A stretch of DNA of 64,000 nt, taken from NCBI GenBank assembly GCA_016213405.1, contig JACRAM010000125.1, positions 124,001 to 188,000 on the forward strand. Reading direction: 5' to 3'. Of the stretch, positions 1 through 64,000 are shown piece by piece. Position 1 is the stretch's first letter. Every line of letters begins with the position of its first letter. This stretch comes from Bacteroidota bacterium. GTDB taxonomy: Bacteria; Bacteroidota; Bacteroidia; Palsa-948. The position numbers were made by a program, and so were the translations under genes. Under the pieces are notes generated by a model. It ran no database searches. It was given only the letters and a program-made list of their open reading frames with translations, and was not told the origin of the DNA.

Positions 1-1
1 A

Positions 2-739
2 TCCTCAACTGCCCTTGATGCCGGAGATTGGGTGGAATTGTATAATTACGGAACCGTGGATATTGATATTTCCGGATGGAAATTTAAAGACAGCGTGGTA
101 GCAAACAGTTTTTTTATTCCTCAAAATACTATTCTTGCAAAGAACAATTATCTTGTTTTATGTCAGGACACGGCAAAATTCAAAGCTGCTTATCCGAATG
201 TAAATAATTATGTTGGACCATTTAATTTTGGTTTAAGTTCTGGTGGAGATTATTTACGATTGTTTGATAAAAATGAAAATTTATTTTTATCTATGACATA
301 CAGTAATACTTCTCCATGGCCAACCGGATCGAATGGCACGGGCAAAACATTGGAATTATTGGATGAAAACGGAAGCATGAATAATCCTTTTAATTGGTTC
401 AGCGGATGTGTGGGTGGCTCACCGGGTGTTGCCTTTTTCCCTTGTCCACTTTCAGTTGATGAAGAAGGAATCGCTGACAACGGGTTAAACCTCTCAAACT
501 TTCCGAATCCCTATAATAATTCAACTACAATTACATTTACATTGAAAGAATCCGGTCTTGTGCGGCTTATCGTTGTGGATGCTTATGGCAAACAAGTTTT
601 CACTCTTTTAAACGAACAAATCTCAAGCGGAACTCATAATATTCCTTTCAATCCGGGGGCCGTTTCCTCTGGAATTTATTTTTATCAGGTGAGTACAGCC
701 AAATTATCCGAAACGAAAATTATGCAGTTGATAAAATAA
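2..739 (+). CDS. Lamin-tail-domain surface protein with T9SS sorting domain (5' truncated)
   Basis: The reading frame is open to the window edge, so this is the C-terminal 245 residues of a larger exported protein. The visible start reads DWVELYNYG...DISGWKFKD, the hallmark of a lamin tail domain, an Ig-like module common in Bacteroidota exported proteins. It fills about the first 145 residues. The last 80 residues (FPNPYNNSTTITF ... GIYFYQV ... KIMQLIK) form a type A T9SS C-terminal sorting domain, so the protein should be moved across the outer membrane by T9SS and processed. A GTG at 32 is not the true start because coding potential continues upstream. The missing N-terminus could be a CotH-type or other domain; this cannot be decided from the window. 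Confidence 0.85.
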   Translation, partial: SSTALDAGDWVELYNYGTVDIDISGWKFKDSVVANSFFIPQNTILAKNNYLVLCQDTAKFKAAYPNVNNYVGPFNFGLSSGGDYLRLFDKNENLFLSMTYSNTSPWPTGSNGTGKTLELLDENGSMNNPFNWFSGCVGGSPGVAFFPCPLSVDEEGIADNGLNLSNFPNPYNNSTTITFTLKESGLVRLIVVDAYGKQVFTLLNEQISSGTHNIPFNPGAVSSGIYFYQVSTAKLSETKIMQLIK

Positions 740-870
740 AAAAAACAAAAATTATTGACTACAAATAATGATTCTTAGATAAACCAAAAGTGTTTCCTTT
801 TAATAAAATCAGAATGATTCATTATATTATATCAAAAGGAAAATTAATTTTGACAAACTAAAATTAGATT

Positions 871-1278
871 ATGAAAAAATTTATTCCGCTTGTTTTTCTG
901 ATTTTTCTTATTCCCATTGTTGTTTTCAACTCCTGCAAAAAAGGAGCAGGCGAAGGAGGCAGAGCAAGCATCAAGGGAAAAGTTTATACAGTTAACTATG
1001 ATGCCCAACTACTGGCAAAAAGAGATTCCGGATATCTCGGAGGTCAAAAAGTGTACATCATCTATGGCGATGAAACAGCCGTGGGCAGCAATCAGGATTC
1101 TAACAATGAAGGCGCTTATGAATTTACCTACCTCCGGAAAGGAAAATACAAAGTATATGTTTACACAAAAGTTGCCAATGGGCAGTTGGATTCAGCCGTG
1201 GTGCAGTCAGGAGAAATTACGGATAAGAAACAAACTTTAGAACTTCCCGATTTTAAAATCAAAACCAACAAGAATTAA
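871..1278 (+). CDS. Small lipoprotein with carboxypeptidase-regulatory-like fold
   Basis: A 135-residue protein. The N-terminus has a charged MKK start, a hydrophobic stretch (FIPLVFLIFLIPIVVF) and a lipobox-like NSC, so Cys22 is the expected lipidation site. The mature part (SIKGKVYTVNYD ... GAYEFTYLRKGKYKVYVYTK) resembles the beta-sandwich of carboxypeptidase-regulatory-like or CNA-B domains. No catalytic residues are seen. It is the first gene of a tightly spaced plus-strand run (7, 3, 11 and 6 bp gaps) that continues to 4011 and includes a VTC-domain protein and a DUF2490 outer-membrane protein, so an envelope role is likely. The exact function is unknown. Confidence 0.8.
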   Translation: MKKFIPLVFLIFLIPIVVFNSCKKGAGEGGRASIKGKVYTVNYDAQLLAKRDSGYLGGQKVYIIYGDETAVGSNQDSNNEGAYEFTYLRKGKYKVYVYTKVANGQLDSAVVQSGEITDKKQTLELPDFKIKTNKN

Positions 1279-1285
1279 TTCTTTT

Positions 1286-1870
1286 ATGAAATATTTTTTT
1301 CTTGTTGGAATATTACTCGCTTCATTTTCTTTATTTGGTCAAAACAAAAAAGAAAAAAAAGCTATTAAAACCTACGGCATTAAATCCGTTATTGAAAATG
1401 TAACTGAAACAGTGAATGGCAAAGAAACAACAAGAAAAGATTCCTATACTGCTTATGACAAAAATGCCAACATTATTTTAAACGAAGAATATCGAAAGGA
1501 CGGAACGCTCAAACACAAGGAAACAGCCAAGTACGATTCGAAAGGAAATAAATTAGAAGAAACAGTTTTTGATGCAGCAGAAACTCAGCTCAATGCTGAA
1601 AAGAATGTAAAAAAAGTTTGCAAGTATGATTCGAATGATAACAAAACGGAAGAACTTGAATACGATGGCAGCGGAAAACTTGTAGCGAAAACACAAAGTT
1701 CTTTTAACAGCAATGGAGATAAAATTCTTGAAGTGGTGTATGACGCTACAGGCAAGCTTACAAAAAAAATTATTTATATCTACAACGCAAAAGGGTTGAA
1801 AGTTGAGAAAAAAGAATACGATGGTGCAAATATGCTCGTGTCAGACAGGAAATATACTTACGAATACTAA
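1286..1870 (+). CDS. Secreted protein with YD-like repeats
   Basis: A 194-residue protein with a signal peptide (MKYFFLVGILLASFSLFGQ). The mature region carries several short repeats of the form YDSKGNKLEE, YDSNDNKTEE, YDATGKLTKK and YNAKGLKVEK, spaced about 20-25 residues apart. These resemble the Tyr-Asp repeats of RHS/YD proteins and should build a small beta-rich structure. It is very lysine-rich and has no catalytic motif. It starts 7 bp after the lipoprotein gene and ends 3 bp before the VTC-domain gene, so it belongs to the same probable operon. Its function is unknown. Confidence 0.75.
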   Translation: MKYFFLVGILLASFSLFGQNKKEKKAIKTYGIKSVIENVTETVNGKETTRKDSYTAYDKNANIILNEEYRKDGTLKHKETAKYDSKGNKLEETVFDAAETQLNAEKNVKKVCKYDSNDNKTEELEYDGSGKLVAKTQSSFNSNGDKILEVVYDATGKLTKKIIYIYNAKGLKVEKKEYDGANMLVSDRKYTYEY

Positions 1871-1873
1871 ACA

Positions 1874-2665
1874 ATGCCTGAATTGAACGAAGTCATAAAC
1901 AAATTTGAACCCATCACGCTTGCTGAAATGGAGAGCGTGAAATTGATGGAGCGCGTGGATTCAAAATATGTTTTTCCATTTTTACAACTCCCGCGAATAT
2001 TGGATGGGATGGCTTCTACCTACCGCCTTCTGTCAATTAATGATATCCGAATTCATCGCTATGAGTCACTCTATTACGACACAAAAGATTTTCAACTTTA
2101 TGGACGGCACGAGTTAGGAAAGCTGAACCGTTGGAAACTTCGATTCAGAAGATACGCTGATTCAGGAGGGTTGACTTTTTTCGAAATAAAGTTTAAGAAT
2201 AGCAAGGAAAGAACAATCAAGAACAGGGTGAAGATGAAAGAGATTGGAAACAGGATAGAAGGAAAAGCAGATGACTTTCTTAAAAAAATCACTTCCTTCA
2301 GCGCTGAAATGTTCGAACCAAAAATATGGGTGAATTATTCCCGCATGACTTTTGTAAATAAATTTTCTCAGGAACGCCTGACCATTGATACGAATCTTCA
2401 TTTTATTAAAGCGGCTCCTGACGGGAATATTATTGAGGCGCGATTTCCACAGATGGTAATTGCTGAAGCAAAACGGGAAAAAGCATCTTCTGTTTCTGAA
2501 TTTATACGTATGGTTCGGATGGGAGCCATCCGCGAATCAGGAATCAGCAAATATTGTTTTGGCATTTACAATCTTTTCGATTCAGTAAAGAAAAATAATT
2601 TTAAGCCACGCGTGCGTTTCATCCATAAAATGGCAGGCACAAATTTATCACCAACAGGAACCTAA
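1874..2665 (+). CDS. VTC-domain polyphosphate polymerase family protein
   Basis: A 263-residue protein of the bacterial VTC (vacuolar transporter chaperone) polyphosphate polymerase domain family. Expected tunnel residues are visible in order: RVDSKYVFP near residue 28, RYESLYYDT near 62, KLRFRRY near 88, FFEIKFKN with RTIKNR near 101-116, WVNYSRMTF near 152, AEAKREK near 198 and SKYCFGIYN near 225. In yeast Vtc4 this fold makes polyphosphate from ATP; activity of the bacterial proteins is inferred. It sits 11 bp upstream of a DUF4956 membrane protein and close to a DUF2490 protein, a recurring trio in Bacteroidota, which suggests a membrane-linked unit. Confidence 0.88.
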   Translation: MPELNEVINKFEPITLAEMESVKLMERVDSKYVFPFLQLPRILDGMASTYRLLSINDIRIHRYESLYYDTKDFQLYGRHELGKLNRWKLRFRRYADSGGLTFFEIKFKNSKERTIKNRVKMKEIGNRIEGKADDFLKKITSFSAEMFEPKIWVNYSRMTFVNKFSQERLTIDTNLHFIKAAPDGNIIEARFPQMVIAEAKREKASSVSEFIRMVRMGAIRESGISKYCFGIYNLFDSVKKNNFKPRVRFIHKMAGTNLSPTGT

Positions 2666-2676
2666 AATAAAATAAT

Positions 2677-3315
2677 ATGTATTTACTTCAGGAAACACAG
2701 GATGTAGTTGCAAGCGGATGGGATTTATTTAATAAACTGTCCCTCAAATTTTTTATCCGCCTGACAGTTGATCTCAGTTCAGTTTTCATACTGATCCGGT
2801 TTATTTATTATCCCAACTACCGGACCAAGGAATTCTTTTTCACTTTTTTCATTTTTAATCTGGTCATTTTCCTTATCACGTATATGATGAATAAGGTGGA
2901 AATGTCCATGGGTGCAGCATTTGGTTTATTTGCCGTGTTCAGCATCATGCGCTACCGTTCGGAAGATATTTCGATAAAAGATCTCACCTACCTTTTTCTG
3001 GTTATTGCAATAGGTTTGATCACAGCAGTTTCAAAAGGCGGATGGGATGAATTATCTCTTATCAACTCAATTATCATTATTGTTGCTCTTCTGCTTGAAA
3101 CAAATATTCTGATGAAAAGAGAACTTGGCAAAACGGTTATGTATGAAAATATAGAAATGATCAAGCCGGAGAATCATGAAAAACTCCTGGAAGATCTCAG
3201 AACACGCACGGGTCTGAATATTCACCGGTTCAGCATTGTAAAAATTGATTTTCTGCGTGACTTGGCAAATATTCGTGTCTATTATTACGATACACGAAGC
3301 AAGATTTCAATTTAA
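2677..3315 (+). CDS. DUF4956 domain membrane protein
   Basis: A 212-residue inner-membrane protein. Hydrophobic segments lie near residues 28-45 (VDLSSVFILIRFIYY), 52-69 (FFFTFFIFNLVIFLITYM), 80-90 and 102-140 (LFLVIAIGLITAVSKGG, IIIIVALLLETNIL), followed by a soluble C-terminal domain of about 65 residues. The MSMGAAFGLFAVFSIMRYR segment is typical of DUF4956. It lies between the VTC-domain gene and the DUF2490 gene with gaps of 11 and 6 bp. By context it may be the membrane partner of the VTC protein, but no biochemical role is established from sequence. Confidence 0.85.
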   Translation: MYLLQETQDVVASGWDLFNKLSLKFFIRLTVDLSSVFILIRFIYYPNYRTKEFFFTFFIFNLVIFLITYMMNKVEMSMGAAFGLFAVFSIMRYRSEDISIKDLTYLFLVIAIGLITAVSKGGWDELSLINSIIIIVALLLETNILMKRELGKTVMYENIEMIKPENHEKLLEDLRTRTGLNIHRFSIVKIDFLRDLANIRVYYYDTRSKISI

Positions 3316-3321
3316 GAAGCA

Positions 3322-4011
3322 ATGACTAAAAAATTATTGTCTTTCTTTTTTGCCTATTGCCTATTGCCTGTTGCCTATTGCTTTTCTCAGGATTATCCAG
3401 ATGCAGGCTCATGGAATACATTAAATATTGACAAAGCAATAAACGGCAAGCTCACTGCACTGTTTACAGAAGAATGTCGCTTCAAAGAAAATTTTTCTCG
3501 CTTAAATCTTTTTTATACAAATCTTGGTATTGAATATAAGGTCGCAAAAAATTTTAAAGTAGCGTTGATTTACCGTTGGATTGATAAATTCCAGGACGAT
3601 AATTCTTATAGTTTTCGCCACCGGCTCATGCTTGACTTGACTTTCAAACAAAAGTTCGGAAAACTTACAGCGTCTTACCGCAACCGAACTCAAGTGGAAG
3701 ATCGCGATATTTATTCCAGCGATAACGGAAGTGTTCCAGAATGGTATTCAAGAAATAAATTCGGAGCAAAGTATGATATGGGGAAAAGATACATTCCTTT
3801 TGCTTCTGTTGAACTCCGCTACCAGTTTCGTGACCCAAGAAACATTGAAAGTGATAAAACCTGGCACCGCGAACGCTATGTGCTTGGCGCGGAATATAAA
3901 ATCAATAACAAAAATATTTTTAGCGCCTATTACCTGATCCAGCGCGAACACAATGTTCTCAGCCCTCAGAACCTCTATATTGTAGGGCTTGAGTACTCGC
4001 TTTCACTCTGA
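3322..4011 (+). CDS. DUF2490 outer-membrane beta-barrel protein
   Basis: A 229-residue protein with a signal peptide ending near YCFSQ and a mature part made of alternating beta strands ending in aromatic residues (LYIVGLEYSLSL), typical of an outer-membrane barrel. The start WNTLNIDKAINGKLTALFTEEC and the regularly spaced YRW, RHRLMLDL and YRNRTQ strands match DUF2490. It is the last gene of the run that begins at 871. The hydrophobic core of the signal peptide is encoded by four tandem heptanucleotides (3353-3380), giving AYCLLPVAYC; an almost identical peptide starts the unrelated phosphatase gene at 23678. Confidence 0.82.
   Translation: MTKKLLSFFFAYCLLPVAYCFSQDYPDAGSWNTLNIDKAINGKLTALFTEECRFKENFSRLNLFYTNLGIEYKVAKNFKVALIYRWIDKFQDDNSYSFRHRLMLDLTFKQKFGKLTASYRNRTQVEDRDIYSSDNGSVPEWYSRNKFGAKYDMGKRYIPFASVELRYQFRDPRNIESDKTWHRERYVLGAEYKINNKNIFSAYYLIQREHNVLSPQNLYIVGLEYSLSL
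3353..3380 (+). repeat. Heptanucleotide array (4 units) inside a signal peptide
   Basis: Four contiguous 7-mers read CCTATTG, CCTATTG, CCTGTTG, CCTATTG. They encode the hydrophobic core of the DUF2490 signal peptide. This is one of at least nine period-7 arrays in the window. Confidence 0.85.
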
Positions 4012-4080
4012 GTTTTTCCTGCATTAATTTTTCAGTTGTATTTATTTTCATTCGTACATTCGTACAAATTCGTTTGGAGT

Positions 4081-4109
4081 TTATTCTGAGCGAAGTCGAA
4101 GAATAGAAG
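4081..4109 (+). repeat. Dispersed palindromic repeat abutting the mgtE start
   Basis: The segment TTATTCTGAGCGAAGTCGAAG, continuing into AATAGAAG, ends one base before the mgtE ATG at 4111. It is an imperfect palindrome (TATTC...GAATA). From memory it matches a short intergenic repeat of the form ATTCTGAGCGAAGTCGAAGAAT seen in many Bacteroidota genomes. It occupies the place where a ribosome-binding site would be. Confidence 0.6.
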
Positions 4110-4110
4110 T

Positions 4111-5508
4111 ATGCATTTTGAAGTCACAGAAGATTACCTCGATAAAATTTCCACAGCGATCAGGTCGAACGACATTAAATCGCTCGAGAAGAAATTAAAA
4201 AAACTTCACTCGGCTGATATTGCAGGAATACTGAATGAGCTTGAGCTTGAAGACGGAAAAAAACTTTACAATTTTCTTGATGATAAAATCGCTGCCGATG
4301 CGCTTATCGAAATGGAAGAAGACAAGCGCGAGCGATTTCTTGAATCGCTTACTTCCGCACAGATTGCCGACCATCTTGACCACCTTCCTTCCGATGAAGC
4401 CGCTGATGTAATCCAGGAACTGCCGGACAAAGTTCAGGACGAAGTTTTACGCGAACTTGAAAAGGATGATGCCGCACAGGCAAGCGACATTGCTGACCTG
4501 CTGAAGTATGACGAGAATACTGCGGGTGGTTTGATGCAGAAGGAACTTGTGAAGGTGAATATGAACAAAAGCATGATCGAATGCGTGCGCGAACTCCGAA
4601 AACATGCCGACCATATTGAAGATATTTATGCTGTATTTGTGGTGGATGATATAGATAGATTAGTAGGGGTTATCTCTCTCAAAAAAGTTTTAACAACATC
4701 TCTTCGTGTAAAAATTTCTGATGTGTATGAACCCGAAGTGATTTCCGTAAAGACAAACATGGATGCCGAAGAAGTTGCCCAGTTGATGGAAAAATACAAT
4801 CTCGTCTTTGTTGCTGTGGTGGATGGACTTGGAAAATTAGTTGGAAGAATTAACATTGACGATGTAGTGGATGTGATACGAAAAGAAGAAACCGAGGATG
4901 TTCAGAAAATGGCTGCCGTTCAGGTGCTGGACGAACCCTACATGAACAGTTCTGTTTTTGAAGTGATAAAAAAACGCGCGGGCTGGCTGATGATACTTTT
5001 CATAGGCGAAAGTTTTACCGCCACCGCCATGGGTTTTTTTGAAAACCAGATTTCAAAAGCGGTGGTGCTCGCACTCTTTGTCCCGCTTATCATTTCCAGC
5101 GGAGGAAATACGGGTTCGCAGGCAAGCACGCTCATCATCCGTTCCCTAGCTCTCGGAGAAGTTTCTGTGAAAGAATGGTGGAGAATTTTCAGCAGAGAAA
5201 TCAAAGTGGGTTTGATTCTCGGAATTATTTTAGGCATCATCGGATTTTTACGTGTAATAATCTGGTCTGCATTTATTCATGTTTATGGAGATCACTCCGT
5301 ACTGGTCGGTCTCACTGTAGGAATTTCTTTGCTTGGTGTTGTGCTATGGGGAAATTTAGTGGGCTCAATATTTCCAATATTGCTTAAGAGGGCGGGACTC
5401 GATCCCGCTGTTTCGTCCGCTCCGTTTGTCGCAACGCTGGTTGATATCACAGGACTTCTCATTTATTTTACCATCGCATCACTTCTTCTTACTGGGATTT
5501 TGCTATGA
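4111..5508 (+). CDS. mgtE: Magnesium transporter MgtE
   Basis: A 465-residue MgtE-type Mg2+ channel/transporter. The N domain of helical repeats (IAGILNELELEDGKKLYNFL ... HLPSDEAADVIQELP) covers about residues 30-135. Two CBS domains follow (135-260; LVGVISLKKVL, VGRINIDDVVDVI). About five transmembrane helices complete it (285-465), with the signatures PLIISSGGNTGSQASTL and SSAPFVATLVDITG. The N and CBS domains sense cytosolic Mg2+ and gate the dimeric pore. The stop overlaps the start of the dehydrogenase gene (ATGA), so the two are probably translationally coupled. The start at 4111 lies directly after a dispersed palindrome with no clear Shine-Dalgarno. Confidence 0.95.
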   Translation: MHFEVTEDYLDKISTAIRSNDIKSLEKKLKKLHSADIAGILNELELEDGKKLYNFLDDKIAADALIEMEEDKRERFLESLTSAQIADHLDHLPSDEAADVIQELPDKVQDEVLRELEKDDAAQASDIADLLKYDENTAGGLMQKELVKVNMNKSMIECVRELRKHADHIEDIYAVFVVDDIDRLVGVISLKKVLTTSLRVKISDVYEPEVISVKTNMDAEEVAQLMEKYNLVFVAVVDGLGKLVGRINIDDVVDVIRKEETEDVQKMAAVQVLDEPYMNSSVFEVIKKRAGWLMILFIGESFTATAMGFFENQISKAVVLALFVPLIISSGGNTGSQASTLIIRSLALGEVSVKEWWRIFSREIKVGLILGIILGIIGFLRVIIWSAFIHVYGDHSVLVGLTVGISLLGVVLWGNLVGSIFPILLKRAGLDPAVSSAPFVATLVDITGLLIYFTIASLLLTGILL

Positions 5509-6503
5509 AAATGTTTTTTCTTGATTCCATCCACCCTTCTCTGAAAAAAGAGCTGGAGAAAAATAATTTCATCTGTGATGAAGATTTTATTTCATCGAAA
5601 GAAGAAATTGAAAAAAAAGTTTCTCAGTACGATGGAATTATTCTCAGAAGCCGACTTAAGATTGACAAAAAATTCATTGACTGTTTTGTTCCCTCCCTGA
5701 AGGGGAGGGTTAGGGAGGGGCTTCACTTCATTGCCCGTGTTGGAGCAGGCATGGAACACATTGATGTTGCCTATGCAGAGAGCAAAGGGATAAAATGCAT
5801 TTCTTCTCCCGAAGGAAACCGAAATGCAGTTGCCGAGCATGCGCTCGGAATGTTGCTGAGCTTGCTCAATAATATTTCAAAAGCGAATGCGGAGGTGAAA
5901 GAAGGAAAATGGATTCGTGAAGCCAACCGAGGAACGGAACTGGAGGGAAAAACTATCGGCATTTACGGCTATGGAAATACAGGAAGCGCTTTTGCAAAAG
6001 TGCTGAGAGGATTTGATGTGAAAATTCTCGCTTACGATAAGTACAAGGCTGTTTCTCTCCCTCTTGGAGGGGGTGCAGGGGGAGGACTTTATCAATCAAC
6101 TCCTGAAAAAATATTTTCTGAAACAGATGTGTTGAGCTTGCATTTGCCTCTTACCGGTGAAACCAACTATTTAGTCAACGATTCCTTCACCAGCAAATTC
6201 AAAAAAAATATTTATCTCATCAACACTTCCCGCGGGCAAATTGTAAAAACAGATGACCTTGTGAAAAATCTTAAATCAGGAAAAATCCTTGGCGCCTGCT
6301 TAGATGTGTTGGAATATGAGGAAACTTCTTTTGAATTTTTGTCCCCCTCTGGAGGGGGAGAAGGGGGAGGACAATCATTTCAATATCTAAAATCTTCCAA
6401 TAAAGTAATCCTCACCCCCCACATTGCCGGCTGGAGTTTTGAATCAAGTGAAAAGATGGCGATAATTCTAGCAGAGAAAATAATCTCTCTCACCTCAAAA
6501 TAA
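5505..6503 (+). CDS. D-2-hydroxyacid dehydrogenase (PGDH-like) with three palindrome-derived inserts
   Basis: A 332-residue NAD-dependent 2-hydroxyacid dehydrogenase of the phosphoglycerate dehydrogenase type. The nucleotide-binding motif GIYGYGNTGSAFAKVL lies near residue 149. Catalytic Arg is in NTSRGQIV (~240), Glu in the LDVLEYEE region (~268) and His in TPHIAGWS (~308). Three peptides look foreign: SLKGRVREGL (~63-72), SLPLGGGAGGGL (~185-196) and SPSGGGEGGG (~279-288). Each is encoded by a GC-rich palindrome at 5691-5721, 6054-6087 or 6341-6373, and each lies in a predicted surface loop next to conserved blocks, so the enzyme may remain active. Its start overlaps the mgtE stop. Its 3' end overlaps rodA by 14 bp in convergent orientation. 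Substrate is not determined. Confidence 0.9.
   Translation: MKMFFLDSIHPSLKKELEKNNFICDEDFISSKEEIEKKVSQYDGIILRSRLKIDKKFIDCFVPSLKGRVREGLHFIARVGAGMEHIDVAYAESKGIKCISSPEGNRNAVAEHALGMLLSLLNNISKANAEVKEGKWIREANRGTELEGKTIGIYGYGNTGSAFAKVLRGFDVKILAYDKYKAVSLPLGGGAGGGLYQSTPEKIFSETDVLSLHLPLTGETNYLVNDSFTSKFKKNIYLINTSRGQIVKTDDLVKNLKSGKILGACLDVLEYEETSFEFLSPSGGGEGGGQSFQYLKSSNKVILTPHIAGWSFESSEKMAIILAEKIISLTSK
5691..5721 (+). repeat. GC-rich palindromic element, in-frame copy 1
   Basis: Arms CCCTCCC (5691-5697) and GGGAGGG (5703-5709) with a short loop, followed by TTA and GGGAGGGG (5713-5720). It is in frame within the dehydrogenase and encodes about SLKGRVREG. Confidence 0.8.
6054..6087 (+). repeat. GC-rich palindromic element, in-frame copy 2
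   Basis: TCTCCCTCTTGGAGGGGG followed by TGCAGGGGGAGGAC. It has the same architecture as copy 1: a C-run, a short loop, a G-run and then a second G-run about 3-5 bases later. It encodes SLPLGGGAGGGL in the dehydrogenase. Confidence 0.8.
6341..6373 (+). repeat. GC-rich palindromic element, in-frame copy 3
   Basis: GTCCCCCTCTGGAGGGGGAG followed by AAGGGGGAGGACA, nearly a perfect hairpin plus a trailing G-run. It encodes LSPSGGGEGGGQ in the dehydrogenase. It is very similar to the copy in mfd. Confidence 0.82.
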
Positions 6504-7782
6504 GTAGCCGGTTTGAGTCAAGTTTAATAAAGATAAACAGCAAAATTGTAAACGCCCATAGGGAAGAACCTCCATAACTGAAAAACGGCAATGGAATTCC
6601 GATTACCGGAGCAAGCCCAACTGTCATTCCCACATTTATAGTTACGTGAAAAAATAAAATAGAGGCAACTCCATAACCGTAAATCCTGCTGAAAGAGGAA
6701 CGCTGCCGTTCTGCGAGAAAAATTATTCTAAGAATAAGCGCAAGAAATAAAAATAAAATAATAGCGCTTCCCAGAAACCCCCATTCTTCTCCAACAGTAC
6801 AGAAAATAAAATCGGTGCTTTGTTCAGGAACAAAATCATATTTCGTCTGCGTGCCTTGCAAAAACCCTTTTCCGGTAAGTCCCCCTGAACCAATAGCAAT
6901 CAAACTTTGATTGACATTGTAGCCCGCTTTCTTTTTCATGTCTTTGTCAGCTTCCTTTCCCAAGAAAACATTAATACGTGTTTTCTGATGAGGTTTCATT
7001 TTGCTGAAAGCGTAATCCACACCAAACACAGCGCCCGAAGCCACAACCAGCAGAGCGAAAACTCCCATAAGAAATCTTCTTGCTCTTTTCTTATTTCTGC
7101 TATTCATCCAAATTACAAAGGCAATAATGCCGGCAATAACAGCCAGAAGAATTACAAGCATGATTTTATTTACAAGCAAAGCAGAGATGAGAAGAATGGT
7201 TGCAAAAAAACCTCCCAATAAAAAATTTCCTGAGAAACCTTCTCTGAATAAAACGAAAATGAATGCGATATATACTAACGCTGTTCCTGCTTCTTTCTCC
7301 AGAACAATAATCATCGCAGGAAAGAGAATAATGAAGAATGCTATCGCTTTTGTTTGAATTCTCTCAACCCGGATATTCATTGCACTCATATATTTTGCAA
7401 GCGCAAGAGCTACCGCAAATTTTCCAAACTCAGCGGGTTGTAATCCGAAATCACCGAACCTAAACCACGATTTGCTTCCTGAAATTTCTCTCCCGAAAAA
7501 AATTACTGCTACCAGTGTAACAGCGCTGAAAATATAAATAGGATAGGGGAATGCCGTAAAGAAATTTGCATCAATAATCAAAATAATAATAGCAATAAGA
7601 ATTGCGCTTCCTATCCAAAGCAACTGCTTTCCATATTTCTGAGAAATGTCAAAAATGCTGTTGTGCTCGTCATTATAAACAGCAGCGTAAATGTTCAGCC
7701 AGCCAAGCAATACAAGAACAAGAAATAGTCCTGTTGTTATCCAGTCAATGTTTTGAAAAATATATTTTTGTTCGCGGGACAT
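6490..7782 (-). CDS. rodA: Rod shape-determining protein RodA (SEDS glycosyltransferase)
   Basis: A 430-residue polytopic protein of the FtsW/RodA/SpoVE (SEDS) family. It polymerises lipid II into glycan strands for lateral wall growth together with PBP2. About ten transmembrane helices are visible. Family motifs include FGREISGSKSWFRFGDFGLQPAEFGK (split here as GREISGSKSWFRFG and LQPAEFGK, ~96-121), the EQSTDFIFCTVGEEWGFLG region (~314) and the C-terminal GIPLPFFSYGGSSLW (~392). It is the last gene of the minus-strand elongasome cluster, 12 bp after the PBP2 gene. The 3' end overlaps the convergent dehydrogenase gene by 14 bp. Confidence 0.95.
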   Translation of the reverse strand: MSREQKYIFQNIDWITTGLFLVLVLLGWLNIYAAVYNDEHNSIFDISQKYGKQLLWIGSAILIAIIILIIDANFFTAFPYPIYIFSAVTLVAVIFFGREISGSKSWFRFGDFGLQPAEFGKFAVALALAKYMSAMNIRVERIQTKAIAFFIILFPAMIIVLEKEAGTALVYIAFIFVLFREGFSGNFLLGGFFATILLISALLVNKIMLVILLAVIAGIIAFVIWMNSRNKKRARRFLMGVFALLVVASGAVFGVDYAFSKMKPHQKTRINVFLGKEADKDMKKKAGYNVNQSLIAIGSGGLTGKGFLQGTQTKYDFVPEQSTDFIFCTVGEEWGFLGSAIILFLFLALILRIIFLAERQRSSFSRIYGYGVASILFFHVTINVGMTVGLAPVIGIPLPFFSYGGSSLWAFTILLFIFIKLDSNRLLILR

Positions 7783-7794
7783 TTTTATAAATTA

Positions 7795-9666
7795 TTATTC
7801 ATCTCCTGTAAGAGATTTATCTTCTTCCTTTTCTTTTTTATGAATCATATCTCCTTCCAACATTCTTTTTTCAATTTCAGGACGTTTTATTGAATCTGTC
7901 AGATATTTTTCAACTATCAAACTTCCGATTGGTGCAGCCCATTGTGCACCCCATCCACCGTTTTCTACTGCCACGGCTACTGCAATCTTTGGGTTATCTC
8001 TTGGAGCGAAACATACAAACATCGAGTGGTCTTTTCCATGAGGGTTCTGTGCTGTTCCGGTTTTTGCGCACATTTCGATTCCTGAAATTTTTGAGGCAGC
8101 TGCTGTTCCGTTTTTAACGGCTTGACTCATGCCTTCAATCACTATACTATAGTAAGAAGTATCTGTAACAAGTGTATAATGTTTTTCTTTAAATCTATCG
8201 AGGGATGGATCATTTTCATTTCTGTCAATTGCTTTTACAGTATGCGGAATAAAATAATATCCTCTATTTGCAATGATGCAAACAGCATTTGCATTTTGTA
8301 ATGGAGTGATTCCAACTTCCCCCTGCCCGATGGCGAGAGAAATAATAGTGGAAGAATGCCATCGGTGCTCTCCGAATATTTTATTGTAATAAGGAATGGT
8401 TGGCAGTGATCCGCGAAGTTCATTAGGAATATCTGAATTAAGATGCGCTCCTATTCCGAAACCTGTAATATAATTTCTCCATACAGAAAACACAGCCTCC
8501 ATGGTTTTATATTTTTTGTTGTCCATCACGCTTTTGAATACGTGACAGAAATAAGTGTTGCACGAATGCTGAATAGCTGGTTCAAGAATTAAATACCCAT
8601 GACTTGCATCACATTTCAATTGTTTTGCGCCACCATAATTAAATCCACCCGCGCAGAAATAGGATGTCCCTGGAAAAAGAACTTTTTCATTTTGCCCGAC
8701 AAGCGACATGATAAGTTTAAAAGTGGAGCCGGGAGGATAAGAAGCCATTAACGCACGATTGAACAGCGGCTTCATAGAATCCAGCTGAAGTGCTCTGAAA
8801 TTTTTCGAAAGCGTGCTGCCTATGAGAAGATTAGGATCATAACTCGGACTGGAAACAAACGCAAGAATTTCTCCTGTGGACGGATCAATGGCGACAATGC
8901 TTCCGATTTTATTTTGCATCAGTTTTTCTCCATACTCCTGCAGAGCTGCGTCAAGAGTGCAAACCAAATCTTTTCCCGCACTTGCAATCGTATCATAGAT
9001 TCCATTCATGTAACTCCCTTGAGAACGGTTATGTACGTCCACCACTTCAATATGTATTCCTTTTATTCCTCGTAAAGGAATCTCGTATGCTTTTTCCATT
9101 CCGCTGATGCCGATGTAGTCACCATCTTTATAATAAATACTTGTATCCGTAATTTTTTCTGAAACTTCGCCCACATAACCAAGTAGATGGGCTGCAATAG
9201 GGTCGGGATATTTTCTGAGCGTTCGAGGCTGAAGAAAAAATCCTGAGAATTTATATAACCTTTCCTGAAGAATGGCGGAATGTTCAACGGAAATTTCTTT
9301 TTCAAATACAGACGGCTTCAGAGGGGAATTAGGCGCCAGTATTGCTTTTAGCATTTTCTTTTCAAAAGTTATTTTATCTATTCCAAGTGTTTTGCAAAAA
9401 TCTACGGTGTCAAAATCTTTTACCTGTTTAGGAATCACCATTAAATCATAAGCCGCCTGATTATACACGAGTCGTTTTCCTTTTCGGTCAAAAATATTTC
9501 CCCGAGCCGGATAATCGGTCATGTAGCGAAACGCCTGATTGCGCGCAGTGAGTTTGTACTGATCGTCAACTATCTGGATGTAAAATAGCCGTGCAAGAAA
9601 AATCATAATAATGGAAGAAAAAATCGCAATGATGACATATTGTCTGTCGGAGTACTGCGAAGTCAT
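7795..9666 (-). CDS. mrdA: Penicillin-binding protein 2 (elongasome transpeptidase)
   Basis: A 623-residue class B PBP that cross-links peptidoglycan during elongation. It has one N-terminal membrane anchor (VIIAIFSSIIMIFLARLFYI, ~11-30), a dimerisation/pedestal domain (GNIFDRKGKRLVYN, ~55) and a transpeptidase domain. Active-site motifs are all present: SxxK in YPPGSTFK (~308-315), SxN in SCNTYF (~368) and KTGT in AKTGTAQNPHG (~533). A charged C-terminal tail (KKEKEEDKSLTGDE) is unremarkable. Its start overlaps the mreD stop region by one base and rodA follows 12 bp downstream, so it is part of the mre operon. Confidence 0.95.
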   Translation of the reverse strand: MTSQYSDRQYVIIAIFSSIIMIFLARLFYIQIVDDQYKLTARNQAFRYMTDYPARGNIFDRKGKRLVYNQAAYDLMVIPKQVKDFDTVDFCKTLGIDKITFEKKMLKAILAPNSPLKPSVFEKEISVEHSAILQERLYKFSGFFLQPRTLRKYPDPIAAHLLGYVGEVSEKITDTSIYYKDGDYIGISGMEKAYEIPLRGIKGIHIEVVDVHNRSQGSYMNGIYDTIASAGKDLVCTLDAALQEYGEKLMQNKIGSIVAIDPSTGEILAFVSSPSYDPNLLIGSTLSKNFRALQLDSMKPLFNRALMASYPPGSTFKLIMSLVGQNEKVLFPGTSYFCAGGFNYGGAKQLKCDASHGYLILEPAIQHSCNTYFCHVFKSVMDNKKYKTMEAVFSVWRNYITGFGIGAHLNSDIPNELRGSLPTIPYYNKIFGEHRWHSSTIISLAIGQGEVGITPLQNANAVCIIANRGYYFIPHTVKAIDRNENDPSLDRFKEKHYTLVTDTSYYSIVIEGMSQAVKNGTAAASKISGIEMCAKTGTAQNPHGKDHSMFVCFAPRDNPKIAVAVAVENGGWGAQWAAPIGSLIVEKYLTDSIKRPEIEKRMLEGDMIHKKEKEEDKSLTGDE

Positions 9667-10178
9667 TACGATTTAGAATTAGAAAAGAAAAACTGGCTGA
9701 TAAAAACAAGTGTGAGCGTGAATATTGAACTGAGAATTACCCGGAAGAAAGTGGAGAAAAATTCAGAGAGGGAAAATATCTCCATGTAGAATAAAAATAA
9801 GTGATGCACCAGAACTAAAATTCCAGCATACGAGAAAAACCAACCGAAACCGAATTGCTGAATAGTTGGTTTTTGCACCACATCGTAGCCATCTCGCGGA
9901 GAAATTAATTTCAGAATGGGCTTACGGAGAAATGCCATGAGTACGGATGAGGCAGCGTGCAATCCCCCTGTATCTGCAAACATGTCAATACTGATGCCGA
10001 GCACGAACGCAAGCAGAAGCACGAGCCAATCGGCTGTCTGAAATGGAAGCATAAGGATGAAGAGCACATAGAGAAAAGGATTGAGGTAACCACTCAGTTG
10101 GATATTGTTCAGGATGAGAACTTGAAACAGAAGAAGAAAAAGAAATCGAATAATATTTCTTGTTACTTCGTTAATCAT
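9666..10178 (-). CDS. mreD: Rod shape-determining protein MreD
   Basis: A 170-residue membrane protein with about five hydrophobic segments (IIRFLFLLLFQVLILNNI; YVLFILMLPF; LVLLLAFVLGISIDMFADTGG; a C-terminal pair). The GISIDMFADTGGLHAASSVLMAF segment is typical of Bacteroidota MreD. It links MreC and the cytoplasmic MreB filament to the synthases. Its start lies within the last 8 bp of mreC and it abuts the PBP2 gene, so the genes are co-translated. Confidence 0.9.
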   Translation of the reverse strand: MINEVTRNIIRFLFLLLFQVLILNNIQLSGYLNPFLYVLFILMLPFQTADWLVLLLAFVLGISIDMFADTGGLHAASSVLMAFLRKPILKLISPRDGYDVVQKPTIQQFGFGWFFSYAGILVLVHHLFLFYMEIFSLSEFFSTFFRVILSSIFTLTLVFISQFFFSNSKS

Positions 10179-11001
10179 GCTGAGCGTTTTTTTCCAAAGT
10201 TGTTTGTTCTTCTTTCATTAGATTGTTCACAATATTCACGTATAATAAGCGATTGAAATCGGTAGATAATTTTATTGTAACATCATAAAAAGTATTGCCC
10301 GCAATCTTTTCAAACTCCTCAACAGTTCCAACCATAATTCCTTCAGGAAAGATAGAAGAATAGGAACTTGTTACAATTGTATCTCCTTTTGCAAGTTCAA
10401 GGTGAGAAGGAATTCGCTCCATCTCCGCATGCCATTCATCATTTCCGCTCCAAGTTAAAATAGCGTTTTCTCCAAACTTTTTTATGTTTACAGTAATACG
10501 CGTGTTCTCATGAAGCAGCGACATGACAGAGCAAAAATTATCTGATACATCCCTGACAATTCCTACAATTCCATCGCTGGAAATAACAGCCATTTCTTTT
10601 TTTACTCCCAGCTTTGAACCAACATTGAGCGTGAGATAATTTTTTCTGCGGTTGGTTGAATTGTTCACCACTTTTGCAATGAGATAAAAATATTGCTGCT
10701 TGAGTAATGAGTCTTTTACAGATACAGGAGTATTGCTTTGATGCATAAACGATTTGCTAAGCTGATTCCTTAGTATCACATTTTCTTCTGCCAGTTTTTT
10801 ATTTTCTTGCTTCAATCCGAAATAATCCGTGAAGCCAGAATAAGTTTCATAAATATTTCCCGCAATTGCATTGGATGAATTCAGAAAATGCGCACGCTGA
10901 AAATGATTATTCTGAATCACAAGATAAACGGAGAACGATTCGAGAAAAAGAAAAAGTATGATGTAATAATTTCGGGTGAGAAAGAGAATTAGATTTCGCA
11001 T
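10171..11001 (-). CDS. mreC: Rod shape-determining protein MreC
   Basis: A 276-residue bitopic protein: an N-terminal membrane anchor (NYYIILFLFLESFSVYLVIQ, ~11-30), a coiled-coil near 62-83 (LKQENKKLAEENVILRNQL), and two beta-barrel lobes (KVVNNSTNRRKNYLTLNVGSK split near 110-135; GIVGIVRDVS; EGIMVGTVEEFE). It organises the elongation complex in the periplasm. It lies 21 bp downstream of mreB and overlaps mreD. Confidence 0.93.
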   Translation of the reverse strand: MRNLILFLTRNYYIILFLFLESFSVYLVIQNNHFQRAHFLNSSNAIAGNIYETYSGFTDYFGLKQENKKLAEENVILRNQLSKSFMHQSNTPVSVKDSLLKQQYFYLIAKVVNNSTNRRKNYLTLNVGSKLGVKKEMAVISSDGIVGIVRDVSDNFCSVMSLLHENTRITVNIKKFGENAILTWSGNDEWHAEMERIPSHLELAKGDTIVTSSYSSIFPEGIMVGTVEEFEKIAGNTFYDVTIKLSTDFNRLLYVNIVNNLMKEEQTTLEKNAQHD

Positions 11002-11022
11002 CTCATTCGATAATGGTTTTCA

Positions 11023-12045
11023 TTATCTGATCAGGAACGGAAATTTATCTGCATTCTTCAGTGCAATTCCTGTTCCGCGCGCAACCGCGCGAAGTGGATC
11101 TTCCGCCACATGAACAGGAAGTTTTGTCTTAAGAGATATTCGTTTATCAAGCCCGCGAAGCAAAGCACCGCCTCCTGTAAGATAAATTCCTGTTCGGTAA
11201 ATATCAGCAGCCAATTCGGGGGGAGTAATTTCCAGCGCGTTCAGAATCGCTTCTTCAATTTTCGCAATGGATTTATCAAGCGCATGAGCAATTTCAGAAT
11301 AGGAAACAAAAATTTCTTTCGGCACTCCTGTCATCAAATCTCTTCCGTGAACAGGATAATCAGGAGGGGGATTATCTAGTTCGGGGATGGCAGCACCAAC
11401 CTCAATCTTGATTCTTTCCGCAGTGCGTTCGCCAATCAGAATATTATGTTGTCTGCGCATGTAATCTTCTATATCAGCAGTGAGTTCATCACCTGCAATG
11501 CGGATGGATTTATCGCAAACAATTCCGCCAAGCGCAATGATTGCAATGTCGCTTGTTCCACCACCAATATCCACAATCATATTTCCCATCGGCTCTTCCA
11601 CATCAATGCCGATACCGAGTGCGGCAGCCATCGGCTCATGAATGAGATAAACTTCTTTACCGCCAGCATGCTCTGCAGAATCTTTTACCGCCCGCTTTTC
11701 GACTTCCGTGATTCCGGAAGGGATACAAATAACCATACGAAGTGAAGGAGCAAACAATCTCCTACCGGGATTTATCATCTTTATCAATCCGCGAATCATA
11801 AATTCTGCTGCGTTGAAATCGGCAATAACTCCATCGCGGAGCGGACGAATAGTTTTTATGTTCTCGTGAGTTTTTCCATGCATCTGCATTGCCAGCTTGC
11901 CGACCGCAATCACTTTTCCTGAATTGCGCTCTATGGCAACAATAGAAGGTTCGTCAACCACTACTCTATCGTTGTGAATGATGACCGTGTTTGCCGTTCC
12001 GAGGTCAATTGCTATTTCTTGTGTGAGGAAACTAAAAAAGCCCAT
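11023..12045 (-). CDS. mreB: Rod shape-determining protein MreB
   Basis: A 340-residue actin-like ATPase that positions lateral wall synthesis. The nucleotide-binding motifs are present: DLGTANTVI (phosphate 1, ~15), MIVDIGGGTSDIAII (phosphate 2, ~160) and LTGGGALLRGLD (adenosine, ~290). N-terminal residues GFFSFLTQEIAIDLG match the family. It is the first mre gene; purH lies 104 bp upstream and the intervening DNA is made of heptanucleotide repeats. Confidence 0.96.
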   Translation of the reverse strand: MGFFSFLTQEIAIDLGTANTVIIHNDRVVVDEPSIVAIERNSGKVIAVGKLAMQMHGKTHENIKTIRPLRDGVIADFNAAEFMIRGLIKMINPGRRLFAPSLRMVICIPSGITEVEKRAVKDSAEHAGGKEVYLIHEPMAAALGIGIDVEEPMGNMIVDIGGGTSDIAIIALGGIVCDKSIRIAGDELTADIEDYMRRQHNILIGERTAERIKIEVGAAIPELDNPPPDYPVHGRDLMTGVPKEIFVSYSEIAHALDKSIAKIEEAILNALEITPPELAADIYRTGIYLTGGGALLRGLDKRISLKTKLPVHVAEDPLRAVARGTGIALKNADKFPFLIR

Positions 12046-12057
12046 AGAAAGAATGTA

Positions 12058-12134
12058 CGATTTACAATTTACAATTTAAAAATTCATAACTCAAATTTGC
12101 GATTACTAATGACTAAAGGATAATGACTAATGAC
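12058..12134. repeat. Array of 11 degenerate heptanucleotides between mreB and purH
   Basis: Read on the plus strand in 7-base steps: CGATTTA, CAATTTA, CAATTTA, AAAATTC, ATAACTC, AAATTTG, CGATTAC, TAATGAC, TAAAGGA, TAATGAC, TAATGAC. Nearly the whole intergenic region between mreB and purH has period 7. Confidence 0.85.
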
Positions 12135-12149
12135 TTTCTTATTAACAGA

Positions 12150-13676
12150 TTAATGTTTGAAATGGCGAGTGCCAGTTACCACCATCGCCATATTATTTTT
12201 GTCACAGCAATCAATCGAATCTTTATCCTTGATGGAACCTCCTGGCTGAACAACAGAGGTGATTCCTGCTTCATGCGCAATCTGAACACAATCTGGAAAT
12301 GGGAAAAAAGCATCCGATGCCATCGCTGCTCCTTTCAAATCAAATCTGAAAGTTTTTGCTTTTAGGATTGCCTGTTTAAGCGCATCTACGCGAGAAGTTT
12401 GTCCGACTCCGCTTGCAAGGAGTTGTTTATTCTTCGCTAAGACAATCGTGTTTGATTTTGTATGCTTCACAATTTTATTAGCGAAAACCAAATCAATCAA
12501 CTCCTCTTTCGCAGGAATTTTTTTTGTAACTGATTTCATGTCTGATTCAGTTTCAATCTTTGAATCTCTGTCTTGTTCTAAATATCCATTCAAAGTTGTA
12601 CGGATAATTTTTGAAGGAAGTTCGGTTGATTTCTGAATCAGAATGATTCTGTTTTGTTTTTGCTTGAGTATGTTCAGTGCATTTTCGTCATATGCTGGCG
12701 CGATAATCACTTCAAAGAAAAGCTTATTTATCTCCTGAGCAGTTTCTTCATCTACTTTTGCATTTGTAATCAGGACTCCACCGAAAGCGGAAATAGGATC
12801 GCCAGAAAATGCGTCTTGCCATGCTTCAACTAATTTCGGACGTGAAGACAGTCCGCAGGCGTTATTGTGTTTGAGAATAGCGAAAGTGGTTTCTGAAAAT
12901 TCAGCAATAAGGTTTACAGCAGCATCTACATCTAAAAGATTGTTGTATGAAAGTTCTTTTCCATTCAACTGAGAAAATATTTTTTCAAAGTCACCATAAA
13001 AGGTTCCTTTCTGATGAGGATTTTCTCCGTAACGAAGTATTTTTGATTTTGAAGCGGTACCGTTCATATTCGACATTGTAAGCTTTGGTTCTCCAGTAAA
13101 GTAAGAATGAATGGCAGTGTCATATTTCGAAGTAACTCCAAACGCTTTTGTAGCGAGATATTTTCTGTCTTCAAGTGATGAAACTCCTTTATTCTCATCC
13201 AGAATTTTCAGGAGGAATCCGTATTCGTTTTTTGAAGGAACAATTATCACATCATTAAAATTTTTTGCGCCAGCGCGGATGAGAGAAATTCCTCCTATGT
13301 CAATCTTTTCGATAATTTCTTTTTCATCTTTTGTTTTTGAAAGGGTTTCTTCAAACGGATACAAATCCACAATCACTAAATCAATCTCAGGAATCTGGTA
13401 TTCTTCCAGTTGGGAAGCGTCTTCATTTTTTTCTCTTCGGCTCAGAATTCCACCAAAAATTTTTGGATGAAGGGTTTTCACACGCCCGCCAAGAATGGAG
13501 GGATAGGAAGTGAGCTTTTCAACGGACGTAACTTGCACTCCAAGTTTCTCAATAAACTCCTGCGTTCCGCCCGTGCTGAAAATTGTTACGCCAAGTTCTT
13601 CTAGTTTTTTTACAATCGGTTCAAGATTGTCTTTATAGAAAACGGATATGAGAGCGCTTTTTATTTTTTTATTCAT
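12150..13676 (-). CDS. purH: Bifunctional AICAR transformylase / IMP cyclohydrolase
   Basis: A 508-residue PurH that carries out the last two steps of IMP synthesis: formylation of AICAR and ring closure. The N-terminal cyclohydrolase (MGS-like) domain shows STGGTQEFIEKLG (~34), GGRVKTLHPKIFGG (~64) and VDLYPFEETL (~104). The C-terminal transformylase shows RYGENPHQKGTFYG (~216), ILKHNNACGL (~270; Lys-His pair) and SDAFFPFPD (~466). The final VVQPGGSIKDKDSI ... MVVTGTRHFKH is complete. It heads the cluster that continues into mreB, a gene order seen in many Bacteroidota. Confidence 0.96.
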   Translation of the reverse strand: MNKKIKSALISVFYKDNLEPIVKKLEELGVTIFSTGGTQEFIEKLGVQVTSVEKLTSYPSILGGRVKTLHPKIFGGILSRREKNEDASQLEEYQIPEIDLVIVDLYPFEETLSKTKDEKEIIEKIDIGGISLIRAGAKNFNDVIIVPSKNEYGFLLKILDENKGVSSLEDRKYLATKAFGVTSKYDTAIHSYFTGEPKLTMSNMNGTASKSKILRYGENPHQKGTFYGDFEKIFSQLNGKELSYNNLLDVDAAVNLIAEFSETTFAILKHNNACGLSSRPKLVEAWQDAFSGDPISAFGGVLITNAKVDEETAQEINKLFFEVIIAPAYDENALNILKQKQNRIILIQKSTELPSKIIRTTLNGYLEQDRDSKIETESDMKSVTKKIPAKEELIDLVFANKIVKHTKSNTIVLAKNKQLLASGVGQTSRVDALKQAILKAKTFRFDLKGAAMASDAFFPFPDCVQIAHEAGITSVVQPGGSIKDKDSIDCCDKNNMAMVVTGTRHFKH

Positions 13677-13679
13677 TTA

Positions 13680-13775
13680 AATACAGATTCAAACAGATTT
13701 ATTCGGATGCATACGGAAAAAATTCATCTGTCTGAATCGTCCTTTTATCCGTTTGCATCTCGAAGAACAAAAGTA
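13680..13775. repeat. Imperfect inverted repeat upstream of purH
   Basis: CAGATTCAAACAGAT and CGGATGCATACGGA on the left are mirrored by ATCTGTCTGAATCG and TCCGTTTGCATC on the right, giving two paired arms. It lies in the 222-bp gap between purH and the divergent permease gene. It probably belongs to the interspersed-repeat load of this genome; a regulatory role is possible but not shown. Confidence 0.55.
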
Positions 13776-13864
13776 TGATTTTACCTGCTACTAAAGTACG
13801 AATCTTTACTGATGTACTAATCTAAGTGGGTTTTGCCTTCATTAGTATATTCGCACCCAATTAG

Positions 13865-13886
13865 TCCCGAAGGGATGCCTTCGGCA
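13865..13886. repeat. Small palindrome upstream of the permease gene
   Basis: The perfect 7-bp stem CCGAAGG (13867-13873) / CCTTCGG (13878-13884) with loop GATG lies inside TAGTCCCGAAGGGATGCCTTC. It is 15 bp upstream of the ATG at 13899. Similar 'AGTCCCGAAGGGA' repeats are common between genes in Bacteroidota (from memory). Confidence 0.6.
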
Positions 13887-13898
13887 TAATTTAGTAGA

Positions 13899-15143
13899 AT
13901 GCTTTTTCTTACTCTCTTCAAAGAAAGTTTTCTCTTCGCCATACAAGCGCTGGTGACGAACAAGCTGAGAAGTTTTCTTTCCCTGCTTGGAATAACTATT
14001 GGAATTTTTGCCATCATTTCTGTTTTCACAATGACGGATTCACTTGAATTCAAACTGCGCGATAGTGTAAAATCGCTTGGCGATAACGTCATCTATATTC
14101 AGAAATGGCCATGGACTTTCGGTCCGGATTATCCCTGGTGGAAATACATGAATCGCCCAGTACCGAACATCAGTGAATTGGATGAAGTTCGGAGAGTGTG
14201 CCTGAAAGGTGAGTCATTTGCTTTCATGGTTTCAGCAAGAGGAACTGCAAAGTATAGAAGCAACAGCGTGGAGAATTCTGATTTGCAATGTGTGTCGCAT
14301 GAATATGATAAGATTCGTTCATTTGAAATCGTGAATGGAAGATATTTTTCCGAAACGGAATCATCAAGCGGGAGAGCCGTTTGCATCATAGGGAATACAA
14401 TCGCAGAGGGTTTATTTGAGAGCGAAGACCCCATCGGTAAAACAATAAAAGTGCGCGATAGCAAATTGGCAGTAATTGGCGTTTTGAAAAAAGAAGGAGA
14501 GAGCATGATAGGAAGCAATGTTGATACTCAAGTTCTCATTCCGATAAATTACGCGCGCAACATTGTTGATTTACGTAGTGATAGATTTGAACCGGTGATT
14601 CTCGTGAAAGCAAAGCAGGGAGTTTCAAATGATGAGTTGATTGATGAACTTACAGGAATCATGCGCGGAATCAGAAAACTGAAACCCATTGCTGAAGATG
14701 ATTTTGCCTTGAATCAAACATCTATGCTCTCTGCGCAAGTCGGAGATTTATTTAATGTAGTTGGAATTGCCGGATGGATCATTGGCGGATTTTCAATTTT
14801 AGTTGGCGGATTCGGAATTGCAAATATTATGTTTGTGTCTGTAAAGGAAAGAACCAACCTTATTGGAATTCAGAAATCTCTTGGTGCGAAAAATTATTTT
14901 ATACTCTTGCAATTTCTTGCTGAAGCGATAATGCTTTCCATCATAGGAGGAATTATCGGACTTCTTTTGATTTACGGAGGAACTTTTATAGTGGAAAGTT
15001 TAATGGAAATGGAAGTGAATCTCACGCAATCAAACATTATTCTTGGTTTAACAATCTCCGCGTTGATTGGAGTTGTCTCGGGGTTCGTGCCTGCCTACAA
15101 CGCTTCGCAACTAGATCCTGTAGAAGCAATACGCACAAATTAG
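13899..15143 (+). CDS. ABC transporter permease (MacB/FtsX family)
   Basis: A 414-residue MacB-like permease. One transmembrane helix lies near the N-terminus (RSFLSLLGITIGIFAIISVF, ~24-43), then a large periplasmic MacB_PCD domain (~45-280), then three helices in the FtsX domain (~285-305, 335-365, 385-405). Motifs NKLRSFLSLLGITIGI and ALRTN-like ending DPVEAIRTN are typical. The partner ATPase is not in this window. These proteins act in efflux or lipoprotein/peptide export driven by an ATPase in trans; the substrate here is unknown. Confidence 0.88.
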   Translation: MLFLTLFKESFLFAIQALVTNKLRSFLSLLGITIGIFAIISVFTMTDSLEFKLRDSVKSLGDNVIYIQKWPWTFGPDYPWWKYMNRPVPNISELDEVRRVCLKGESFAFMVSARGTAKYRSNSVENSDLQCVSHEYDKIRSFEIVNGRYFSETESSSGRAVCIIGNTIAEGLFESEDPIGKTIKVRDSKLAVIGVLKKEGESMIGSNVDTQVLIPINYARNIVDLRSDRFEPVILVKAKQGVSNDELIDELTGIMRGIRKLKPIAEDDFALNQTSMLSAQVGDLFNVVGIAGWIIGGFSILVGGFGIANIMFVSVKERTNLIGIQKSLGAKNYFILLQFLAEAIMLSIIGGIIGLLLIYGGTFIVESLMEMEVNLTQSNIILGLTISALIGVVSGFVPAYNASQLDPVEAIRTN

Positions 15144-15150
15144 CGCAAGA

Positions 15151-15222
15151 ACCAAATAGCAAATATCAAATCACAAATAAATTCCAACACCCAAATACAA
15201 AAATTCAAACAATAAAAAGCAA
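15151..15222. repeat. Left heptad-repeat arm flanking the four-helix-bundle gene
   Basis: Period-7 units such as AAATAGC, AAATATC, AAATCAC, AAATAAA, TTCCAAC run up to the ATG at 15224. It contains CAAATCACAAATAAAT (15167-15182), which recurs inverted at 15617-15632 on the other side of the gene. The two arms are inverted relative to each other over about 60 bp. Confidence 0.8.
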
Positions 15223-15223
15223 A

Positions 15224-15586
15224 ATGTTAAAAGAAGAAAAGAAGCCAGTTTATGATTTAGAAGAAAGAACTTTTCAGTTTGCAAAGCGAGTTAGGCTATA
15301 TGTAAAAAATCTTCCTAAAACAACAGCTAACATTGAAGACGGAAAACAAATAATCAGAGCGTCTGGTTCTGTTGGCGCAAATTATATAGAAGCGAATGAA
15401 GCATTAAGCGACAAAGATTTTCGCATGAGAATTAAAATTTCCAGAAAGGAATCAAAGGAAAGCGCTTATTTCTTGCGATTGATTTATGAAACAAATTCTT
15501 CTGAGTTTGAAAAAGAGGGACGGCTATTACAAGATGAAGCAGTGCAATTAAAAAAGATTTTTTCAACCATTATCAATAAATCTTGA
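15224..15586 (+). CDS. Four-helix-bundle protein (23S rRNA IVS protein / S23 family)
   Basis: A 120-residue all-helical protein of the four-helix-bundle (S23, intervening-sequence protein) family. Conserved features are FAKRVRLYVKNLP (~19-31), QIIRASGSVGANYIEANEA (~43-61), FRMRIKISRKESKESAYFL (~66-84) and the C-terminal EAVQLKKIFSTII. Relatives are found inside intervening sequences of 23S rRNA genes and as stand-alone genes; their molecular role is unsettled. Here the gene is flanked on both sides by inverted, heptad-periodic arms (15151-15222 and 15584-15648), so the transcript could fold into a stem with the gene in the loop. Confidence 0.9.
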   Translation: MLKEEKKPVYDLEERTFQFAKRVRLYVKNLPKTTANIEDGKQIIRASGSVGANYIEANEALSDKDFRMRIKISRKESKESAYFLRLIYETNSSEFEKEGRLLQDEAVQLKKIFSTIINKS

Positions 15587-15648
15587 TTGTTTTGAATTTG
15601 GATTTTCATATTTGGTATTTATTTGTGATTTGTTATTTGTATTTTGGA
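15584..15648. repeat. Right heptad-repeat arm flanking the four-helix-bundle gene
   Basis: Units TTTGAAT, TTGGATT, TTCATAT, TTGGTAT, TTATTTG, TGATTTG, TTATTTG, TATTTTG. It is the inverted counterpart of 15151-15222, with a 16-bp exact match at 15617-15632. It ends about 11 bp before the ATG of the next gene. Confidence 0.8.
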
Positions 15649-15658
15649 ATTTAAACTT

Positions 15659-16000
15659 ATGGAAATAGTAAGAAAACGCCCGATCATTCTCACCATCATC
15701 TGCATCATAGGAATTTTATGGAGTTTGTTGAATTTCATTTTTGTTTTTTCTCCTTTTATAAAGAAAATCTCTGACTGGGCTCCCGCGATTTATGGAATTA
15801 TTGTGGCGATTCAGTTTATTTCTTTCATCGGAATCTGGCACATGAAACGATGGGGAGTGCATCTTTTTATTTCCGCGTTCTTTGCCAAAATAATTTTCTC
15901 TATCCTGATTGACGATGTGAGTTATATGGGAATTGTTCTCTCTGTGATTTTCACAATCTTCTTCCTGGTTTATTACAGGAGGATGGATGAGGAACTGTAA
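15659..16000 (+). CDS. Small polytopic membrane protein of unknown function
   Basis: A 113-residue protein with about four transmembrane segments (PIILTIICIIGILWSLLNFI, ~7-26; APAIYGIIVAIQFISFIGIW; WGVHLFISAFFAKIIFSILI; GIVLSVIFTIFFLVYY). The ATG at 15659 (MEIVRKRP) is preferred over a TTG at 15644 that lies in the repeat arm. It ends directly against the convergent mfd stop codon. No known family is recognised with certainty. Confidence 0.7.
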   Translation: MEIVRKRPIILTIICIIGILWSLLNFIFVFSPFIKKISDWAPAIYGIIVAIQFISFIGIWHMKRWGVHLFISAFFAKIIFSILIDDVSYMGIVLSVIFTIFFLVYYRRMDEEL

Positions 16001-19000
16001 TTAATCTTTCATTCTCTTCATTATCTCCATCGCTCCATCAATATCTTTTATATTCTCAACTTTCAACGTCAGTTTGTTTTCACCCTCATTCATCGTGCAG
16101 GTTTTCGGATTACTCTGCACGAACCGCAAATTTTTTGAGAAGGTTTCGCTTTGATAGTAAGGGGAGTTTTTATTTGAGACAAACCATGCCGTAAGCTTTC
16201 CATTTTTCAAAAAAAGTTTTTCAAAACCCAGTTCAATCGCCAGCCATCGCAGCCGGACAACAATGATGAGTTTTTTTGTCTGCGATGGAATTTCTCCGAA
16301 CCGGTCCTGCAATTGTTTTTCAAAAGCAGTGAGGTCTTCTTCTGTTTTGCTGTTGTCTAACTGCTGATACAATGCAATACGTTCAGCAATGTTCTCAACA
16401 TATTCATCAGGAATCAGAATGGATAAATCAGTATCAATCACACAATCACGTGTGAAGGGGCGAGAGTCGAGAGTCGGGTGTCGGGTGAAGTTTTCCCTCG
16501 TCTCTCGTCCTTCGTCCTTCGTCTCTTGCATTTCTTCTTTCAGTTCCGCCATCGCTTCATCCAAAATCTTTTGGTACATCTCATAGCCGATTTCAGTGAT
16601 GAACCCGCTTTGCTCTGCTCCCAATAGATTTCCCGCTCCGCGAATATCCAAATCTCGCATAGCAACATTAATTCCGCTGCCGAGTTCGGAGAATTCTTCA
16701 ATGGCGCGCAATCTTTTTTTTGCTTCGTTAGTTAACGTGGCGTATGGAGGCGTTAGCAAATAGCAAAAAGCTTTTTTGTTCGAGCGACCCACTCGCCCGC
16801 GTAACTGATACATATCGCTCAACCCGTAATTCTGTGCATCATTAATAATAATCGTGTTCGCATTTGGAATATCCAATCCGGATTCAATAATCGTAGTACA
16901 CACGAGCACATCAAATTCTCCTTCTACAAAATTCATCATTGCTTTTTCAAGCGTCTCGCCTTTCAATTGTCCGTGAGCAACTAGCATTCTCGCTTTCGGA
17001 CAAAGTTTTTGAATGAGTTCAGCATAGCGCCCGATATTTTGGACCCGGTTGTGAACGAAAAATACTTGCCCGCTTCTTTGCAATTCATATTCGATTCCTT
17101 CCTTAATTATTTTTTCATTGAACTGGTGTAGTTCTGTGTGAACAGGATAACGGTTTGGCGGTGGCGTGTTGATGATAGACAAATCCCTCGCACCCATCAT
17201 AGAAAACTGGAGTGTGCGCGGAATAGGAGTTGCAGTGAGCGTGAGTGTATCTACATTTGCTTTTAGAAGTTTTAGTTTATCTTTTGCACCTACTCCGAAT
17301 TTCTGCTCTTCATCCACAATCATTAATCCTAAATCTTTGAACTTTACATCCTTTCCAAGCAAGCGATGTGTGCCGATGATGATATCAGTTTTTCCTTCGG
17401 CAAGTTTTTTCAGAGATTCTTTCTGGTCTTTTGCTGATTTGAAGCGGTTGATGTAATCTATTGTTACAGGTAATTCTTTCATGCGATCGGAAAATGTTTT
17501 GAAATGTTGAAGTGCCAGAATAGTTGTCGGAACAAGAACGGCAGTTTGTTTGCTGTCGCAGGCTGCTTTGAACGAAGCGCGAATGGCAATTTCTGTTTTT
17601 CCAAATCCAACATCTCCGCAAATTAACCTGTCCATAGGAGATTCTTCCTCCATATCCCGTTTCACATCGTTGGTGGATTTTAATTGGTCAGGTGTATCTT
17701 CGTAGATGAAACTCGCTTCAAGTTCATTCTGCAAATAACTATCTGGAGAGAATGCAAAACCTTTCTGTTGTTTTCTCTGCGCGTAAAGTTTGATGAGGTC
17801 GAACGCAATTTCCTTGACTTTCTTTTTTGTTTTACGCTTGAGATTTGTCCATGCATTTGAACCAAGTTTGTCAAGTCGTGGTGCTTCACCTTCCTTCCCT
17901 GTGTGTTTTGAAATCTGGTGAAGCGAGTGAATGCTTATATATAAGGTGTCGTTATCCTTATAAACTAACCGAATCGCTTCCTGTTCTTTTTCGTTCACCA
18001 CAATTTTTTCCAAACCGCCAAATCGCCCGATGCCGTAATCAATATGCGTTACATAATCTCCCGGCTGAAGTGATTTCAGCATTTTTATAGTGAGCACTTC
18101 GCTTTTTTTGAATCCACCGCTTTTTATTTTGTAGCGGTGATACCTGCCAAAAATCTGGTGGTCAGTGTAACAGGAAATTTTTTGATTATTGTCAACAAAT
18201 CCTTCATGGATGGAAGAAATTAACGGAGTGAATTCTAAATTTTTTCCTTCACTGCTTAATGATTCAAAAATTGCATGCAGCCGTTCAGATTGTTTTGCTG
18301 AATCGCAGAAAATAAAATTCTGAAAATCTTTTTCTGAATTCGTTTTCAGGTTTGCTTCAAGCAAATTGAAATTTTTATTGAAGGAAGGTTGAGGGGAGAA
18401 ATTAAAGTTGATATATCCTACACCTTCACCCCCTCCGGAGGAGGACAAATTTCCAAATTCAACTATCGATACTTTTTGAAATTCGTTTTTCAATTCTTCT
18501 GCGCTGAGAAACAAATCAGATTTTTCCGAAAGTGATTTTAATCGTTCGTCTATTATATTCAGAGATTGGGGTGCATTATCAATCCAGATACATAAATCAT
18601 TTTTGTTTTCAAGAATGAAATCAATAATGGAAGTTGATTTGCCTTCAGACATTTTTTCTTGTATGTTCGGAAGAATGGACGCACAGTCAAAGTGCTGAAG
18701 CGAAAGCTGGCTCACTGTATCGAATGTTCGGATGGATTCAACTTCATCACCTGAAAGCTCGATTCGGAAGGGCGCATTGTTTGAGAAAGAAAAAATATCC
18801 ACAATTCCACCTCGGACAGAGAACTGCCCAGGTTCCACTACATAATCACATTGTTCAAAACCATATTCATTTAAAATGTCCGTGAGAAACGATAGAGAAA
18901 TCTTTTCCCCTTTAGTGATGTTTATTGAATTTTTCTCAAGATGCTCTTTTGAAATTACTTTTTCGGCTATTGCATCCGAATAAGAAACAATAATTAATAA

Positions 19001-19351
19001 TTCATTTGAACGAAGTGCATTCAGAACTTCTGCCCTCAATTGAATGGATGAAGTATCTTGATCTTCAATTGTATATGGTTTTTTGAAAGAAGAAGGAAAA
19101 AATAAAGCTTTAGAGCCAAGCGTTTCTAAGTCATTCAGGATATAGGCGGATTCTTCTTTGTCCTGAAGGATTACAAGATGAACTCTTGATTTTTTTTCAG
19201 AAACAGCACGAATGATAAATGAAAGTGAAGAACCTGCAAGCCCTTTGATTGAAACAGATTTTTTTTCTTCTAAAAGTTTCGCAATAGATAATACTCTCTC
19301 ATCTCCGAAATAAATTTTCAGAAGAGAAGAAAGATTTAATGCAGATTTCAC
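16001..19351 (-). CDS. mfd: Transcription-repair coupling factor Mfd
   Basis: A 1116-residue Mfd, a translocase that removes stalled RNA polymerase and recruits nucleotide-excision repair. It has a UvrB-like N-terminal region, a CarD-type RNA-polymerase-interacting domain (LQPGDYVTHIDYGIGRFGG, ~428-446), and superfamily 2 motor motifs: Walker A GDVGFGKTEIA (~577), DEEQ in MIVDEEQKFG (~679), TLTATPIPRTL (~703), RGRVGRS (~850). Two unusual stretches are DNA-repeat derived. A palindromic insert (18421-18447) gives LSSSGGGEGVG near 303. A heptad array (16455-16530) gives a charged linker ETKDEGRETRENF ... RPFTRD near 940-966. Both lie between domains. Confidence 0.95.
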   Translation of the reverse strand: MKSALNLSSLLKIYFGDERVLSIAKLLEEKKSVSIKGLAGSSLSFIIRAVSEKKSRVHLVILQDKEESAYILNDLETLGSKALFFPSSFKKPYTIEDQDTSSIQLRAEVLNALRSNELLIIVSYSDAIAEKVISKEHLEKNSINITKGEKISLSFLTDILNEYGFEQCDYVVEPGQFSVRGGIVDIFSFSNNAPFRIELSGDEVESIRTFDTVSQLSLQHFDCASILPNIQEKMSEGKSTSIIDFILENKNDLCIWIDNAPQSLNIIDERLKSLSEKSDLFLSAEELKNEFQKVSIVEFGNLSSSGGGEGVGYINFNFSPQPSFNKNFNLLEANLKTNSEKDFQNFIFCDSAKQSERLHAIFESLSSEGKNLEFTPLISSIHEGFVDNNQKISCYTDHQIFGRYHRYKIKSGGFKKSEVLTIKMLKSLQPGDYVTHIDYGIGRFGGLEKIVVNEKEQEAIRLVYKDNDTLYISIHSLHQISKHTGKEGEAPRLDKLGSNAWTNLKRKTKKKVKEIAFDLIKLYAQRKQQKGFAFSPDSYLQNELEASFIYEDTPDQLKSTNDVKRDMEEESPMDRLICGDVGFGKTEIAIRASFKAACDSKQTAVLVPTTILALQHFKTFSDRMKELPVTIDYINRFKSAKDQKESLKKLAEGKTDIIIGTHRLLGKDVKFKDLGLMIVDEEQKFGVGAKDKLKLLKANVDTLTLTATPIPRTLQFSMMGARDLSIINTPPPNRYPVHTELHQFNEKIIKEGIEYELQRSGQVFFVHNRVQNIGRYAELIQKLCPKARMLVAHGQLKGETLEKAMMNFVEGEFDVLVCTTIIESGLDIPNANTIIINDAQNYGLSDMYQLRGRVGRSNKKAFCYLLTPPYATLTNEAKKRLRAIEEFSELGSGINVAMRDLDIRGAGNLLGAEQSGFITEIGYEMYQKILDEAMAELKEEMQETKDEGRETRENFTRHPTLDSRPFTRDCVIDTDLSILIPDEYVENIAERIALYQQLDNSKTEEDLTAFEKQLQDRFGEIPSQTKKLIIVVRLRWLAIELGFEKLFLKNGKLTAWFVSNKNSPYYQSETFSKNLRFVQSNPKTCTMNEGENKLTLKVENIKDIDGAMEIMKRMKD
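16455..16530 (-). repeat. Heptanucleotide array inside mfd
   Basis: On the coding strand: GAGACGA, AGGACGA, AGGACGA, GAGACGA, GGGAAAA, CTTCACC, CGACACC, CGACTCT, CGACTCT. It encodes a charged linker of about 25 residues before the Mfd C-terminal domain. Confidence 0.85.
18421..18447 (-). repeat. GC-rich palindromic element inside mfd
   Basis: On the coding strand TTGTCCTCCTCCGGAGGGGG followed by TGAAGGTGTAGGA, closely matching the copy at 6341-6373. It is in frame and encodes LSSSGGGEGVG. A related half-copy, CTCCCCTCAACCTTCC on the coding strand, lies about 25 bp further on (around 18380-18400). Confidence 0.75.
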
Positions 19352-19353
19352 AA

Positions 19354-21468
19354 TTATTGTCCTGTCAGTTCTCTCACTTTATCGCGATACTCTTCAGATT
19401 TATCTTTATTGCCGATAAGTTCATACGTTACTGCAAGATTACCGAGCGCCTGCGTATTGTTCGGATAAAGTGCGACCACTTTATTCAACACTTCAATATT
19501 TTTCTGATAATTTTTTAACATGCCGTAACAGTTAGCAAGATTAACAAGAGCATCCACCAATGCCGGATTTAATGCGACAGTTTTTTCAAGCGAACGTGCC
19601 GCATTCACATAATCTCCCTTCGAAGCATAGTCAGTTCCAAGTTTATAATAGAAATTATAATCTCTTTTTTCTTCAGGGGTTGCAATTAAAAGTGAATCGA
19701 GATTGTTGGAAGAAGGAAACATCCGCACATCCAGTCCAGTTTTCTTTTTATGTGACTCACTGTTTCTTTTTCCATCGGGGAAATACGGATTTACTTCCAC
19801 CGCTTTATTATAATAGTAAGAAGCAAGTTCCTGCTTGCCTAATCCCTCATATAAAATTCCGAGATTGTTGTAGGAAATAGCGTAACCAGGCGCTTCCTGT
19901 ATGGCACGTGTGTAATAATAAATCGCAGAATCATTATTCACCTTCACCGTTTGATACGCAACGCCTAGTTTGAAAAATGCATCTCCAAAGTGTGGATTGA
20001 TACGCAACCCTTCTCGTAATTGTTCAGTGCCTTTGTTAAACCACTCAGTTTTTTTCTGTGGGTCTTTTTCTGCAATTCCAAGGTTGATGAGTTCGCTCCC
20101 GTAATGCCTTCTCACCTGACAGGAATTGGGAGAGGAATTTACATCCGTAGAAAACAAAGTCATGTTATCGTGCCAGATAGGGTTTCGGGTAATAGTTTTA
20201 AATGAATACAGAATAAAAAGTAAGCCAACGGGCAGAATGAATTTCACTTCTTTCGCAAGAGAAATAATTTTTATTTCTGCAGAATGAAGATTCGTTTTTG
20301 AAAATTTCAGAAGAAGAAAAACTATTGTAATACAAAATCCAAGCGAAGGCGCATACATGAATCTCTCTGCCATGATTCCTCCTCTGAGAAAAACAAACGC
20401 GAGAGCGGGAGCAAGCATCACACAGAAAAGTAAAACTCCTAAAGAAAGAACAGATTTTTTAAATAGTCCTTTGAAACTGAAGTAGGCGAGCACAACAGCA
20501 ATGAGAAATCCAAACAGAACCAATGGCGAACCAAATCCAGCCGATGGAATCTGGTTGTACGAATAATCATACGAAAGCGGATGAGGGAAAACAACTAGCT
20601 GAATGCAGTGCATGAAAATCAAAAACGTGGAAGAAAGTTTTGTTCCTGCTTCAGTGTAAGGATAATTCACAATGTCTTTTGGGATTTGTCCGGTTACTGT
20701 TCCAAGTACTTCGTATTTGTGTATTTGGAAAAGTAAAATCATCAGCGCAAATGGAATTGTTTTTACCAACGCTTGTTTGATAGTGAGATTATAGGAGAAA
20801 AATAAAATCAGAGGAGCGATTAGCAAGCCAGTCATTGCCGACTCTTTAGAGAGAAGTGCGAAATAGAAAAAAATACAGGAAAGAAAAATAAGTTTGAAAT
20901 TTGTTTTTTGATACCTGTATGCAAAAAGCAAAAGAAAAATTCCGATGATAAGATTCAGAAAAGCAAGAATCTCATCACGGCTTTTGATATTCGCCACCAC
21001 TTCGGTGTGAATTGGATGAGCGATGAAAAGCAGCGTGATGATAAAAGAAAATATTGGGTGAAAGTTCCGAAAGAGATTCATTAAGAGAAGGCAAAGAAAA
21101 AATCCTGTCATTGCGTATAGAATCACATTCCCCAGATGGCTAACGTGAGGATTCTTTGGAAAAAACTGATTCTCGATAGCAAAAGTTATCATTGAAAGCG
21201 GACGATAGTAACCAAGATTCACATTGTCAAAATGCCACATACCCACACTAAGAATTTTCGGAATGCCGCTGATGCCTTCCATTACATACTCATTGCCGGT
21301 GATAGCTCCTACATCGTCCAATACATAATCATGTTTCACAGTGTTCACGTACAGGCAAAATGCAACTACAGCAGAAATAACTGCTAACCAGATATTTGGT
21401 TTAAACACAGTCAAAGTAGATTGCTTGCTTTGTTTTTGCTGTGCTTTTATTTGCTTCTTTGGCTTCAT
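19354..21468 (-). CDS. TMTC-like membrane protein: GT-C glycosyltransferase domain plus TPRs (paralogue A)
   Basis: A 704-residue protein. The N-terminal 440 residues hold 10-12 transmembrane helices with an Asp pair just after the first helix (KHDYVLDDVGAITGN, ~48-62) and YYRPLSM (~95), the layout of GT-C O-mannosyltransferase-type enzymes such as eukaryotic TMTCs. The C-terminal 250 residues hold tetratricopeptide repeats (PHFGDAFFKLGVAYQTV; AISYNNLGILYEGLGKQELA; TQALGNLAVTYELIGNKDKS). It is about 49 bp from, and homologous along its whole length to, the next upstream gene, so the pair arose by tandem duplication. Lipid-linked sugar transfer is inferred; acceptor and donor are unknown. Confidence 0.85.
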   Translation of the reverse strand: MKPKKQIKAQQKQSKQSTLTVFKPNIWLAVISAVVAFCLYVNTVKHDYVLDDVGAITGNEYVMEGISGIPKILSVGMWHFDNVNLGYYRPLSMITFAIENQFFPKNPHVSHLGNVILYAMTGFFLCLLLMNLFRNFHPIFSFIITLLFIAHPIHTEVVANIKSRDEILAFLNLIIGIFLLLFAYRYQKTNFKLIFLSCIFFYFALLSKESAMTGLLIAPLILFFSYNLTIKQALVKTIPFALMILLFQIHKYEVLGTVTGQIPKDIVNYPYTEAGTKLSSTFLIFMHCIQLVVFPHPLSYDYSYNQIPSAGFGSPLVLFGFLIAVVLAYFSFKGLFKKSVLSLGVLLFCVMLAPALAFVFLRGGIMAERFMYAPSLGFCITIVFLLLKFSKTNLHSAEIKIISLAKEVKFILPVGLLFILYSFKTITRNPIWHDNMTLFSTDVNSSPNSCQVRRHYGSELINLGIAEKDPQKKTEWFNKGTEQLREGLRINPHFGDAFFKLGVAYQTVKVNNDSAIYYYTRAIQEAPGYAISYNNLGILYEGLGKQELASYYYNKAVEVNPYFPDGKRNSESHKKKTGLDVRMFPSSNNLDSLLIATPEEKRDYNFYYKLGTDYASKGDYVNAARSLEKTVALNPALVDALVNLANCYGMLKNYQKNIEVLNKVVALYPNNTQALGNLAVTYELIGNKDKSEEYRDKVRELTGQ

Positions 21469-21517
21469 GAAAAGAATCGACTGTAAATATAATTTTCAAA
21501 AACGAATCAGAAAGAAT

Positions 21518-23626
21518 TTATTTTCCAGAGAAGTTTTTTGCTTTCTCACTGTATTCTTTCGCTTTTGCTTTATCTCCCATCAGTTCGTAGGTCACTGCAA
21601 GATTTTTATACGCCTGAGTACTGTTAGGATTTATCGCGAGAAGTTTATTTAAAGTAGAAATATTTTCAGCGTATTTACCAAGCATTCCATAGCAGTTGGA
21701 CAAGTTAATATAGATTACTTCCTGTTTCGGCTCCAGTTCAATCGCTTTTTCAAAACACTTGATTCCTCCTGTAAAATCTCCTTGCGAAGCACAGTTCGTT
21801 CCGAGCTTGTAATAAAACAGAGCATCTTTTTTTTCTGAACTTTTTTCGATGGCTTCAAAATCAAGCTGGGAAGGGAAGATGTGAACATCCAAACCGGTTT
21901 TTTTCTTGTGCTCTTCATGATTTTTTATTCCATCAGAAAATGAAGAATTAATTTCAATAGACTTGTTAAAAAAATAAGATGCCAGCTCTTGCTTGCCTAT
22001 GGATTCGTAAACAAGTCCGAGATTACAATAGCTCATTTCAAATTTCGGAGCTTCCTGTATCGCACGATTGTAATAATAAATTGCGGAATCATAATTTATT
22101 TCCACTGCCTGATACGCAACTCCCATTTTGAAAAGCGCTTCGCCATGATGAGGATTTATTTTAATCGCTTCTCGAAGTTGTTCTGTTCCTTTGTCAAAAT
22201 ATTCTTTTTTCTTAGCTACATCTTTTTCTTCCATTCCTAAATTGATGAGTTCGTTGCCGTAATGTTTCCGTACCTGACAACTGTTGGGAGAAGTCTTTAC
22301 ATCCTCTCCTGCCAACGTAATATTATTTTTCCAGTACGAATTTCTGTCTATTGTTTTGAATGAGTACAAACCAAAAATTAATATGAAAAGTAAAAAGAAT
22401 AAAGGTTTTATTTTTAATTGCCGCATGCTAAATTCCGGTATTTGAAAATTTATTTTTGTGATTTTCATTAGAAGAAACACAAGAACAATACAGAAACCGA
22501 GAACAGGAGCATACAAAAACCGTTCGGCTAAAATTCCACCTCGCAGTAATACAAAACCCAGTGCGGGCGCGAGCGTGATGAGAAAAAATAATATTCCGAA
22601 CGAAAATGGAGATTTATTTTTCATATTGGAAAATCCCAGCCATGCAAGAGAGATGCCTATAAGGATTCCCAGCCAAACCAGAACAGAAGAAAATTTCACC
22701 GCGGGAATCTGGTTGAACGAATAATCATACGAGAGTGGATGAGGAAGAAGAACAAGCTTAATGCATCGCAGGAAAATCAGAAAGGCAGAAGGCGCTTCTG
22801 CATTTGCTTCCGCATAAGGATAGTTCACAATATCCTTTGGCACATCCGTTGAAAGAGTTCCGAGTACACCATGCTTCTGCAATAGAAAAAGAATAAGGAT
22901 ACTCAAAAAAGGAATTGTTCGAAGCAAAAGTTGCCTGATAGAAGAACTTTTACTGAAAAATAAAATCAACGGTGCGATTAGAATTCCTGTCATGGCTGTT
23001 TCTTTTGAGAGCAGTGCCAGATAAAAAAACAAGCAGGAAAGAATCAAATGCTTTGTGCTTCTTATTTTATTTTCATACGCTTTCAAAAGAAAAAAATAAG
23101 TTAAGATTAAATTCAGAAAAGAAAGAATTTCATCGCGGCTTTTAATATTGGCAGTTACTTCCGTATGAATCGGATGAGCAATGAAAAGAAGCGTTATAAT
23201 AAATGAAAATGCAGGATGAAAATTCTTGAAAAGAGTCATAAGTAAAAAACAAAGAAAAAATCCTGTGAGTCCATACAGAAAAATATTTCCAATATGATAT
23301 GTGTGCGGATCAGTTCCAAAGAACTGGGTTTCTATCGCGAACGTTACCATTGAAAGCGGGCGGTAATAACCCAGATTGATATTTTGAAAATGCCACATTT
23401 CTGTTTGAAGAATTTTTGGAATCCCGCTTATTCCCTGCATTACATATTCATTGCTTGCCGTAACTGCCCCGTCATCAAGAATGAAATTATGCGAAACAGT
23501 ATTCAGATAAAGAGCGATGCCAGCTAAAGCAGAAATAATTGCCAGCCAAAGATTCGGTTTAAATACATGCGGAGCAACTTTAATGACTTTTGCAGATAGA
23601 TTTTTTATTTGCTTTTTCTTCTTCAT
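21518..23626 (-). CDS. TMTC-like membrane protein: GT-C glycosyltransferase domain plus TPRs (paralogue B)
   Basis: A 702-residue paralogue of the neighbouring gene with the same architecture: multi-pass GT-C-like domain with SHNFILDDGAVTASNEY (~48-64) and YYRPLSMVTF (~95), then TPRs from about residue 465 (PHHGEALFKMGVAYQAVEIN; KFEMSYCNLGLVYESIGKQ; STQAYKNLAVTYELMGDKA). The first Asp-Asp pair is kept in both copies, while the surrounding loop differs (DDVGAIT versus DDGAVTA), so both may be active with different specificity. The lysine-rich N-terminus (MKKKKQIKN) is shared. Confidence 0.85.
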   Translation of the reverse strand: MKKKKQIKNLSAKVIKVAPHVFKPNLWLAIISALAGIALYLNTVSHNFILDDGAVTASNEYVMQGISGIPKILQTEMWHFQNINLGYYRPLSMVTFAIETQFFGTDPHTYHIGNIFLYGLTGFFLCFLLMTLFKNFHPAFSFIITLLFIAHPIHTEVTANIKSRDEILSFLNLILTYFFLLKAYENKIRSTKHLILSCLFFYLALLSKETAMTGILIAPLILFFSKSSSIRQLLLRTIPFLSILILFLLQKHGVLGTLSTDVPKDIVNYPYAEANAEAPSAFLIFLRCIKLVLLPHPLSYDYSFNQIPAVKFSSVLVWLGILIGISLAWLGFSNMKNKSPFSFGILFFLITLAPALGFVLLRGGILAERFLYAPVLGFCIVLVFLLMKITKINFQIPEFSMRQLKIKPLFFLLFILIFGLYSFKTIDRNSYWKNNITLAGEDVKTSPNSCQVRKHYGNELINLGMEEKDVAKKKEYFDKGTEQLREAIKINPHHGEALFKMGVAYQAVEINYDSAIYYYNRAIQEAPKFEMSYCNLGLVYESIGKQELASYFFNKSIEINSSFSDGIKNHEEHKKKTGLDVHIFPSQLDFEAIEKSSEKKDALFYYKLGTNCASQGDFTGGIKCFEKAIELEPKQEVIYINLSNCYGMLGKYAENISTLNKLLAINPNSTQAYKNLAVTYELMGDKAKAKEYSEKAKNFSGK

Positions 23627-23661
23627 AATATTTCCCGAATTTACGAATTACCACATATGTT

Positions 23662-23670
23662 TATCTTTAC
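23662..23670 (+). promoter_or_regulatory. Candidate -7 box for the alkaline phosphatase gene
   Basis: TATCTTTAC matches the Bacteroidota -7 consensus TAnnTTTG apart from the last bases. It ends only 7 bp before the ATG at 23678, so a transcript starting there would have almost no leader. No convincing -33 TTTG was found at the right distance. Confidence 0.4.
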
Positions 23671-23677
23671 AAACTCA

Positions 23678-25285
23678 ATGAAAAAAACTCTTCTTGCCTA
23701 CTGTCTGTTGCTTACTGCGTACTGCTTTTCCCAACCGAAACTCGTTGTAGGGATTGTGGTTGACCAGATGCGCTACGATTACATTGACAGGTACTGGAAT
23801 AAATTCAGTAATGATGGTTTCAAGAGATTGGTGAACGAAGGATATAATTGCAAGAACACAAATTATAATTATGTTCCCACGTTCACTGGACCCGGACATG
23901 CTTCTATTTATACAGGTGCAACTCCATCTGCAAATGGAATCGTTTCAAATCAGTGGACTAACAGGGAAAACAGAAAAGAAATTTATTGTGCAGAAGATAA
24001 TTCAGTGGCCACGATTGGAAGCACTTCGGTTGCCGGACAAATGTCTCCTAAGAATTTGCTTTCATCCACCATCGGAGAGGAACTAAGAAAAGAATCAAAG
24101 AACAAATCCAAAGTCATCGGCATTGCGCTGAAAGACAGAGGAGCCATTCTCCCCGCTGGTCATAACGCAACGGCTGCTTATTGGTATGACGGTACGAATG
24201 GAAACTGGATTACCAGCACTTATTATATGAAGGAAATGCCTCAATGGGTGAACGACTTTAATAAAAAAGAGTTGGCAAAAAAATATTTATCACAAGCGTG
24301 GACAACCATTCTTCCTGTTGAACAATACACTGAAAGCGATTCAGATGATAATTTGTGCGAGCAGCCATTCAAAGGAAAAGAAAAGCCGGCATTTCCTTAC
24401 GACCTACCTACGCTGATGAAACAAAATGGTGAATTGGGATTAATTCGTTCCACTCCTTTCGGCAATTCATTAACAAAAGAGTTCGCGATGGAGACAATCA
24501 GGAATGAAAACATGGGAAAGGAAACTGTTTCTGATTTTTTCAGTGTGAGTTTTTCTTCAACCGATTATATCGGGCATCAGTTTGGTCCCCAGAGCGTGGA
24601 AGCGGAAGATTGCTACATCCGTTTAGATAAAGATATTTCAGAATTTTTGAAATTTCTGGATGAATGGCTTGGAAAAGATAATGTACTCGTGTTTCTCACT
24701 GCCGACCATGGCGGTGGCGAATGTGTTCCTTGTTTGCAGAAAAAAAATATCCAAGCGGGAGTGGTTGATGAGAAAACCGTTGCAGATTCATTAAAAAAGT
24801 TTTTCGCAAAAACGTATAACGATTCTCTATTGATTTCTGTTTCCGATTTTGACGTGTACCTTGATAGAGAAAAAATCAATAAGAAAAATCTCAGCGTTCC
24901 GAATGTATCCTACAAAGCGGCTAAATATCTTTTAACGATGAATGGCATTTCCGAAGCGCTTACTGCTACTACCATTGACGGAGATAATTTCCATGATTCA
25001 ATTCATAATAAAGTGAAAGCAGGATTTTATCCTGACCGCTGCGGTGATATTATTTTTGTTCTGAAAGAACATTGGCTCGAAGGTTTTCACAAAGGCACTT
25101 CGCATGGTTCGCCTTACTTGTACGATACGCATGTGCCATTGCTCTGGTGGGGATATAATGTAAAGCATGGGAGCTCAAATGAAACGCTCACAATTACGCA
25201 AATAGCACCGACAGTTTCCAAATTGCTAAATATTCCAAAGCCGAATGGATGCACGAGCAAACCGATTTCTTCTCTCGTGAAATGA
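23678..25285 (+). CDS. pafA: PafA-type alkaline phosphatase
   Basis: A 535-residue periplasmic phosphomonoesterase of the alkaline phosphatase superfamily, resembling PafA of Elizabethkingia. The nucleophile Thr sits in PTFTGPGHASIYTG, the conserved Asn in SANGIVSNQW, the Lys/Arg pair in ALKDRGAILPAGHNA, and metal ligands in STDYIGHQFGP, TADHGGGE and GTSHGSPYLYDTHVPLLWWG. The ATG at 23678 (MKKTLLAYCLLLTAYCFSQ) gives a clean signal peptide and is preferred to an in-frame ATG at 23609. The signal-peptide core is encoded by heptanucleotide repeats (23696-23730). The stop overlaps the MFS start (ATGA). Confidence 0.93.
   Translation: MKKTLLAYCLLLTAYCFSQPKLVVGIVVDQMRYDYIDRYWNKFSNDGFKRLVNEGYNCKNTNYNYVPTFTGPGHASIYTGATPSANGIVSNQWTNRENRKEIYCAEDNSVATIGSTSVAGQMSPKNLLSSTIGEELRKESKNKSKVIGIALKDRGAILPAGHNATAAYWYDGTNGNWITSTYYMKEMPQWVNDFNKKELAKKYLSQAWTTILPVEQYTESDSDDNLCEQPFKGKEKPAFPYDLPTLMKQNGELGLIRSTPFGNSLTKEFAMETIRNENMGKETVSDFFSVSFSSTDYIGHQFGPQSVEAEDCYIRLDKDISEFLKFLDEWLGKDNVLVFLTADHGGGECVPCLQKKNIQAGVVDEKTVADSLKKFFAKTYNDSLLISVSDFDVYLDREKINKKNLSVPNVSYKAAKYLLTMNGISEALTATTIDGDNFHDSIHNKVKAGFYPDRCGDIIFVLKEHWLEGFHKGTSHGSPYLYDTHVPLLWWGYNVKHGSSNETLTITQIAPTVSKLLNIPKPNGCTSKPISSLVK
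23696..23730 (+). repeat. Heptanucleotide array forming a signal peptide
   Basis: Units GCCTACT, GTCTGTT, GCTTACT, GCGTACT, GCTTTTC encode the AYCLLLTAYCFS core of the phosphatase signal peptide. It closely resembles 3353-3380 in the unrelated DUF2490 gene. Confidence 0.82.
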
Positions 25286-26460
25286 GTGCACAAAAAATCT
25301 TCACCCGCACCATATGGACGCTCTCGCTCGTGAGCCTGTTCAACGATATTTCTTCCGAAATGCTTTATCCCGTGATGCCGATTTATCTGAAGTCCATCGG
25401 TTTCACAGCGCTGTGGATTGGAATTCTTGAAGGAGTTGCTGAAGTAGTGGTTGGTTTGTCAAAGGGATATTTCGGAAAACTTTCTGACGAAAAAGGGAAA
25501 CGTTTGCCATTCATTCAACTTGGATATTTTATTTCCGCCATAGCCAAATCAATGCTGGCGTTATATGCTAATGTGGTTTGGGTTTTATTTTCCCGTTCAG
25601 GCGACAAACTCGGAAAAGGAATACGCAGCAGTGCGCGTGATGCCATGCTTTCAGATGAATGTTCGCGTGAGAACAAGGGAAAAGTTTTTGGTTTTCACCG
25701 CGCGATGGATACAGTGGGTGCCGCCATTGGTCCGCTGCTTGCGCTTGCTTATCTGCATTATTATCCCGGTGATTACAAACCGCTTTTCTTCATTGCGTTT
25801 GCCCCTTCGATGCTGAGTGTTCTATTCACTTTGTTTATTCGAGAGAAGAAAAAAGAAACTTCTGCTTCGGTCAGTATGAAAGCAAAAGGAAATTTCTTCT
25901 CCTACTTCTCCTATTGGAAAAAATCTTCTGGCGAATATCGCTCGCTTGTTATTGGTCTTCTTTTGTTCGCGGTGTTCAACAGTTCGGATGTGTTTCTTCT
26001 GCTGATGGCAAAGAACGCAGGCATCTCAGACCAGAATATTATTCTGGTGTATGTTTTCTATAACCTTGTGTATGCCTTGCTCTCGCTTCCGCTGGGGCAT
26101 CTTGCCGATAAAATAGGAATGAAAAAAACTTTTGTGTCAGGACTCTTTTGTTTTTGTATTGCTTATACGGGAATGGCGTTTGTGCAAAACACCGCAATGC
26201 TTCTTGCTATCTTTTTTGTGTATGGCATTTATATTGCTTCCACCGAAGGAGTTTCAAAAGCATGGATCGCTAAAATTGCTCCGCCCAGTGAAACCGCCAC
26301 CGCCATTGGCTTTCATGCCAGCGCGCAGAGCATTGCGCTGATGATTGCCAGCAGTATGGCAGGATTGATTTGGGTACTCACTAATCCACAGGTAACTTTT
26401 TTAGTTTCGGCAAGCGGTGTGTTTGTTGCTTTGATTTACTTTGCAGTTAAAACCAAATAA
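25282..26460 (+). CDS. MFS transporter
   Basis: A 392-residue major facilitator superfamily protein with about 12 hydrophobic segments. The first helix region reads SLVSLFNDISSEMLYPVMPIYL (split here), and the loop 2-3 motif GKLSDEKGKR and the RSSARDAMLSDE segment place it with MFS proteins annotated as multidrug or sugar-phosphate-type permeases. The ATG at 25282 overlaps the phosphatase stop, which suggests translational coupling. A role in taking up products of the phosphatase is a guess from context. Confidence 0.85.
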   Translation: MSAQKIFTRTIWTLSLVSLFNDISSEMLYPVMPIYLKSIGFTALWIGILEGVAEVVVGLSKGYFGKLSDEKGKRLPFIQLGYFISAIAKSMLALYANVVWVLFSRSGDKLGKGIRSSARDAMLSDECSRENKGKVFGFHRAMDTVGAAIGPLLALAYLHYYPGDYKPLFFIAFAPSMLSVLFTLFIREKKKETSASVSMKAKGNFFSYFSYWKKSSGEYRSLVIGLLLFAVFNSSDVFLLLMAKNAGISDQNIILVYVFYNLVYALLSLPLGHLADKIGMKKTFVSGLFCFCIAYTGMAFVQNTAMLLAIFFVYGIYIASTEGVSKAWIAKIAPPSETATAIGFHASAQSIALMIASSMAGLIWVLTNPQVTFLVSASGVFVALIYFAVKTK

Positions 26461-26461
26461 C

Positions 26462-27100
26462 ATGAAATATCTTTTTACCACAAAGTACGCGAAGGAATAC
26501 ACACAGAGAAACACAAAGAAAATCCCTTTGTGTCCTTTGCGAAATCTCTTTGCTCTCTTTGCGGTTACTGTATTTTTTTCATGTGGGAATGAGCAGGAAA
26601 AAGATTTTCCTCCCACTCCCCAAGACCCGAAAGATTCAGTTGTGAATGCTCCGAAAAATATGGAAGAAGATTTTACTCCTATTCTGAAAGAAATAAACAT
26701 TACCAACATCAATCAATACATTCATCCTGAGAAAGGGTTGTGGCTGATACAATCTTCAGGCGCGATGCCGAATATGACCAACACTACGCAGGTGGATAAA
26801 AACTTTCCTGTTGATTTTGCAAATGTGAAGAATGAAGAACTTCCGAAAGTAAACTGCGATTCAAAATCATTCTGGACGAAAGAAGGTTGCTTTGTGCAGG
26901 AAGTAAATTCATTTAAAGATGAAAAAATATGGACGTATTGCGGATTAAATAAAGAAGATGAAGTAAAAGTTTCTGAACTGGCACGAACTATTTCGTGGAC
27001 TGTGATTAATACTTCTCTTTATGCCCGTTATTATTTCTCGCTCATTGATGGTAAATGGTATTTGGCTTTTGTGGATTTGAGAACTCCCTGCTCAGCTTAG
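26462..27100 (+). CDS. Lipoprotein of unknown function with a repeat-derived signal peptide
   Basis: A 212-residue protein starting at ATG 26462, one base after the MFS stop codon. The N-terminus KYLFTTKYAKEYTQRNTKKI is long and polar, followed by a hydrophobic stretch LRNLFALFAVTVFFSCGNEQ whose FFSC is a plausible lipobox. This whole N-terminal segment is encoded by an imperfect inverted repeat (26475-26570). The mature part contains WLIQSSGAMPNMTN, CDSKSFWTKEGCF and YYFSLIDGKWYLAFVDLRTPC and is not recognised. It is likely an envelope lipoprotein. Confidence 0.75.
   Translation: MKYLFTTKYAKEYTQRNTKKIPLCPLRNLFALFAVTVFFSCGNEQEKDFPPTPQDPKDSVVNAPKNMEEDFTPILKEINITNINQYIHPEKGLWLIQSSGAMPNMTNTTQVDKNFPVDFANVKNEELPKVNCDSKSFWTKEGCFVQEVNSFKDEKIWTYCGLNKEDEVKVSELARTISWTVINTSLYARYYFSLIDGKWYLAFVDLRTPCSA
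26475..26570 (+). repeat. Imperfect inverted repeat encoding the lipoprotein N-terminus
   Basis: Left part ACCACAAAGTACGCGAAGG ... CACAAAG mirrors the right part CTTTGTGTCCTTTGCG ... CTTTGCGGTTA. From memory, similar CACAAAG/CTTTGTG hairpins occur between genes in many Bacteroidota. Here the repeat is translated. Confidence 0.7.
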
Positions 27101-27148
27101 TTGGTCTACGCCTCATTCCGAGTAAATACTGTTGCTGTTGCTTGCATC

Positions 27149-29554
27149 TTACTTCTTCCCGATTATCTCAAACTTCTGAGAAATGGTTTCGCCAAATTCA
27201 TCTACGAGCGTGAGGGTGTGCTGCCCTGCTTCGGGAGAAAGTCCCATCTGGTGAATTCCTTTTGTACTTCCTATATAATTATCATCCAGGTGCCAGTAAA
27301 TAGTTGTTTCGGGTTTGCGGTGCGCTACGCGGAAAACAGTTTTGCCTGTGCTTTCATCCAGTTCAACGGGAACAAAAATTTTGCTCTCCTGTTTCGGATA
27401 CAATAGTTCCATGGAAGCTACGCTGGTTGTGTTGCAATCTTTTCTGAACGATGGAAGTTCGCTGTAGGTTGGATTTTTTGATTTGTAATACCACTCCATC
27501 GCAGGCGGCAGCACAAACCATGATTTATGAATGATGCTTGAAACATTTTCGCAATCGCTGTTCACGCGCCATCTTCCTGTAGCATCCAGATGAATGAGGC
27601 GGTGATACGGACAAGGCGCGGTTTTCAATCCTGCCGCCTGCACCCATTGTTTTTCTTTGTGCTCGCAAATGGGCAGCGCGCGGTAGCCGCTTTCTTTGCA
27701 CACTTCTATTTCTCTCATTTCATCCTGCGGCATCTTGAACCAGCCCCAACCCTCTGAAGGTGAGGGGAGCGCTCCGAAGATTTCAAAAAGAATCGGAGCT
27801 GCAGTGCCGATGCCTGTGAGGTTGGGTCTTCCTTCTCCGTTGGCGTTGCCCACCCAAACACCTACTACATATTTCGGTGTCACGCCAATCGCCCATCCGT
27901 CTCGGTAGCCAAAACTTGTTCCGGTCTTCCACGCAATCTTTGACGAAGAAGAAAACATCTGCCAGCTTGCGTCAATATCGGGTCGGTTCACTTCTGCCAT
28001 GGCTTCGAAGGTTAAATAAATGGAGGCAGGATCGAGAGAAATGGTTGATGGTTGATGGTTGATGGTTGATGGAGAAGAAAAATAATTGAGTGGATATAAT
28101 TCTTGAGAAAAATTTTCTCCGCTATTTGCATGATTCAACGTGCGCGCCATGCTTGCATAAATTCCACAGAGATCCCAGAGTGTTGCTTCGGCTCCTCCGA
28201 GAATGAGTGTGAGTCCGTAATGGTCGGCAGAATTATTCAGCGTGGTGATGCCGAGTTTTTTGAGGAAGTAATGAAACCTGTCCACTCCATATTGCTGAAG
28301 CATTTTCACGCAGGGAACATTAAGCGAACGTGAAAGCGCACGCCTGGCGGGAACCGCGCCATCATAAGTGAGATAAAAATTCTGCGGAGAGAAGTCTCCT
28401 ATCTGCATGGGAATATCAGGCACAAGAGTATTCGGAAGGATTTCTCCATCACTGAGCATGGCTGAAAATAAAAATGGCTTCATGATGCTGCCGGTTGAAC
28501 GAGGTGAAGTGATGATGTCAACAGAGTTGCCGTGAAGGTCTTTGCCCTCATTCCAACCATCTCCCACAGAAGAGGGCGTTGTATTTCCAACATACGCCAC
28601 CACATTTCCTATCTCCACATCGGCAACAATTGCTGCTGCATTGAAGATTTGATTTCCCTGAAGTTTCAGAGAATGTTTCTCTACAATGTTTTTTATCCGT
28701 TCCTGGAGATTTGCATCCAGCGTGGATAAAACAGTTTGTCCGTTCATTCCTTCTTTGGAAGCGCGGTCGAGCAAATGAGACGACAACTGCGGAAGCGGAA
28801 AAGGTTTTTCGGGAAGCGGTTCGGATTGAGCAAGCACGCAGCTAAGCGAATCCATTTCTCCTGATTTCCATAGGGAAATTAAAAGACGGTTTCTTTTTTC
28901 CAGCAGCCGCTTATGATTTTTTCCGGGATAGATTAGCGAGGGAGCGTTGGGAAGAACTGCCAACGTGGCAGCTTCAGACCAGGAAAGTTCTGCGGGCTTT
29001 CTTCCGAAATATCTCCACGAAGCGGCATCTAATCCAACTACATTTCCTCCGAACGGTGCGTTAGAAGAATACAAAGCAAGAATTTCTTTTTTGGAATAGA
29101 AAATTTCTGTACGTGTGGCAAAAATTATTTCTATTATTTTTTCAAGAACTGTTCTCCCCTGCCCTTTCCTTGAAAGGCGAATCACCTGCATGGTGAGCGT
29201 ACTGCCTCCGCTTTTTACTTTTCCGGATTTAATATTCAGATACAACGCACGAAACATGGAGACAGGATTAAATCCTGGATGGCTGAAAAAATATTTGTCT
29301 TCAAACTCCGTAATTGCTTTCGCAAACTTCTCCGGAACTTTTTCGTCATAGGGAAAACGCCACTGTCCGTCATCGGCAATCTTGGCTCCGAGCAGAATTC
29401 CGGTTTTATCTTCCAGAACGGTGGAGGTCGGGTCTTTGAAAAATTTTAAAGGAAGGCAAAAACAATACCAAACGAACAAAATAAAAAAAAGCAACAGGAA
29501 AACTTTTTTCTTTTTGCCGAGGTTAAGAAATTTATTTTTCAGAGAAGAGAACAC
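27149..29554 (-). CDS. pbpC: Penicillin-binding protein 1C
   Basis: An 801-residue class A PBP. It has an N-terminal anchor (VFLLLFFILFVWYCFCLPL, ~18-36), a GT51 glycosyltransferase domain (EDKYFFSHPGFNPVSMFRA ~90; GGSTLTMQVIRL ~117), a transpeptidase domain with SxxK in STGSIMK (~355), SxN in SLNVPC (~408) and KTG in WKTGTSFGYRDGW (~540), and a C-terminal BiPBP_C-like domain (~715-801). Two repeat-derived peptides occur: STINHQPSTINHQPSTI (~494-510, heptads at 28044-28071) and LPSPSEGWGWF (~596-606, palindrome 27741-27772). It lies 87 bp downstream of a thioester alpha-2-macroglobulin, the pairing known from E. coli YfhM-PbpC. Confidence 0.93.
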   Translation of the reverse strand: MFSSLKNKFLNLGKKKKVFLLLFFILFVWYCFCLPLKFFKDPTSTVLEDKTGILLGAKIADDGQWRFPYDEKVPEKFAKAITEFEDKYFFSHPGFNPVSMFRALYLNIKSGKVKSGGSTLTMQVIRLSRKGQGRTVLEKIIEIIFATRTEIFYSKKEILALYSSNAPFGGNVVGLDAASWRYFGRKPAELSWSEAATLAVLPNAPSLIYPGKNHKRLLEKRNRLLISLWKSGEMDSLSCVLAQSEPLPEKPFPLPQLSSHLLDRASKEGMNGQTVLSTLDANLQERIKNIVEKHSLKLQGNQIFNAAAIVADVEIGNVVAYVGNTTPSSVGDGWNEGKDLHGNSVDIITSPRSTGSIMKPFLFSAMLSDGEILPNTLVPDIPMQIGDFSPQNFYLTYDGAVPARRALSRSLNVPCVKMLQQYGVDRFHYFLKKLGITTLNNSADHYGLTLILGGAEATLWDLCGIYASMARTLNHANSGENFSQELYPLNYFSSPSTINHQPSTISLDPASIYLTFEAMAEVNRPDIDASWQMFSSSSKIAWKTGTSFGYRDGWAIGVTPKYVVGVWVGNANGEGRPNLTGIGTAAPILFEIFGALPSPSEGWGWFKMPQDEMREIEVCKESGYRALPICEHKEKQWVQAAGLKTAPCPYHRLIHLDATGRWRVNSDCENVSSIIHKSWFVLPPAMEWYYKSKNPTYSELPSFRKDCNTTSVASMELLYPKQESKIFVPVELDESTGKTVFRVAHRKPETTIYWHLDDNYIGSTKGIHQMGLSPEAGQHTLTLVDEFGETISQKFEIIGKK
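27741..27772 (-). repeat. GC-rich palindromic element inside pbpC
   Basis: On the coding strand GCTCCCCTCACCTTCAGAGG followed by GTTGGGGCTGG. C-run and G-run arms surround a short centre. It is in frame and encodes LPSPSEGWGWF between the transpeptidase and C-terminal domains. Confidence 0.7.
28044..28071 (-). repeat. Four perfect heptanucleotides inside pbpC
   Basis: GTTGATG repeated four times without a mismatch on the plus strand. On the coding strand this gives the repeated peptide STINHQP. Perfect identity suggests a recent expansion. Confidence 0.9.
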
Positions 29555-29600
29555 AGAGCAGAGTATAAAAAAATCCCCCTTCCGAAGAAGAGGGATTGTG

Positions 29601-29634
29601 GGATTGCTTCGTCATTTCATTCCTCGCAATGACG
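29601..29634. repeat. Dispersed palindromic repeat between the A2M gene and pbpC
   Basis: GGATTGCTTCGTCATTTC continuing to CCTCGCAATGACG, with stem CGTCATT (29610-29616) / AATGACG (29628-29634). It matches from memory a repeat family (ATTGCGAGG...GAAGCAATC) seen between genes of many unrelated bacteria. Just upstream (29572-29596) is a partial GC-rich palindrome, TCCCCCTTCCGAAGAAGAGGG. Confidence 0.65.
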
Positions 29635-29641
29635 TACTAAA

Positions 29642-32600
29642 TTAAATCGCTCCAGGCTTCACAATTTCAATCCACTGCCCGGGCTTGCGTGCATTGATTG
29701 TGTTGTCATACATCGCTTCACAGAGAACAGTTGGCAGATAAAACTTTCCGATGTATGCCGCGTTCAAAATGATTCGGAATGTAACAGGTTGCCGCACTCC
29801 GACATTAAAATATGTGTACACCCTGTCATCGCGAATATCCTGATAAGTCGGGTAAGAACTCTTAAGGACTGAAGCTGTTTCATCCATGCGCGTGTTGTGA
29901 ATTTCCCATCCTGAAGGGAAAATCTGCGTGAGCGCCATTTCCTGATACCAGTTATTCTTGATTCCTGAATTAGAGATTATGACTTCGGCATAGAAATCTG
30001 TTCCCTGTTCAAGTTTGGAAACATCGAGCGAGCCGCCATCCATCGTATGATAGGAAATATCCATTCCCAAATTGCTTTCGGAAGAAGTTTGGTCTCCTGC
30101 TTCAGGAATTCCTTCCAGAATAATTCTCGCATAGAGAACTCCTTTTCCGTTGTTCGTCACGGAAACTTTTCCTGCATCGGCTCCTTTTATTCCCATGTTC
30201 ATTTGCGACATAGGAAGTTTTGTGTTCTTGCTTTCAGGTGTAGAATTGTTAATCGAATACGAGTAACTCATCGTACCTGAACTTCCACCTGTTTTTGCAA
30301 AACGCGAGACTGCGATCAAAGAATAAGCAGTCGTTTGTGTGCTCATCCAATAATTTCCGTTGCTAAGTGAAACAGAAAGTTCTTTCACGAGCGGTGCAGC
30401 TTTCACATAATCACCCAATACGCAAAGCGCTTCAATGATCATCGCTTCATCGCGGTCGCTGGAGCCATACGAGTAAGAAAGCTCAGTGTATTTATCCACT
30501 TTCGTTGTTGTGTTGTACACGAGTTGCTTTGCCACTTCAGTCTGACCAGCAAGTGCATACGCTGCAGCCAAACGCCACCTTGCATTTGCAGAAAGGTAGG
30601 GTGATTCACGCAAGCGGTTCATCGCACCGAGTTCTGGCGATTTTGCAAGAGCAAGAGTATAGAGACGATATGCCTGCATCAAATCATCGTTGTAATAATA
30701 ATACTGATAGTTTTTAGGATGATACGTCCATGAGTTGACAAGTTTCTTCTGATATTTTTTCCAGTTGTCAATTAATCCTGCAGGAAGGGTGTATCCTTTT
30801 GCTTCCGCTTCTAAAAGAAAATGTCCTGCATAAGAAGAACCCCAGTCGTTCGCGTCATAATCTCCGGGCCAGTAACCAAGACCTCCGCTGGATGTCTGGA
30901 AAGTTGTGAGTCTGCGGACTCCTGCTTTGATGTTGTTGTCAATCGCTGCTTTGAAATCGCTGTTGAGTTCCATGATATCGGAAAGAAACAACTGCGGGAA
31001 AACCGAAGAAGTGGTTTGCTCCACGCATCCGTGAGGATATTGGATCAAATATTTCAAACGGTAATCCAGATTCACAGGAGGAATGCCAGAAATTTCCAGC
31101 GTGCCTTTATTTGTTCCCGCCATTCCGTTTGGTTTGTAGTCCGAGTTCCAGGTTTTGCCGGGTTCAATCACGGTTTCAATAAAGTCGGTGATTTTCGGAT
31201 TGGGAGTGCGAACATCAATTTCAATATCGTAAGTCGCTTTTTCTTTTCCGCAGGTGGCAATCACTTTCACTTTTCCGATTCCGAGCAGCGGATTTATTTT
31301 CATAGGGAAGTTGATGACCTCATCCCCTATTTCCTTGAAGGAAATATTTTTCTTCGTTCCTTCCAGCGGAGAGAAATATTTATTTGCCTGCACTTCCACA
31401 CTTACATTCTTGATATTTTTTTCCATAGCGAAAACTGTGACAGGCAAATCCACTATTTCATTCGGACCCACCACGCGCGGCAAAGTTGCAAGCACCATCA
31501 CAGGTTGTTTCACAGGAACGGCTTTGTCAGAGGAGCCATACGCAGCGCTTCCGCTTTTTTTCGCAGAAGGTTCTCCAGCCACCACCATCACACGCACAGA
31601 GCCAACATATTGAGGCATCATAAATTCGTGCGTTGCTTTTTTCCCTTTATCAATATGAAATGGTCCCAGGAATTTCACCATCGGCTTGAAGCGGTTTGCT
31701 TTTGCTCCGCCTTTTCCATCGCCTTCACCGTCACCTCCAATCGCCAGAAGTTTTTGCATCATCGCGCCAAAAGCTCCAATGACATTGTCATACATATCCC
31801 ATGTTTTTACTCCGAGCGCTTCGCGCTGGTAAAAAATTTTCCACGGCTCCGGAGTTTCAAAACGTGTGATGTCAAGCAAACCTTCATCCACCACTGCGAG
31901 CGTGTAGGTCATCGGCTTTCCGTTTTCTTCACCAACAGTTACGCTTGCTTTTTGTTCTGGTCTCCAGAACTGCGCAGTCTCAATCGTTGGTCGCAAATGT
32001 GTGTTCGGGTCTTCTACCGAAATCGGAATCACTCCATACATTCTTATAGGTAAATCATTCAGCGTTTGCGCGTGTGGCTGAACGAGCGTTACGTGCGCGT
32101 AAACATTCGGAGCCATTTCAGCAGTAACGGGAATAGAAATTTCCGTTGTACCTTTTTTTGTTTCCGCCCAGAAAGCATTCAAAACTTTTGAGCCCGTTTC
32201 AATGGAAACCAACGCGCGTCCGCCTTCGCCTGAAGGAATAGTGATCTTGATATTATCGTTCACGGCATATTTATCTTTATCCGTTGTCACCGCAAGAATG
32301 GTTGCGCCCTGGCTGTCGTCTTTCTGAGAACGACCCGCCCATGCCGGCCAGTCAATGTAAACGGTTTGCCCTGTGGAATGTCCGCTTTCATTATCTGTAA
32401 CGCGGACTAAAAATCTTCCCCAGTCCGGGCGATTCACGCGCAAAACAAATTGTCCTTTTCCATTCACGGTAGAAATTTCCTGAGAGAAATACGGCTGATG
32501 ATATTGATCGCCTACATATTGTCCGAGGTCATCACCGTAATGATCCCACCACCAGCGCCACTGCACTTTGTAAACTTTCACAGTGAGCTTGTTTTTTGAA

Positions 32601-35311
32601 ATTGGTTTCCCGTCTTCATCCACCGTTGCAATGTTGATGATGTGATTGGTATCGGTGACGAGGGTGCCTGCGTATCCTTCGCCATCAGGCATTTTTATTC
32701 CAACATACGATTTGTATGGAGAATACGGGAGAGAAAATCTATCGATAGAAAAATTTCCGCCTTCTTCAAACACGCGGCAGATAAAATAGGCGCGCAGCAT
32801 TCCGGGAGCGGAAGATTTTACTTTCAGATTAGGTGTGACGGTTGCTTTTCCTTCTTCGTTCAGTCGGTCGTCAAAAATTGTTTGCTGCTCGGAATAGAAA
32901 CGCGCGGTGGGATCATCAAAGACATAACCGTCATATCCTTTGAACGAAGTAGATTGCTGATTGAGCGTTACATCCACCTGTGCCTGAAGATTTTTCGCGA
33001 TGGCTCCGTGCAGCCATTTCACTTCCAGTTCGCCTTTTGTTTTTTCTGCATCGGCATAAATTTTTTCTTTTCCAAAATCCAATCGAATTTTCAGTCGGTT
33101 CGGCATGATAGTTTCAATCTTCACATCCTTGCTGAACGAAGCGCCTCCGACTTTAACACTCGCGTTCCAGTTTCCTGTAGGAGCTTCGTGATCAGTTGCA
33201 ACCGCGAAACTGTAAAATCCGTTCAGCCCTTTGGTGGAAGTAATTTTTTTCACCACCTGCCATTTAGGATTTCTCAATTCGAAAGTCACGGGGTGATTTG
33301 CAGGAAGAGTTTGTTGCTTATCCTCAAGAATGAAAGACATAAAGAGCGAATCACCCGGGCGCCACACTCCCCGCTCACCATAAATAAATCCTTTCAAACC
33401 TTTTTCTACGGTTGCTCCGCCCACATCAAACATGCTGAGTGAAAGCGATGCTCCGTCTTCCAGTTTTAAATATCCACGCTGGTCGCCATTTTTCGCAACG
33501 AGCAGAAACGGAACTTTTTTCATGTTATCAATCTGCGCCATTCCTTCTCCGTTTGTTTTCACGGAAGAAATTAATTGTTGCTGATAATTATATAATTCAA
33601 CATTCACGCCCGACTGCGGCTTGGTGGTTTTCAAATCGGTGACAAGGAAAGTCATTTGTCCGCTCGTTCCTTTTTTGGCAATGATTCCTAAATCAGAAGC
33701 AAGAATGTTTCTGCTTACTTCGTGATTCTTGTTGTAATAATAAAACGATGGCGTGCAGGGGTTTTCGCGATCAGCGTACTTATATCCTCCTCCACCTTCG
33801 TCTTCACCATAATAATCGCCTTCATAATAATCCTCACCGTAATAATCGTAATCGGAATAATAACTCTGCGACTGATCGTCATCATTTTCGTTCAGGTTAA
33901 CCTCCTCATCCACTTCAGCAAGAGTTTTTTTATCGGCTGATTCTCCTTCGCAATGGCAAACGGCATGCTGCTTGCGGAAACCAAGCGTTACCTTATATAT
34001 AGCACCCGGTTCGGCTTTCACCATATCGGATAAATCCATATAGTAAGTGCTCCATTTGTGAAGTTCCATTTCTGTTTTCGGATTCAGCGTGATGGTTTTT
34101 TTCATAATCATTCTTCCGACCCTTTTCAGTTCGCGCTCTCCGCCTAAATCATTCACCTGAAGAAACTGAGTGATATTGTTTTCAAAAATCTTCACCACTT
34201 TCACATCTACCGCTTTTAAACTCACAGCTTGAAATGGTAAAACAAATCCTTCGTTTGAGCTTGGGAGGATTACTCCTTTGCCTACAAATTGTATCTGTGG
34301 TTTTATTTCTTCAAATAAAACTTCCATCGTCATCTTCGCTTTGAGCGGATAGCCCAGAATATTTTTCACACCTGTTTCCACAGTCACAGTTCTCACACCT
34401 CCCTGCCTCGAAGCTGGATATGCTTTCACTTCGTTGCCTTCAATCATAAATTTGAGCGAAGTGCTTTCTCCGCTGAGGCGGATGAGTCCGTCAAGGACTT
34501 GATTATCCTGAAGTGGGTCTGAGAACTGGACAGAAATATATTGCTCGGGTTCCTGCACCACTTTTATGTCCATCACTTTGAAATCTCCCAGCGCGGGAAT
34601 GACAAACTTTTGCGAGTTGGTGACTTCAACGCCAATCGGAGCGCCCGTCCAACTTATGTTCACTTCCATTTCTTTTTCTTTTCGCTCCACGCTGTCAATT
34701 ACAAAGCGGTGTTTGTTTTCTTCCGCGTGTTCCCAAATCACTTTCAGCTTTCTTCCGCCTTCAGTTGCGGTGAGGATTTTTTCCACATCTCCGCTCTCAG
34801 CCACATCCGCAGTGGAAATCAATCCTGTTACGCGCTGCCAGATCATTTCTTTCTTGTCAATGGTTTTCATTCCGTCCACATACACTTCCATGGATTGTGT
34901 GATAACGGTAAAATAAAAATCAAAGTCCTCAAAGTCAGGCGGCACCTGCGCAACTTTCGAAAGATGAAAGGTGGCTTCATAATTTTGTCCGGATGGCAAA
35001 CCATTCTTCGGGCGGAATTCAAGTGTGCGGTTGTCAACCCAAACGGTGGTTCCTTCAATGTTCGGGCTGAACTCGAAAAGTTCTTCTTCCAGCGGTTTGT
35101 TCAGTTCCACTCCGTTCACTTCGCTGGCGAGCAAAATGCGGACGGTGCTTTGCTTGGAAATGTATCCCGAAGTGAATGCGGAGATGTATTCGCTGAAAGC
35201 AGGATTGATTTTTTCAGCACGCATTTCGTTTCCACCTTTTTTCAGAAAGGGAATAGAAACAATTCCAATCACTGCGAGTGCAGTGAGGAAGAACATCGTT
35301 TTACGGTTCAT
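29642..35311 (-). CDS. Alpha-2-macroglobulin family protein with thioester
   Basis: An 1889-residue bacterial alpha-2-macroglobulin of the large YfhM/MG class. An N-terminal hydrophobic segment (MFFLTALAVIGIVSIPFL) anchors or exports it; there is no lipobox cysteine. MG-domain beta sandwiches follow, with a GFIYGERGVWRPGDSLF signature near 640 and bait/MG7 region. The thioester motif is intact: YPHGCVEQTTSS near 1425, followed by the helical TED domain (LGYWPGDYDANDWGSSYAGHF split here). A Tyr/Asp/Gly-rich stretch (~470-514; YYSDYDYYGEDYYEGDYYGE) is low complexity. Such proteins trap proteases in the periplasm and guard against lysis during wall repair with PbpC, which lies directly downstream. 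Confidence 0.93.
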   Translation of the reverse strand: MNRKTMFFLTALAVIGIVSIPFLKKGGNEMRAEKINPAFSEYISAFTSGYISKQSTVRILLASEVNGVELNKPLEEELFEFSPNIEGTTVWVDNRTLEFRPKNGLPSGQNYEATFHLSKVAQVPPDFEDFDFYFTVITQSMEVYVDGMKTIDKKEMIWQRVTGLISTADVAESGDVEKILTATEGGRKLKVIWEHAEENKHRFVIDSVERKEKEMEVNISWTGAPIGVEVTNSQKFVIPALGDFKVMDIKVVQEPEQYISVQFSDPLQDNQVLDGLIRLSGESTSLKFMIEGNEVKAYPASRQGGVRTVTVETGVKNILGYPLKAKMTMEVLFEEIKPQIQFVGKGVILPSSNEGFVLPFQAVSLKAVDVKVVKIFENNITQFLQVNDLGGERELKRVGRMIMKKTITLNPKTEMELHKWSTYYMDLSDMVKAEPGAIYKVTLGFRKQHAVCHCEGESADKKTLAEVDEEVNLNENDDDQSQSYYSDYDYYGEDYYEGDYYGEDEGGGGYKYADRENPCTPSFYYYNKNHEVSRNILASDLGIIAKKGTSGQMTFLVTDLKTTKPQSGVNVELYNYQQQLISSVKTNGEGMAQIDNMKKVPFLLVAKNGDQRGYLKLEDGASLSLSMFDVGGATVEKGLKGFIYGERGVWRPGDSLFMSFILEDKQQTLPANHPVTFELRNPKWQVVKKITSTKGLNGFYSFAVATDHEAPTGNWNASVKVGGASFSKDVKIETIMPNRLKIRLDFGKEKIYADAEKTKGELEVKWLHGAIAKNLQAQVDVTLNQQSTSFKGYDGYVFDDPTARFYSEQQTIFDDRLNEEGKATVTPNLKVKSSAPGMLRAYFICRVFEEGGNFSIDRFSLPYSPYKSYVGIKMPDGEGYAGTLVTDTNHIINIATVDEDGKPISKNKLTVKVYKVQWRWWWDHYGDDLGQYVGDQYHQPYFSQEISTVNGKGQFVLRVNRPDWGRFLVRVTDNESGHSTGQTVYIDWPAWAGRSQKDDSQGATILAVTTDKDKYAVNDNIKITIPSGEGGRALVSIETGSKVLNAFWAETKKGTTEISIPVTAEMAPNVYAHVTLVQPHAQTLNDLPIRMYGVIPISVEDPNTHLRPTIETAQFWRPEQKASVTVGEENGKPMTYTLAVVDEGLLDITRFETPEPWKIFYQREALGVKTWDMYDNVIGAFGAMMQKLLAIGGDGEGDGKGGAKANRFKPMVKFLGPFHIDKGKKATHEFMMPQYVGSVRVMVVAGEPSAKKSGSAAYGSSDKAVPVKQPVMVLATLPRVVGPNEIVDLPVTVFAMEKNIKNVSVEVQANKYFSPLEGTKKNISFKEIGDEVINFPMKINPLLGIGKVKVIATCGKEKATYDIEIDVRTPNPKITDFIETVIEPGKTWNSDYKPNGMAGTNKGTLEISGIPPVNLDYRLKYLIQYPHGCVEQTTSSVFPQLFLSDIMELNSDFKAAIDNNIKAGVRRLTTFQTSSGGLGYWPGDYDANDWGSSYAGHFLLEAEAKGYTLPAGLIDNWKKYQKKLVNSWTYHPKNYQYYYYNDDLMQAYRLYTLALAKSPELGAMNRLRESPYLSANARWRLAAAYALAGQTEVAKQLVYNTTTKVDKYTELSYSYGSSDRDEAMIIEALCVLGDYVKAAPLVKELSVSLSNGNYWMSTQTTAYSLIAVSRFAKTGGSSGTMSYSYSINNSTPESKNTKLPMSQMNMGIKGADAGKVSVTNNGKGVLYARIILEGIPEAGDQTSSESNLGMDISYHTMDGGSLDVSKLEQGTDFYAEVIISNSGIKNNWYQEMALTQIFPSGWEIHNTRMDETASVLKSSYPTYQDIRDDRVYTYFNVGVRQPVTFRIILNAAYIGKFYLPTVLCEAMYDNTINARKPGQWIEIVKPGAI

Positions 35312-35321
35312 GAAAAATAAG

Positions 35322-35365
35322 TTTAAGAGTTATGAGTTAATGAATTAATGAGTAATAAATCAATG
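35322..35365. repeat. Degenerate heptanucleotide array downstream of the SIMPL gene
   Basis: AGTTTAA, GAGTTAT, GAGTTAA, TGAATTA, ATGAGTA, ATAAATC on the plus strand between the SIMPL stop and the alpha-2-macroglobulin start, reaching the last codons of the SIMPL gene. Confidence 0.65.
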
Positions 35366-36385
35366 AGGTTTAGGAGTTGTTGGAGGAACTGCAACAGGTT
35401 TTTCTTTTACTGCGTAATCATCTTTGTAAGTATATCTCACTTTCAGATTGTACGTAAACTGCGCAACCGGTTCAATCACGTTTGGATTAATAACGATGTC
35501 ATAATTGTTGTAAGGAAGTTTATCGTAATACAAAGTTGCCTGTTTGGGCTGATAAGAAATGCTGGTGGATGACACACCGCTTTTCTTCAGCGCCTGCAAA
35601 GAAGAATTGTTGTAAGCAGTATAACTTCTGTAGCGTTCAATCGGATAAATGCTCTGCACATCTTCTCCCATCACCTGGAATTTTGGATTAAACTTAATGC
35701 CGACTTTCTTGTAATCATCTGCCTTTTGATTCAGAAGTTTGATAGAAGCATCGCGCAACGAATCATACACTGCGCTGATGTTGGCAACCACATAATCCAC
35801 TTTGATGATGTCGTAAATCTCGCTCTTAGCGGCAAGTGTTACAATTTCATCCAGCGTTTCATTTTTCTTGTAGGCGATGTGAATGTTTTTCTTCAGTTCA
35901 AATCCGCTGGGAACTTCATTGTATTTCTTGCTGAAGATTTTTTTCTCGATGGAATATTCAAACACCGGCACCTGCGAAACGAAGTCAACAAATATATCTT
36001 CTTTCTTCACGGCTGATTTTGTGAGCAGTGCAACAAAGCTGTTGATGCGGTCATTGATCATGCGCTGGCAGGAATCAATTGTTTCTGCCGCCTGAGAAAC
36101 TCCGAGCAGAACCACATACGAACTTGCCTTCACATTCATGAGCGAGCTGACACTCAGTTCGAAAACAGAATCCTTAATTATCCAGGCGTTGGCTGATGAA
36201 GTTGTGTAGTAAGTTTGTGTTTGCTGCTGGTAGTTGTAATTCTGTTCGTTGTACTTTGGCGCAGCGCTGATGGACGCTTTATAATTATCAGCCGCCTGAT
36301 TGTAGGTGGCGTTGCCGGCCATCTGGGAAAACAGCATGTAAGATGTAAGAAGGCAGATGGCAGATGTGAGGAAAAGTTTTTTCAT
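35360..36385 (-). CDS. SIMPL (DUF541) domain exported protein
   Basis: A 341-residue protein with a signal peptide (MKKLFLTSAICLLTSYMLFSQ) and a Gln/Tyr/Asn-rich linker. A SIMPL-type domain follows (~70-335): FELSVSSLMNVKASSYVVLLG, then an AAETIDSCQRMINDRINSFVALL helix and a second half with LNQKADDYKKVGIKF (~222). The C-terminus ends KPVAVPPTTPKPH. SIMPL proteins are envelope proteins with poorly defined function. The gene lies upstream of the alpha-2-macroglobulin gene (48 bp) on the same strand. Confidence 0.75.
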   Translation of the reverse strand: MKKLFLTSAICLLTSYMLFSQMAGNATYNQAADNYKASISAAPKYNEQNYNYQQQTQTYYTTSSANAWIIKDSVFELSVSSLMNVKASSYVVLLGVSQAAETIDSCQRMINDRINSFVALLTKSAVKKEDIFVDFVSQVPVFEYSIEKKIFSKKYNEVPSGFELKKNIHIAYKKNETLDEIVTLAAKSEIYDIIKVDYVVANISAVYDSLRDASIKLLNQKADDYKKVGIKFNPKFQVMGEDVQSIYPIERYRSYTAYNNSSLQALKKSGVSSTSISYQPKQATLYYDKLPYNNYDIVINPNVIEPVAQFTYNLKVRYTYKDDYAVKEKPVAVPPTTPKPH

Positions 36386-36561
36386 GATAAAGAAAAGTTT
36401 AGGAATTGGATTTCAAGTTTCGGTGGTGTAAAACGAGCGGAGAACGATTGAGTTGAAAAATATTTTGTGCGAATATAAATTTTCCTCAAACAGAGTCCCG
36501 CCCAAGTTTCTCAAACTGAGGTAAAAGTTTCCAACAAGATATTAGAAATATATCCAAGACA

Positions 36562-36610
36562 TCCCCCAGTTTCGAAAAGCCGAAACTTTCCCCCTTTAGA
36601 AAGGGGGAAT
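36562..36610. repeat. Palindromic element, intergenic; possible terminator for pdhB
   Basis: Two stacked hairpins: AGTTTCG (36568-36574) / CGAAACT (36581-36587) with a 6-base loop, and the 10-bp stem TTCCCCCTTT (36588-36597) / AAAGGGGGAA (36600-36609). It belongs to the same GC-rich palindrome class as the in-frame copies but is intergenic, right after the pdhB stop codon, where it could act as a terminator. Confidence 0.75.
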
Positions 36611-36613
36611 AAA

Positions 36614-37591
36614 CTACAAATACATCACCTCTTTAACCGCCTTAACCACTTTTGAGGCATTGGGGAGGGATCTTTCAACCAAAATTCCTGAATAAGAAAG
36701 CGGAACATCTTCGCTGTTGACTCTGCGGACGGGAGCATCGAGGTAATCGAAGGCATTTTTCTGAACGTGATAAGCAATTTCGGTAGAAATATTGCCGAGA
36801 GGCCATGCTTCTTCCACCACCACAAGGCGGTTGGTCTTCTTCACGGATTCAACCACCGTTGCATAATCAATCGGGCGGATAGAGCGCAGGTCGATCACTT
36901 CGGCAGAAATGTTCTCTTTGGCAAGTTCATCAGCGGCTTTGTACACTTCCTTTATAATCTTTCCGAAACTCACTATGGTTACATCGCTTCCCGTACGCTT
37001 TATATCGGCAACACCAATCGGAATCAGGTATTCTCCTTCGGGAACTTCGCCTTTATCGCCATACATCTGTTCGCTTTCCATAAAAATCACAGGGTCGTTA
37101 TCGCGGATGGCAGATTTGAGAAGTCCTTTTGCATCGGCAGGATTGGAAGGTACAACAACCTTGAGCCCCGCGCAGTTTGCAAACCAGTTATCAAACGAGT
37201 TGGAGTGCTGTGCCGCTAATTGTCCCGCAGAACCTGTTGGTCCTCGGAAAACAATCGGCATCGGGAACTGCCCGCCACTCATATTATACATCTTGGATGA
37301 GCTGTTTATCACCTGGTCAATGGCAACGAGCGAAAAATTAAAGGTCATGAACTCCACGATGGGTCGCAAGCCGTTCATTGCCGCGCCCACGCTGATGCCC
37401 GCAAAACCGAGTTCGGCAATGGGAGTATCCACCACGCGCTTGGCGCCAAATTCCGCCAGCATTCCCTGGCTCACTTTGTAAGCTCCATTGTATTCTGCCA
37501 CTTCTTCGCCAATGAGGAACACGCGCTCATCTTTGCGCATTTCTTCGCTCATAGCTTCACGAAGCGCTTCGCGGAATTGGAGGGTTTTCAT
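36614..37591 (-). CDS. pdhB: Pyruvate dehydrogenase E1 component, beta subunit
   Basis: A 325-residue E1-beta (transketolase central and C-terminal domains). Typical segments are LREAMSEEMRKDERVFLIGEE (split here), EYNGAYKVSQGM (~33), RVVDTPIAELGFAGISVGAA (~52), EFMTFNFSLVAIDQVINSSSK (~80), GPTGSAGQLAAQHSNSFDNWF (~115) and VEEAWPLGNISTEIAYHV (~254). It binds thiamine diphosphate with an alpha subunit and decarboxylates pyruvate for acetyl-CoA production. The alpha subunit, E2 and E3 are not in the window, so the gene is separated from its partners. A dispersed palindrome (37630-37667) and a TACATTTG box lie upstream. Confidence 0.94.
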   Translation of the reverse strand: MKTLQFREALREAMSEEMRKDERVFLIGEEVAEYNGAYKVSQGMLAEFGAKRVVDTPIAELGFAGISVGAAMNGLRPIVEFMTFNFSLVAIDQVINSSSKMYNMSGGQFPMPIVFRGPTGSAGQLAAQHSNSFDNWFANCAGLKVVVPSNPADAKGLLKSAIRDNDPVIFMESEQMYGDKGEVPEGEYLIPIGVADIKRTGSDVTIVSFGKIIKEVYKAADELAKENISAEVIDLRSIRPIDYATVVESVKKTNRLVVVEEAWPLGNISTEIAYHVQKNAFDYLDAPVRRVNSEDVPLSYSGILVERSLPNASKVVKAVKEVMYL

Positions 37592-37604
37592 AAATTAAGG
37601 ATAG

Positions 37605-37612
37605 CAAATGTA
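37605..37612 (-). promoter_or_regulatory. Candidate -7 box for pdhB
   Basis: TACATTTG on the minus strand is a perfect match to the Bacteroidota -7 consensus TAnnTTTG and lies 13 bp upstream of the pdhB ATG. A clear -33 TTTG was not found; that region is occupied by a dispersed palindrome. Confidence 0.45.
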
Positions 37613-37629
37613 GAAAAAATCTGTGGTCA

Positions 37630-37667
37630 CATCGAGTAGGTTTCGCTCTGGAAACCGTATCGAGATG
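37630..37667. repeat. Dispersed palindrome upstream of pdhB
   Basis: CATCGAGTAGGTTTC then loop GCTCTG then GAAACCGTATCGAGATG, an imperfect hairpin. It resembles from memory a Bacteroidota repeat of the form TCTCGATAC...CTCGATGTGA. It ends about 39 bp upstream of the pdhB ATG. Confidence 0.65.
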
Positions 37668-37699
37668 TATGTTTCACAACCCGTTCTCGAATATTTTTT

Positions 37700-38719
37700 T
37701 TAAAATTTCGGACAGGGCACAATGGGTTTTGTCCTGATGTCTTTTCGTTTATTCGGGTCGCAGAACTGATAAGAGACGGTTATTTCGTGCGAGCCGGCAG
37801 TATTACCATAAAGCCACGAAATAGTATAATCATAACTGTAAGCAAATTTCATTCTGTCGATAATAAGTCCTGCAAGAAAAACAAGCGCATCGTTATTGGG
37901 ATATCCCTTTTTATATGCCTTCAATAACGGAATCCCCCGATACCAAATTCCCAACGATAACGGCAGGTAAGTATAATAGCATCCTGCGTCCAACTGGTCA
38001 AACTTTTTTTCTGCGCGATAATTAATAACAGGCGTGATGAATTGTTTAGCATGTTCATATCCATATTCGCCTTTTTCTTTTTTTAAAGCGAATTTTGTTC
38101 CTCCCTGAACTGAAAAAAGAACCGGCAATTTACTTTCGCTGGAAATTACCGCCTGATTGGGTTGATTAAGATGATGTACGGCAAAACCAATCCACGCCTT
38201 TTGTGTAAAAAACACAGCACCTGATGCAAAATCAAAATAATGCACGCGCGTAGTATTTGGCTGGTCAACGGATGTGGCTGTTCCATACGCAATCTGGTCG
38301 CCAAAAAGAAATTTACTGAAGTCATAATCGCGCAACACATAGCCGCCTTCTGCTCCTAAGTTGGCTGCCCAGTTTCTGGAAATCGTAAGCTGGTAAGAAT
38401 ACTGTGCAGAGAAGGAAGTTGAACGCAAACCAGCGCTTCCTGCTTTGTCATTCACGAACAAAAAACCAAGTCCGCTATTTTTTTTTGTAATGGCATGGTC
38501 AAAGGCAATCACGGAAGTTTTGAAAGCGCCCGGAATAGATGGCCACTGAACGCGGTATGCCATGTTGAGCCGCGCACAAACTCCTGATCCTGTAAATGCA
38601 GGATTCAAAAAAGTAGGTGTTGCATAAAACTGTGAAAGCTGAAATGCCTGACCTTGCACGTTTCCTGAAACAAATAAAACAAAAAGAGACATATAAAATA
38701 CCTTTCTCATAAAATTCAT
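37700..38719 (-). CDS. PorP/SprF family T9SS outer-membrane protein
   Basis: A 339-residue outer-membrane protein of the PorP/SprF family. It starts with a signal peptide (VFYMSLFVLFVSGNVQGQ) and the family hallmark AFQLSQFYATPTFLNPAFTG (~26-45), followed by beta strands such as RLNMAYRVQWP, YSYQLTISRNWAANLG and KFAYSYDYTISWL. SprF of Flavobacterium is needed to export the giant adhesin SprB through T9SS. Its start overlaps the stop of the TPR-PD40 gene (ATGA) and two giant SprB-repeat genes lie upstream on the same strand, so it is probably their dedicated partner. Confidence 0.92.
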   Translation of the reverse strand: MNFMRKVFYMSLFVLFVSGNVQGQAFQLSQFYATPTFLNPAFTGSGVCARLNMAYRVQWPSIPGAFKTSVIAFDHAITKKNSGLGFLFVNDKAGSAGLRSTSFSAQYSYQLTISRNWAANLGAEGGYVLRDYDFSKFLFGDQIAYGTATSVDQPNTTRVHYFDFASGAVFFTQKAWIGFAVHHLNQPNQAVISSESKLPVLFSVQGGTKFALKKEKGEYGYEHAKQFITPVINYRAEKKFDQLDAGCYYTYLPLSLGIWYRGIPLLKAYKKGYPNNDALVFLAGLIIDRMKFAYSYDYTISWLYGNTAGSHEITVSYQFCDPNKRKDIRTKPIVPCPKF

Positions 38720-40311
38720 TTTCGCATTTTATACAATTTTATAGTATTGATTGATTGAGAAACATCGGAAGAAATTTTACCGGAAAAAGAAACATATCCT
38801 TCTGCCTCAACAATCATTTTATATTCCTTTCCGGGTAACAAAATCATGATGAATCGCCCGGTCAATGGATTGGAATTAGTATGAAAAAGTCCTTCTAATT
38901 TTTCGTTTTCCAAATCAAATAAAGTACCCTTAGCGTAAAGCGGTGCATCTGCTGAATCAGAAACCACCCTTCCTTTATAAACACTGTATCCCAAATCTTC
39001 TTCTTCAGGAAAATGAATCATATAAATATCGGCACTGCCATAACCGCTTTTCCGCGCGGAGGAATAATATCCCGTTCTTCCATTCACGGAAAGAACAAAA
39101 TAAATATCATCGTCCGGTGTGTTGATAGGATAACCGAGATTCTGAGGAGCCGACCAAGTTCCATCTTCTCCAAAAGTGGTTTTGAAAATATCATACCCGC
39201 CCATATTTTTATGCGCTTTGGAACTGAAGTAAAGCGTTTTGTCGTCAGGATGGATGAAAGGAGAGTCCTCATCTTCAGCCGTATTGACCGAAGCACCAAG
39301 ATTGACCGCTTTGCTCCACTCGCCATTCGGCAGTTTCACCACCTTGTAAATATCTTTTTTCCCGAAACCACCCGGACGGTTGCTGGAAAAATAAAGTACC
39401 TGTCCATCTGCGGAAATGGATGCGCTTGGTTCTGTATAATCAGTTGTATTGATTTCAGAAGGAAATTTTTCAGGGACAGTCCAGTCCTTTCCATTGAAAG
39501 AAGAAAAATACAAATCACCAGATAACAAATCTTTACTCGTGCGGTATAAAAAAAGCAATTCGCCATCGGCAGAAAGTCCAACACATGCATCGTGCGTGGG
39601 TGTGTTGATATTGGCGCTGATACTTTTCGGCACACTCCAGACACTATCCTTTTTATGTGAGACATATACGTCTTCAAAATAATCTCCGTTCGGATCCAAC
39701 TGATTGCCCGTGCTGCCTTTTCTTCGCGAAGTAAATATGAGAAGGGATTCATCGGCTGAAATTACAGGAACATAATCGGGAAATTCTGAATTGATGCCAT
39801 TGCCGATGTTTTCAATCTTTACATTCAAAGGAGTTCGAATCATTTCTTTTGCCGTCTTGCATTTACTGATAAGAAAATCCACTTCTTCATCAGAAAAAAT
39901 TTTCTTATCGGATTTTTTTTTGCACTCCACAAACGAATGAATTGCCTCGTCAAATTTTCCGTTGAGGTGATGAAGATTTCCGAGATAATAATTTGCATCT
40001 GAAATTCCACCGCGCAATGCTTTTTCAAAATAAGGAAGCGAGCTCTGTTTGTATTTTTTGAAATTGTACAGGCATATCCCCGTCTTGAAAGATACTTGCA
40101 CGTTGGTTGTATCCATCCCGTACGCTTGCTGATATAATGAAAATGCACTTTGGAAGTCGCTGTTGTAAAAATAAATGTCGGCTTTGCGCTCATACCGCAA
40201 AACTTTTCGCTGTATTTTTTTACCAGTGTTTTCGTTCTGAGCAAAACAAACAGAAAGAGATAGAAGCAGGGAACAAAGAAAAAGGAAGCTATTTTTTTTA
40301 TGAAGAATCAT
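38716..40311 (-). CDS. TPR-PD40 repeat periplasmic protein (SprD/PorE-like context)
   Basis: A 531-residue exported protein. After the signal peptide (FLFLCSLLLSLSVCFAQ) come TPR-like helices (~40-140; SDFQSAFSLYQQAYGMD, YKQSSLPYFEKALRGG). PD40/WD40-like blades follow (~175-430), with repeated motifs DESLLIFTSRRKGS, DGQVLYFSSNRPGGFG, DKTLYFSSKAHKNMGG and GRTGYYSSARKSGYG. A C-terminal beta-sandwich (~440-531, YKGRVVSDSADAPLY) ends the protein. Unlike many relatives it has no OmpA-type peptidoglycan-binding domain. It is translationally coupled to the PorP/SprF gene and lies 10 bp after the first giant gene, suggesting a T9SS accessory role. Confidence 0.85.
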   Translation of the reverse strand: MILHKKNSFLFLCSLLLSLSVCFAQNENTGKKIQRKVLRYERKADIYFYNSDFQSAFSLYQQAYGMDTTNVQVSFKTGICLYNFKKYKQSSLPYFEKALRGGISDANYYLGNLHHLNGKFDEAIHSFVECKKKSDKKIFSDEEVDFLISKCKTAKEMIRTPLNVKIENIGNGINSEFPDYVPVISADESLLIFTSRRKGSTGNQLDPNGDYFEDVYVSHKKDSVWSVPKSISANINTPTHDACVGLSADGELLFLYRTSKDLLSGDLYFSSFNGKDWTVPEKFPSEINTTDYTEPSASISADGQVLYFSSNRPGGFGKKDIYKVVKLPNGEWSKAVNLGASVNTAEDEDSPFIHPDDKTLYFSSKAHKNMGGYDIFKTTFGEDGTWSAPQNLGYPINTPDDDIYFVLSVNGRTGYYSSARKSGYGSADIYMIHFPEEEDLGYSVYKGRVVSDSADAPLYAKGTLFDLENEKLEGLFHTNSNPLTGRFIMILLPGKEYKMIVEAEGYVSFSGKISSDVSQSINTIKLYKMRK

Positions 40312-40320
40312 ACTGTATTG

Positions 40321-43300
40321 TTATCTCAGTAAAGTTACATCTCCCGCTTTCTCCACAGATTTTCCGTTAATAAATTTCGCAAACACTTTCCACACATACA
40401 CATCCTGCTGACACAGCTTATCGCGGTAGTAGCCGTTCCATCCGATTTTTAAATCTTTTGATTCAAAAATAAGTTCTCCCCATCGGTTGAAAATCATCAG
40501 GCGATATTCGTCTAATGCAGAAGCAAAAGGGAAAAACACATCGTTGTCGGTGTTCAACGGATTGTATCCTCCGCCATTAGGTCCATTCGCATTCGGAGTG
40601 AAAACATTCGGAAAAATAATATCGCCTTCGCCTGTGGTTTCCATGCGGAAAGTATCCGTGCATCCATATTGATTGGTGGTGATAAGCGTGATGACGTAAT
40701 TTCCGACAGCAGAATAATAATGCTGAGGATTAGAATTGGTTGAAGTTCCTCCATCGCCAAAATACCATAAGTAACTCACCGCACCCGAAGATTGATTAAT
40801 GAAATTAATAGTTTCTCCATAGGTGGGCAGACTGCCCGTCATCGGTGTAACAGAAGGATTGGTAGTAAAATTCGCTATCGGCTCAGGATACACAATTACT
40901 GAAACAGCAAGTATTGCCGTGCAGCTCTCAGCAGAAATTACTGTGAGCGTTACATTAAAAGTTCCGGAAGAAGAATAGGTATGCAATGGATTTTGAAGTA
41001 TGGAAGAATTTCCATCTCCAAAATTCCAACTCCATGAAATAATATTTCCTGATGAAAAGCCATTGAAAGATGTTGGTTCATTCACACAAACGCTATCGGC
41101 AGAAAAATTCGGAACAGGCAGGGGATTAACTATTACGGTAACAGCATCTGAAGCGCTGCAGCCGGTGGCATTCGTGACCGTTGCGGTGTAAGTAGTTGTA
41201 ACTGCCGGTGCCACTGCTATTGTTGCTGCCGTTGCTCCGGTATTCCATGAAAAAGAATTTCCTCCCGAAGCGCTGAGCGTAGCCGAAGCGCCAGCACAAA
41301 TACTTGCATCCACTCCTGCATTTGCCGCAGGCGGTGGAACCACCGTCACTATTACATCATCGTCATCGGTGCATCCGTTGGCATCGGCAACAACAATTGT
41401 ATAAGTTGTGGTTGAAGTAGGAATAAAAATAACATTAGCAGTAGTAGCGCCATTGCTCCATGAATAACTTGTTCCACCTGATGCATTCAATGTAGTCAGC
41501 GTATTCTGACATACGCTGATATCAGGTCCGGCATTTGCGATAGGAAGCGGATTCACCGCGATAGTGACAAAAGCAGGAGCAGAACATCCGTTGGCATCGG
41601 TGACAACCACAGTATATGTTGTTGTACTGCTCGGTGCCACTGCTACTGCCACTGTAGTTTGTCCTGTGCTCCACAAATAATTTATTCCTCCTGATGCGGT
41701 GAGTGTTGTTGAAGAATTCAAACAGATGCTCAGATTGGTTCCCGCACTTGCAGGAGGAAGCGGATTCACTGTAACTATCACAGTATCGGCAGCAGTACAT
41801 CCATTTGCATCGGTAATAATTATTGTATAAGAAGTAGTAACTGCAGGTGATACTGCTATTGATGTTGTAGTTGCTCCTGTGCTCCACAAATAATTTATTC
41901 CTCCTGATGCGGTAAGCGTTGTTGAATTATTCAAACAGATGCTTGCATCCGGTCCTGCATTTGCGAGAGGTGCGCCAATGCCATTCACATTAACCGTATC
42001 AATAAAAATACAGCCGTTGGCATCGGTGATTGTTACCGTATAATTTCCAGGTGATAAACCGGTTGCCGTGGTGGTGGTCTGCCCGTTATTCCACAAGAAA
42101 ATGTACGATGGTGTTCCGCCAGAAACATTTACAGTGGCGGTTCCGTTACTCACACAACTGCTGCTGTTAGTAGAAGAATGAGTTGCCGTAATGGCAGTTG
42201 GTTCATTCACAGAAATAGTATCCATCGCTGTGCATCCGTTGGCATCAATAATTGTTACAGAATAATTTCCAACTGTTAATCCCGTGCTGGTAGAAGTGGT
42301 CTGCCCGCTGCTCCATACATAAGTGAAGGGAGAAGTTCCGCCCGAAGCATTCACGGTTGCGCTTCCGTTATTTCCTCCGAAGCAGGAAACACTTGTTTGC
42401 AAAGAAGAAGCAGTAATAGCGGGAAACAAATAGACAACACCTGTTGCAAGGGATGTACATCCGTTTGCATCTGTAACCACCACAGAATAATTTCCCGCAG
42501 GCAATCCTGTTGCCAATATAGTGGTTTGCCCATTGCTCCACAAGTAAGAATAAGATGGAGTTCCCCCTGTTGCTGTTGCTACCACCCAGCCGTTGCTTGC
42601 ACCGCTGCAAATATTTATTTGTGAAGATGTGGATGCAAGAACTGCGGGCTCTGTAATAACAATGGTTGAAACAATAGTACAGCCGTTCATATCAGTAACC
42701 AGTACCGTATAAGTTCCTGCCGTGAGATTAACAATGTTCTCAGTCGTATCTCCATTGCTCCATAAATAAGTATAAACGGGAGTTCCGCCAGAAGCAGAAA
42801 CCCACGCTGTACCATTGCTTCCACTGAAACACGAAACATTATTCTGCGAGGAAGAAAATGAGAGTGGAGCAGCGGGCTGTGTGATGGCAACTGTATTCGT
42901 TGTTGTGCAGCCATTCGCATCAGTAACTGTTACGGAATAATTTCCTGCAATCAATCCGGTGGCGGCAGAAGTAGTTTGTCCGTTATTCCACAAGTAAGTA
43001 TACGTTGGCGTTCCTCCCGAAGAAGAAATTGTTGCCGAGCCATTGTTTCCTCCGAAGCAGGGAATAGAAGTAGCAGCAGCATTAGCAGTAAGCAGTGTAG
43101 GTTGTGTGATGGAAACGGACGCTGAAGTTGTGCACCCATTGGCATCGGTGATGGCGATAGAATAATTTCCTGAAATTAATCCGGTTGCTGATGAAGTGGT
43201 TTGTCCATTGCTCCAGAAATAAGTGTAAGACGGAGTTCCGCTTGAAATATTTATCGTTGCATTACCATTGCTTCCTCCAAAACAGGAAACATTTGTTTGC

Positions 43301-45828
43301 GATGAAGCGGCAATGACAGCAGGAAACAAAGTAATGATACCCGTTGAGGTGGTGGTGCAGCCATTGGCATCCGTAACTGTAACAGAATAATTTCCGGCAG
43401 GCAACCCTGTTGCTGATATTGTGGTTTGTCCATTATTCCATAGGTAAGTATAGCCAGGTGTTCCTCCTGAAACAGAAACAGTGGTTGAACCATTGCTTGC
43501 ACCGCTGCATATATTGGTCTGCGAAGCAATGGAAATAAGAGGTGCAGGAGGTTGTGTGATGGTTATGTTTTGTACAGCGCATCCATTTGCATCGTTGGCA
43601 GTTACCGTGTACGTTCCTGCTGAAAGCCCTGTTACCGATGATGTGGTTTGCCCTGTTGGATTCCATAAATAAGTATAAGGAGGAGTTCCTCCAGAAGGAG
43701 AAATGGAGGCAGAACCATCGCTTCCGCCAAAGCAGGAAACATTGGTTTGAGTAGTAGTGGAACTGAGACCAATGAGCGGTTCTGTAATAGTAACTGTTGA
43801 GGTTGCTGTGCATCCGTTTGCATCGGTGGTTGTAACAGAATAATTTCCTGCAATCAATGCAGTAGCCGAAGAAGTTGTTTGTCCGTTACTCCACAAATAA
43901 GTATAAACAGGTGTTCCTCCCGAAGGAGAAACCGATGCTGAGCCATTGCTTCCACCAAAACAGGAAACATTCATTGACGAAACCGTAGAGGTGAGTACAG
44001 TAGGTTCTGTTATGGAAACCGTTGCAGTGTTTATGCACCCGTTTGCTTCAGCAACGTTTACTGTGTAAGTTCCCGCAATCAATCCGGTTGCTGAAGAAGT
44101 AGTTTGCCCGTTACTCCATAAGTATGTATAAGGTGCTGTGCCTCCTGATGCTGTCGCTGTCGCTGTTCCATTGCTTCCTCCAAAACAGGAAACATTGCTC
44201 TGCGATGCAGTGATGAGAGGAGAAGGACCTATGATAACGGTGGTGACTGTGGACGGAGATAAACATCCGTTTACTGCAGCGGTAACCGTATAAGTTCCGG
44301 CATTGGCAGTGGTAACATTAGGAATGGAAGGATTCTGCAGCGAAGAAGAAAAACCATTTGGTCCTGACCAAGTGTAAGCTGCTCCCAAAGCTGCGTTTGC
44401 AGAAAGTGACAGTGTGCCTCCAATGCACACCGGACTATTGCTTGTTGCTGTGGGTGCAACAGGAGGTGGAACCACCGTTACTGTCACAGTGCCATTTGCG
44501 GTGCAGCCGCCATTATCAGCATTCACAATATATGTGGTGGTAACGGTTGGTGTGGCGATAGGATTTGCTGATGTGCTGTTATTGAGCGAAGAGGCGGGCG
44601 ACCAAAGATAAGTTACCCCAGCGGGCGCAGTAGGCGATCCTCCTAAGGTAACATTGCTTCCAAGACAAATGGTATTATTATTACCGGCATTCACTGTAAA
44701 AGGCACAGGTCTGCCGGAAGGAACAAGCGATGCATTCAGGTAAAGCCGCGCTGAATTTATATCAAGCTGCGTGGTGAAAGGAGAATAATCGTGCCCGCCA
44801 AGATAGTAGGTATTGCCTCCTGCAGAATCAGGATCAGTAAGGTGGGCTGCCATGGCAATTACGGTATCAATATTATTATGACTGATGCAATAATAAAATC
44901 CAGGAATCCATGCTGAACCTGGCGCCCGTATCCAGTTTTTTCCAGAGCCGCCCTCATTGGCTCTCATCGCTCCGTGAAACTGCATATATGCCAAATCATT
45001 GTTATAATAATTATTAGTTACTGCAACACCTATCTCGCTTATTCCATTGTCTGTATGAAAAAAACTCAGGTTCTCATAAGTGGTCACACCATGGCACTGC
45101 GCTAAAAAATTTCCACCGCTCAGAACATAGTTTTTAATATTGTTGGTGATAGGGGTATTTAATGGAGGATTTCCCTCCCCCGACCAGTGCGGCTCTGAAC
45201 AAAAAGTATAACATTGCGAGATTCCCGGAAACACTCCCGCACTAATCACATAATAGTTGGTAACTCCTCCTGCGTTGAGAATAGCCACATGGATTGCCTG
45301 ATTTCCTCCATTATTGAACACGGCAATTTTCGGACGGAAGTTTAATGTATAGCGAACATCCACCGTTACATTTTGCGTGAGCCGGAATACGGCAACATTA
45401 TTGGCGAACGAAGTGATTACCTGCGTGGCGGTTTGCCCTGTTATGGGTGAAGGAGTATTTACCCAAACGCTGTCAATAATAAATGCGCTTGCGATAAAAT
45501 CAGTCATTGCAGAAGCAACAAAAGAAGGATAAAGCCGCTCGGCTGTTGCAGAAAAATCAATGGCATCTTTTACTTTGCCTGCACTGATAATCCACTTCAC
45601 CGGAATATCATTCATCAGAAGCGCATGCACAAGCCCATAAGATTTTAAGTTGAATAGTCCGCCATTATCCTGATTCACATTGTCCATCGGAATTACCAGC
45701 GAGCCGATGGTAGCTGTTTGAAGATTAGCGCCTGGACCTGGTAAATCGGGTTGGATGGACTGAGAAAAAGAATTGCTATTGCCTATCCAAAAACAAATGA
45801 AGAAAAATATTTTGTAACGATTCTGCAT
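40321..45828 (-). CDS. Giant SprB-repeat protein with T9SS type B (gliding-motility-associated) C-terminus
   Basis: An 1835-residue exported protein. Signal peptide ends near NSFSQ. Residues ~45-395 form a distinctive N-terminal domain (VHALLMNDIPVKWIISAGK; GGNFLAQCHGVTTYENL; MQFHGAMRANEGGSG). Then come Ig-like modules. About 13 SprB repeats of ~65 residues follow, each with NVSCFGGSNGSA, GGTPxYTYLWSNGQTTSSA and GxYxVTVTDANGC (~535-1290). Further Cys-containing modules (NAGPDASICLNNSTTL) and two PKD domains (WSWNFGDGNSS, LWYFGDGGTS) lead to the sorting domain IIFPNVFTPNANGPNGG ... MIFNRWGELIFESKD ... DVYVWKVFAKF. It is the presumed client of the neighbouring PorP/SprF protein: a surface adhesin or gliding-type filament. 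Confidence 0.92.
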   Translation of the reverse strand: MQNRYKIFFFICFWIGNSNSFSQSIQPDLPGPGANLQTATIGSLVIPMDNVNQDNGGLFNLKSYGLVHALLMNDIPVKWIISAGKVKDAIDFSATAERLYPSFVASAMTDFIASAFIIDSVWVNTPSPITGQTATQVITSFANNVAVFRLTQNVTVDVRYTLNFRPKIAVFNNGGNQAIHVAILNAGGVTNYYVISAGVFPGISQCYTFCSEPHWSGEGNPPLNTPITNNIKNYVLSGGNFLAQCHGVTTYENLSFFHTDNGISEIGVAVTNNYYNNDLAYMQFHGAMRANEGGSGKNWIRAPGSAWIPGFYYCISHNNIDTVIAMAAHLTDPDSAGGNTYYLGGHDYSPFTTQLDINSARLYLNASLVPSGRPVPFTVNAGNNNTICLGSNVTLGGSPTAPAGVTYLWSPASSLNNSTSANPIATPTVTTTYIVNADNGGCTANGTVTVTVVPPPVAPTATSNSPVCIGGTLSLSANAALGAAYTWSGPNGFSSSLQNPSIPNVTTANAGTYTVTAAVNGCLSPSTVTTVIIGPSPLITASQSNVSCFGGSNGTATATASGGTAPYTYLWSNGQTTSSATGLIAGTYTVNVAEANGCINTATVSITEPTVLTSTVSSMNVSCFGGSNGSASVSPSGGTPVYTYLWSNGQTTSSATALIAGNYSVTTTDANGCTATSTVTITEPLIGLSSTTTQTNVSCFGGSDGSASISPSGGTPPYTYLWNPTGQTTSSVTGLSAGTYTVTANDANGCAVQNITITQPPAPLISIASQTNICSGASNGSTTVSVSGGTPGYTYLWNNGQTTISATGLPAGNYSVTVTDANGCTTTSTGIITLFPAVIAASSQTNVSCFGGSNGNATINISSGTPSYTYFWSNGQTTSSATGLISGNYSIAITDANGCTTSASVSITQPTLLTANAAATSIPCFGGNNGSATISSSGGTPTYTYLWNNGQTTSAATGLIAGNYSVTVTDANGCTTTNTVAITQPAAPLSFSSSQNNVSCFSGSNGTAWVSASGGTPVYTYLWSNGDTTENIVNLTAGTYTVLVTDMNGCTIVSTIVITEPAVLASTSSQINICSGASNGWVVATATGGTPSYSYLWSNGQTTILATGLPAGNYSVVVTDANGCTSLATGVVYLFPAITASSLQTSVSCFGGNNGSATVNASGGTSPFTYVWSSGQTTSTSTGLTVGNYSVTIIDANGCTAMDTISVNEPTAITATHSSTNSSSCVSNGTATVNVSGGTPSYIFLWNNGQTTTTATGLSPGNYTVTITDANGCIFIDTVNVNGIGAPLANAGPDASICLNNSTTLTASGGINYLWSTGATTTSIAVSPAVTTSYTIIITDANGCTAADTVIVTVNPLPPASAGTNLSICLNSSTTLTASGGINYLWSTGQTTVAVAVAPSSTTTYTVVVTDANGCSAPAFVTIAVNPLPIANAGPDISVCQNTLTTLNASGGTSYSWSNGATTANVIFIPTSTTTYTIVVADANGCTDDDDVIVTVVPPPAANAGVDASICAGASATLSASGGNSFSWNTGATAATIAVAPAVTTTYTATVTNATGCSASDAVTVIVNPLPVPNFSADSVCVNEPTSFNGFSSGNIISWSWNFGDGNSSILQNPLHTYSSSGTFNVTLTVISAESCTAILAVSVIVYPEPIANFTTNPSVTPMTGSLPTYGETINFINQSSGAVSYLWYFGDGGTSTNSNPQHYYSAVGNYVITLITTNQYGCTDTFRMETTGEGDIIFPNVFTPNANGPNGGGYNPLNTDNDVFFPFASALDEYRLMIFNRWGELIFESKDLKIGWNGYYRDKLCQQDVYVWKVFAKFINGKSVEKAGDVTLLR

Positions 45829-46137
45829 ACATGTTTTCTTTAAAAATCAGAATTTATATGCGATGTATATTGTATTTTACAAATTAAAAACAAGTTTATT
45901 TCAGGAGTTTGCACACATTATTATACGAGAAAATCAGAATATGTTAAACATTTTTGATGAATAAGTGATTTTATAATGACCAACGAGTGTATTTCTTCGA
46001 CAAACCCTGAGTATCAAAATGAAAAAAAGAGACGACAAAACAGCAAAATCACAAAAAATTATCTATGAAAATAATTCCAAAACTGGGCTTAGAGTAACAT
46101 ACCTAGTGGCAACAAGGAAGTTTATTGTGCAGTAAAT
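45829..46137. other. Intergenic region between the two giant genes
   Basis: 309 bp, AT-rich, between the stop of the 1610-residue gene and the start of the 1835-residue gene. I see no ORF, palindrome or convincing promoter in it beyond AT-rich sequence that could hold the promoter of the downstream gene. Confidence 0.5.
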
Positions 46138-49100
46138 TTATTTCATCTTGGTCACAGTCCCTATGTAGCGATGTTCTTTATTGAAAATATCGAGAACACG
46201 GATCTTCCAGACATATACATCTTCCTGCACCACTGCACTTCCGCCCTTAATGGTGCCGTCCCATCTTTCATTATAATCGTGCGTAATAAAAATCAGGTTG
46301 CCCCACCTGTCAAAAATGAGCAGTTCGTATTCTCTTATTCCGATTCCCACTCCGCTGAACAAATCATTATGATTATCTCCGTTTGGTGTAAATGCATTGG
46401 GAACATAAAACGCAAAATCGCGGACTTCAACAAAATGCATCACGGTATCAATACATCCGAATTGTGAAATCACAATCAGCGTTACATTATACATTCCTGT
46501 ATCTGCATAACTATGCCCCGGGTTTTGCACAGATGAACTGTCTCCGTCTCCAAAAGTCCAAGCCCATTGAACAATACCTGTATAGGATAAATCAGAGAAC
46601 GCAAATAGTTCGCCCAGTTCGGTAATTGAATTGGGAGAAACAGAAAAATCGGCAGTTGGCTGGGCATACACAAACACGCTGTGTGAAATGGCAGTTGTGC
46701 ATCCATTGTTTGATGTAAGTGAAAGTGTTGCTGTGTAAGTTCCTGAAGAAGAATAAATATGGGTAGGATTCTGAACCGTATCGGTATTGCCATCGCCAAA
46801 AGCCCAGTTCCAGTTAGTAATACTTCCCTGCGGAATCATAGATAAATCACTAAATGAATTTGTGAAACCTATGCACACGCTGTCTGCAATAAAATCAGGA
46901 ACCGGGTTAGGATAAATTACAATAGTGTCGCTGACGGTATCGGCACATCCGCCTGAAGTGGTTGCAATAAGGGTTACTGTGTATGTTCCAAAGCCAACAT
47001 AGGTATGCGAAGGACTCTGTTGAGTGGAAGAGTTTCCATCTCCAAAAGTCCATGTCCATGTTAAGGGCGGAGCGGTTGAATTGTTATTAAACTGCGCAGG
47101 ATAATTTTCACAAATATTCTGAAACGAAAATGCTGCGATCGGCAATGCAAGAACATTTACAGGAATTTGAATTGTACTCTGGCAACCGCTGTCTGAAGTT
47201 ACCGTAAGCACCACGTTAAATGTTCCGGCAGCAGTATAGGTGTGCGATGGATTCTGCAAAGTGGAAATATTAGAAGCACCGGAATTAGGGTCGGCAAAAT
47301 TCCAATTCCAGTTTATTAAACTGCCTGGTGAAACAGATGACTGGTCGGCAAACAAGGTGGTATTGCCAATACAAACGGTGGATGCCGTGAAACTTGCCTG
47401 CGGAAGAGGATTTACAATTACCACCTTCTTCAAACTGTCCACGCATCCGAATTGATTTGTTGCAACCAGCGTGACAGTAAAAGTTCCTGCATTGGAATAG
47501 GTATGATTGGGATTTTGAATAGAAGAAGTATCGTTCGGCCCAGATGACGGTTCTCCGAAATTCCAAAGCCATGATGTGCTTCCGGTGGATTGATCGGTGA
47601 AAGAAGTTTGTGTATTAAAGCATTCGTTAGGAGCAACAAATGCAACTACCGGCAGTGCATTTATTGTAACCATCACAGCGTCTGAATTGCTGCAGCCATT
47701 TGCATCGGTCACGGTTAGCGAATAAGTTGTAGTTGATGCGGGAGACGCAACAGGATTAGAAATATTGGTGCTGCTTAATCCATTCGCTGGCGACCATAAA
47801 TAAGTTCCGCCTCCGCTGGCATTTAATTGAGCAGAAGTTCCGGAACAAATACTCACATCCGCTCCCGCATTGGGAACAGGAAGTGCGTTTACGGTTACTG
47901 TTACATTAGCTGAGGCAAAACATCCGTTGACATCTGTAACAACTACAGTATAGGTTGTACTTGCATTTGGTGTGGCAACAGGATTGGAACAAGTTGTACA
48001 ATTCAATCCGGCTGCAGGAACCCATGCATAGGTTCCTCCTCCAGTCACGCTGAGCGTAGTCGAAGCGCCAAAGCATACGCTTGCATTCGGACCTGCATTG
48101 GCTATAGGACCGCCTGTAGAATTGACTGTTACGGTTGTTGAATATGTGCATCCGTTTGCATCGGTAACAGTAACGGAATAAGTTGCTGCCGCCAATCCGG
48201 TAGCAGTAGAAGTAGCTTGTCCGTTGCTCCATAAATAAGTAAATGCTCCGGTTCCTCCCGAAGGAGAAACTGTGGCGGAACCGTTCAGTTGGTTGCAAAT
48301 TTCATTTACTGAACTTGTGGTTGCTGTAATCGCAGTTGGCTGAGAGATTACAACTGCGGCTGAAGAAGTGCATCCGCTGGCATCGGTAACTGTGACCGAA
48401 TAATTACCGGCTATTAATCCTGTTGCAGAAGAAGTTGTCTGTGAGTTACTCCATAAATAAGAATACCCTCCTGCTCCGCCACCTGCAGTTACAGAAGCAG
48501 AACCATTGCTTCCACCATTGCAGGAAACATTTGTTGAAGATGGAACGGCTGTTACCGCTGTCGGCTGAGTGATTGTAAATGCGGAAACTGAAGTACATCC
48601 GTTGGCATCGGTAACAGTAACCGAATAATTTCCGGCTGATAATCCGGTGGCTGAAGAAGAATTTCCTCCGCTTGGATTCCATGCATAAGTATAAGCAGGA
48701 GTTCCTCCGCTCATGTTTACTGAAGCGCTTCCGGTATTTCCTCCATTACATGTTACATTTGTTTGTGATGGAACAGCCGAAAGCGCAGTGGGTTGTGAAA
48801 TGGAAACTGTGGTTACAGATGAACAGCCATTGGCATCGGTTACAGTAACCGTATAATTACCGAAGGAAAGTCCGGTAGCAACGGAAGTAGTTTGCCCGTT
48901 GCTCCAAACAAAAGTATAATTGGGAGTTCCTCCGGTCATTGTTGCAGTTGCATTGCCAGTGTTTCCACCATTGCACAAAACATTATTACTTGATAGAATG
49001 GAAGCCGTTCCTCCACCAGTACTGTTCACAGTTGCCGATAAAACAAAAGTGCATCCGTTTGCATCGGTAACAGTAACTGAATAAGTGCCTGAAGAAAGTC

Positions 49101-50970
49101 CGGTGGCAGTGGGAGAAGTTTGTCCGCTTGGATTCCATAAATAAGTATACGCTCCTGTTCCTCCGGAAGCAGAAACTGATGCTGTTCCGTTTGATGCAGT
49201 GCAAATAGAATTAGTGGTGGTCACACTTGCCGAAAGCGCAGCGGGTTGAGTGATGGAAACCGTGGTGGTGGCAGTGCAGCCATTTGCATCGGTAATGGTG
49301 CAGGTATAATTTCCCGGAGGAAGTGACGTAGCCGTTGAGGTAGTTTGCCCGTTGTTCCAAGCATAAGTATAATTCGGTGTTCCGCCTGTCATTGTTGCTG
49401 TTGCATTGCCATTGTTTGCTCCGTTGCAAGTTACGTTTGCGCTCGAAGAAATATTCGCAGTGCCGGAAGCGGTGGATGCAACGGTGACAGTTCCTGTTGC
49501 AGTACATCCGTTTCCATCGGTGATTGTCACTGTATAATTTCCTGCGGATAATCCTGTAGCTGAAGAAGAATTTCCTCCACTTGGACTCCATGCATACGTA
49601 TAAGCAGGAGTTCCTCCGCCTGCTGTAACTGATGCAGAACCGGTTGATGAACCGCAAGAGGCAGGTGTTGAACTCATGGCTGCAGTCAGGACAGCGGGCT
49701 GAGTAATGGTGACTGTAGCAAATGATACACAGTTATTATTATCTGTTACAGTCACCGTATAAGTTCCGGCACACAAACCTGTGGCAGTGCTGGGAGTGCT
49801 AATATTATTTTGGGTGAGAACGGGACCAAAAGGACCGGTCCAAACATAATCCCATGGAGAATCAGTGCCCTGAGCAGTAGCTGTTGCAGTACCGGTACAT
49901 TGACCATTACATAAAACATTGGTTTGTGTCATTACCGGTGGCAGACAACACGTCAATACAGCGCTGAATTGATAATCCGGATCAAGTTGACAGGCAATAC
50001 TTGACCATGATCCCGATTCGCCATCCCCCAAAGCATTAATAGTCATATTTAAATTTGGGCAAGCACAAGTGGCAGCTGTTTGAATGCTCCAGCAAAATGT
50101 CCAGGTACAAGTACCTGATGAATTATAATCTCCATAATTATTTCCCGGATTAGCATCCGCGGGCACAGCGTAATTATAATACCATCCGGCACCAGTTACA
50201 GCTCCAGTAGCAGAACTTGTGTTGCTGGGATACCATCCCCATGTTCCGCTAGCAGAACATTCTGTTGGATTTCCAACAGGAGCTAACGTAGCAGTATTCC
50301 AACCACAGCCAAATGTAGGTGTGATGCCATGAAGCCAATTAGAACTTATTTGTGTAAATGAACTCACCGTAAAGCAGAATGTTACAGTAGTGCCGGGCAG
50401 ATAGGTACCATTTGTCGGGAGTGGTGAAGCTGTTAAACTGGAAGCTTGCATACAGTTGTTGCAATCGTTATCATTATCCAGTGTCAACGTAAAATTTCCA
50501 GAGCCGGTTGGTGTATTGCCGCTTATCTGGAGATAATAAGTTTGACCGGGTGTTGTTGGCTGAAATGTTGCAGTAAGATTTCCGGCAGCATTTCCAATTG
50601 CGCAGTCAAAACCCACAAGGCTTCCACAAGTTCCTGACCACATGGCAACATTTGGAGTGGCTAAAGTGCCACTGATATTAATGTTAACCAGATTGCCGGT
50701 AGCTGTAAAACTATACCATACATCAAGGGCAGGAGCCGCCTGATTGCCTGCCGGCTGACATCCTAAAAGATAAGTATAGGGGTTAGGAGAAGTAGCTCCA
50801 ATATTGGTACCGGCAACAGATACTGTTGTTCCATTACCTGAAGGGCAAGCAGCCGGGGTGGGCAAAGTTCCAATATATTGAGCTGTGCTGCAATCATCAC
50901 CTTGAGCGAACACACTATTCAACCCGTAAATACAAAATAAAAAATGCGCGAGTAATAACTTTTTTGTCAT
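46138..50970 (-). CDS. Giant SprB-repeat/PKD protein with T9SS type B C-terminus
   Basis: A 1610-residue exported protein. After the signal peptide (LLLAHFLFCIYGLNSVFAQ) an N-terminal region (~22-170, DDCSTAQYIGTLPTPAACPSG; YYLQISGNTPTGSGNFTLTLD) resembles pre-peptidase or CUB-like sandwiches. It is followed by a Cys-rich module with GWYPSNTSSATG and GYYYNYAVP-like text. About nine SprB repeats occupy ~345-950. Two Ig-like modules come next (GPNASVCFGASTTL; GADVSICSGTSAQL). Five PKD domains follow (~1125-1500, each with WNFGEP/WTFGDGNSS). The C-terminal sorting domain is FAFYVPNAFTPNGDNHNDLF ... LLIFDRWGNLIF ... DVYVWKIRVLD. It is upstream of the other giant gene and belongs to the same surface cluster. 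Confidence 0.92.
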   Translation of the reverse strand: MTKKLLLAHFLFCIYGLNSVFAQGDDCSTAQYIGTLPTPAACPSGNGTTVSVAGTNIGATSPNPYTYLLGCQPAGNQAAPALDVWYSFTATGNLVNINISGTLATPNVAMWSGTCGSLVGFDCAIGNAAGNLTATFQPTTPGQTYYLQISGNTPTGSGNFTLTLDNDNDCNNCMQASSLTASPLPTNGTYLPGTTVTFCFTVSSFTQISSNWLHGITPTFGCGWNTATLAPVGNPTECSASGTWGWYPSNTSSATGAVTGAGWYYNYAVPADANPGNNYGDYNSSGTCTWTFCWSIQTAATCACPNLNMTINALGDGESGSWSSIACQLDPDYQFSAVLTCCLPPVMTQTNVLCNGQCTGTATATAQGTDSPWDYVWTGPFGPVLTQNNISTPSTATGLCAGTYTVTVTDNNNCVSFATVTITQPAVLTAAMSSTPASCGSSTGSASVTAGGGTPAYTYAWSPSGGNSSSATGLSAGNYTVTITDGNGCTATGTVTVASTASGTANISSSANVTCNGANNGNATATMTGGTPNYTYAWNNGQTTSTATSLPPGNYTCTITDANGCTATTTVSITQPAALSASVTTTNSICTASNGTASVSASGGTGAYTYLWNPSGQTSPTATGLSSGTYSVTVTDANGCTFVLSATVNSTGGGTASILSSNNVLCNGGNTGNATATMTGGTPNYTFVWSNGQTTSVATGLSFGNYTVTVTDANGCSSVTTVSISQPTALSAVPSQTNVTCNGGNTGSASVNMSGGTPAYTYAWNPSGGNSSSATGLSAGNYSVTVTDANGCTSVSAFTITQPTAVTAVPSSTNVSCNGGSNGSASVTAGGGAGGYSYLWSNSQTTSSATGLIAGNYSVTVTDASGCTSSAAVVISQPTAITATTSSVNEICNQLNGSATVSPSGGTGAFTYLWSNGQATSTATGLAAATYSVTVTDANGCTYSTTVTVNSTGGPIANAGPNASVCFGASTTLSVTGGGTYAWVPAAGLNCTTCSNPVATPNASTTYTVVVTDVNGCFASANVTVTVNALPVPNAGADVSICSGTSAQLNASGGGTYLWSPANGLSSTNISNPVASPASTTTYSLTVTDANGCSNSDAVMVTINALPVVAFVAPNECFNTQTSFTDQSTGSTSWLWNFGEPSSGPNDTSSIQNPNHTYSNAGTFTVTLVATNQFGCVDSLKKVVIVNPLPQASFTASTVCIGNTTLFADQSSVSPGSLINWNWNFADPNSGASNISTLQNPSHTYTAAGTFNVVLTVTSDSGCQSTIQIPVNVLALPIAAFSFQNICENYPAQFNNNSTAPPLTWTWTFGDGNSSTQQSPSHTYVGFGTYTVTLIATTSGGCADTVSDTIVIYPNPVPDFIADSVCIGFTNSFSDLSMIPQGSITNWNWAFGDGNTDTVQNPTHIYSSSGTYTATLSLTSNNGCTTAISHSVFVYAQPTADFSVSPNSITELGELFAFSDLSYTGIVQWAWTFGDGDSSSVQNPGHSYADTGMYNVTLIVISQFGCIDTVMHFVEVRDFAFYVPNAFTPNGDNHNDLFSGVGIGIREYELLIFDRWGNLIFITHDYNERWDGTIKGGSAVVQEDVYVWKIRVLDIFNKEHRYIGTVTKMK

Positions 50971-50983
50971 TAATTTTCTGCGG

Positions 50984-51388
50984 CTATTTAATTATAGTGT
51001 TTTGTTTCATATTGGGCTTACTGTACATTGCCGATAAAGTTCCATTATCATTAAGATGAAAAACAGGTTGAATGTAAAGCGGGTCTCGCGTATCAGAATA
51101 CTGATTGATATTCACATTCTTTCCCAGTGCGAGCATTTCTCCGGCAGAAATCAGTTCTGCCTTTAGTCCGTTATCAAACAGAATAGTGTTGCGCTTTGTT
51201 TTGCAGCGGTAATTCTCCATGTTGGCATTATTGATAGCATCTTTGTATGGCTGAATATCCGCAGCAGTTCCATTATTTGTAATCTGAAAAGTTGCGGGAG
51301 CAGCAGTTTGCTGAGAAAAAATATTCTTGCAGAAAAAGATAGAAAGAATAAAAACAAAATTTCTGACGTGAAAAATACCTGATTTCAT
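50984..51388 (-). CDS. Small exported protein of unknown function, interrupted just upstream of its start
   Basis: A 134-residue protein with a signal peptide (VRNFVFILSIFFCKNIFSQ). The mature part has two similar halves around YRCKTKRNTILFDNGLKAELISAGEML and YIQPVFHLNDNGTLSAM (the first quoted in two pieces: YRCKTKRNTILFDNG, LKAELISAGEML). It resembles small Bacteroidota envelope proteins with a repeated 'note/label' beta-hairpin, but I cannot name the family firmly. Only 13 bp separate it from the giant gene downstream, so they may be co-transcribed. Mobile element II is inserted exactly at its start: the target duplication begins one base upstream of the ATG, so its native promoter has been displaced. 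Confidence 0.65.
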   Translation of the reverse strand: MKSGIFHVRNFVFILSIFFCKNIFSQQTAAPATFQITNNGTAADIQPYKDAINNANMENYRCKTKRNTILFDNGLKAELISAGEMLALGKNVNINQYSDTRDPLYIQPVFHLNDNGTLSAMYSKPNMKQNTIIK

Positions 51389-51396
51389 TATTTTTT
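51389..51396. repeat. Target-site duplication, left copy, element II
   Basis: TATTTTTT, repeated directly at 52017-52024 immediately outside the other inverted repeat. Confidence 0.75.
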
Positions 51397-51420
51397 AGCA
51401 CCTTTTAAGATTAAGGAAAT
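51397..51420. repeat. Left terminal inverted repeat, element II
   Basis: 24 bp starting AGCACCTTTTAAG, perfect inverse of 51993-52016. Confidence 0.85.
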
Positions 51421-51433
51421 TTGTATATTTAGC

Positions 51434-51898
51434 ATGGAATTTAAAGTTCAAGATATTCCGTTATTGTTTTTTGCATACTTAGGTATAGTATCTCCATATT
51501 TTTTAGGATTATATTGGTTTGACCCAAAAGCGTTTTCATCTCTTTATCTGTGGTCGAATATTTTATTAAGTATTTCTTATTCATTTCCTGTTTTTTATCT
51601 TAATATGTATATTTCAAAATGGATATGGAAAATATTAGGAAGAGGAAATATATTTGAAAAGGATTTTGTTAATGATATTATAAATATTTGTATTGCTTGT
51701 GCCCAGCAACAATATATTGTATTATTATATTGTTTAATACGATTTGGAGATAATCCATTGTTCAAATTTTATCATTTTAGAAATAATACTTGGTTTGCTG
51801 CATTAACATTATTCATAATTATCGGTCTTTGTTATATATTTATAAATCTGACATCTGAAAGCAAAATAACTACTAACATCAGAAAATTTATTCATTAA
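51434..51898 (+). CDS. Four-TM membrane protein carried by element II
   Basis: A 154-residue hydrophobic protein with about four transmembrane helices: PLLFFAYLGIVSPYFLGLYW (~9-28), LWSNILLSISYSFPVFYLNM (~37-56), IINICIACAQQQYIVLLYCL (~80-99) and WFAALTLFIIIGLCYIFINL (~122-141). It has a short basic tail. It is the only sizeable gene of the 620-bp cassette. A -7-like TATATTTA (51424-51431) lies right after the left TIR and just before the ATG, so the gene may bring its own promoter. I do not recognise the family; a role as an immunity or toxin-like membrane protein cannot be judged. Confidence 0.65.
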   Translation: MEFKVQDIPLLFFAYLGIVSPYFLGLYWFDPKAFSSLYLWSNILLSISYSFPVFYLNMYISKWIWKILGRGNIFEKDFVNDIINICIACAQQQYIVLLYCLIRFGDNPLFKFYHFRNNTWFAALTLFIIIGLCYIFINLTSESKITTNIRKFIH

Positions 51899-51994
51899 TA
51901 GTATCGGATTTATCAGGGTTAAATACATAAATGCTATTATTATCCACAATTCAATCATTGTTATAAGAAAGAATTTTCCTACATATTTAAGCAT
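51809..51994 (-). CDS. Possible 61-residue membrane peptide reading out of the right TIR of element II
   Basis: A minus-strand ORF (MLKYVGKFFLITMIELWIII ... LTLINPILLM) whose ATG lies at the inner edge of the right TIR, preceded by AAGATTAAGGAA, which could serve as a weak ribosome-binding site. The first 35 residues are strongly hydrophobic. It overlaps the last 90 bp of the plus-strand gene in antisense. It may be real or a by-product of the AT-rich sequence. Confidence 0.3.
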   Translation of the reverse strand: MLKYVGKFFLITMIELWIIIAFMYLTLINPILLMNKFSDVSSYFAFRCQIYKYITKTDNYE

Positions 51995-52016
51995 TTCCTT
52001 AATCTTAAAAGGTGCT
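51993..52016. repeat. Right terminal inverted repeat, element II
   Basis: 24 bp ending CTTAAAAGGTGCT, perfect inverse of 51397-51420. Confidence 0.85.
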
Positions 52017-52024
52017 TATTTTTT
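52017..52024. repeat. Target-site duplication, right copy, element II
   Basis: TATTTTTT, identical to 51389-51396. The run of Ts weakens the evidence slightly, but the leading TA and exact placement match. Confidence 0.75.
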
Positions 52025-52137
52025 TTATCGTTTCAAAATTCAAAACAGTTATTTTTTTCGAATCCTTTCAGATAATAGACTCATTTTTTGAAAATGGTTG
52101 CCGCGAATGTTTGACCTTTTCTTCATAAATTTTGTTA

Positions 52138-52214
52138 ATAACCCAACTATTAGACGAATGGGCAATTATCTTCGATGAAATGCCGAAACTATTAGACGAA
52201 TACCTGCATTTCTT
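52138..52214 (+). pseudogene. Possible remnant ORF interrupted by element I
   Basis: In the frame of 52153 the left flank reads TQLLDEWAIIFDEMPKLLDE then YLHFF. Joining across the target duplication with the right flank continues in frame as NQTISKGKH and then a stop codon near 56477. A stop codon at 52138-52140 lies just upstream and no start is obvious, so this is at best the tail of a decayed or frameshifted gene into which element I jumped. Confidence 0.3.
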
Positions 52215-52222
52215 CAACCAAA
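52215..52222. repeat. Target-site duplication, left copy, element I
   Basis: CAACCAAA, repeated directly at 56449-56456. Confidence 0.88.
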
Positions 52223-52245
52223 GGCAACTATATACGAGTTAGACC
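52223..52245. repeat. Left terminal inverted repeat, element I
   Basis: 23 bp, outer end GGCAACTATATACGAG, perfect inverse of 56426-56448. Confidence 0.92.
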
Positions 52246-52288
52246 TTCCATAGCAGAGATTGACCGATAAGGTTTGGGAAGGTTTTTG

Positions 52289-52411
52289 TTACTTCTTCTT
52301 TCCTTTTCTACGCTTCTTCTTCGGCTTTGGATTGCCTGAAACGGATGCGCTCAGTAGGTCGTGAAGCGAGACGTTTACTTTCAAAGTAATATCTTTTTTA
52401 TTTTTCCTCAT
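52289..52411 (-). CDS. 40-residue basic protein in element I
   Basis: A short ORF starting MRKNKKDITLKVNVSLHDLL and ending in a tail of Lys/Arg (NPKPKKKRRKGKKK). It has a regular beta-then-helix-like N-terminus and a nucleic-acid-binding-type tail. It lies between the left TIR and the P63C gene on the same strand. A TAATTTTG box (52416-52423, minus) lies directly upstream of the ATG, supporting its own transcription. Comparable small basic proteins occur beside mobile genes in Bacteroidota, but no function is known to me. Confidence 0.6.
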   Translation of the reverse strand: MRKNKKDITLKVNVSLHDLLSASVSGNPKPKKKRRKGKKK

Positions 52412-52415
52412 TCTG

Positions 52416-52423
52416 CAAAATTA
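52416..52423 (-). promoter_or_regulatory. Candidate -7 box for the 40-residue protein
   Basis: TAATTTTG on the minus strand, an exact TAnnTTTG match, with TTGC about 15 bp further upstream (52439-52442). The box ends 4 bp before the ATG, so the message might be leaderless. Confidence 0.45.
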
Positions 52424-52481
52424 GTAATTCGTACATTTGCAATAAGTCGGACAAGTTAAAGTTTCTCACACTTCATCTAAG

Positions 52482-52507
52482 ACACAGAATTGCACTCTGT
52501 GTTTTTT
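52482..52507. terminator. Hairpin between the P63C gene and the small basic gene
   Basis: ACACAGA (52482-52488) / TCTGTGT (52496-52502) with a 7-base loop, followed by TTTTT on the plus strand and by a similar AT tract in the other direction. It lies downstream of the P63C stop and could end that transcript before the small gene's own promoter. Confidence 0.5.
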
Positions 52508-52545
52508 CGGCTAATGAGACCGTCTTCGACCTCGTCCATAATATT

Positions 52546-53451
52546 TTATCCTAAATCTTCGAACATATCACCCTGATATTCTCTTCCTGTTGCTCTTGCT
52601 AATGCTCTTTTAAATTTTGACCAGTTGGCGCAGGATTCCATTAAGAATATTGCATTTGAAATATATTCTTTCAATTCATCATTCCCTATGTCTGTTAGTA
52701 GTTGATGGTGTTTATATTTTCTATAACCATTTTCAGTCATAGGATTTTTGTCTTGTAGTTTTCCTAAAATTCCCTTTGGAAAACGAGAATAAACTATTTC
52801 GTTAGTCCATCTGCCTATAACACTTGGTTTTCTTTTCATGCTATCTTCTTCCCATGCCCATCCGTTCAGTTTAAAAATTAATTGATAAAACTTATCAGGA
52901 AATTTTTTATACCATTGCTTTATCTCATCATCAATATATTTTTCTAATAGCCGATTAAAAGTAAATCTATCCTTGAATAATTCAAATCCTGTTGCTTCAT
53001 AAATAACAGCATCCACTCCAGTTTTAGCAAAAGCAAAAACTATTATTTGTGATTCTTCCGCAAGTTTATATTGATTCTCTAAAAGATTTCCATCCATCTT
53101 TGCTTGCATATACATCTTACAGATGTCTATCAAATCGCTTCCCTTAAATCCTTGTGCAGTCCTTCCATTAAAGTTGAAGGTGATTACGCTTTCTGATAAG
53201 GGTTTCCCCTTAAATTGTTCGGGTAAATAACCCTGTAAGTTTTGTGGTTTTAAATATCTTTCAAAACCACCTTTTTTATTTCCTGTAAGTAATCCGACAA
53301 TTTCCCTTTGAACTATTACAGAAGTCGGATTAGTATCAGGATATAAAACAGCGCAAGGAATATCCAACCCTTTTATTTTTATTTTCCCTACAAAATCCGT
53401 TGAGGGAATTTCATTTTCTTTTTTTGAATCTTGGGACTGATGCTTACTCAT
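52546..53451 (-). CDS. P63C-domain protein (transposon passenger)
   Basis: A 301-residue protein whose central and C-terminal part resembles the P63C domain found in phage and mobile-element proteins. Visible features are a short charged N-terminus, LDIPCAVLYPDTNPTSVIVQR (quoted in part: IPCAVLYPDTNPTSV), LTGNKKGGFERYL, a QIIVFAFAKTGVDAVIYEAT segment, LLEKYIDDEIKQWYKKFPDKFY and the terminal RATGREYQGDMFEDLG. The function of P63C is unknown. It lies in element I between the small basic gene and the zinc-ribbon gene, in the same direction, and has no similarity to a transposase. Confidence 0.78.
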   Translation of the reverse strand: MSKHQSQDSKKENEIPSTDFVGKIKIKGLDIPCAVLYPDTNPTSVIVQREIVGLLTGNKKGGFERYLKPQNLQGYLPEQFKGKPLSESVITFNFNGRTAQGFKGSDLIDICKMYMQAKMDGNLLENQYKLAEESQIIVFAFAKTGVDAVIYEATGFELFKDRFTFNRLLEKYIDDEIKQWYKKFPDKFYQLIFKLNGWAWEEDSMKRKPSVIGRWTNEIVYSRFPKGILGKLQDKNPMTENGYRKYKHHQLLTDIGNDELKEYISNAIFLMESCANWSKFKRALARATGREYQGDMFEDLG

Positions 53452-53523
53452 TGATAATTAGTTATTTGCTTTGATATTTTTACTAAAAGTGCCTACTTTG
53501 GGACTGGTCTAATTTTATTGTTT

Positions 53524-53913
53524 TTAAAGATTGTCTATGATTCGTTGTAGCAAATCTTTTGATTCTAAATGCCCTCTTGTTATCTTTTTTGTCATTAGCC
53601 ATGCAGAATCTTTTGTTACTCCGATTTTTTTTGCGAGTTCCCTTGCGCTTGTATCTGGATTAGCATTTAACTCATAAATCGCAAACAGCCATTTGCGTAA
53701 ATCAATTTTGGTTTTTTTAAATATTGTTCCTACTGTTACGCTATAAGAAGTATCGCAATTATTACAATGGTATCTATCTTCTTTTTTCATTGCCGAATAA
53801 GAGTGATGCTTACAATAAGGACATACTGGTTTGTCGTTCCAGATAATATGCTCAAAAAAGGAAATACAATCTCTCTCTCTTGGGAATCGTTTATATATGT
53901 CTTTTAGTGTCAT
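53524..53913 (-). CDS. Zinc-ribbon/HTH protein resembling an IS1595 transposase N-terminus without the catalytic domain
   Basis: A 129-residue protein. It carries a zinc ribbon with CPYCKHH and CNNC (four cysteines), the YSVTVGTIFKKTKIDLRKW block and a helix-turn-helix (SARELAKKIGVTKDSAWLMTK). Together these correspond to the first 120 residues of the IS1595 transposase encoded divergently at 54045. The DDE catalytic domain is absent and the ORF ends normally at a stop codon after LLQRIIDNL. The ATG at 53913 (MTLKDIYKRFP) matches the family start better than one 42 bp upstream. It may be a DNA-binding regulator that competes with the transposase, or a decayed second transposase. Confidence 0.78.
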   Translation of the reverse strand: MTLKDIYKRFPRERDCISFFEHIIWNDKPVCPYCKHHSYSAMKKEDRYHCNNCDTSYSVTVGTIFKKTKIDLRKWLFAIYELNANPDTSARELAKKIGVTKDSAWLMTKKITRGHLESKDLLQRIIDNL

Positions 53914-54000
53914 CTTACCTTTATCAATGACAAATGTAATGTAAAAATACATCATTTTACCATTGTTAATAACTTTATCTTACCACTATCTATGACATAT
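53914..54000. promoter_or_regulatory. Divergent control region with three related direct repeats
   Basis: Three degenerate copies occur between the zinc-ribbon gene and the transposase gene: TCTTACCTTTATCAATGAC (from 53913), TTTTACCATTGTTAATAA (from 53955) and TCTTACCACTATCTATGAC (from 53978). The shared TTACC...AT(C/T)..TGAC pattern and its position suggest operator sites. A -7-like TATCTTTAC (54013-54021) points toward the transposase. Confidence 0.45.
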
Positions 54001-54044
54001 TGATATTTATATTATCTTTACTATATCAAACAAAAAGATACACT

Positions 54045-54983
54045 ATGAAAAACTTTAAAAACATTTCCGACCTTCTGACAACTTTTTCAAGCGAAGAAGT
54101 ATGTAGGAAACACTTAGAAGAATTAAGATGGAACGGTGTTCCAGTTTGTCCGTTCTGCAAAAGCAAGAAACATTATAAATTCAAAGACGGAAAAACTTAC
54201 AAGTGCGCAAATAAAACTTGCAGAAAAAAATATAACGCAACTGTGGGAACTATCTATGAGAATACAAAAATCCCTCTTCAAAAATGGTTTATCGCTATGT
54301 ATTTACTTTCCTCTCACAAGAAAGGAATTTCTTCTTTACAACTTAGCAGGGACTTAGGCATCACTCAAAAGAGCGCGTGGTTTGTATTGCATCGCATCCG
54401 TACTATGCTCAAAGAAAAAAATCCACAAGCGTTTCAGGGAACAGTTGAAGCAGATGAAACTTTTGTTGGTGGAAAGATTCATAACAAACACGCTTGGCAA
54501 AGACATGAATACAGATTAAAAGAAGCGGCAGGAGAACCCGACAATAAAACTATGGTCTTTGGCATTGTAGAGCGTAACAGGGGACTTGTATATCTAAAAA
54601 CAGTTAATAGCAGAGGACATGAAGATTTAATACCGATTATCAGACGCAGAGTTGAGGGCAATTCTGTTATGGTAACTGATTCTCTTTACGCATATAAAAT
54701 ATTACAAGAACATTATAAGCATTTTGTTGTCAATCATGCGCAGGGAGAATATGTAAGAGGAGATGCTTACACTAATACTATTGAGGGATTTTTCTCAATC
54801 CTGAAAAGAGGAATTATAGGTATTTATCACTATGCAAGTAAAAAGCACCTGCAAAAATATTGTGATGAATTTTCTTTCCGTTACAATACAAGAAGCTTAA
54901 CGGAGGAGGACAGATTTAATTTTGCAATGTCAAAAAGCAATGGCAGAAGATTGAAGTATGCGGAATTGATTGCGAAAAAGTAA
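54045..54983 (+). CDS. IS1595-family transposase
   Basis: A 312-residue complete transposase. It has an N-terminal zinc ribbon (CPFCKSKK ... CANKTCRKKY, ~33-60), an HTH (SSLQLSRDLGITQKSAWFVLHRI, quoted in part SLQLSRDLGITQKSAW; ~88-110) and a DDE-type catalytic core: first Asp in VEADETFVGGK (~132), second Asp in MVTDSLYAY (~210), and the N-x-E-G-F-F-S-x-L-K-R block VRGDAYTNTIEGFFSILKR (~241-259), as in the IS1595 group. The ATG at 54045 (MKNFKNISDLLTTF) is preferred to an in-frame codon at 54000. All motifs are intact, so the element should be active. Confidence 0.92.
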   Translation: MKNFKNISDLLTTFSSEEVCRKHLEELRWNGVPVCPFCKSKKHYKFKDGKTYKCANKTCRKKYNATVGTIYENTKIPLQKWFIAMYLLSSHKKGISSLQLSRDLGITQKSAWFVLHRIRTMLKEKNPQAFQGTVEADETFVGGKIHNKHAWQRHEYRLKEAAGEPDNKTMVFGIVERNRGLVYLKTVNSRGHEDLIPIIRRRVEGNSVMVTDSLYAYKILQEHYKHFVVNHAQGEYVRGDAYTNTIEGFFSILKRGIIGIYHYASKKHLQKYCDEFSFRYNTRSLTEEDRFNFAMSKSNGRRLKYAELIAKK

Positions 54984-55316
54984 TTAATCTTTCTTTTCAA
55001 AATCAATACCTATCCGTGTATAAGTTTATTTGTCGTAACATTTTTTCGAATAAGTAATAAGATATTTTAGTGTCTGAATTGATAACAATTCTATATCATA
55101 TCGAGAAATATCATGTTTTGAAGGTATATTAGGCATTATTATTGTGTTAAAATTGTTACATAAAATATTTAACAAATAATTACGTTTAGGATAACATGAT
55201 TTATATACATTTGAATTGTTGAAAAAATCCTATATAAAAAATATTTCATATAGTAATATTGTTACATTTGCAAACTTTTCTATCTTTACAATAATAGCTT
55301 CTGCAACAACTAATAC
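54984..55316. other. Intergenic region within element I
   Basis: 333 bp of very AT-rich DNA between the transposase and the downstream gene pair. No ORF is supported. Near its end ATTG (55258-55261) and TATCTTTAC (55281-55289) are separated by 19 bp, a plausible Bacteroidota-type -33/-7 promoter for the gene at 55317. Confidence 0.5.
55258..55289 (+). promoter_or_regulatory. Candidate promoter for the passenger gene pair
   Basis: ATTG (55258-55261) and TATCTTTAC (55281-55289) with 19 bp between them, close to the Bacteroidota TTTG-N19-TAnnTTTG layout, 27 bp upstream of the ATG at 55317. Confidence 0.45.
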
Positions 55317-55553
55317 ATGAACACCACGCCTAAATTATTATTTACAGAAAAATCCCTTCCATTAATATTGGAGGCATTTGGGAAATCTATTAATGAAGAT
55401 GGAATAATTATTGAATCTAATGGAGACCCCGTTCTCACACCCGAAGGAGAAGAAATAGATTCAAGAGAATTTGGCGGATTTAAAAAAGGGTCGGAAATTT
55501 TTATTAAAGATGATTTATATTCCATCATAAAGTTAGCAGAGGGTAAATATTAA
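55317..55553 (+). CDS. 78-residue passenger protein, first gene of a pair
   Basis: A small acidic protein (KLLFTEKSLPLILEAFGKS; NGDPVLTPEGEEIDSREFGG; FIKDDLYSIIKLAEGKY). It has no signal peptide or transmembrane segment. It begins 27 bp after a candidate promoter and ends 11 bp before the next gene, so the two form a small operon at the right end of element I. Small gene followed by a larger gene is a layout shared with toxin-antitoxin and some defence pairs, but nothing in the sequence identifies it as such. Confidence 0.65.
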   Translation: MNTTPKLLFTEKSLPLILEAFGKSINEDGIIIESNGDPVLTPEGEEIDSREFGGFKKGSEIFIKDDLYSIIKLAEGKY

Positions 55554-55564
55554 TTCCCCTTCCA

Positions 55565-56380
55565 ATGTCCTCTGCAAAGTTTACTCTTGAAAGAATAAAA
55601 GAACTTGCCTATAAAAAGGGGGTTGTTATTTTTTTGGACGTAGATGGAACTTCTCAAGAAGCTCAACAAGATAGCACTTATTCCTATGATGAAAAGAGAG
55701 GAATATTAAAAATTGTCGTTCCCGATTTAGAGATAAGAGATAAATCTCTTTTACTTGAAATAATCAGAAAAGTCAAAGAAGATGGAGGACTTGGATTCAA
55801 GGATTCAAAAAAAGAAATTTTAAATTCTTATATTGAATATGTATCAAATAATTCCGATAAAAATATTCTTCAATTTTATTCTGATATTTTAACTAAAGAT
55901 GATTATGGCGCACTCAAAATGTCCTTGTATTTGCGCTATGAAGCTAAAAAAGGCAACAATATTTTTATCTATAAAAAAGATATTAGAAATAAATTCGGTA
56001 CAAGAGGAGTTAATATCTCTAATTTGTGTTCTGCTGGATATTTTGAAACTGAGTTTAGAGAACTATATAATACAGAAGAAGAAAAAGAATTTAGAAGATA
56101 TTATGAAATAGCAGTTGGAATGGGAGCAAGGGCATTATTTGTTAATTCACACATGAATGTACCCGCAATAGAACAATCATTTGAGGTTATGCTTGATAAA
56201 GCATTAAGGTATCACATGAAAGAATTTAGAATACATGGGAAAGGAAAAATAAATGTAATAAATATCAAAAAATTTGTTTCTGAAAGAAAAATTACAGCAG
56301 AAGATGTATATACTATTAAAAAAGTATATGATGATTTAGATTTATTTGCAATAGAATATATTGTTGAAATCAGTGAGTAA
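55565..56380 (+). CDS. 271-residue passenger protein, second gene of the pair
   Basis: A soluble mixed alpha/beta protein, rich in Lys and Glu, starting MSSAKFTLERIKELAYKKG. Recognisable text includes GVVIFLDVDGTSQEAQQDS (~19-37), which superficially resembles a DVDGT phosphatase motif but without the rest of that family, and helix-rich stretches near 75-110 and 165-260 (NVPAIEQSFEVMLDKALRYH). It ends 45 bp before the right TIR. I do not recognise the family. Linked to the 78-residue gene by an 11-bp gap. Confidence 0.7.
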   Translation: MSSAKFTLERIKELAYKKGVVIFLDVDGTSQEAQQDSTYSYDEKRGILKIVVPDLEIRDKSLLLEIIRKVKEDGGLGFKDSKKEILNSYIEYVSNNSDKNILQFYSDILTKDDYGALKMSLYLRYEAKKGNNIFIYKKDIRNKFGTRGVNISNLCSAGYFETEFRELYNTEEEKEFRRYYEIAVGMGARALFVNSHMNVPAIEQSFEVMLDKALRYHMKEFRIHGKGKINVINIKKFVSERKITAEDVYTIKKVYDDLDLFAIEYIVEISE

Positions 56381-56425
56381 TTTTATTTCTGTTCTATTCG
56401 ATTTATTTCAATTCATTTTCCCTTT

Positions 56426-56448
56426 GGTCTAACTCGTATATAGTTGCC
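56426..56448. repeat. Right terminal inverted repeat, element I
   Basis: 23 bp ending CGTATATAGTTGCC, perfect inverse of 52223-52245. Confidence 0.92.
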
Positions 56449-56456
56449 CAACCAAA
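56449..56456. repeat. Target-site duplication, right copy, element I
   Basis: CAACCAAA, identical to 52215-52222. Confidence 0.88.
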
Positions 56457-56548
56457 CTATCAGTAAGGGCAAGCATTGACTCAGAAAGTAGTTGAAAAGA
56501 CATTGCATTAATTTCAGCAAGCGGGTTCGCATAACCGGCTTGCACAAA

Positions 56549-56588
56549 AAAGAAAAACCCTCTTACTGTACTTCGGAGGGTTTTCTTT
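56549..56588 (-). terminator. Rho-independent terminator downstream of the 141-residue gene
   Basis: AAAGAAAAACCCTC and GAGGGTTTTCTTT form a strong stem around ACTTCG-containing loop sequence; on the minus strand the distal side ends in a T-rich tract. It lies just after the stop codon at 56594. Confidence 0.75.
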
Positions 56589-56593
56589 ATGCC

Positions 56594-57019
56594 TTACTTA
56601 GCAGCAGGCGCAGTGCTTGAACGCTTCGGACTTTCGTCAACCTCAAATCCATAATCGCCAAGCTTATGCTCCTGTCCCTTGTAAACGCCCAGCAACACAT
56701 CACGAATCGCCTTCACGAAAAAATAAACGGTGCTATCGGTAGAACTCAACTGGTCTTTAGCAATTCCTAAAGCATGGTTGCGCAAATCAATAGCGGTCTC
56801 GCTGTCTTTTTTCAATTGAAGAGCGAGTGTGTGCTCAGTATCCGATACAGTTGTCTTACGCATAAGCTCATCCATATCTATACTTGCCAGCGGGTTGCTC
56901 GCGGCTGCGCCTGCATTGCCTGTTGCGCTTGCTTTATGCTTCAAAATATTCATAGCCAGTTCAATCAGCTTTGCCGCGTTGCGCGGAATCTTTACACGAA
57001 CTCTTTTTTTTCTTGCCAT
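56594..57019 (-). CDS. Conserved-looking hypothetical protein, 141 residues
   Basis: A soluble protein with a basic N-terminus (MARKKRVRVKIPRNAAKLIE), a central mostly helical part (MDELMRKTTVSDTEHTLALQ; ETAIDLRNHALGIAKDQLSS) and a flexible C-terminus (SPKRSSTAPAAK). I recall similar short proteins in Bacteroidota but no function. It is preceded by an unusually strong Shine-Dalgarno, AAAGGAGG, which overlaps the end of the 51-residue gene upstream, and followed by a strong terminator. With that gene it forms a small two-gene unit behind a sigma-54-like promoter. Confidence 0.75.
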   Translation of the reverse strand: MARKKRVRVKIPRNAAKLIELAMNILKHKASATGNAGAAASNPLASIDMDELMRKTTVSDTEHTLALQLKKDSETAIDLRNHALGIAKDQLSSTDSTVYFFVKAIRDVLLGVYKGQEHKLGDYGFEVDESPKRSSTAPAAK

Positions 57020-57022
57020 GGT

Positions 57023-57178
57023 CTATATACCTCCTTTCAAATTTTCCTTATCCATCACACACTCCATCACGTCATTAAGCATTTTGCGGAACATCGGAGC
57101 GGAAGGATTTCTAATCCCAATATTCATAGGGCGAAGCTCTTTAGCTTTTTCAGCAGCATGTTGTAATCTTATTTTCAT
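57023..57178 (-). CDS. 51-residue hypothetical protein, upstream of the 141-residue gene
   Basis: A short ORF: MKIRLQHAAEKAKELRPMNI then GIRNPSAPMFRKMLNDVMEC and VMDKENLKGGI. Its stop codon lies 3 bp before the next start, and its last codons contain the AAAGGAGG ribosome-binding site for that gene, implying coupled translation. Basic and probably helical; function unknown. Confidence 0.65.
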   Translation of the reverse strand: MKIRLQHAAEKAKELRPMNIGIRNPSAPMFRKMLNDVMECVMDKENLKGGI

Positions 57179-57218
57179 TTCAATTTTTGTTTTAGTGCAG
57201 TTTTAATTCACAGGATAA

Positions 57219-57236
57219 ACCAAACCGTGTGCCAAT
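57219..57236 (-). promoter_or_regulatory. Sigma-54-like promoter
   Basis: On the minus strand TTGGCACACGGTTTGGT: the -24 GG and the -12 position are separated by 10 bases as required, with TGGCAC matching the -24 element. The -12 dinucleotide is GG instead of GC, one mismatch at a key site. It would place the transcript start about 30 bp upstream of the ATG at 57178. Confidence 0.4.
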
Positions 57237-57259
57237 TATTCCAGGATGAAAGGCGTTTA

Positions 57260-57620
57260 ACATTCTTTAACAATTGAAAGTGAAAAATAGCGCGCGCTTG
57301 AGTTTACGCGGAATGAAAATGACATTACGCGGAATGCAACTGATGTTACATGGAAATAAACTGCGGTTACATCGGTGACTTTTGAATCTACATCTATAAA
57401 TACAGAAGTAACGTGTTTGGCAGGCACTGCTACATTTTTAACTTTTGAGAGCACATCTTCAGTTTCAGCGTTTTTATTGGTGAGTAGCGGAATGTGAAAG
57501 AAAGAAACTGAGTTTACAAAGAATGCATCTCATTTTATTTCCACGTAAACGCAAAAGTTAAAGATGTAAACTCATTTTCATTTTATGTAAATTGGGTTTA
57601 CGGGGATGTAATTGCATTTG
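57260..57620. repeat. Tract of degenerate 21-bp repeats
   Basis: Units of the type TTTCATTCCGCGTAAACTC, TTGCATTCCGCGTAATGTC and TTTATTTCCATGTAACATC repeat every 21 bp at 57285-57365 (minus strand); inverted relatives GTTTACGTGGAAATAAAATG and GTTTACAAAGAATGCATCTC lie at about 57510-57600. A 65-residue minus-strand ORF (57257-57454) runs through it with a 7-residue periodicity (VTSVAFRVMSFSFRVNSS) but lacks other signs of being a gene. The rest of the 498-bp gap holds nothing else I can support. Confidence 0.65.
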
Positions 57621-57676
57621 TTCTTAACACCATTCTGTTTATTTTTAAGATAACAAAGAAAGAATAAGGATATCGC

Positions 57677-60600
57677 TTATCGCACCTTACTGACATGCCC
57701 GATGTATTGGTGAGGTTGATTATGCACATCAACCAGATTCACTTTCCAGACATATACATCTTCCTGAACAAGCTGATGACTGTTTCCACCCTGAACTTTT
57801 CCATCCCATCCTTTGTTGATGTCATGCGATTCAAAAATCAAATTACCCCAGCGGTCAAAAATCATAATGTGAAATTCCTTAATGTATGTTCCGTATCCAA
57901 AAAACATTTCGTTAATGCCGTCATTATTCGGGGTGAAGCAATTTGGAATATAAAAAGTAAAGTCGGCTTCCACTTTCAGGCATTTAACAATGGTGTCTCT
58001 GCACACGTGGGTTGAATCGTGAATAATAAGTGTGATGCAGTAGGTTCCGGTATCTGAAAATATATGCATTGGATTCTCAAGAGTAGAAGAATTATTTGCA
58101 CCGGAAATTACATCTCCAAAATTCCAGAACCACACAAATGGATTTCCAACAGAAGCATCGGTAAACGCAACCAGCGGATTCAGGTACGAAACAATGTCGG
58201 GATTAAAATAAAAATCTGCTGCAGGAGCTAAAACTCCTCCGACAGAAACAGATAGTGGTTGATTGCAACCTTTACCATCTGTAACAATCACCGTATAAGT
58301 TCCAACCGATAGACCTGTTGCAGTAGTGGTTGTTTGAACGGGCGATGTTAGCCAGAGATAGGTGTAAGGCAATGTGCCTCCCGATGAACTGATAGTTGCA
58401 GTTCCATTACTTACCCCACAGCCGGCATCCGTTGAAATACTTGTGAGATTCATTCCGGGAGGTTGGGTGATTATTATATTATCAGTTATTGCACACCCAT
58501 TCGCATCGGTCATTGTTACAGAATAATTTCCTGCTATCAGATTACTTGCAACAAGGCTTGTTTGCGTAGGAATTGTAGTCCATGAATACGTAATTGCGCC
58601 TGTGCCTCCGCTTCCGCTTGCGGTTGCAGAACCGTCATTCCCTCCGAAACAGCTTACATTTATAGAATTGATAATACTTCCTGTGACTGGAGGAGGTTCA
58701 TTAACTGTAATCGTATTTGTGGCGCTGCAGCCAAGATTATCGGTTACTGTTACTGAGTAAGTTGCTCCTGAAAGTCCCGTAGCGGCTGAAGTTGTTTGAC
58801 CGCCAGGCGACCAGAGATAGGTTAGCGGATTCAATCCTCCTGTTGTAGTGACTGTTGCAGTTCCATTACTTGTTCCAAAACATAAAAGACTTGTTTGAGA
58901 CATTTGAAGTGCAGGCGGCTGACCAACTGAAATTACCAGCTTGGCAGAATCAATATACGCGCAAACTCCGAGCGAATCTATTGCATACAATGTAACCGTA
59001 AATGTTCCTACCGCTGTGTACGTATGCGAAGGAGAAGTAATCGTATCTATCGGACTTCCATCACCAAAATTCCAGATGAAGCTGGAAGCAGCGCTGCCGG
59101 TATTTGTGAATGATGCTGTAAAAGGCGCGCAACCGGCATTGGGACCATTCAGAATAGCAACAGCAATAGGATGAATGCTCACATCCATTTTCACTACAGC
59201 ATTGTTGCAGTTGCTGCTGTTATTTGTGCTTGACCATGCGCCTGGAGTAGTAGGAAAACCGCTCGTGCCTCCGCAACTTCCGCAAACGGATTGATAGATG
59301 AAAGCTCTTCTGTCGAAACGGCTTGTTCCTCCATCCACATGGTCGGGTTCAAAGCCACCGTTCTCGCCATAAAAAGTTGCATACCAGAGCGACTTTGCGT
59401 CAGGAGTAAGAACCATGAAATAAAAATCGCAGCCATCTGTAGTTGGTTGCTGCGCGTTGGCGGTAATGGGCATTCCGGTTACAGTATTAGGATTTGGGTT
59501 TTGAAACTGTGAACATCTTCCCCATCCTGCAATGTAAATGCTTTCACAGCTGTCAACCAAAAATGCTGTGGGAGAAATATTCGGATTCAGAGAACCTGTT
59601 CCGACAACAGTAGAAAAAACAGTTGTTGTCAATGAGCTATTGAGTTTATGAATGAATTGCGCGCTATTTGCATTTTTATAAACTCCCGCTGTTGTCTGGT
59701 ATGCACCGCGTGTTAATCCAAATACATACACATTATTACTTGCGTCTTTTTCCAAAAAGTAAGATTGATCATCAGAAGCTGTCCCTAAAAATGTGGAAGC
59801 GAGCAGAGAAGTTCCTGTGCTGTTCAGTTCCGAGATAAAACCATCTGTAGTACCTCCCTGAAAAGTTGTATGAATTACACCGGCCGTAGTGGGAAAATTA
59901 TTGCTGGTGGTTCCTCCTGTTACATATACATTGCCCGCAGCATCGAGTTTCAATCCGTATGCTCCGTCATAATTGCTTCCGCCCAAATAAGTGCTGAAAG
60001 AAAGAGCAGAAAGATTACTGTTCATTTTGAAAACGCATCCATCCTGAGGTCCACCCAACGTTGCATCGTATGCGCCTGCAGTTGTAGGAAAGTTTGAAGA
60101 TTGTGTGGATGCGGCTATGTATACATTGCTTGCGTTATCTAAAATAATTTCACTTCTGCCATCATCCGCATAACTGAATTTTGTCATCCCGAATGTATAA
60201 AACCCAGCATTATAATTTACTCCATCATCACCTGAACCACCAATAAACGTGGATGCAAGCAATCCACCAAGTGTATTAAACTTGCCAACGATTATATCCC
60301 CTCCTCCGTTCAGTGACTGATCATAAGCGCCTGCGGTAGTCGGGAAATTTGCCGACCATGTTCTGCCTACAACATACAATTCATTGTTGGCATTGACAAA
60401 CATGCTGTGCGGCTGTTCGTTATCAGCACCTCCGTAATAAGTTGCAAAAAGGCGGGTAGTTCCGGTTGGATTATATTTTATGATTGCAATGTCAAATGGA
60501 TAACCTGAACCTCCAGCTCCTCCTCCACCAAATGTTGCTTGCGATGCTCCCACTGTTGTCGGATAACCGGCAGAACAAGCTACTCCTGCCGAATAAATAT

Positions 60601-61414
60601 TTCCGGCTGCATCGTAAGTTGCGGTGAAACCCCAGTGATCAGCTGGTGAACCTGAATAAGTAGCGGCAATAAGTGTGGGGTCAATTATCAATGGAAGTGA
60701 TTTGTCATAATTGCCAACAGAAAAGCCAAGCTGGTTGTCATTCAGGTTCAGAACATAGTTGCAGGGGATTTCTTTTTTCTCTCCATTTATTTTCTGATAC
60801 GCATAGGGCTTTTGCTCGATCACCATTCCTAAACTTGTTTTGATGTAGAAATGCCCGTATGAAAGATACAATGAGTCAGCTCCGTCATAAGACATTTGGA
60901 TATTATTATAATCCCCGCCTGGATTAACAATGAAATCATATTTCAGATGCATATCGGATGCATAAAAGTTTACATCAATGTTATCATAAATGTTTTCATA
61001 TTTCACTTTCTCAAACATTTTTACATTCTCAGCCCATCGTGAAGAGTCATTGCCATGATAATAATTATTTACAAAAGAATATTGATTGTCTCCTTTTATC
61101 TGCACAGCGGGATTACTATTCTCAAATTTTACTTTCCAGGCATGATAGTGAACGGTAATGGGCTCCATCTTTGTTTTCCCGAATCCGTGGAAGTCAACAT
61201 TTTCGGAAAGAAGATACGTAAGCGTATTGTTTTCAAGAAATAAATTTCCTCCGGGAATCTCTGCGTGAAACTTTACCTGCGCAGGCCACTGGTTTTTATT
61301 TTCGTCAAAGAAAAGTTTTGAAACTGATGACGGAATTTCTTTGTTCGCCTGGGCAAAAATAAATTCAGTATCCGTCAGGAGAAGGAGAGAGAATAATTGA
61401 ACAAGGATTCTCAT
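57677..61414 (-). CDS. DUF7948/SBBP/PKD/SprB-repeat protein with T9SS type B C-terminus
   Basis: A 1245-residue exported protein. After the signal peptide comes a DUF7948-like N-terminal domain (~35-250; FFDENKNQWPAQVKFHAEIP, IYDNIDVNFYASDMHLKYDF, SLPLIIDPTLIAATYSGSP). A set of SBBP beta-propeller-type repeats follows (~255-720; each with AGNIYSAG / NELYVVGRT / SNVYIAAST and FPTTAGAYD). Then a PKD domain (FIWNFGDGSP, ~790), three SprB repeats (SLLCFGTSNGTATV, NVSCFGGNDGSA; ~850-1040), another PKD (WFWNFGDV) and the sorting domain FTFYIPNCFTPNNDGINEMF ... MIFDRWGNLIFESHD ... DVYVWKVNLVD. It should be exported by T9SS and displayed or released at the surface. Confidence 0.92.
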   Translation of the reverse strand: MRILVQLFSLLLLTDTEFIFAQANKEIPSSVSKLFFDENKNQWPAQVKFHAEIPGGNLFLENNTLTYLLSENVDFHGFGKTKMEPITVHYHAWKVKFENSNPAVQIKGDNQYSFVNNYYHGNDSSRWAENVKMFEKVKYENIYDNIDVNFYASDMHLKYDFIVNPGGDYNNIQMSYDGADSLYLSYGHFYIKTSLGMVIEQKPYAYQKINGEKKEIPCNYVLNLNDNQLGFSVGNYDKSLPLIIDPTLIAATYSGSPADHWGFTATYDAAGNIYSAGVACSAGYPTTVGASQATFGGGGAGGSGYPFDIAIIKYNPTGTTRLFATYYGGADNEQPHSMFVNANNELYVVGRTWSANFPTTAGAYDQSLNGGGDIIVGKFNTLGGLLASTFIGGSGDDGVNYNAGFYTFGMTKFSYADDGRSEIILDNASNVYIAASTQSSNFPTTAGAYDATLGGPQDGCVFKMNSNLSALSFSTYLGGSNYDGAYGLKLDAAGNVYVTGGTTSNNFPTTAGVIHTTFQGGTTDGFISELNSTGTSLLASTFLGTASDDQSYFLEKDASNNVYVFGLTRGAYQTTAGVYKNANSAQFIHKLNSSLTTTVFSTVVGTGSLNPNISPTAFLVDSCESIYIAGWGRCSQFQNPNPNTVTGMPITANAQQPTTDGCDFYFMVLTPDAKSLWYATFYGENGGFEPDHVDGGTSRFDRRAFIYQSVCGSCGGTSGFPTTPGAWSSTNNSSNCNNAVVKMDVSIHPIAVAILNGPNAGCAPFTASFTNTGSAASSFIWNFGDGSPIDTITSPSHTYTAVGTFTVTLYAIDSLGVCAYIDSAKLVISVGQPPALQMSQTSLLCFGTSNGTATVTTTGGLNPLTYLWSPGGQTTSAATGLSGATYSVTVTDNLGCSATNTITVNEPPPVTGSIINSINVSCFGGNDGSATASGSGGTGAITYSWTTIPTQTSLVASNLIAGNYSVTMTDANGCAITDNIIITQPPGMNLTSISTDAGCGVSNGTATISSSGGTLPYTYLWLTSPVQTTTTATGLSVGTYTVIVTDGKGCNQPLSVSVGGVLAPAADFYFNPDIVSYLNPLVAFTDASVGNPFVWFWNFGDVISGANNSSTLENPMHIFSDTGTYCITLIIHDSTHVCRDTIVKCLKVEADFTFYIPNCFTPNNDGINEMFFGYGTYIKEFHIMIFDRWGNLIFESHDINKGWDGKVQGGNSHQLVQEDVYVWKVNLVDVHNQPHQYIGHVSKVR

Positions 61415-61524
61415 GTATTATTAAGACGCATACTTATTAAATGGTTGCCCAAAGGAAGTGAAAAAATTACGTTTCTGCAATTTTTTTTAGCAATTAATTA
61501 GAAACCAAAGAAAAGAATGAAATA

Positions 61525-61542
61525 TGCGCTATTTATGGCGCA
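61525..61542 (-). terminator. Short hairpin after the L,D-transpeptidase gene
   Basis: TGCGC / GCGCA stem with a 7-9 base loop immediately after the stop codon; only a weakly T-rich sequence follows on the minus strand. Confidence 0.35.
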
Positions 61543-61543
61543 A

Positions 61544-62287
61544 TTATTTGAATATATACTCTCCACTTTTTTGAACTGAAACAGCAGGCAGCATTTTATT
61601 GTTCTCGAAATGGTCAAAGCCCTTTTGAATGTTTTTCCAGAAAGAAATCATTACGGAGTCCTCTTTATATTTTTCTTCATACGATTTCATGTTTGTTTCA
61701 TTCATTCTGAACGGAAAGATATGAACTGGAATTTTTGTTTGTCCGTTTGATTTTGCTTCCACCGCCATCAGGTAAACCTCTTTTATTTTATCATCCGTTA
61801 GCGGCATGCAGCCGATGGTAACACAGTTGCCATGAATGAAAATATCTCCGCCAAGGTTTCCTTTCCCGCCAAGAATTTTATCAGAAGCATTCGGATAACT
61901 CACGCCCAGCGATAAATAAAAATTGCTGGAAGGATTGAACCGGTCAATCTCATAAAAACCTTCAGGCACCTGCCCGTCACCTTGTTTCCTTTTCGGACCC
62001 AGATCACCGGAAGAAGAACAAATAGAATATGTTTTTATCAGCTGATATTTTTCATCCTTGAATGGCTTCGCCCATATTTCCAATTGCGCTTCTTTCTTAA
62101 ACACGCGTATAAAAATATTCGCTGAAGAAAGTTCCACGCCTTTGGAGGAAAATAATTCTTTCACAAGTTTTTCCTTTTCTTCATACGCAGTTTTCACTCT
62201 GGGGAATTTCTGCTGCTGTGATTTAAAATCGTCTGTCATGAATGCGGAAGAAAAAATAATGAGCGAAGATAAGAGGAGTGTTTTCAT
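61544..62287 (-). CDS. L,D-transpeptidase (YkuD family, YafK-like)
   Basis: A 247-residue exported protein. The start at 62287 (MKTLLLSSLIIFSSAFMTDD) gives a signal peptide and is preferred to an ATG 39 bp upstream. The YkuD catalytic motif is visible as DIFIHGNCVTIGCMPLTDD (~155-173), with the catalytic Cys in TIGC and the His in IHGN. Upstream blocks are VFKKEAQLEIWAKP and CSSSGDLGPKRKQGDGQVPEG. Such enzymes form 3-3 cross-links or attach or detach proteins from peptidoglycan; YafK-like members can act as amidases or hydrolases. It is transcribed divergently from the divIC-like gene. Confidence 0.88.
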   Translation of the reverse strand: MKTLLLSSLIIFSSAFMTDDFKSQQQKFPRVKTAYEEKEKLVKELFSSKGVELSSANIFIRVFKKEAQLEIWAKPFKDEKYQLIKTYSICSSSGDLGPKRKQGDGQVPEGFYEIDRFNPSSNFYLSLGVSYPNASDKILGGKGNLGGDIFIHGNCVTIGCMPLTDDKIKEVYLMAVEAKSNGQTKIPVHIFPFRMNETNMKSYEEKYKEDSVMISFWKNIQKGFDHFENNKMLPAVSVQKSGEYIFK

Positions 62288-62348
62288 CTTGTTAGCAATT
62301 TTGTTTACAAGTATAACGATTCTCACTTAAAAAGATTGCTTTGTACGA

Positions 62349-62356
62349 TATTTTTG
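62349..62356 (+). promoter_or_regulatory. Candidate -7 box for the DivIC/FtsB-like gene
   Basis: TATTTTTG, an exact TAnnTTTG match, ending 4 bp before the ATG at 62361. No -33 TTTG lies at the usual distance. Transcription from here would give a nearly leaderless message. Confidence 0.4.
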
Positions 62357-62360
62357 TTTC

Positions 62361-62690
62361 ATGGCAAAGAGCAGAAAAAAATTGTGGAAAGCAATTGGGT
62401 CTTTCTTCATCAATAAATATTTTATTTCTCTTCTTGCCATAATCGCCTGGGTGGTTTTCTTTGATAAAGATGATGTTCTTTCCCAGCACCAGTTGAGAAA
62501 AAAATTACATCAACTGCAGGAAGAAAAAAATTACTACCAGGAAGAAATTACAAAAAGCAGTGGGGAAATAAATGAATTAAAAACAAATCCTGCCAACCTC
62601 GAAAAATTTGCCCGTGAAAAATACCTGATGAAAAAGGATAATGAAGAAATTTTTGTCATCGTAAAAGACAGCATTAAGAATACCCGCTGA
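62361..62690 (+). CDS. Septum formation initiator family protein (DivIC/FtsB-like)
   Basis: A 109-residue bitopic protein: a basic N-terminus, one transmembrane helix (YFISLLAIIAWVVFFDK, ~27-43), a coiled coil (~48-80; LRKKLHQLQEEKNYYQEEI) and the C-terminal family motif LEKFAREKYLMKKDNEEIFVI (quoted in two parts: LEKFAREKYLM, KKDNEEIFVI). These proteins bridge early and late divisome components with FtsQ and FtsL. The gene stands alone between the L,D-transpeptidase and S1-domain genes. Confidence 0.88.
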   Translation: MAKSRKKLWKAIGSFFINKYFISLLAIIAWVVFFDKDDVLSQHQLRKKLHQLQEEKNYYQEEITKSSGEINELKTNPANLEKFAREKYLMKKDNEEIFVIVKDSIKNTR

Positions 62691-62764
62691 TTTTTTTTCA
62701 TCCGCTCCGAGGGAAATATTTTCAATCCCAACCAAAAAGAAAATCTGCTTATAAAAAACTGCTC

Positions 62765-63610
62765 ATGATAGAAATTGGAAAGATAAATCAACTGCGCGTT
62801 GTGAAACATGTTGATTTTGGAGTTTATCTTGACGGAGGTGATGAATACAATGAAATACTTTTGCCACGCAGATATGTGCCAAACGACTGCCAGATCAATG
62901 ATACGATAGATGTATTTATTTATTTTGATTCAGAAGACAGGATTATTGCCACCACAGAAACACCGTTCGCCATGGTGGGTGATTTTGCCGCGCTGCTGGT
63001 TAAATCGGCAAGTTCTATAGGAGCGTTTCTGGATCTGGGACTGCAGAAAGATCTTCTGGTTCCGTTCAGCGAGCAAAAACTTCCAATGACAGAAGGAGAA
63101 ACTTATGTTGTATATTTATATGTTGATGAATTAACAAAAAGGATTGTTGGTTCTGCCAAGCTCGATAAGTTTTTAAAAAAAACTCCCGGCACTTATCAGG
63201 AAGGGCAGCAAGTGGATTTGCTTATTTGCCAGCAAACCGATCTTGGCTACAAAGCCATTATTAATAATACGGACTCGGGTCTGCTCTACAAAGGAGAAGT
63301 GTTTCAACCGCTTGCCATCGGAGAGAAAATAAAGGGGTTTGTCAATAAAGTGCGTGACGATGGAAAGATTGACCTCATCCTGCACAAACCAGGCTATGAA
63401 AAAGTGAATGATATTTCAACACTCATTCTTGACAAACTGAAAAGAGAAGGGGGTTTCATTGCGGTTACAGATAAAAGCCCTTCGGAAATAATTTACAAAC
63501 TTTTTGGAGTCAGCAAAAAGACATATAAGAAAGCAGTGGGGGCATTGTTTAAAGACAGACACATTGCAATCACCGACAAGGGGATAAAAATACCTGATGA
63601 AAAAAGATAA
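62765..63610 (+). CDS. S1-like RNA-binding protein (CvfB family)
   Basis: A 281-residue cytoplasmic protein with three S1-like beta-barrels (~1-65: INQLRVVKHVDFGVYLDGGD; ~70-140: LVKSASSIGAFLDLGLQKDL; ~150-215: VDLLICQQTDLGYKAIINNT) and a C-terminal winged helix (~225-281; KREGGFIAVTDKSPSEIIYKLF quoted in part GGFIAVTDKSPSEIIYKLF). This is the CvfB architecture, whose members bind RNA and affect virulence gene expression in Staphylococcus. The precise role in Bacteroidota is unknown. Confidence 0.9.
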   Translation: MIEIGKINQLRVVKHVDFGVYLDGGDEYNEILLPRRYVPNDCQINDTIDVFIYFDSEDRIIATTETPFAMVGDFAALLVKSASSIGAFLDLGLQKDLLVPFSEQKLPMTEGETYVVYLYVDELTKRIVGSAKLDKFLKKTPGTYQEGQQVDLLICQQTDLGYKAIINNTDSGLLYKGEVFQPLAIGEKIKGFVNKVRDDGKIDLILHKPGYEKVNDISTLILDKLKREGGFIAVTDKSPSEIIYKLFGVSKKTYKKAVGALFKDRHIAITDKGIKIPDEKR

Positions 63611-63651
63611 CAGAAAAAGTTAATCATTAATAGTTATTCATAATAGCCAAA

Positions 63652-64000
63652 CTATTTCTGAATCACAATTTTCTTCACAGCATTTCCCGTCTCTGTTTTA
63701 ATTTGCAAAAAACAAACTCCGCTGGGCTTAGAAGAAAGATTAAGAGTTGTTGAGTGATTGAGTGGCTGAGTTGTTGAGTTTAACTCATTAACTCCCGAAC
63801 TCATCAACTCAGAAACTTTCTCTCCCAGCACATTCATTATTTCTACTGCTGAAATTTTTTCTGAGGATTCAATGGTAAAGATTCCATTGCTGGGGTTGGG
63901 AAAAATCATAAAATCGGTTTCCACAGTGTTCTCTATCACGCCCACTCCTGATGGTTGATACTTAAATACGGTTCCCATATTGTTTGTGCCGCCAGTTTCA
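63652..64000 (-). CDS. GloVer-repeat T9SS protein, C-terminus (5' truncated)
   Basis: The frame is open to the window edge. Its first visible residues, ETGGTNNMGTVFKYQPSG, match the GGxNxxGTVF motif of 'choice-of-anchor tandem repeat GloVer' proteins. A type A T9SS sorting domain follows (FMIFPNPSNGIFTIE ... VEIMNVLGEKV ... GVCFLQIKTETGNAVKKIVI). Within the sorting domain a linker LMSSGVNELNSTTQPLNHST is encoded by a heptad array (63741-63812) and enlarges the loop normally found there. It should be exported by T9SS. Confidence 0.85.
   Translation of the reverse strand, partial: ETGGTNNMGTVFKYQPSGVGVIENTVETDFMIFPNPSNGIFTIESSEKISAVEIMNVLGEKVSELMSSGVNELNSTTQPLNHSTTLNLSSKPSGVCFLQIKTETGNAVKKIVIQK
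63741..63812 (-). repeat. Heptanucleotide array inside a T9SS sorting domain
   Basis: On the plus strand units such as GTTGAGT, GATTGAG, TGGCTGA, GTTGTTG, AGTTTAA, CTCATTA, ACTCCCG, AACTCAT, CAACTCA continue the period-7 pattern. The two halves are roughly inverse to each other. It encodes the linker described for the enclosing gene. Confidence 0.75.

Follow-up and report, generated by a model that had tools for sequence, protein, structure and literature searches.

Inverted heptad arms around an S23p gene in an operon spacer of a Bacteroidota genome: probably one copy of an apparently undescribed, IVS-like mobile family

Intervening sequences (IVSs) encoding an S23p protein are found in the 23S rRNA genes of Leptospira and Coxiella. 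The S23p/four-helix-bundle genes are widespread in bacterial genomes and, to our knowledge, no role has been assigned to this family through three decades. Heptameric repeats have been on record for decades, with separate observations in cyanobacteria, Xanthomonas, Beggiatoaceae and Bacteroidota; they were reported repeatedly and we know of no cause that was given for them. The IVS of Coxiella displays GACAGAT heptamers in its 5' arm and is cut out by RNase III at the first heptamer (PMC4990558). According to the searched text of two papers, the described heptamers include GGGAATC of Xanthomonas and GGGGA(C/T)T of Nostoc (PMC4692102), as well as TAACTGA of Beggiatoaceae (PMC4679880), and MacGregor (2015, PMC4679880) suggested that heptamers located immediately 5' of start codons act in translational control. 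This searched text contains no mention of S23p or four-helix-bundle genes. No description of S23p elements living in spacers outside rRNA was found in the open-access literature searched.

The window analysed here, i.e. the whole stretch of 64,000 nucleotides, contains such an element at about positions 15144-15658 (locus L018; Table 1). It is not located in rRNA but in the spacer between the genes of an ABC permease and of a small membrane protein. The left arm starts about 8 nt past the stop codon of the upstream gene and the right arm ends about 8 nt ahead of the ATG of the next gene; this ATG, at position 15659, is the start common to the window genome and its congeners. A first-pass annotation, made from the letters of the window, had described inverted arms with an exact core of 16 bp around a four-helix-bundle gene. 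The repeat search confirms this description, as positions 15152-15216 are paired with positions 15583-15647 over 65 nt without gap, with 74% complementarity and a distance of 366 nt. The arms, composed of CAAATAT and CAAATCA words, are heptad-like and less regular than a perfect array. The gapped inverted-arm score of L018 is 58; the 708 other ORFs scored, from 852 kb of this genome, all stay below that value (median 17 and 99th percentile 26, the 99th percentile being 45 for the ORFs of 90-166 aa). The search of positions 14900-15900 against Rfam gave no match.

Table 1. Features of the element and of its borders (positions in the window).
Feature	Positions	Strand	Basis
Left arm, degenerate heptads (CAAATAT CAAATCA CAAAT...)	15151..15216	+	repeat search, sequence reading
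Left-arm 16-nt exact core, CAAATCACAAATAAAT	15167..15182	+	
Four-helix-bundle gene (S23p/IVP, PF05635, TIGR02436), 120 aa	15224..15586	+	profile searches
Right arm, left arm inverted	15583..15650	-	repeat search, sequence reading
Right-arm 16-nt exact core, complementary to left core	15617..15632	-	
Upstream host gene, ABC-type permease (MacB-like by sequence reading), left insertion border	13899..15143	+	
Downstream host gene, small membrane protein, right insertion border	15659..16000	+	

In profile searches, the window protein matches PF05635 (23S_rRNA_IVP) with 52.6 bits (cut-off 33.8) and TIGR02436 with 72.5 bits (cut-off 24). Its AlphaFold2 model displays four helices (mean pLDDT 94), and the best solved folds detected by Foldseek are 2RLD and 2GSC, followed by the DGR protein Avd. 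The structure 2GSC comprises five four-helix bundles per assembly (Lin et al. 2006, as cited in PMC10053308). The protein of the element is under purifying selection: between the L018 gene and its orthologue in G004 (G001 to G006 are congeners of the window genome, G000), pN is 0.15 and pS 0.76, and between the paralogues L021 and L022 of the window genome dN is 0.10 and dS 1.05 (dN/dS about 0.10). The DGR accessory protein Avd (4DWL, 8UB7) has a fold related to that of the window protein. No PF00078 match was detected in the window genome (95% complete), no DGR template or variable repeats were seen, and reverse transcriptases show no correlation with PF05635 over 60 genomes; a dependence on reverse transcriptase was consequently rejected.

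The anatomy of the element is an AG-type heptad arm, a four-helix-bundle gene and the inverted arm, mostly in sense orientation between a stop codon and the next ATG. As in the 23S rRNA IVSs, a gene of the same protein family is included in the loop of complementary arms, the 5' arm contains heptamers (in Coxiella, PMC4990558) and presence is patchy, which agrees with the first-pass proposal of a stand-alone relative of S23p IVSs. Contrary to these IVSs, the spacer elements sit in operons, occur in many copies per genome, each with its own word, have gene-less and solo-arm forms and carry no wobble signature. They resemble the REPIN/RAYT system (PMC3116915) by short inverted doublets, by gene-less copies dispersed across intergenic space and by an armed parent gene, but this parent gene belongs to PF05635 and is no RAYT, the element has no Y1 transposase and the heptad arms vary by locus. 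With the heptamer repeats of cyanobacteria (STRRs), Xanthomonas, Nostoc and Beggiatoaceae they share tandem 7-nt units in intergenic spacers near start codons, some of them in inverted pairs (Xanthomonas), with the difference that the arrays are here the arms of S23p elements. Inverted ends and empty sites are shared with MITEs and IS elements, whereas fixed end sequences, visible target-site duplications and a transposase are not. Since the anatomy is IVS-like while the location in rRNA and the mismatch pattern expected for a selected RNA stem are missing, the element was classed as a variant of the IVS kind. It is apparently an undescribed and widespread mobile element related to the rRNA IVSs, with IVS-like anatomy and REPIN-like dispersal. 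We consider it probable that L018 is one copy of an IVS-type (S23p) mobile family inhabiting operon spacers, with arms paired at the DNA level and a ring protein on the heptads.

The window genome comprises 23 PF05635 genes, nearly all with arms; at L013 the arms are not visible. Arm pairing is above the 95th percentile of cross-locus pairing in 21 of the 23 loci, and the arm score is at least 26 in 18 of them, against 1.2% of the ORFs outside 90-166 aa and 10% of those within this range. The arm words are for instance TTACAGG (L004), GGCAGTA (L005), TTGGAAT (L015), CAAATAT (L018), GGATTAA (L021 and L022) and TTCAATA (L023). PF05635 is present in 50 of 60 related genomes, with a maximum of 16 copies, and 79% of 29 loci from relatives are above the 95th percentile of cross-locus pairing. 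For 80 named loci, gathered with an alignment of eight sequences and hence biased to one subfamily, the own-arm median is 32.5 against 18 with mismatched partners; these loci include Algoriphagus, Pedobacter, Hymenobacter, Lutibacter, Ignavibacteriae and a few proteobacterial MAGs. Inverted arms are present at 11 of 12 plasmid loci, most of which are cyanobacterial (words GGGAGTA, AAAAGGG, GGGTGTA, GGGAACA and ACAGGTG, and GGGCAGGA for the Gemmatirosa plasmid locus), and L270 contains two heptad arrays in direct orientation.

Altogether, the layout is common to most of 141 loci from Bacteroidota, Cyanobacteria, Gemmatimonadota and others. In 77% of these loci at least one side, and in 48% both sides, show a 7-nt periodicity above the 99th percentile of neighbouring sequence. 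The expectation that inverted arms always surround the homologues holds for most of the loci, in several phyla, and fails for L013, L040 and L137, whose PF05635 genes have no clear arms and count against a mobile element. Chance adjacency of two unrelated heptad arrays, the outcome named beforehand as fatal to the idea, is contradicted by the presence of arms around most homologues and by the cross-locus and ORF controls. The cyanobacterial plasmid elements L270, L273 and L278 lie within CRISPR operons (cas6-cas4, cas10-cmr3).

The left arms show a self-identity of 0.64 at lag 7 and 0.63 at lag 14, against about 0.26 at most other lags. They are rich in AG (350 against 57 for CT), the AG excess being observed in 85 of 93 loci, whereas this ratio is comprised between 1.1 and 1.5 in genes. 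Phase alignment reveals the shared word A-G-[T/A]-A-N-T-N with 2.31 bits (maximum of 1.71 in 40 permutations); the Coxiella heptamer GACAGAT, read as AGATGAC, has the same beginning. The median score of own-arm pairs is 33 against 16 for cross-locus pairs, and the own partner is within the top 5% in 70% of cases. The word varies among loci, even between orthologues of one operon slot, and agrees between left and right within a locus. In the thiolase slot (27 loci), own pairs score 31 against 17 for the others despite words varying by species; for ten loci ahead of a dihydrolipoyl-dehydrogenase-like gene, where the word is conserved, the values are 37 and 33. In L162, L166, L175 and L180 one arm repeats the other exactly in inverted orientation, down to the succession of the variant heptads. 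As words differ across loci and yet match between the two arms of one locus, the arms are rewritten over time, together.

The comparison of the same sites in congeners supports the mobility that the first-pass annotation had suggested, and the empty sites which it proposed to look for were found at L018, L007, L004 and L022. The L018 site is empty in G001 and G006, where the stop codon and the ATG are separated by 1-5 nt; in G003, 20 nt similar to the right arm are left, and in G004 the gene is present with longer arms. The L007 site, which contains a full element in the window genome, is empty in G001, G005 and G006, includes gene-less heptad hairpins in G002 and G004 and the right arm alone in G003. 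The L004 site is empty in G001. The L022 element is absent from its site in all six congeners examined and its paralogue L021, with the same word, is found at a different place in the genome, which suggests that L022 is a recent gain. At the L022 site, the spacer of G005 (L246) and G003 (L255) is occupied by a different hairpin, with CCCTAAAGGG arms. Gene-less hairpins with arms of the L018 family are also found, in G004 and G006 at dozens of places and in the window genome ahead of purB-like and rpe-like genes. One of those in the window genome (L260, G000:C110:30917-31067) is included in outer GGTATAG/CCCTATA arms directly ahead of the purB-like gene. Judged from these empty, gene-less and single-arm sites, the element family behaves as a mobile and decaying one. 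The empty-site junctions that were read display no target-site duplication, and the element encodes no transposase or integrase, which counts against a mobile element.

The following mechanism may be proposed. The inverted heptad arms would be recognised and kept alike at the DNA level, by heptad slippage and arm-to-arm copying. The protein would bind the arms as a pentameric ring, by analogy with the solved relatives, probably with one heptad per protomer; five heptads correspond to 35 nt, near the median aligned arm of 31 nt. Mobility may proceed through host replication and repair or through a trans-acting enzyme. Sense placement in operon spacers would render the element nearly harmless and readable from the host transcript, and the gene-less hairpins and solo heptad arrays would represent non-autonomous or decay forms.

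The first alternative is an IVS acting at the RNA level: the arms would pair in the mRNA and RNase III would cut the stem, freeing the four-helix-bundle message and separating the flanking cistrons as in 23S rRNA. The excision of the Coxiella IVS at its first heptamer (PMC4990558) offers a precedent, and in the predicted fold of the sense RNA the arms enclose the gene (-106.5 kcal/mol, z -2.98). The strong sense bias within operons also favours it: in 126 loci (window genome, relatives and named set) the gene is in the direction of both neighbours in 109 cases, opposed to both in three and mixed in 14 (109 against 3, p 9e-29; background co-direction of neighbours 73%). Against it stand the plasmid copies L268, L269 and L277, antisense to both neighbours, and the arm mismatches. 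Selection for an RNA stem would favour G.U over A.C, but no G.U excess was detected (185 G.U against 230 A.C in 5442 columns from 119 related loci). These counts speak against selection for an RNA stem; they are evidence, not proof, that the pairing seems to be maintained at the DNA level. The stem around the gene proposed by the first-pass annotation is reproduced by the predicted fold, but the data do not support the view that the arms serve to form it, and we regard the RNA-level explanation as possible but doubtful. The antisense copy L268 (Nostoc edaphicum) is inserted between the genes of both ribonucleotide-reductase subunits.

Another explanation, which we hold to be unlikely, is a domesticated regulator: in a TRAP-like manner, the ring protein would attach to the purine-rich heptad arm on its own mRNA and control the downstream gene, and the conserved position ahead of thiolase, fadB, lpd and methylmalonyl-CoA mutase would reflect a host function. 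The purifying selection on the protein, the strand asymmetry of the AG heptads and the proposal of MacGregor (2015, PMC4679880) for heptamers right before start codons are in line with it, as are 62 loci in four slots of CoA metabolism (gene names by sequence reading), although these counts are inflated by the choice of close L002 relatives. However, the family also precedes unrelated genes (gyrA-, suf- and cas-type genes, plasmid genes), the right arm is usually there too, and congeners have empty sites. For the mobile family, in turn, long persistence in metabolic slots is a point against, since it could indicate a host function instead of selfishness.

The DNA element might also be moved in trans by Y1 transposases of the IS200/RAYT type, as REPINs are, with the four-helix-bundle protein as accessory or passenger. 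Gene-less inverted doublets are similar to REPINs (PMC3116915), and the counts of Y1 and PF05635 are correlated over 60 genomes (Spearman 0.51, uncorrected for kinship and genome size). Nevertheless, G015 contains 12 PF05635 genes with no Y1 match, the inspected Y1 genes have no heptad arms, and the arm words are locus-specific whereas REP ends are fixed. A dependence on Y1 was thus rejected in spite of the correlation, and we find this explanation quite improbable.

Heptads are abundant in the window genome at large: 852 kb include 71 arrays of period 7, compared with 0-6 for the periods 4-6 and 8-13. Most of them are solitary and some form hairpins. That ordinary heptanucleotide microsatellites arose by slippage and flank the gene by chance is hardly credible, even with such numbers and with most arrays distant from PF05635 genes, since the left and right arms match in inverted orientation within the locus in most loci of several phyla, exactly so in four of them, and since the L018 score was reached by no control ORF.

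Turning back to the mobile family in operon spacers, no array was found in 468 kb from related genomes without PF05635, against six in 480 kb from genomes with at least five copies. A 23-mer heptad pattern and its reversed control (also a heptad), taken jointly, were found in 22 of 50 genomes with PF05635 and in none of 10 without (p 0.0095, uncorrected for kinship). A tie between heptads and the presence of PF05635 across genomes is suggestive from these counts. Three observations count against a mobile element: most arrays of the window genome are neither beside a PF05635 gene nor in a hairpin, heptad abundance tracks the PF05635 count loosely (G045 has one gene and 15 matches), and several genomes with at least five PF05635 genes have no array in the sampled sequence.

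A second gene class with the layout of the PF05635 elements is represented in the window genome by 11 genes of GxxExxY/TIGR04256 putative nucleases (L282-L292), most of them between inverted arms. Their words are looser, of about 8-10 nt (ACGCAGAGAACACAGAG, CGAATACGAAT and ACAGATAACAGAT), with an autocorrelation peak at 9.

More speculatively, the heptamers of Cyanobacteria, Xanthomonas, Beggiatoaceae and Bacteroidota could be footprints of one ancient mobile system, in which S23p rings would attach to 7-nt words, with one heptad for each protomer, would spread these words and would move hairpins without a canonical transposase; the rRNA IVSs would then be a special case, and the GxxExxY genes with arms of about 9 nt a second, parallel system. 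We advance this only tentatively. A link between S23p proteins and heptamers would offer a testable explanation for both and possibly a new spreading route for a tiny element. The word of each locus, matched between arms yet rewritten between species, constitutes a natural experiment on the upkeep of inverted repeats.

Further heptads were detected at other places. In a 508-kb record of Xanthomonas sacchari containing no PF05635, a gene-less inverted pair of GGGAATC is localized between edd and pgl (L280). In the window, a heptad hairpin at positions 16456-16524 lies within an mfd-like coding sequence (16001-19351, minus strand) and is read in frame. Near-perfect arrays of TTGCCTA (positions 3346-3385, in a signal-peptide-like start) and of ATGGTTG (positions 28036-28077) are also apparently within coding sequence.

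Follow-up and report, generated by a model that had tools for sequence, protein, structure and literature searches.

The stretch between positions 52223 and 56448 of the analysed DNA (the window, 64 kb of a Bacteroidota genome) was found to contain an intact IS1595-family element of 4,226 bp, in which a small gene near one end recurs in related elements at a similar place while the larger cargo is replaced from one relative to another. The element is best read as a 'transporter IS' of a Bacteroidota clade that would have as its core the transposase together with a short module acting as its partner, in this case a standalone protein of 40 amino acids; a probability of about 60% is given to this reading. 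The recurrent small protein, the tail found in sister elements and the partner function that both may have are the new points of the analysis.

Anatomy and family of the element

The terminal inverted repeats (TIRs) at the two ends were found to be identical over all 23 bp and to be flanked by a perfect 8-bp duplication (Table 1), as the initial annotation had reported and as direct reading and an end scan confirmed. In the exhaustive end-pair scan around the transposase gene (tnp), this TIR and duplication pair scored 30 of 30 (22 TIR and 8 duplication positions), followed by a runner-up with 22. The search for the TIR with up to three mismatches gave just two matches within the window, with none expected from shuffled sequences. 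The element was present as one copy in its own genome and contained 31.6% G+C versus 41.7% in the 5-kb flanks. No syntenic empty site was found in the genus, where the lack of conservation of the 141-aa gene beside the element leaves no usable synteny.

The intact transposase and the five other ORFs in two divergent groups were as the initial annotation had described. The leftward genes, for a zinc-ribbon protein (ZnR, 143 aa), a P63C protein (301 aa) and the basic protein (40 aa), form one apparent operon, and the rightward genes are tnp followed by the p78-p271 pair. The element was flanked by two very long repeat-rich surface proteins of 1,610 aa (46138-50970, minus strand) and 1,245 aa (57677-61414, minus strand), both of which presumably end like a gliding-motility/type IX secretion C-terminal domain (FTPNGDNHNDLF...IFDRWGNLIF).

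Table 1. Features of the element and of its target site, with positions in the window
Feature	Coordinates	Strand	Basis or remark
Left target-site duplication, CAACCAAA	52215-52222		Read directly
Left TIR, GGCAACTATATACGAGTTAGACC	52223-52245	+	Direct reading, end-pair scan, mismatch search
40-aa lysine-rich protein (...LKVNVSLHDLLSASVSGNPKPKKKRRKG...)	52289-52411	-	ORF call, HMM, leave-one-out; stop codon, where the leftward operon ends, 66 bp from the left end of the element
301-aa P63C-domain protein (phage-type regulator family, PF10546)	52546-53451	-	Pfam, phage matches, tail comparison
143-aa ZnR, zinc ribbon and HTH	53524-53955	-	Pfam, NCBIfam, transposase comparison
Three 24-bp direct repeats (53912-53935, 53977-54000, 54014-54037)	53912-54037		Divergent promoter region
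312-aa IS1595-family DDE transposase	54045-54983	+	ORF call, Pfam, NCBIfam, transposase tree
78-aa protein p78, cargo	55317-55553	+	Directly upstream of the 271-aa gene in 4/4 loci
271-aa protein p271, cargo	55565-56380	+	Homologue loci; model with C-terminal part (about 190-270) Alba/SpoVS-like
Right TIR	56426-56448	-	Same 23 bp as the left TIR
Right target-site duplication, CAACCAAA	56449-56456		Read directly

The transposase starts with the ATG at 54045, in a reading frame that was found to be open from a TTG at 54000. It contained the Pfam domains DDE_Tnp_IS1595 (1.3e-38) and Zn_ribbon_IS1595 (2.6e-12), both above the curated cut-offs, and matched NCBIfam transpos_IS1595 with 200 bits (cut-off 75). 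The TIRs and the 8-bp duplication expected of the family were found here and also in about 40 relatives. The transposase would bind the 23-bp TIRs, move the 4.2-kb unit and leave the 8-bp duplications. Genes other than those of transposition were found inside the TIRs in the form of the 78/271 pair, which is regarded as unrelated to transposition because it sits outside any TIR in three genomes; the initial annotation was right in calling this a cargo transposon and no plain insertion sequence. IS1595 elements with passenger genes are known as transporter IS, or tIS (Siguier, Gagnevin and Chandler 2009, as cited in PMC3129680 and PMC7986276), so the carriage of cargo as such is not new. The present element shares with tIS the transposase with zinc-ribbon and DDE_Tnp_IS1595 domains, the TIR of about 23 bp, the 8-bp duplication and the passengers within the TIRs, whereas it differs from the described tIS in the recurrence of a small basic protein or fused tail as a second component. 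No account of such a second component of IS1595 was found in the literature searched, which comprised works other than Siguier 2009 itself.

Related elements, the small basic protein and the C-terminal tails

Relatives were sought in the genus, in 395 genomes of the class, in 381 genomes of the phylum and in genome contigs, and about 40 related transposases were recovered in Bacteroidota. Most of them were found in the end scan to have TIRs of the type GGYAACTATATAC... and an exact 8-bp duplication. The sizes of these elements were mostly 1.7-5.8 kb, and nearly all relatives therefore hold more than the 0.94-kb tnp. Clustering of the cargo showed almost nothing in common between elements. The nearest relative (L055/L010, 58% transposase identity) had none of the larger cargo in common with the present element, and a GHKL/TmtA-like protein was found in L055. 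A PvuRts1I-like modification-dependent nuclease was found in L011, a methylase with a nuclease-like N-terminus together with a specificity subunit, directly overlapping tnp, in L019 and L062, and KilA-N or P63C proteins in other elements.

In the sister elements L019 (5405-7063) and L062 (5460-7310), the methylase and specificity genes overlap the tnp stop codon, and this restriction-type cargo is compact and without a separate R gene. An XRE-type regulator of 69-73 aa was found directly behind tnp in L020, L023, L057, L060 and L070, followed by the gene of the small basic protein in three of these five. The methyltransferase that overlaps tnp in L116 (8163-9302) opens with SFDDVLKKVVGTVTQTP, which is similar to the partner motif but N-terminal. 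An IS1595 transposase that is a close relative (41%) was found on a Patescibacteria MAG contig, Candidatus Saccharibacteria RIFCSPHIGHO2_12_FULL_44_22 (L016), from which TIRs were not recovered.

The small protein was found by iterated HMM search in 18 of the initial 29 elements and, judged from the sequences, is a conserved component of this element type, recurring where the other cargo turns over. Its homologues are lysine-rich, of 34-53 aa, and tend to escape ordinary ORF calling. The stop codon was found 55-72 bp from the outer end of the TIR in 12 of 19 elements, with the gene reading outwards. The whole-genome HMM search (198 genomes) gave 17 matches at E<=0.01, and 15 were in or beside IS1595 elements (12 members used to build the model and three new ones, G117, G193 and G120); the other two (G088:C66 and G050:C60) were not placed at a transposase. 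The derivative in G120, of 1,506 bp, contained a transposase remnant of 213 aa and the small gene and nothing else. In the leave-one-out test, the top score within 26 of 28 elements, in some cases a low one, went to the ORF that was expected (small protein or tail); L067 and L077 failed, and L073 was outscored by its own flank. No recognisable partner module was found in L011, L014 and L114. In the transposase tree, the elements with the small protein were within a clade of 22 (98/99). The protein, for which Pfam and NCBIfam gave no identity, is by its sequence probably a short amphipathic helix with a Pro/Lys tail behind it, and it may assist transposition by binding the transposase or the DNA near the TIR.

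The sister transposase clade was found to be without the standalone small protein, and the gene coupled to tnp in it (P63C, KilA-N or a small regulator) mostly bears a C-terminal FDKxLK...PPPxK tail. Seven elements have, behind tnp, a gene that overlaps the tnp stop codon by a few bases; it encodes P63C in L024, L073, L074, L075 and L091 and KilA-N in L068 and L076. These P63C and KilA-N proteins have in common a somewhat variable C-terminal F-D/N-K-x-L-K...P-P-P-x-K tail, and a standalone small protein was not found in any of the seven elements. The HMM built from the P63C tails alone recovered the KilA-N tails (5e-8 and 0.011). With the tail-only HMM, the coupled 81-aa protein of a distant element ranked first among 2,017 ORFs, and the top six also contained coupled proteins of 71 and 91 aa from two elements, one of 60 aa from a fourth and one flank ORF. 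The four C-termini of phage or non-IS1595 P63C proteins that were scored with the tail HMM were all negative, and none of the phage homologues examined had the tail of the sister-element P63C and KilA-N proteins. In the transposase tree, the tail-type elements were grouped in a clade of 11 (100/96), with L014 outside it. L076 (KilA-N) and L091 (P63C) were found to be sisters (100/93), so the body of the protein was exchanged and the tail retained. In these elements the job of the small protein may fall to the tail, fused to P63C, KilA-N or another regulator that is co-translated with the transposase.

A relationship between the fused tail and the standalone protein is weakly suggested. The comparison by hhalign gave an E of 0.0038 and a probability of 9%. 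With the tail HMM, the 20 standalone proteins outscored Lys/Arg-rich ORFs (p=4e-5), but the margin over their own shuffles was small (p=0.027), and part of the signal is therefore composition. On visual comparison, the end of the HsdS-like protein of L062 looks similar to the 40-aa standalone protein of L078, a sister of L062.

Regulators and captured cargo

ZnR was found to resemble the zinc-ribbon/HTH half of IS1595 transposases and to stop before the DDE catalytic domain; it thus has the DNA-binding N-terminus of a transposase without the catalytic domain, as InsA-type proteins do. Its identity with the transposase of the same element was 37% over 112 aa, and its start is probably the internal ATG at 53913 (MTLKDIYK). 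The gene is divergent from tnp, and the three 24-bp repeats in the shared upstream region, close to both start codons, are putative and probable operators. Among the relatives no other truncated transposase of this type was found. The IS1595 family is reportedly regarded, in the title of the 2009 Siguier paper, as related to IS1. An InsA-like role of ZnR appears most likely because of the match with the transposase N-terminus, the divergent repeats, the precedent of InsA and the relatedness of IS1 and IS1595. InsA, which has the same DNA-binding domain as the IS1 transposase, acts on IS1 by repressing the promoter and competing for the ends (PMC12428005). ZnR is probably a similar repressor, in which the DNA-binding N-terminal part of a transposase is made alone; it would compete for the sites of the transposase and repress the divergent promoter through the three repeats. 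Unlike InsA, its gene is separate, diverged and divergently transcribed, and has no common reading frame with the transposase.

The P63C protein matched PF10546 (4e-27) with 95.1 bits against a gathering cut-off of 26.1. P63C is a phage family, which was matched by 46 phage records, and six of the nine P63C loci in the 395 class genomes were inside IS1595 elements; P63C is thus a recurrent partner of these elements. The protein of the present element is without the FDK tail, unlike its homologues in sister elements. Its predicted model (pLDDT 76) gave no match in the PDB, no meaningful relatives of solved structure were found by sequence, and the literature search on P63C, or on KilA-N with IS1595, gave nothing relevant. 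P63C here and KilA-N in sister elements (3e-23) are like phage regulators, whereas they differ from the phage proteins in being inside transposons and, in the sisters, in overlapping the tnp stop codon. P63C may be a phage-type regulator that was recruited for the control of the element. Outside IS1595 elements, short P63C proteins were found to be paired with a small basic GGLKGGKARAxxL...KRW protein (L092, L093).

In three other genomes the genes of p78 and p271 were likewise found side by side, separated by 4-17 bp, as two-gene islets of low GC that have no TIRs and lie amid unrelated genes of the chromosome; one islet is flanked by valS-like and exopolyphosphatase-like genes and another is near a gyrA-like gene. 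No TIRs or long direct repeats were found around these islets, and the pair was not found in phages, plasmids or viral contigs. By sequence, p271 gave no meaningful relatives of solved structure. Its AlphaFold model (pLDDT 78) contained beta-alpha-beta-alpha-beta-beta in the last 80 residues, and Foldseek gave many Alba, SpoVS and Pop7 structures with sub-significant E values (0.03-0.7) and a probability of up to 0.98. The C-terminus is, on the model, a probable Alba/SpoVS-like nucleic-acid-binding domain, similar in the order of strands and helices and in several matches; unlike Alba and SpoVS, it is fused to an N-terminal region without assignment and paired with the 78-aa protein. Of the five passengers, only this pair behaves as exchangeable cargo, and with its Alba-like protein it could plausibly be a small host-benefit or addiction cassette.

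Alternative readings and meaning for the family

The element could be an ordinary transporter IS with unrelated passengers, the small basic protein being a short passenger that occurs often and plays no part in transposition, and this is considered somewhat unlikely. Passenger-bearing IS are a recognised type that has been reported for IS1595 (PMC3129680, citing Siguier 2009), and the cargo differs in almost every element; however, the small gene recurs across the transposase clade of 22 while the other cargo turns over, lies at a near-fixed distance from the TIR and is retained in the 1.5-kb derivative. Capture of ZnR and P63C from a phage or host, as transcription factors in the service of the cargo and not of the element, is quite improbable. 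The phage records of P63C and the limited identity of ZnR with its own transposase would agree with capture, but P63C was found in six IS1595 elements of the class, in most cases with an overlap between its gene and the tnp stop codon, and ZnR is divergent from tnp across the repeats.

The initial annotation had regarded the five genes as passengers that travel together as one system, and had suggested that the cargo could serve control or defence. Among the about 40 Bacteroidota relatives no element with the same set was found, and the cargo of the nearest relative was quite different. One joint anti-phage defence or toxin-antitoxin system is very improbable: restriction-type genes were found in sister elements (PvuRts1I-like, methylase with specificity subunit, GHKL) and the 78/271 pair is a two-gene islet that is compact, low in GC and sporadic, but PADLOC was blank for every protein of the window, the five genes were never found together elsewhere, and for three of the five a role as element component or regulator is the better explanation. 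A defence system of all five genes was rejected on these grounds, and the suggestion of control or defence is kept for parts of the cargo. The zinc-ribbon protein, taken for a travelling passenger, proved to be a transposase-derived DNA-binding domain, and the small basic protein a conserved component of the element family. Passengers as ordinary chromosomal genes outside TIRs, named beforehand as evidence against the cargo transposon, were found for the 78/271 pair. The supposed five-gene system would rather break down into a partner protein that is small and conserved, an InsA-like derivative, a phage-type regulator found repeatedly in such elements, and a captured gene pair.

The preferred reading, of a transposase with a short partner module, can be tentatively extended. 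Bacteroidota IS1595 elements might use a portable short peptide as partner of the transposase, either as a standalone basic protein of 35-55 aa or as a tail on interchangeable DNA-binding proteins (P63C, KilA-N, small regulators and possibly methylase or specificity subunits). Through these proteins the transposase would be tethered to certain DNA, or its activity linked to signals of phage or restriction type; this extension is judged unlikely. The element group seems to collect small cassettes of restriction-type and unknown genes in Bacteroidota. Should the small protein or tail indeed serve as a partner in transposition, a widespread family of IS that are commonly taken to consist of one gene would have a second component missed by annotation. 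The fusion of this component to various DNA-binding proteins would then exemplify, in nature, modular targeting or control of a transposase.
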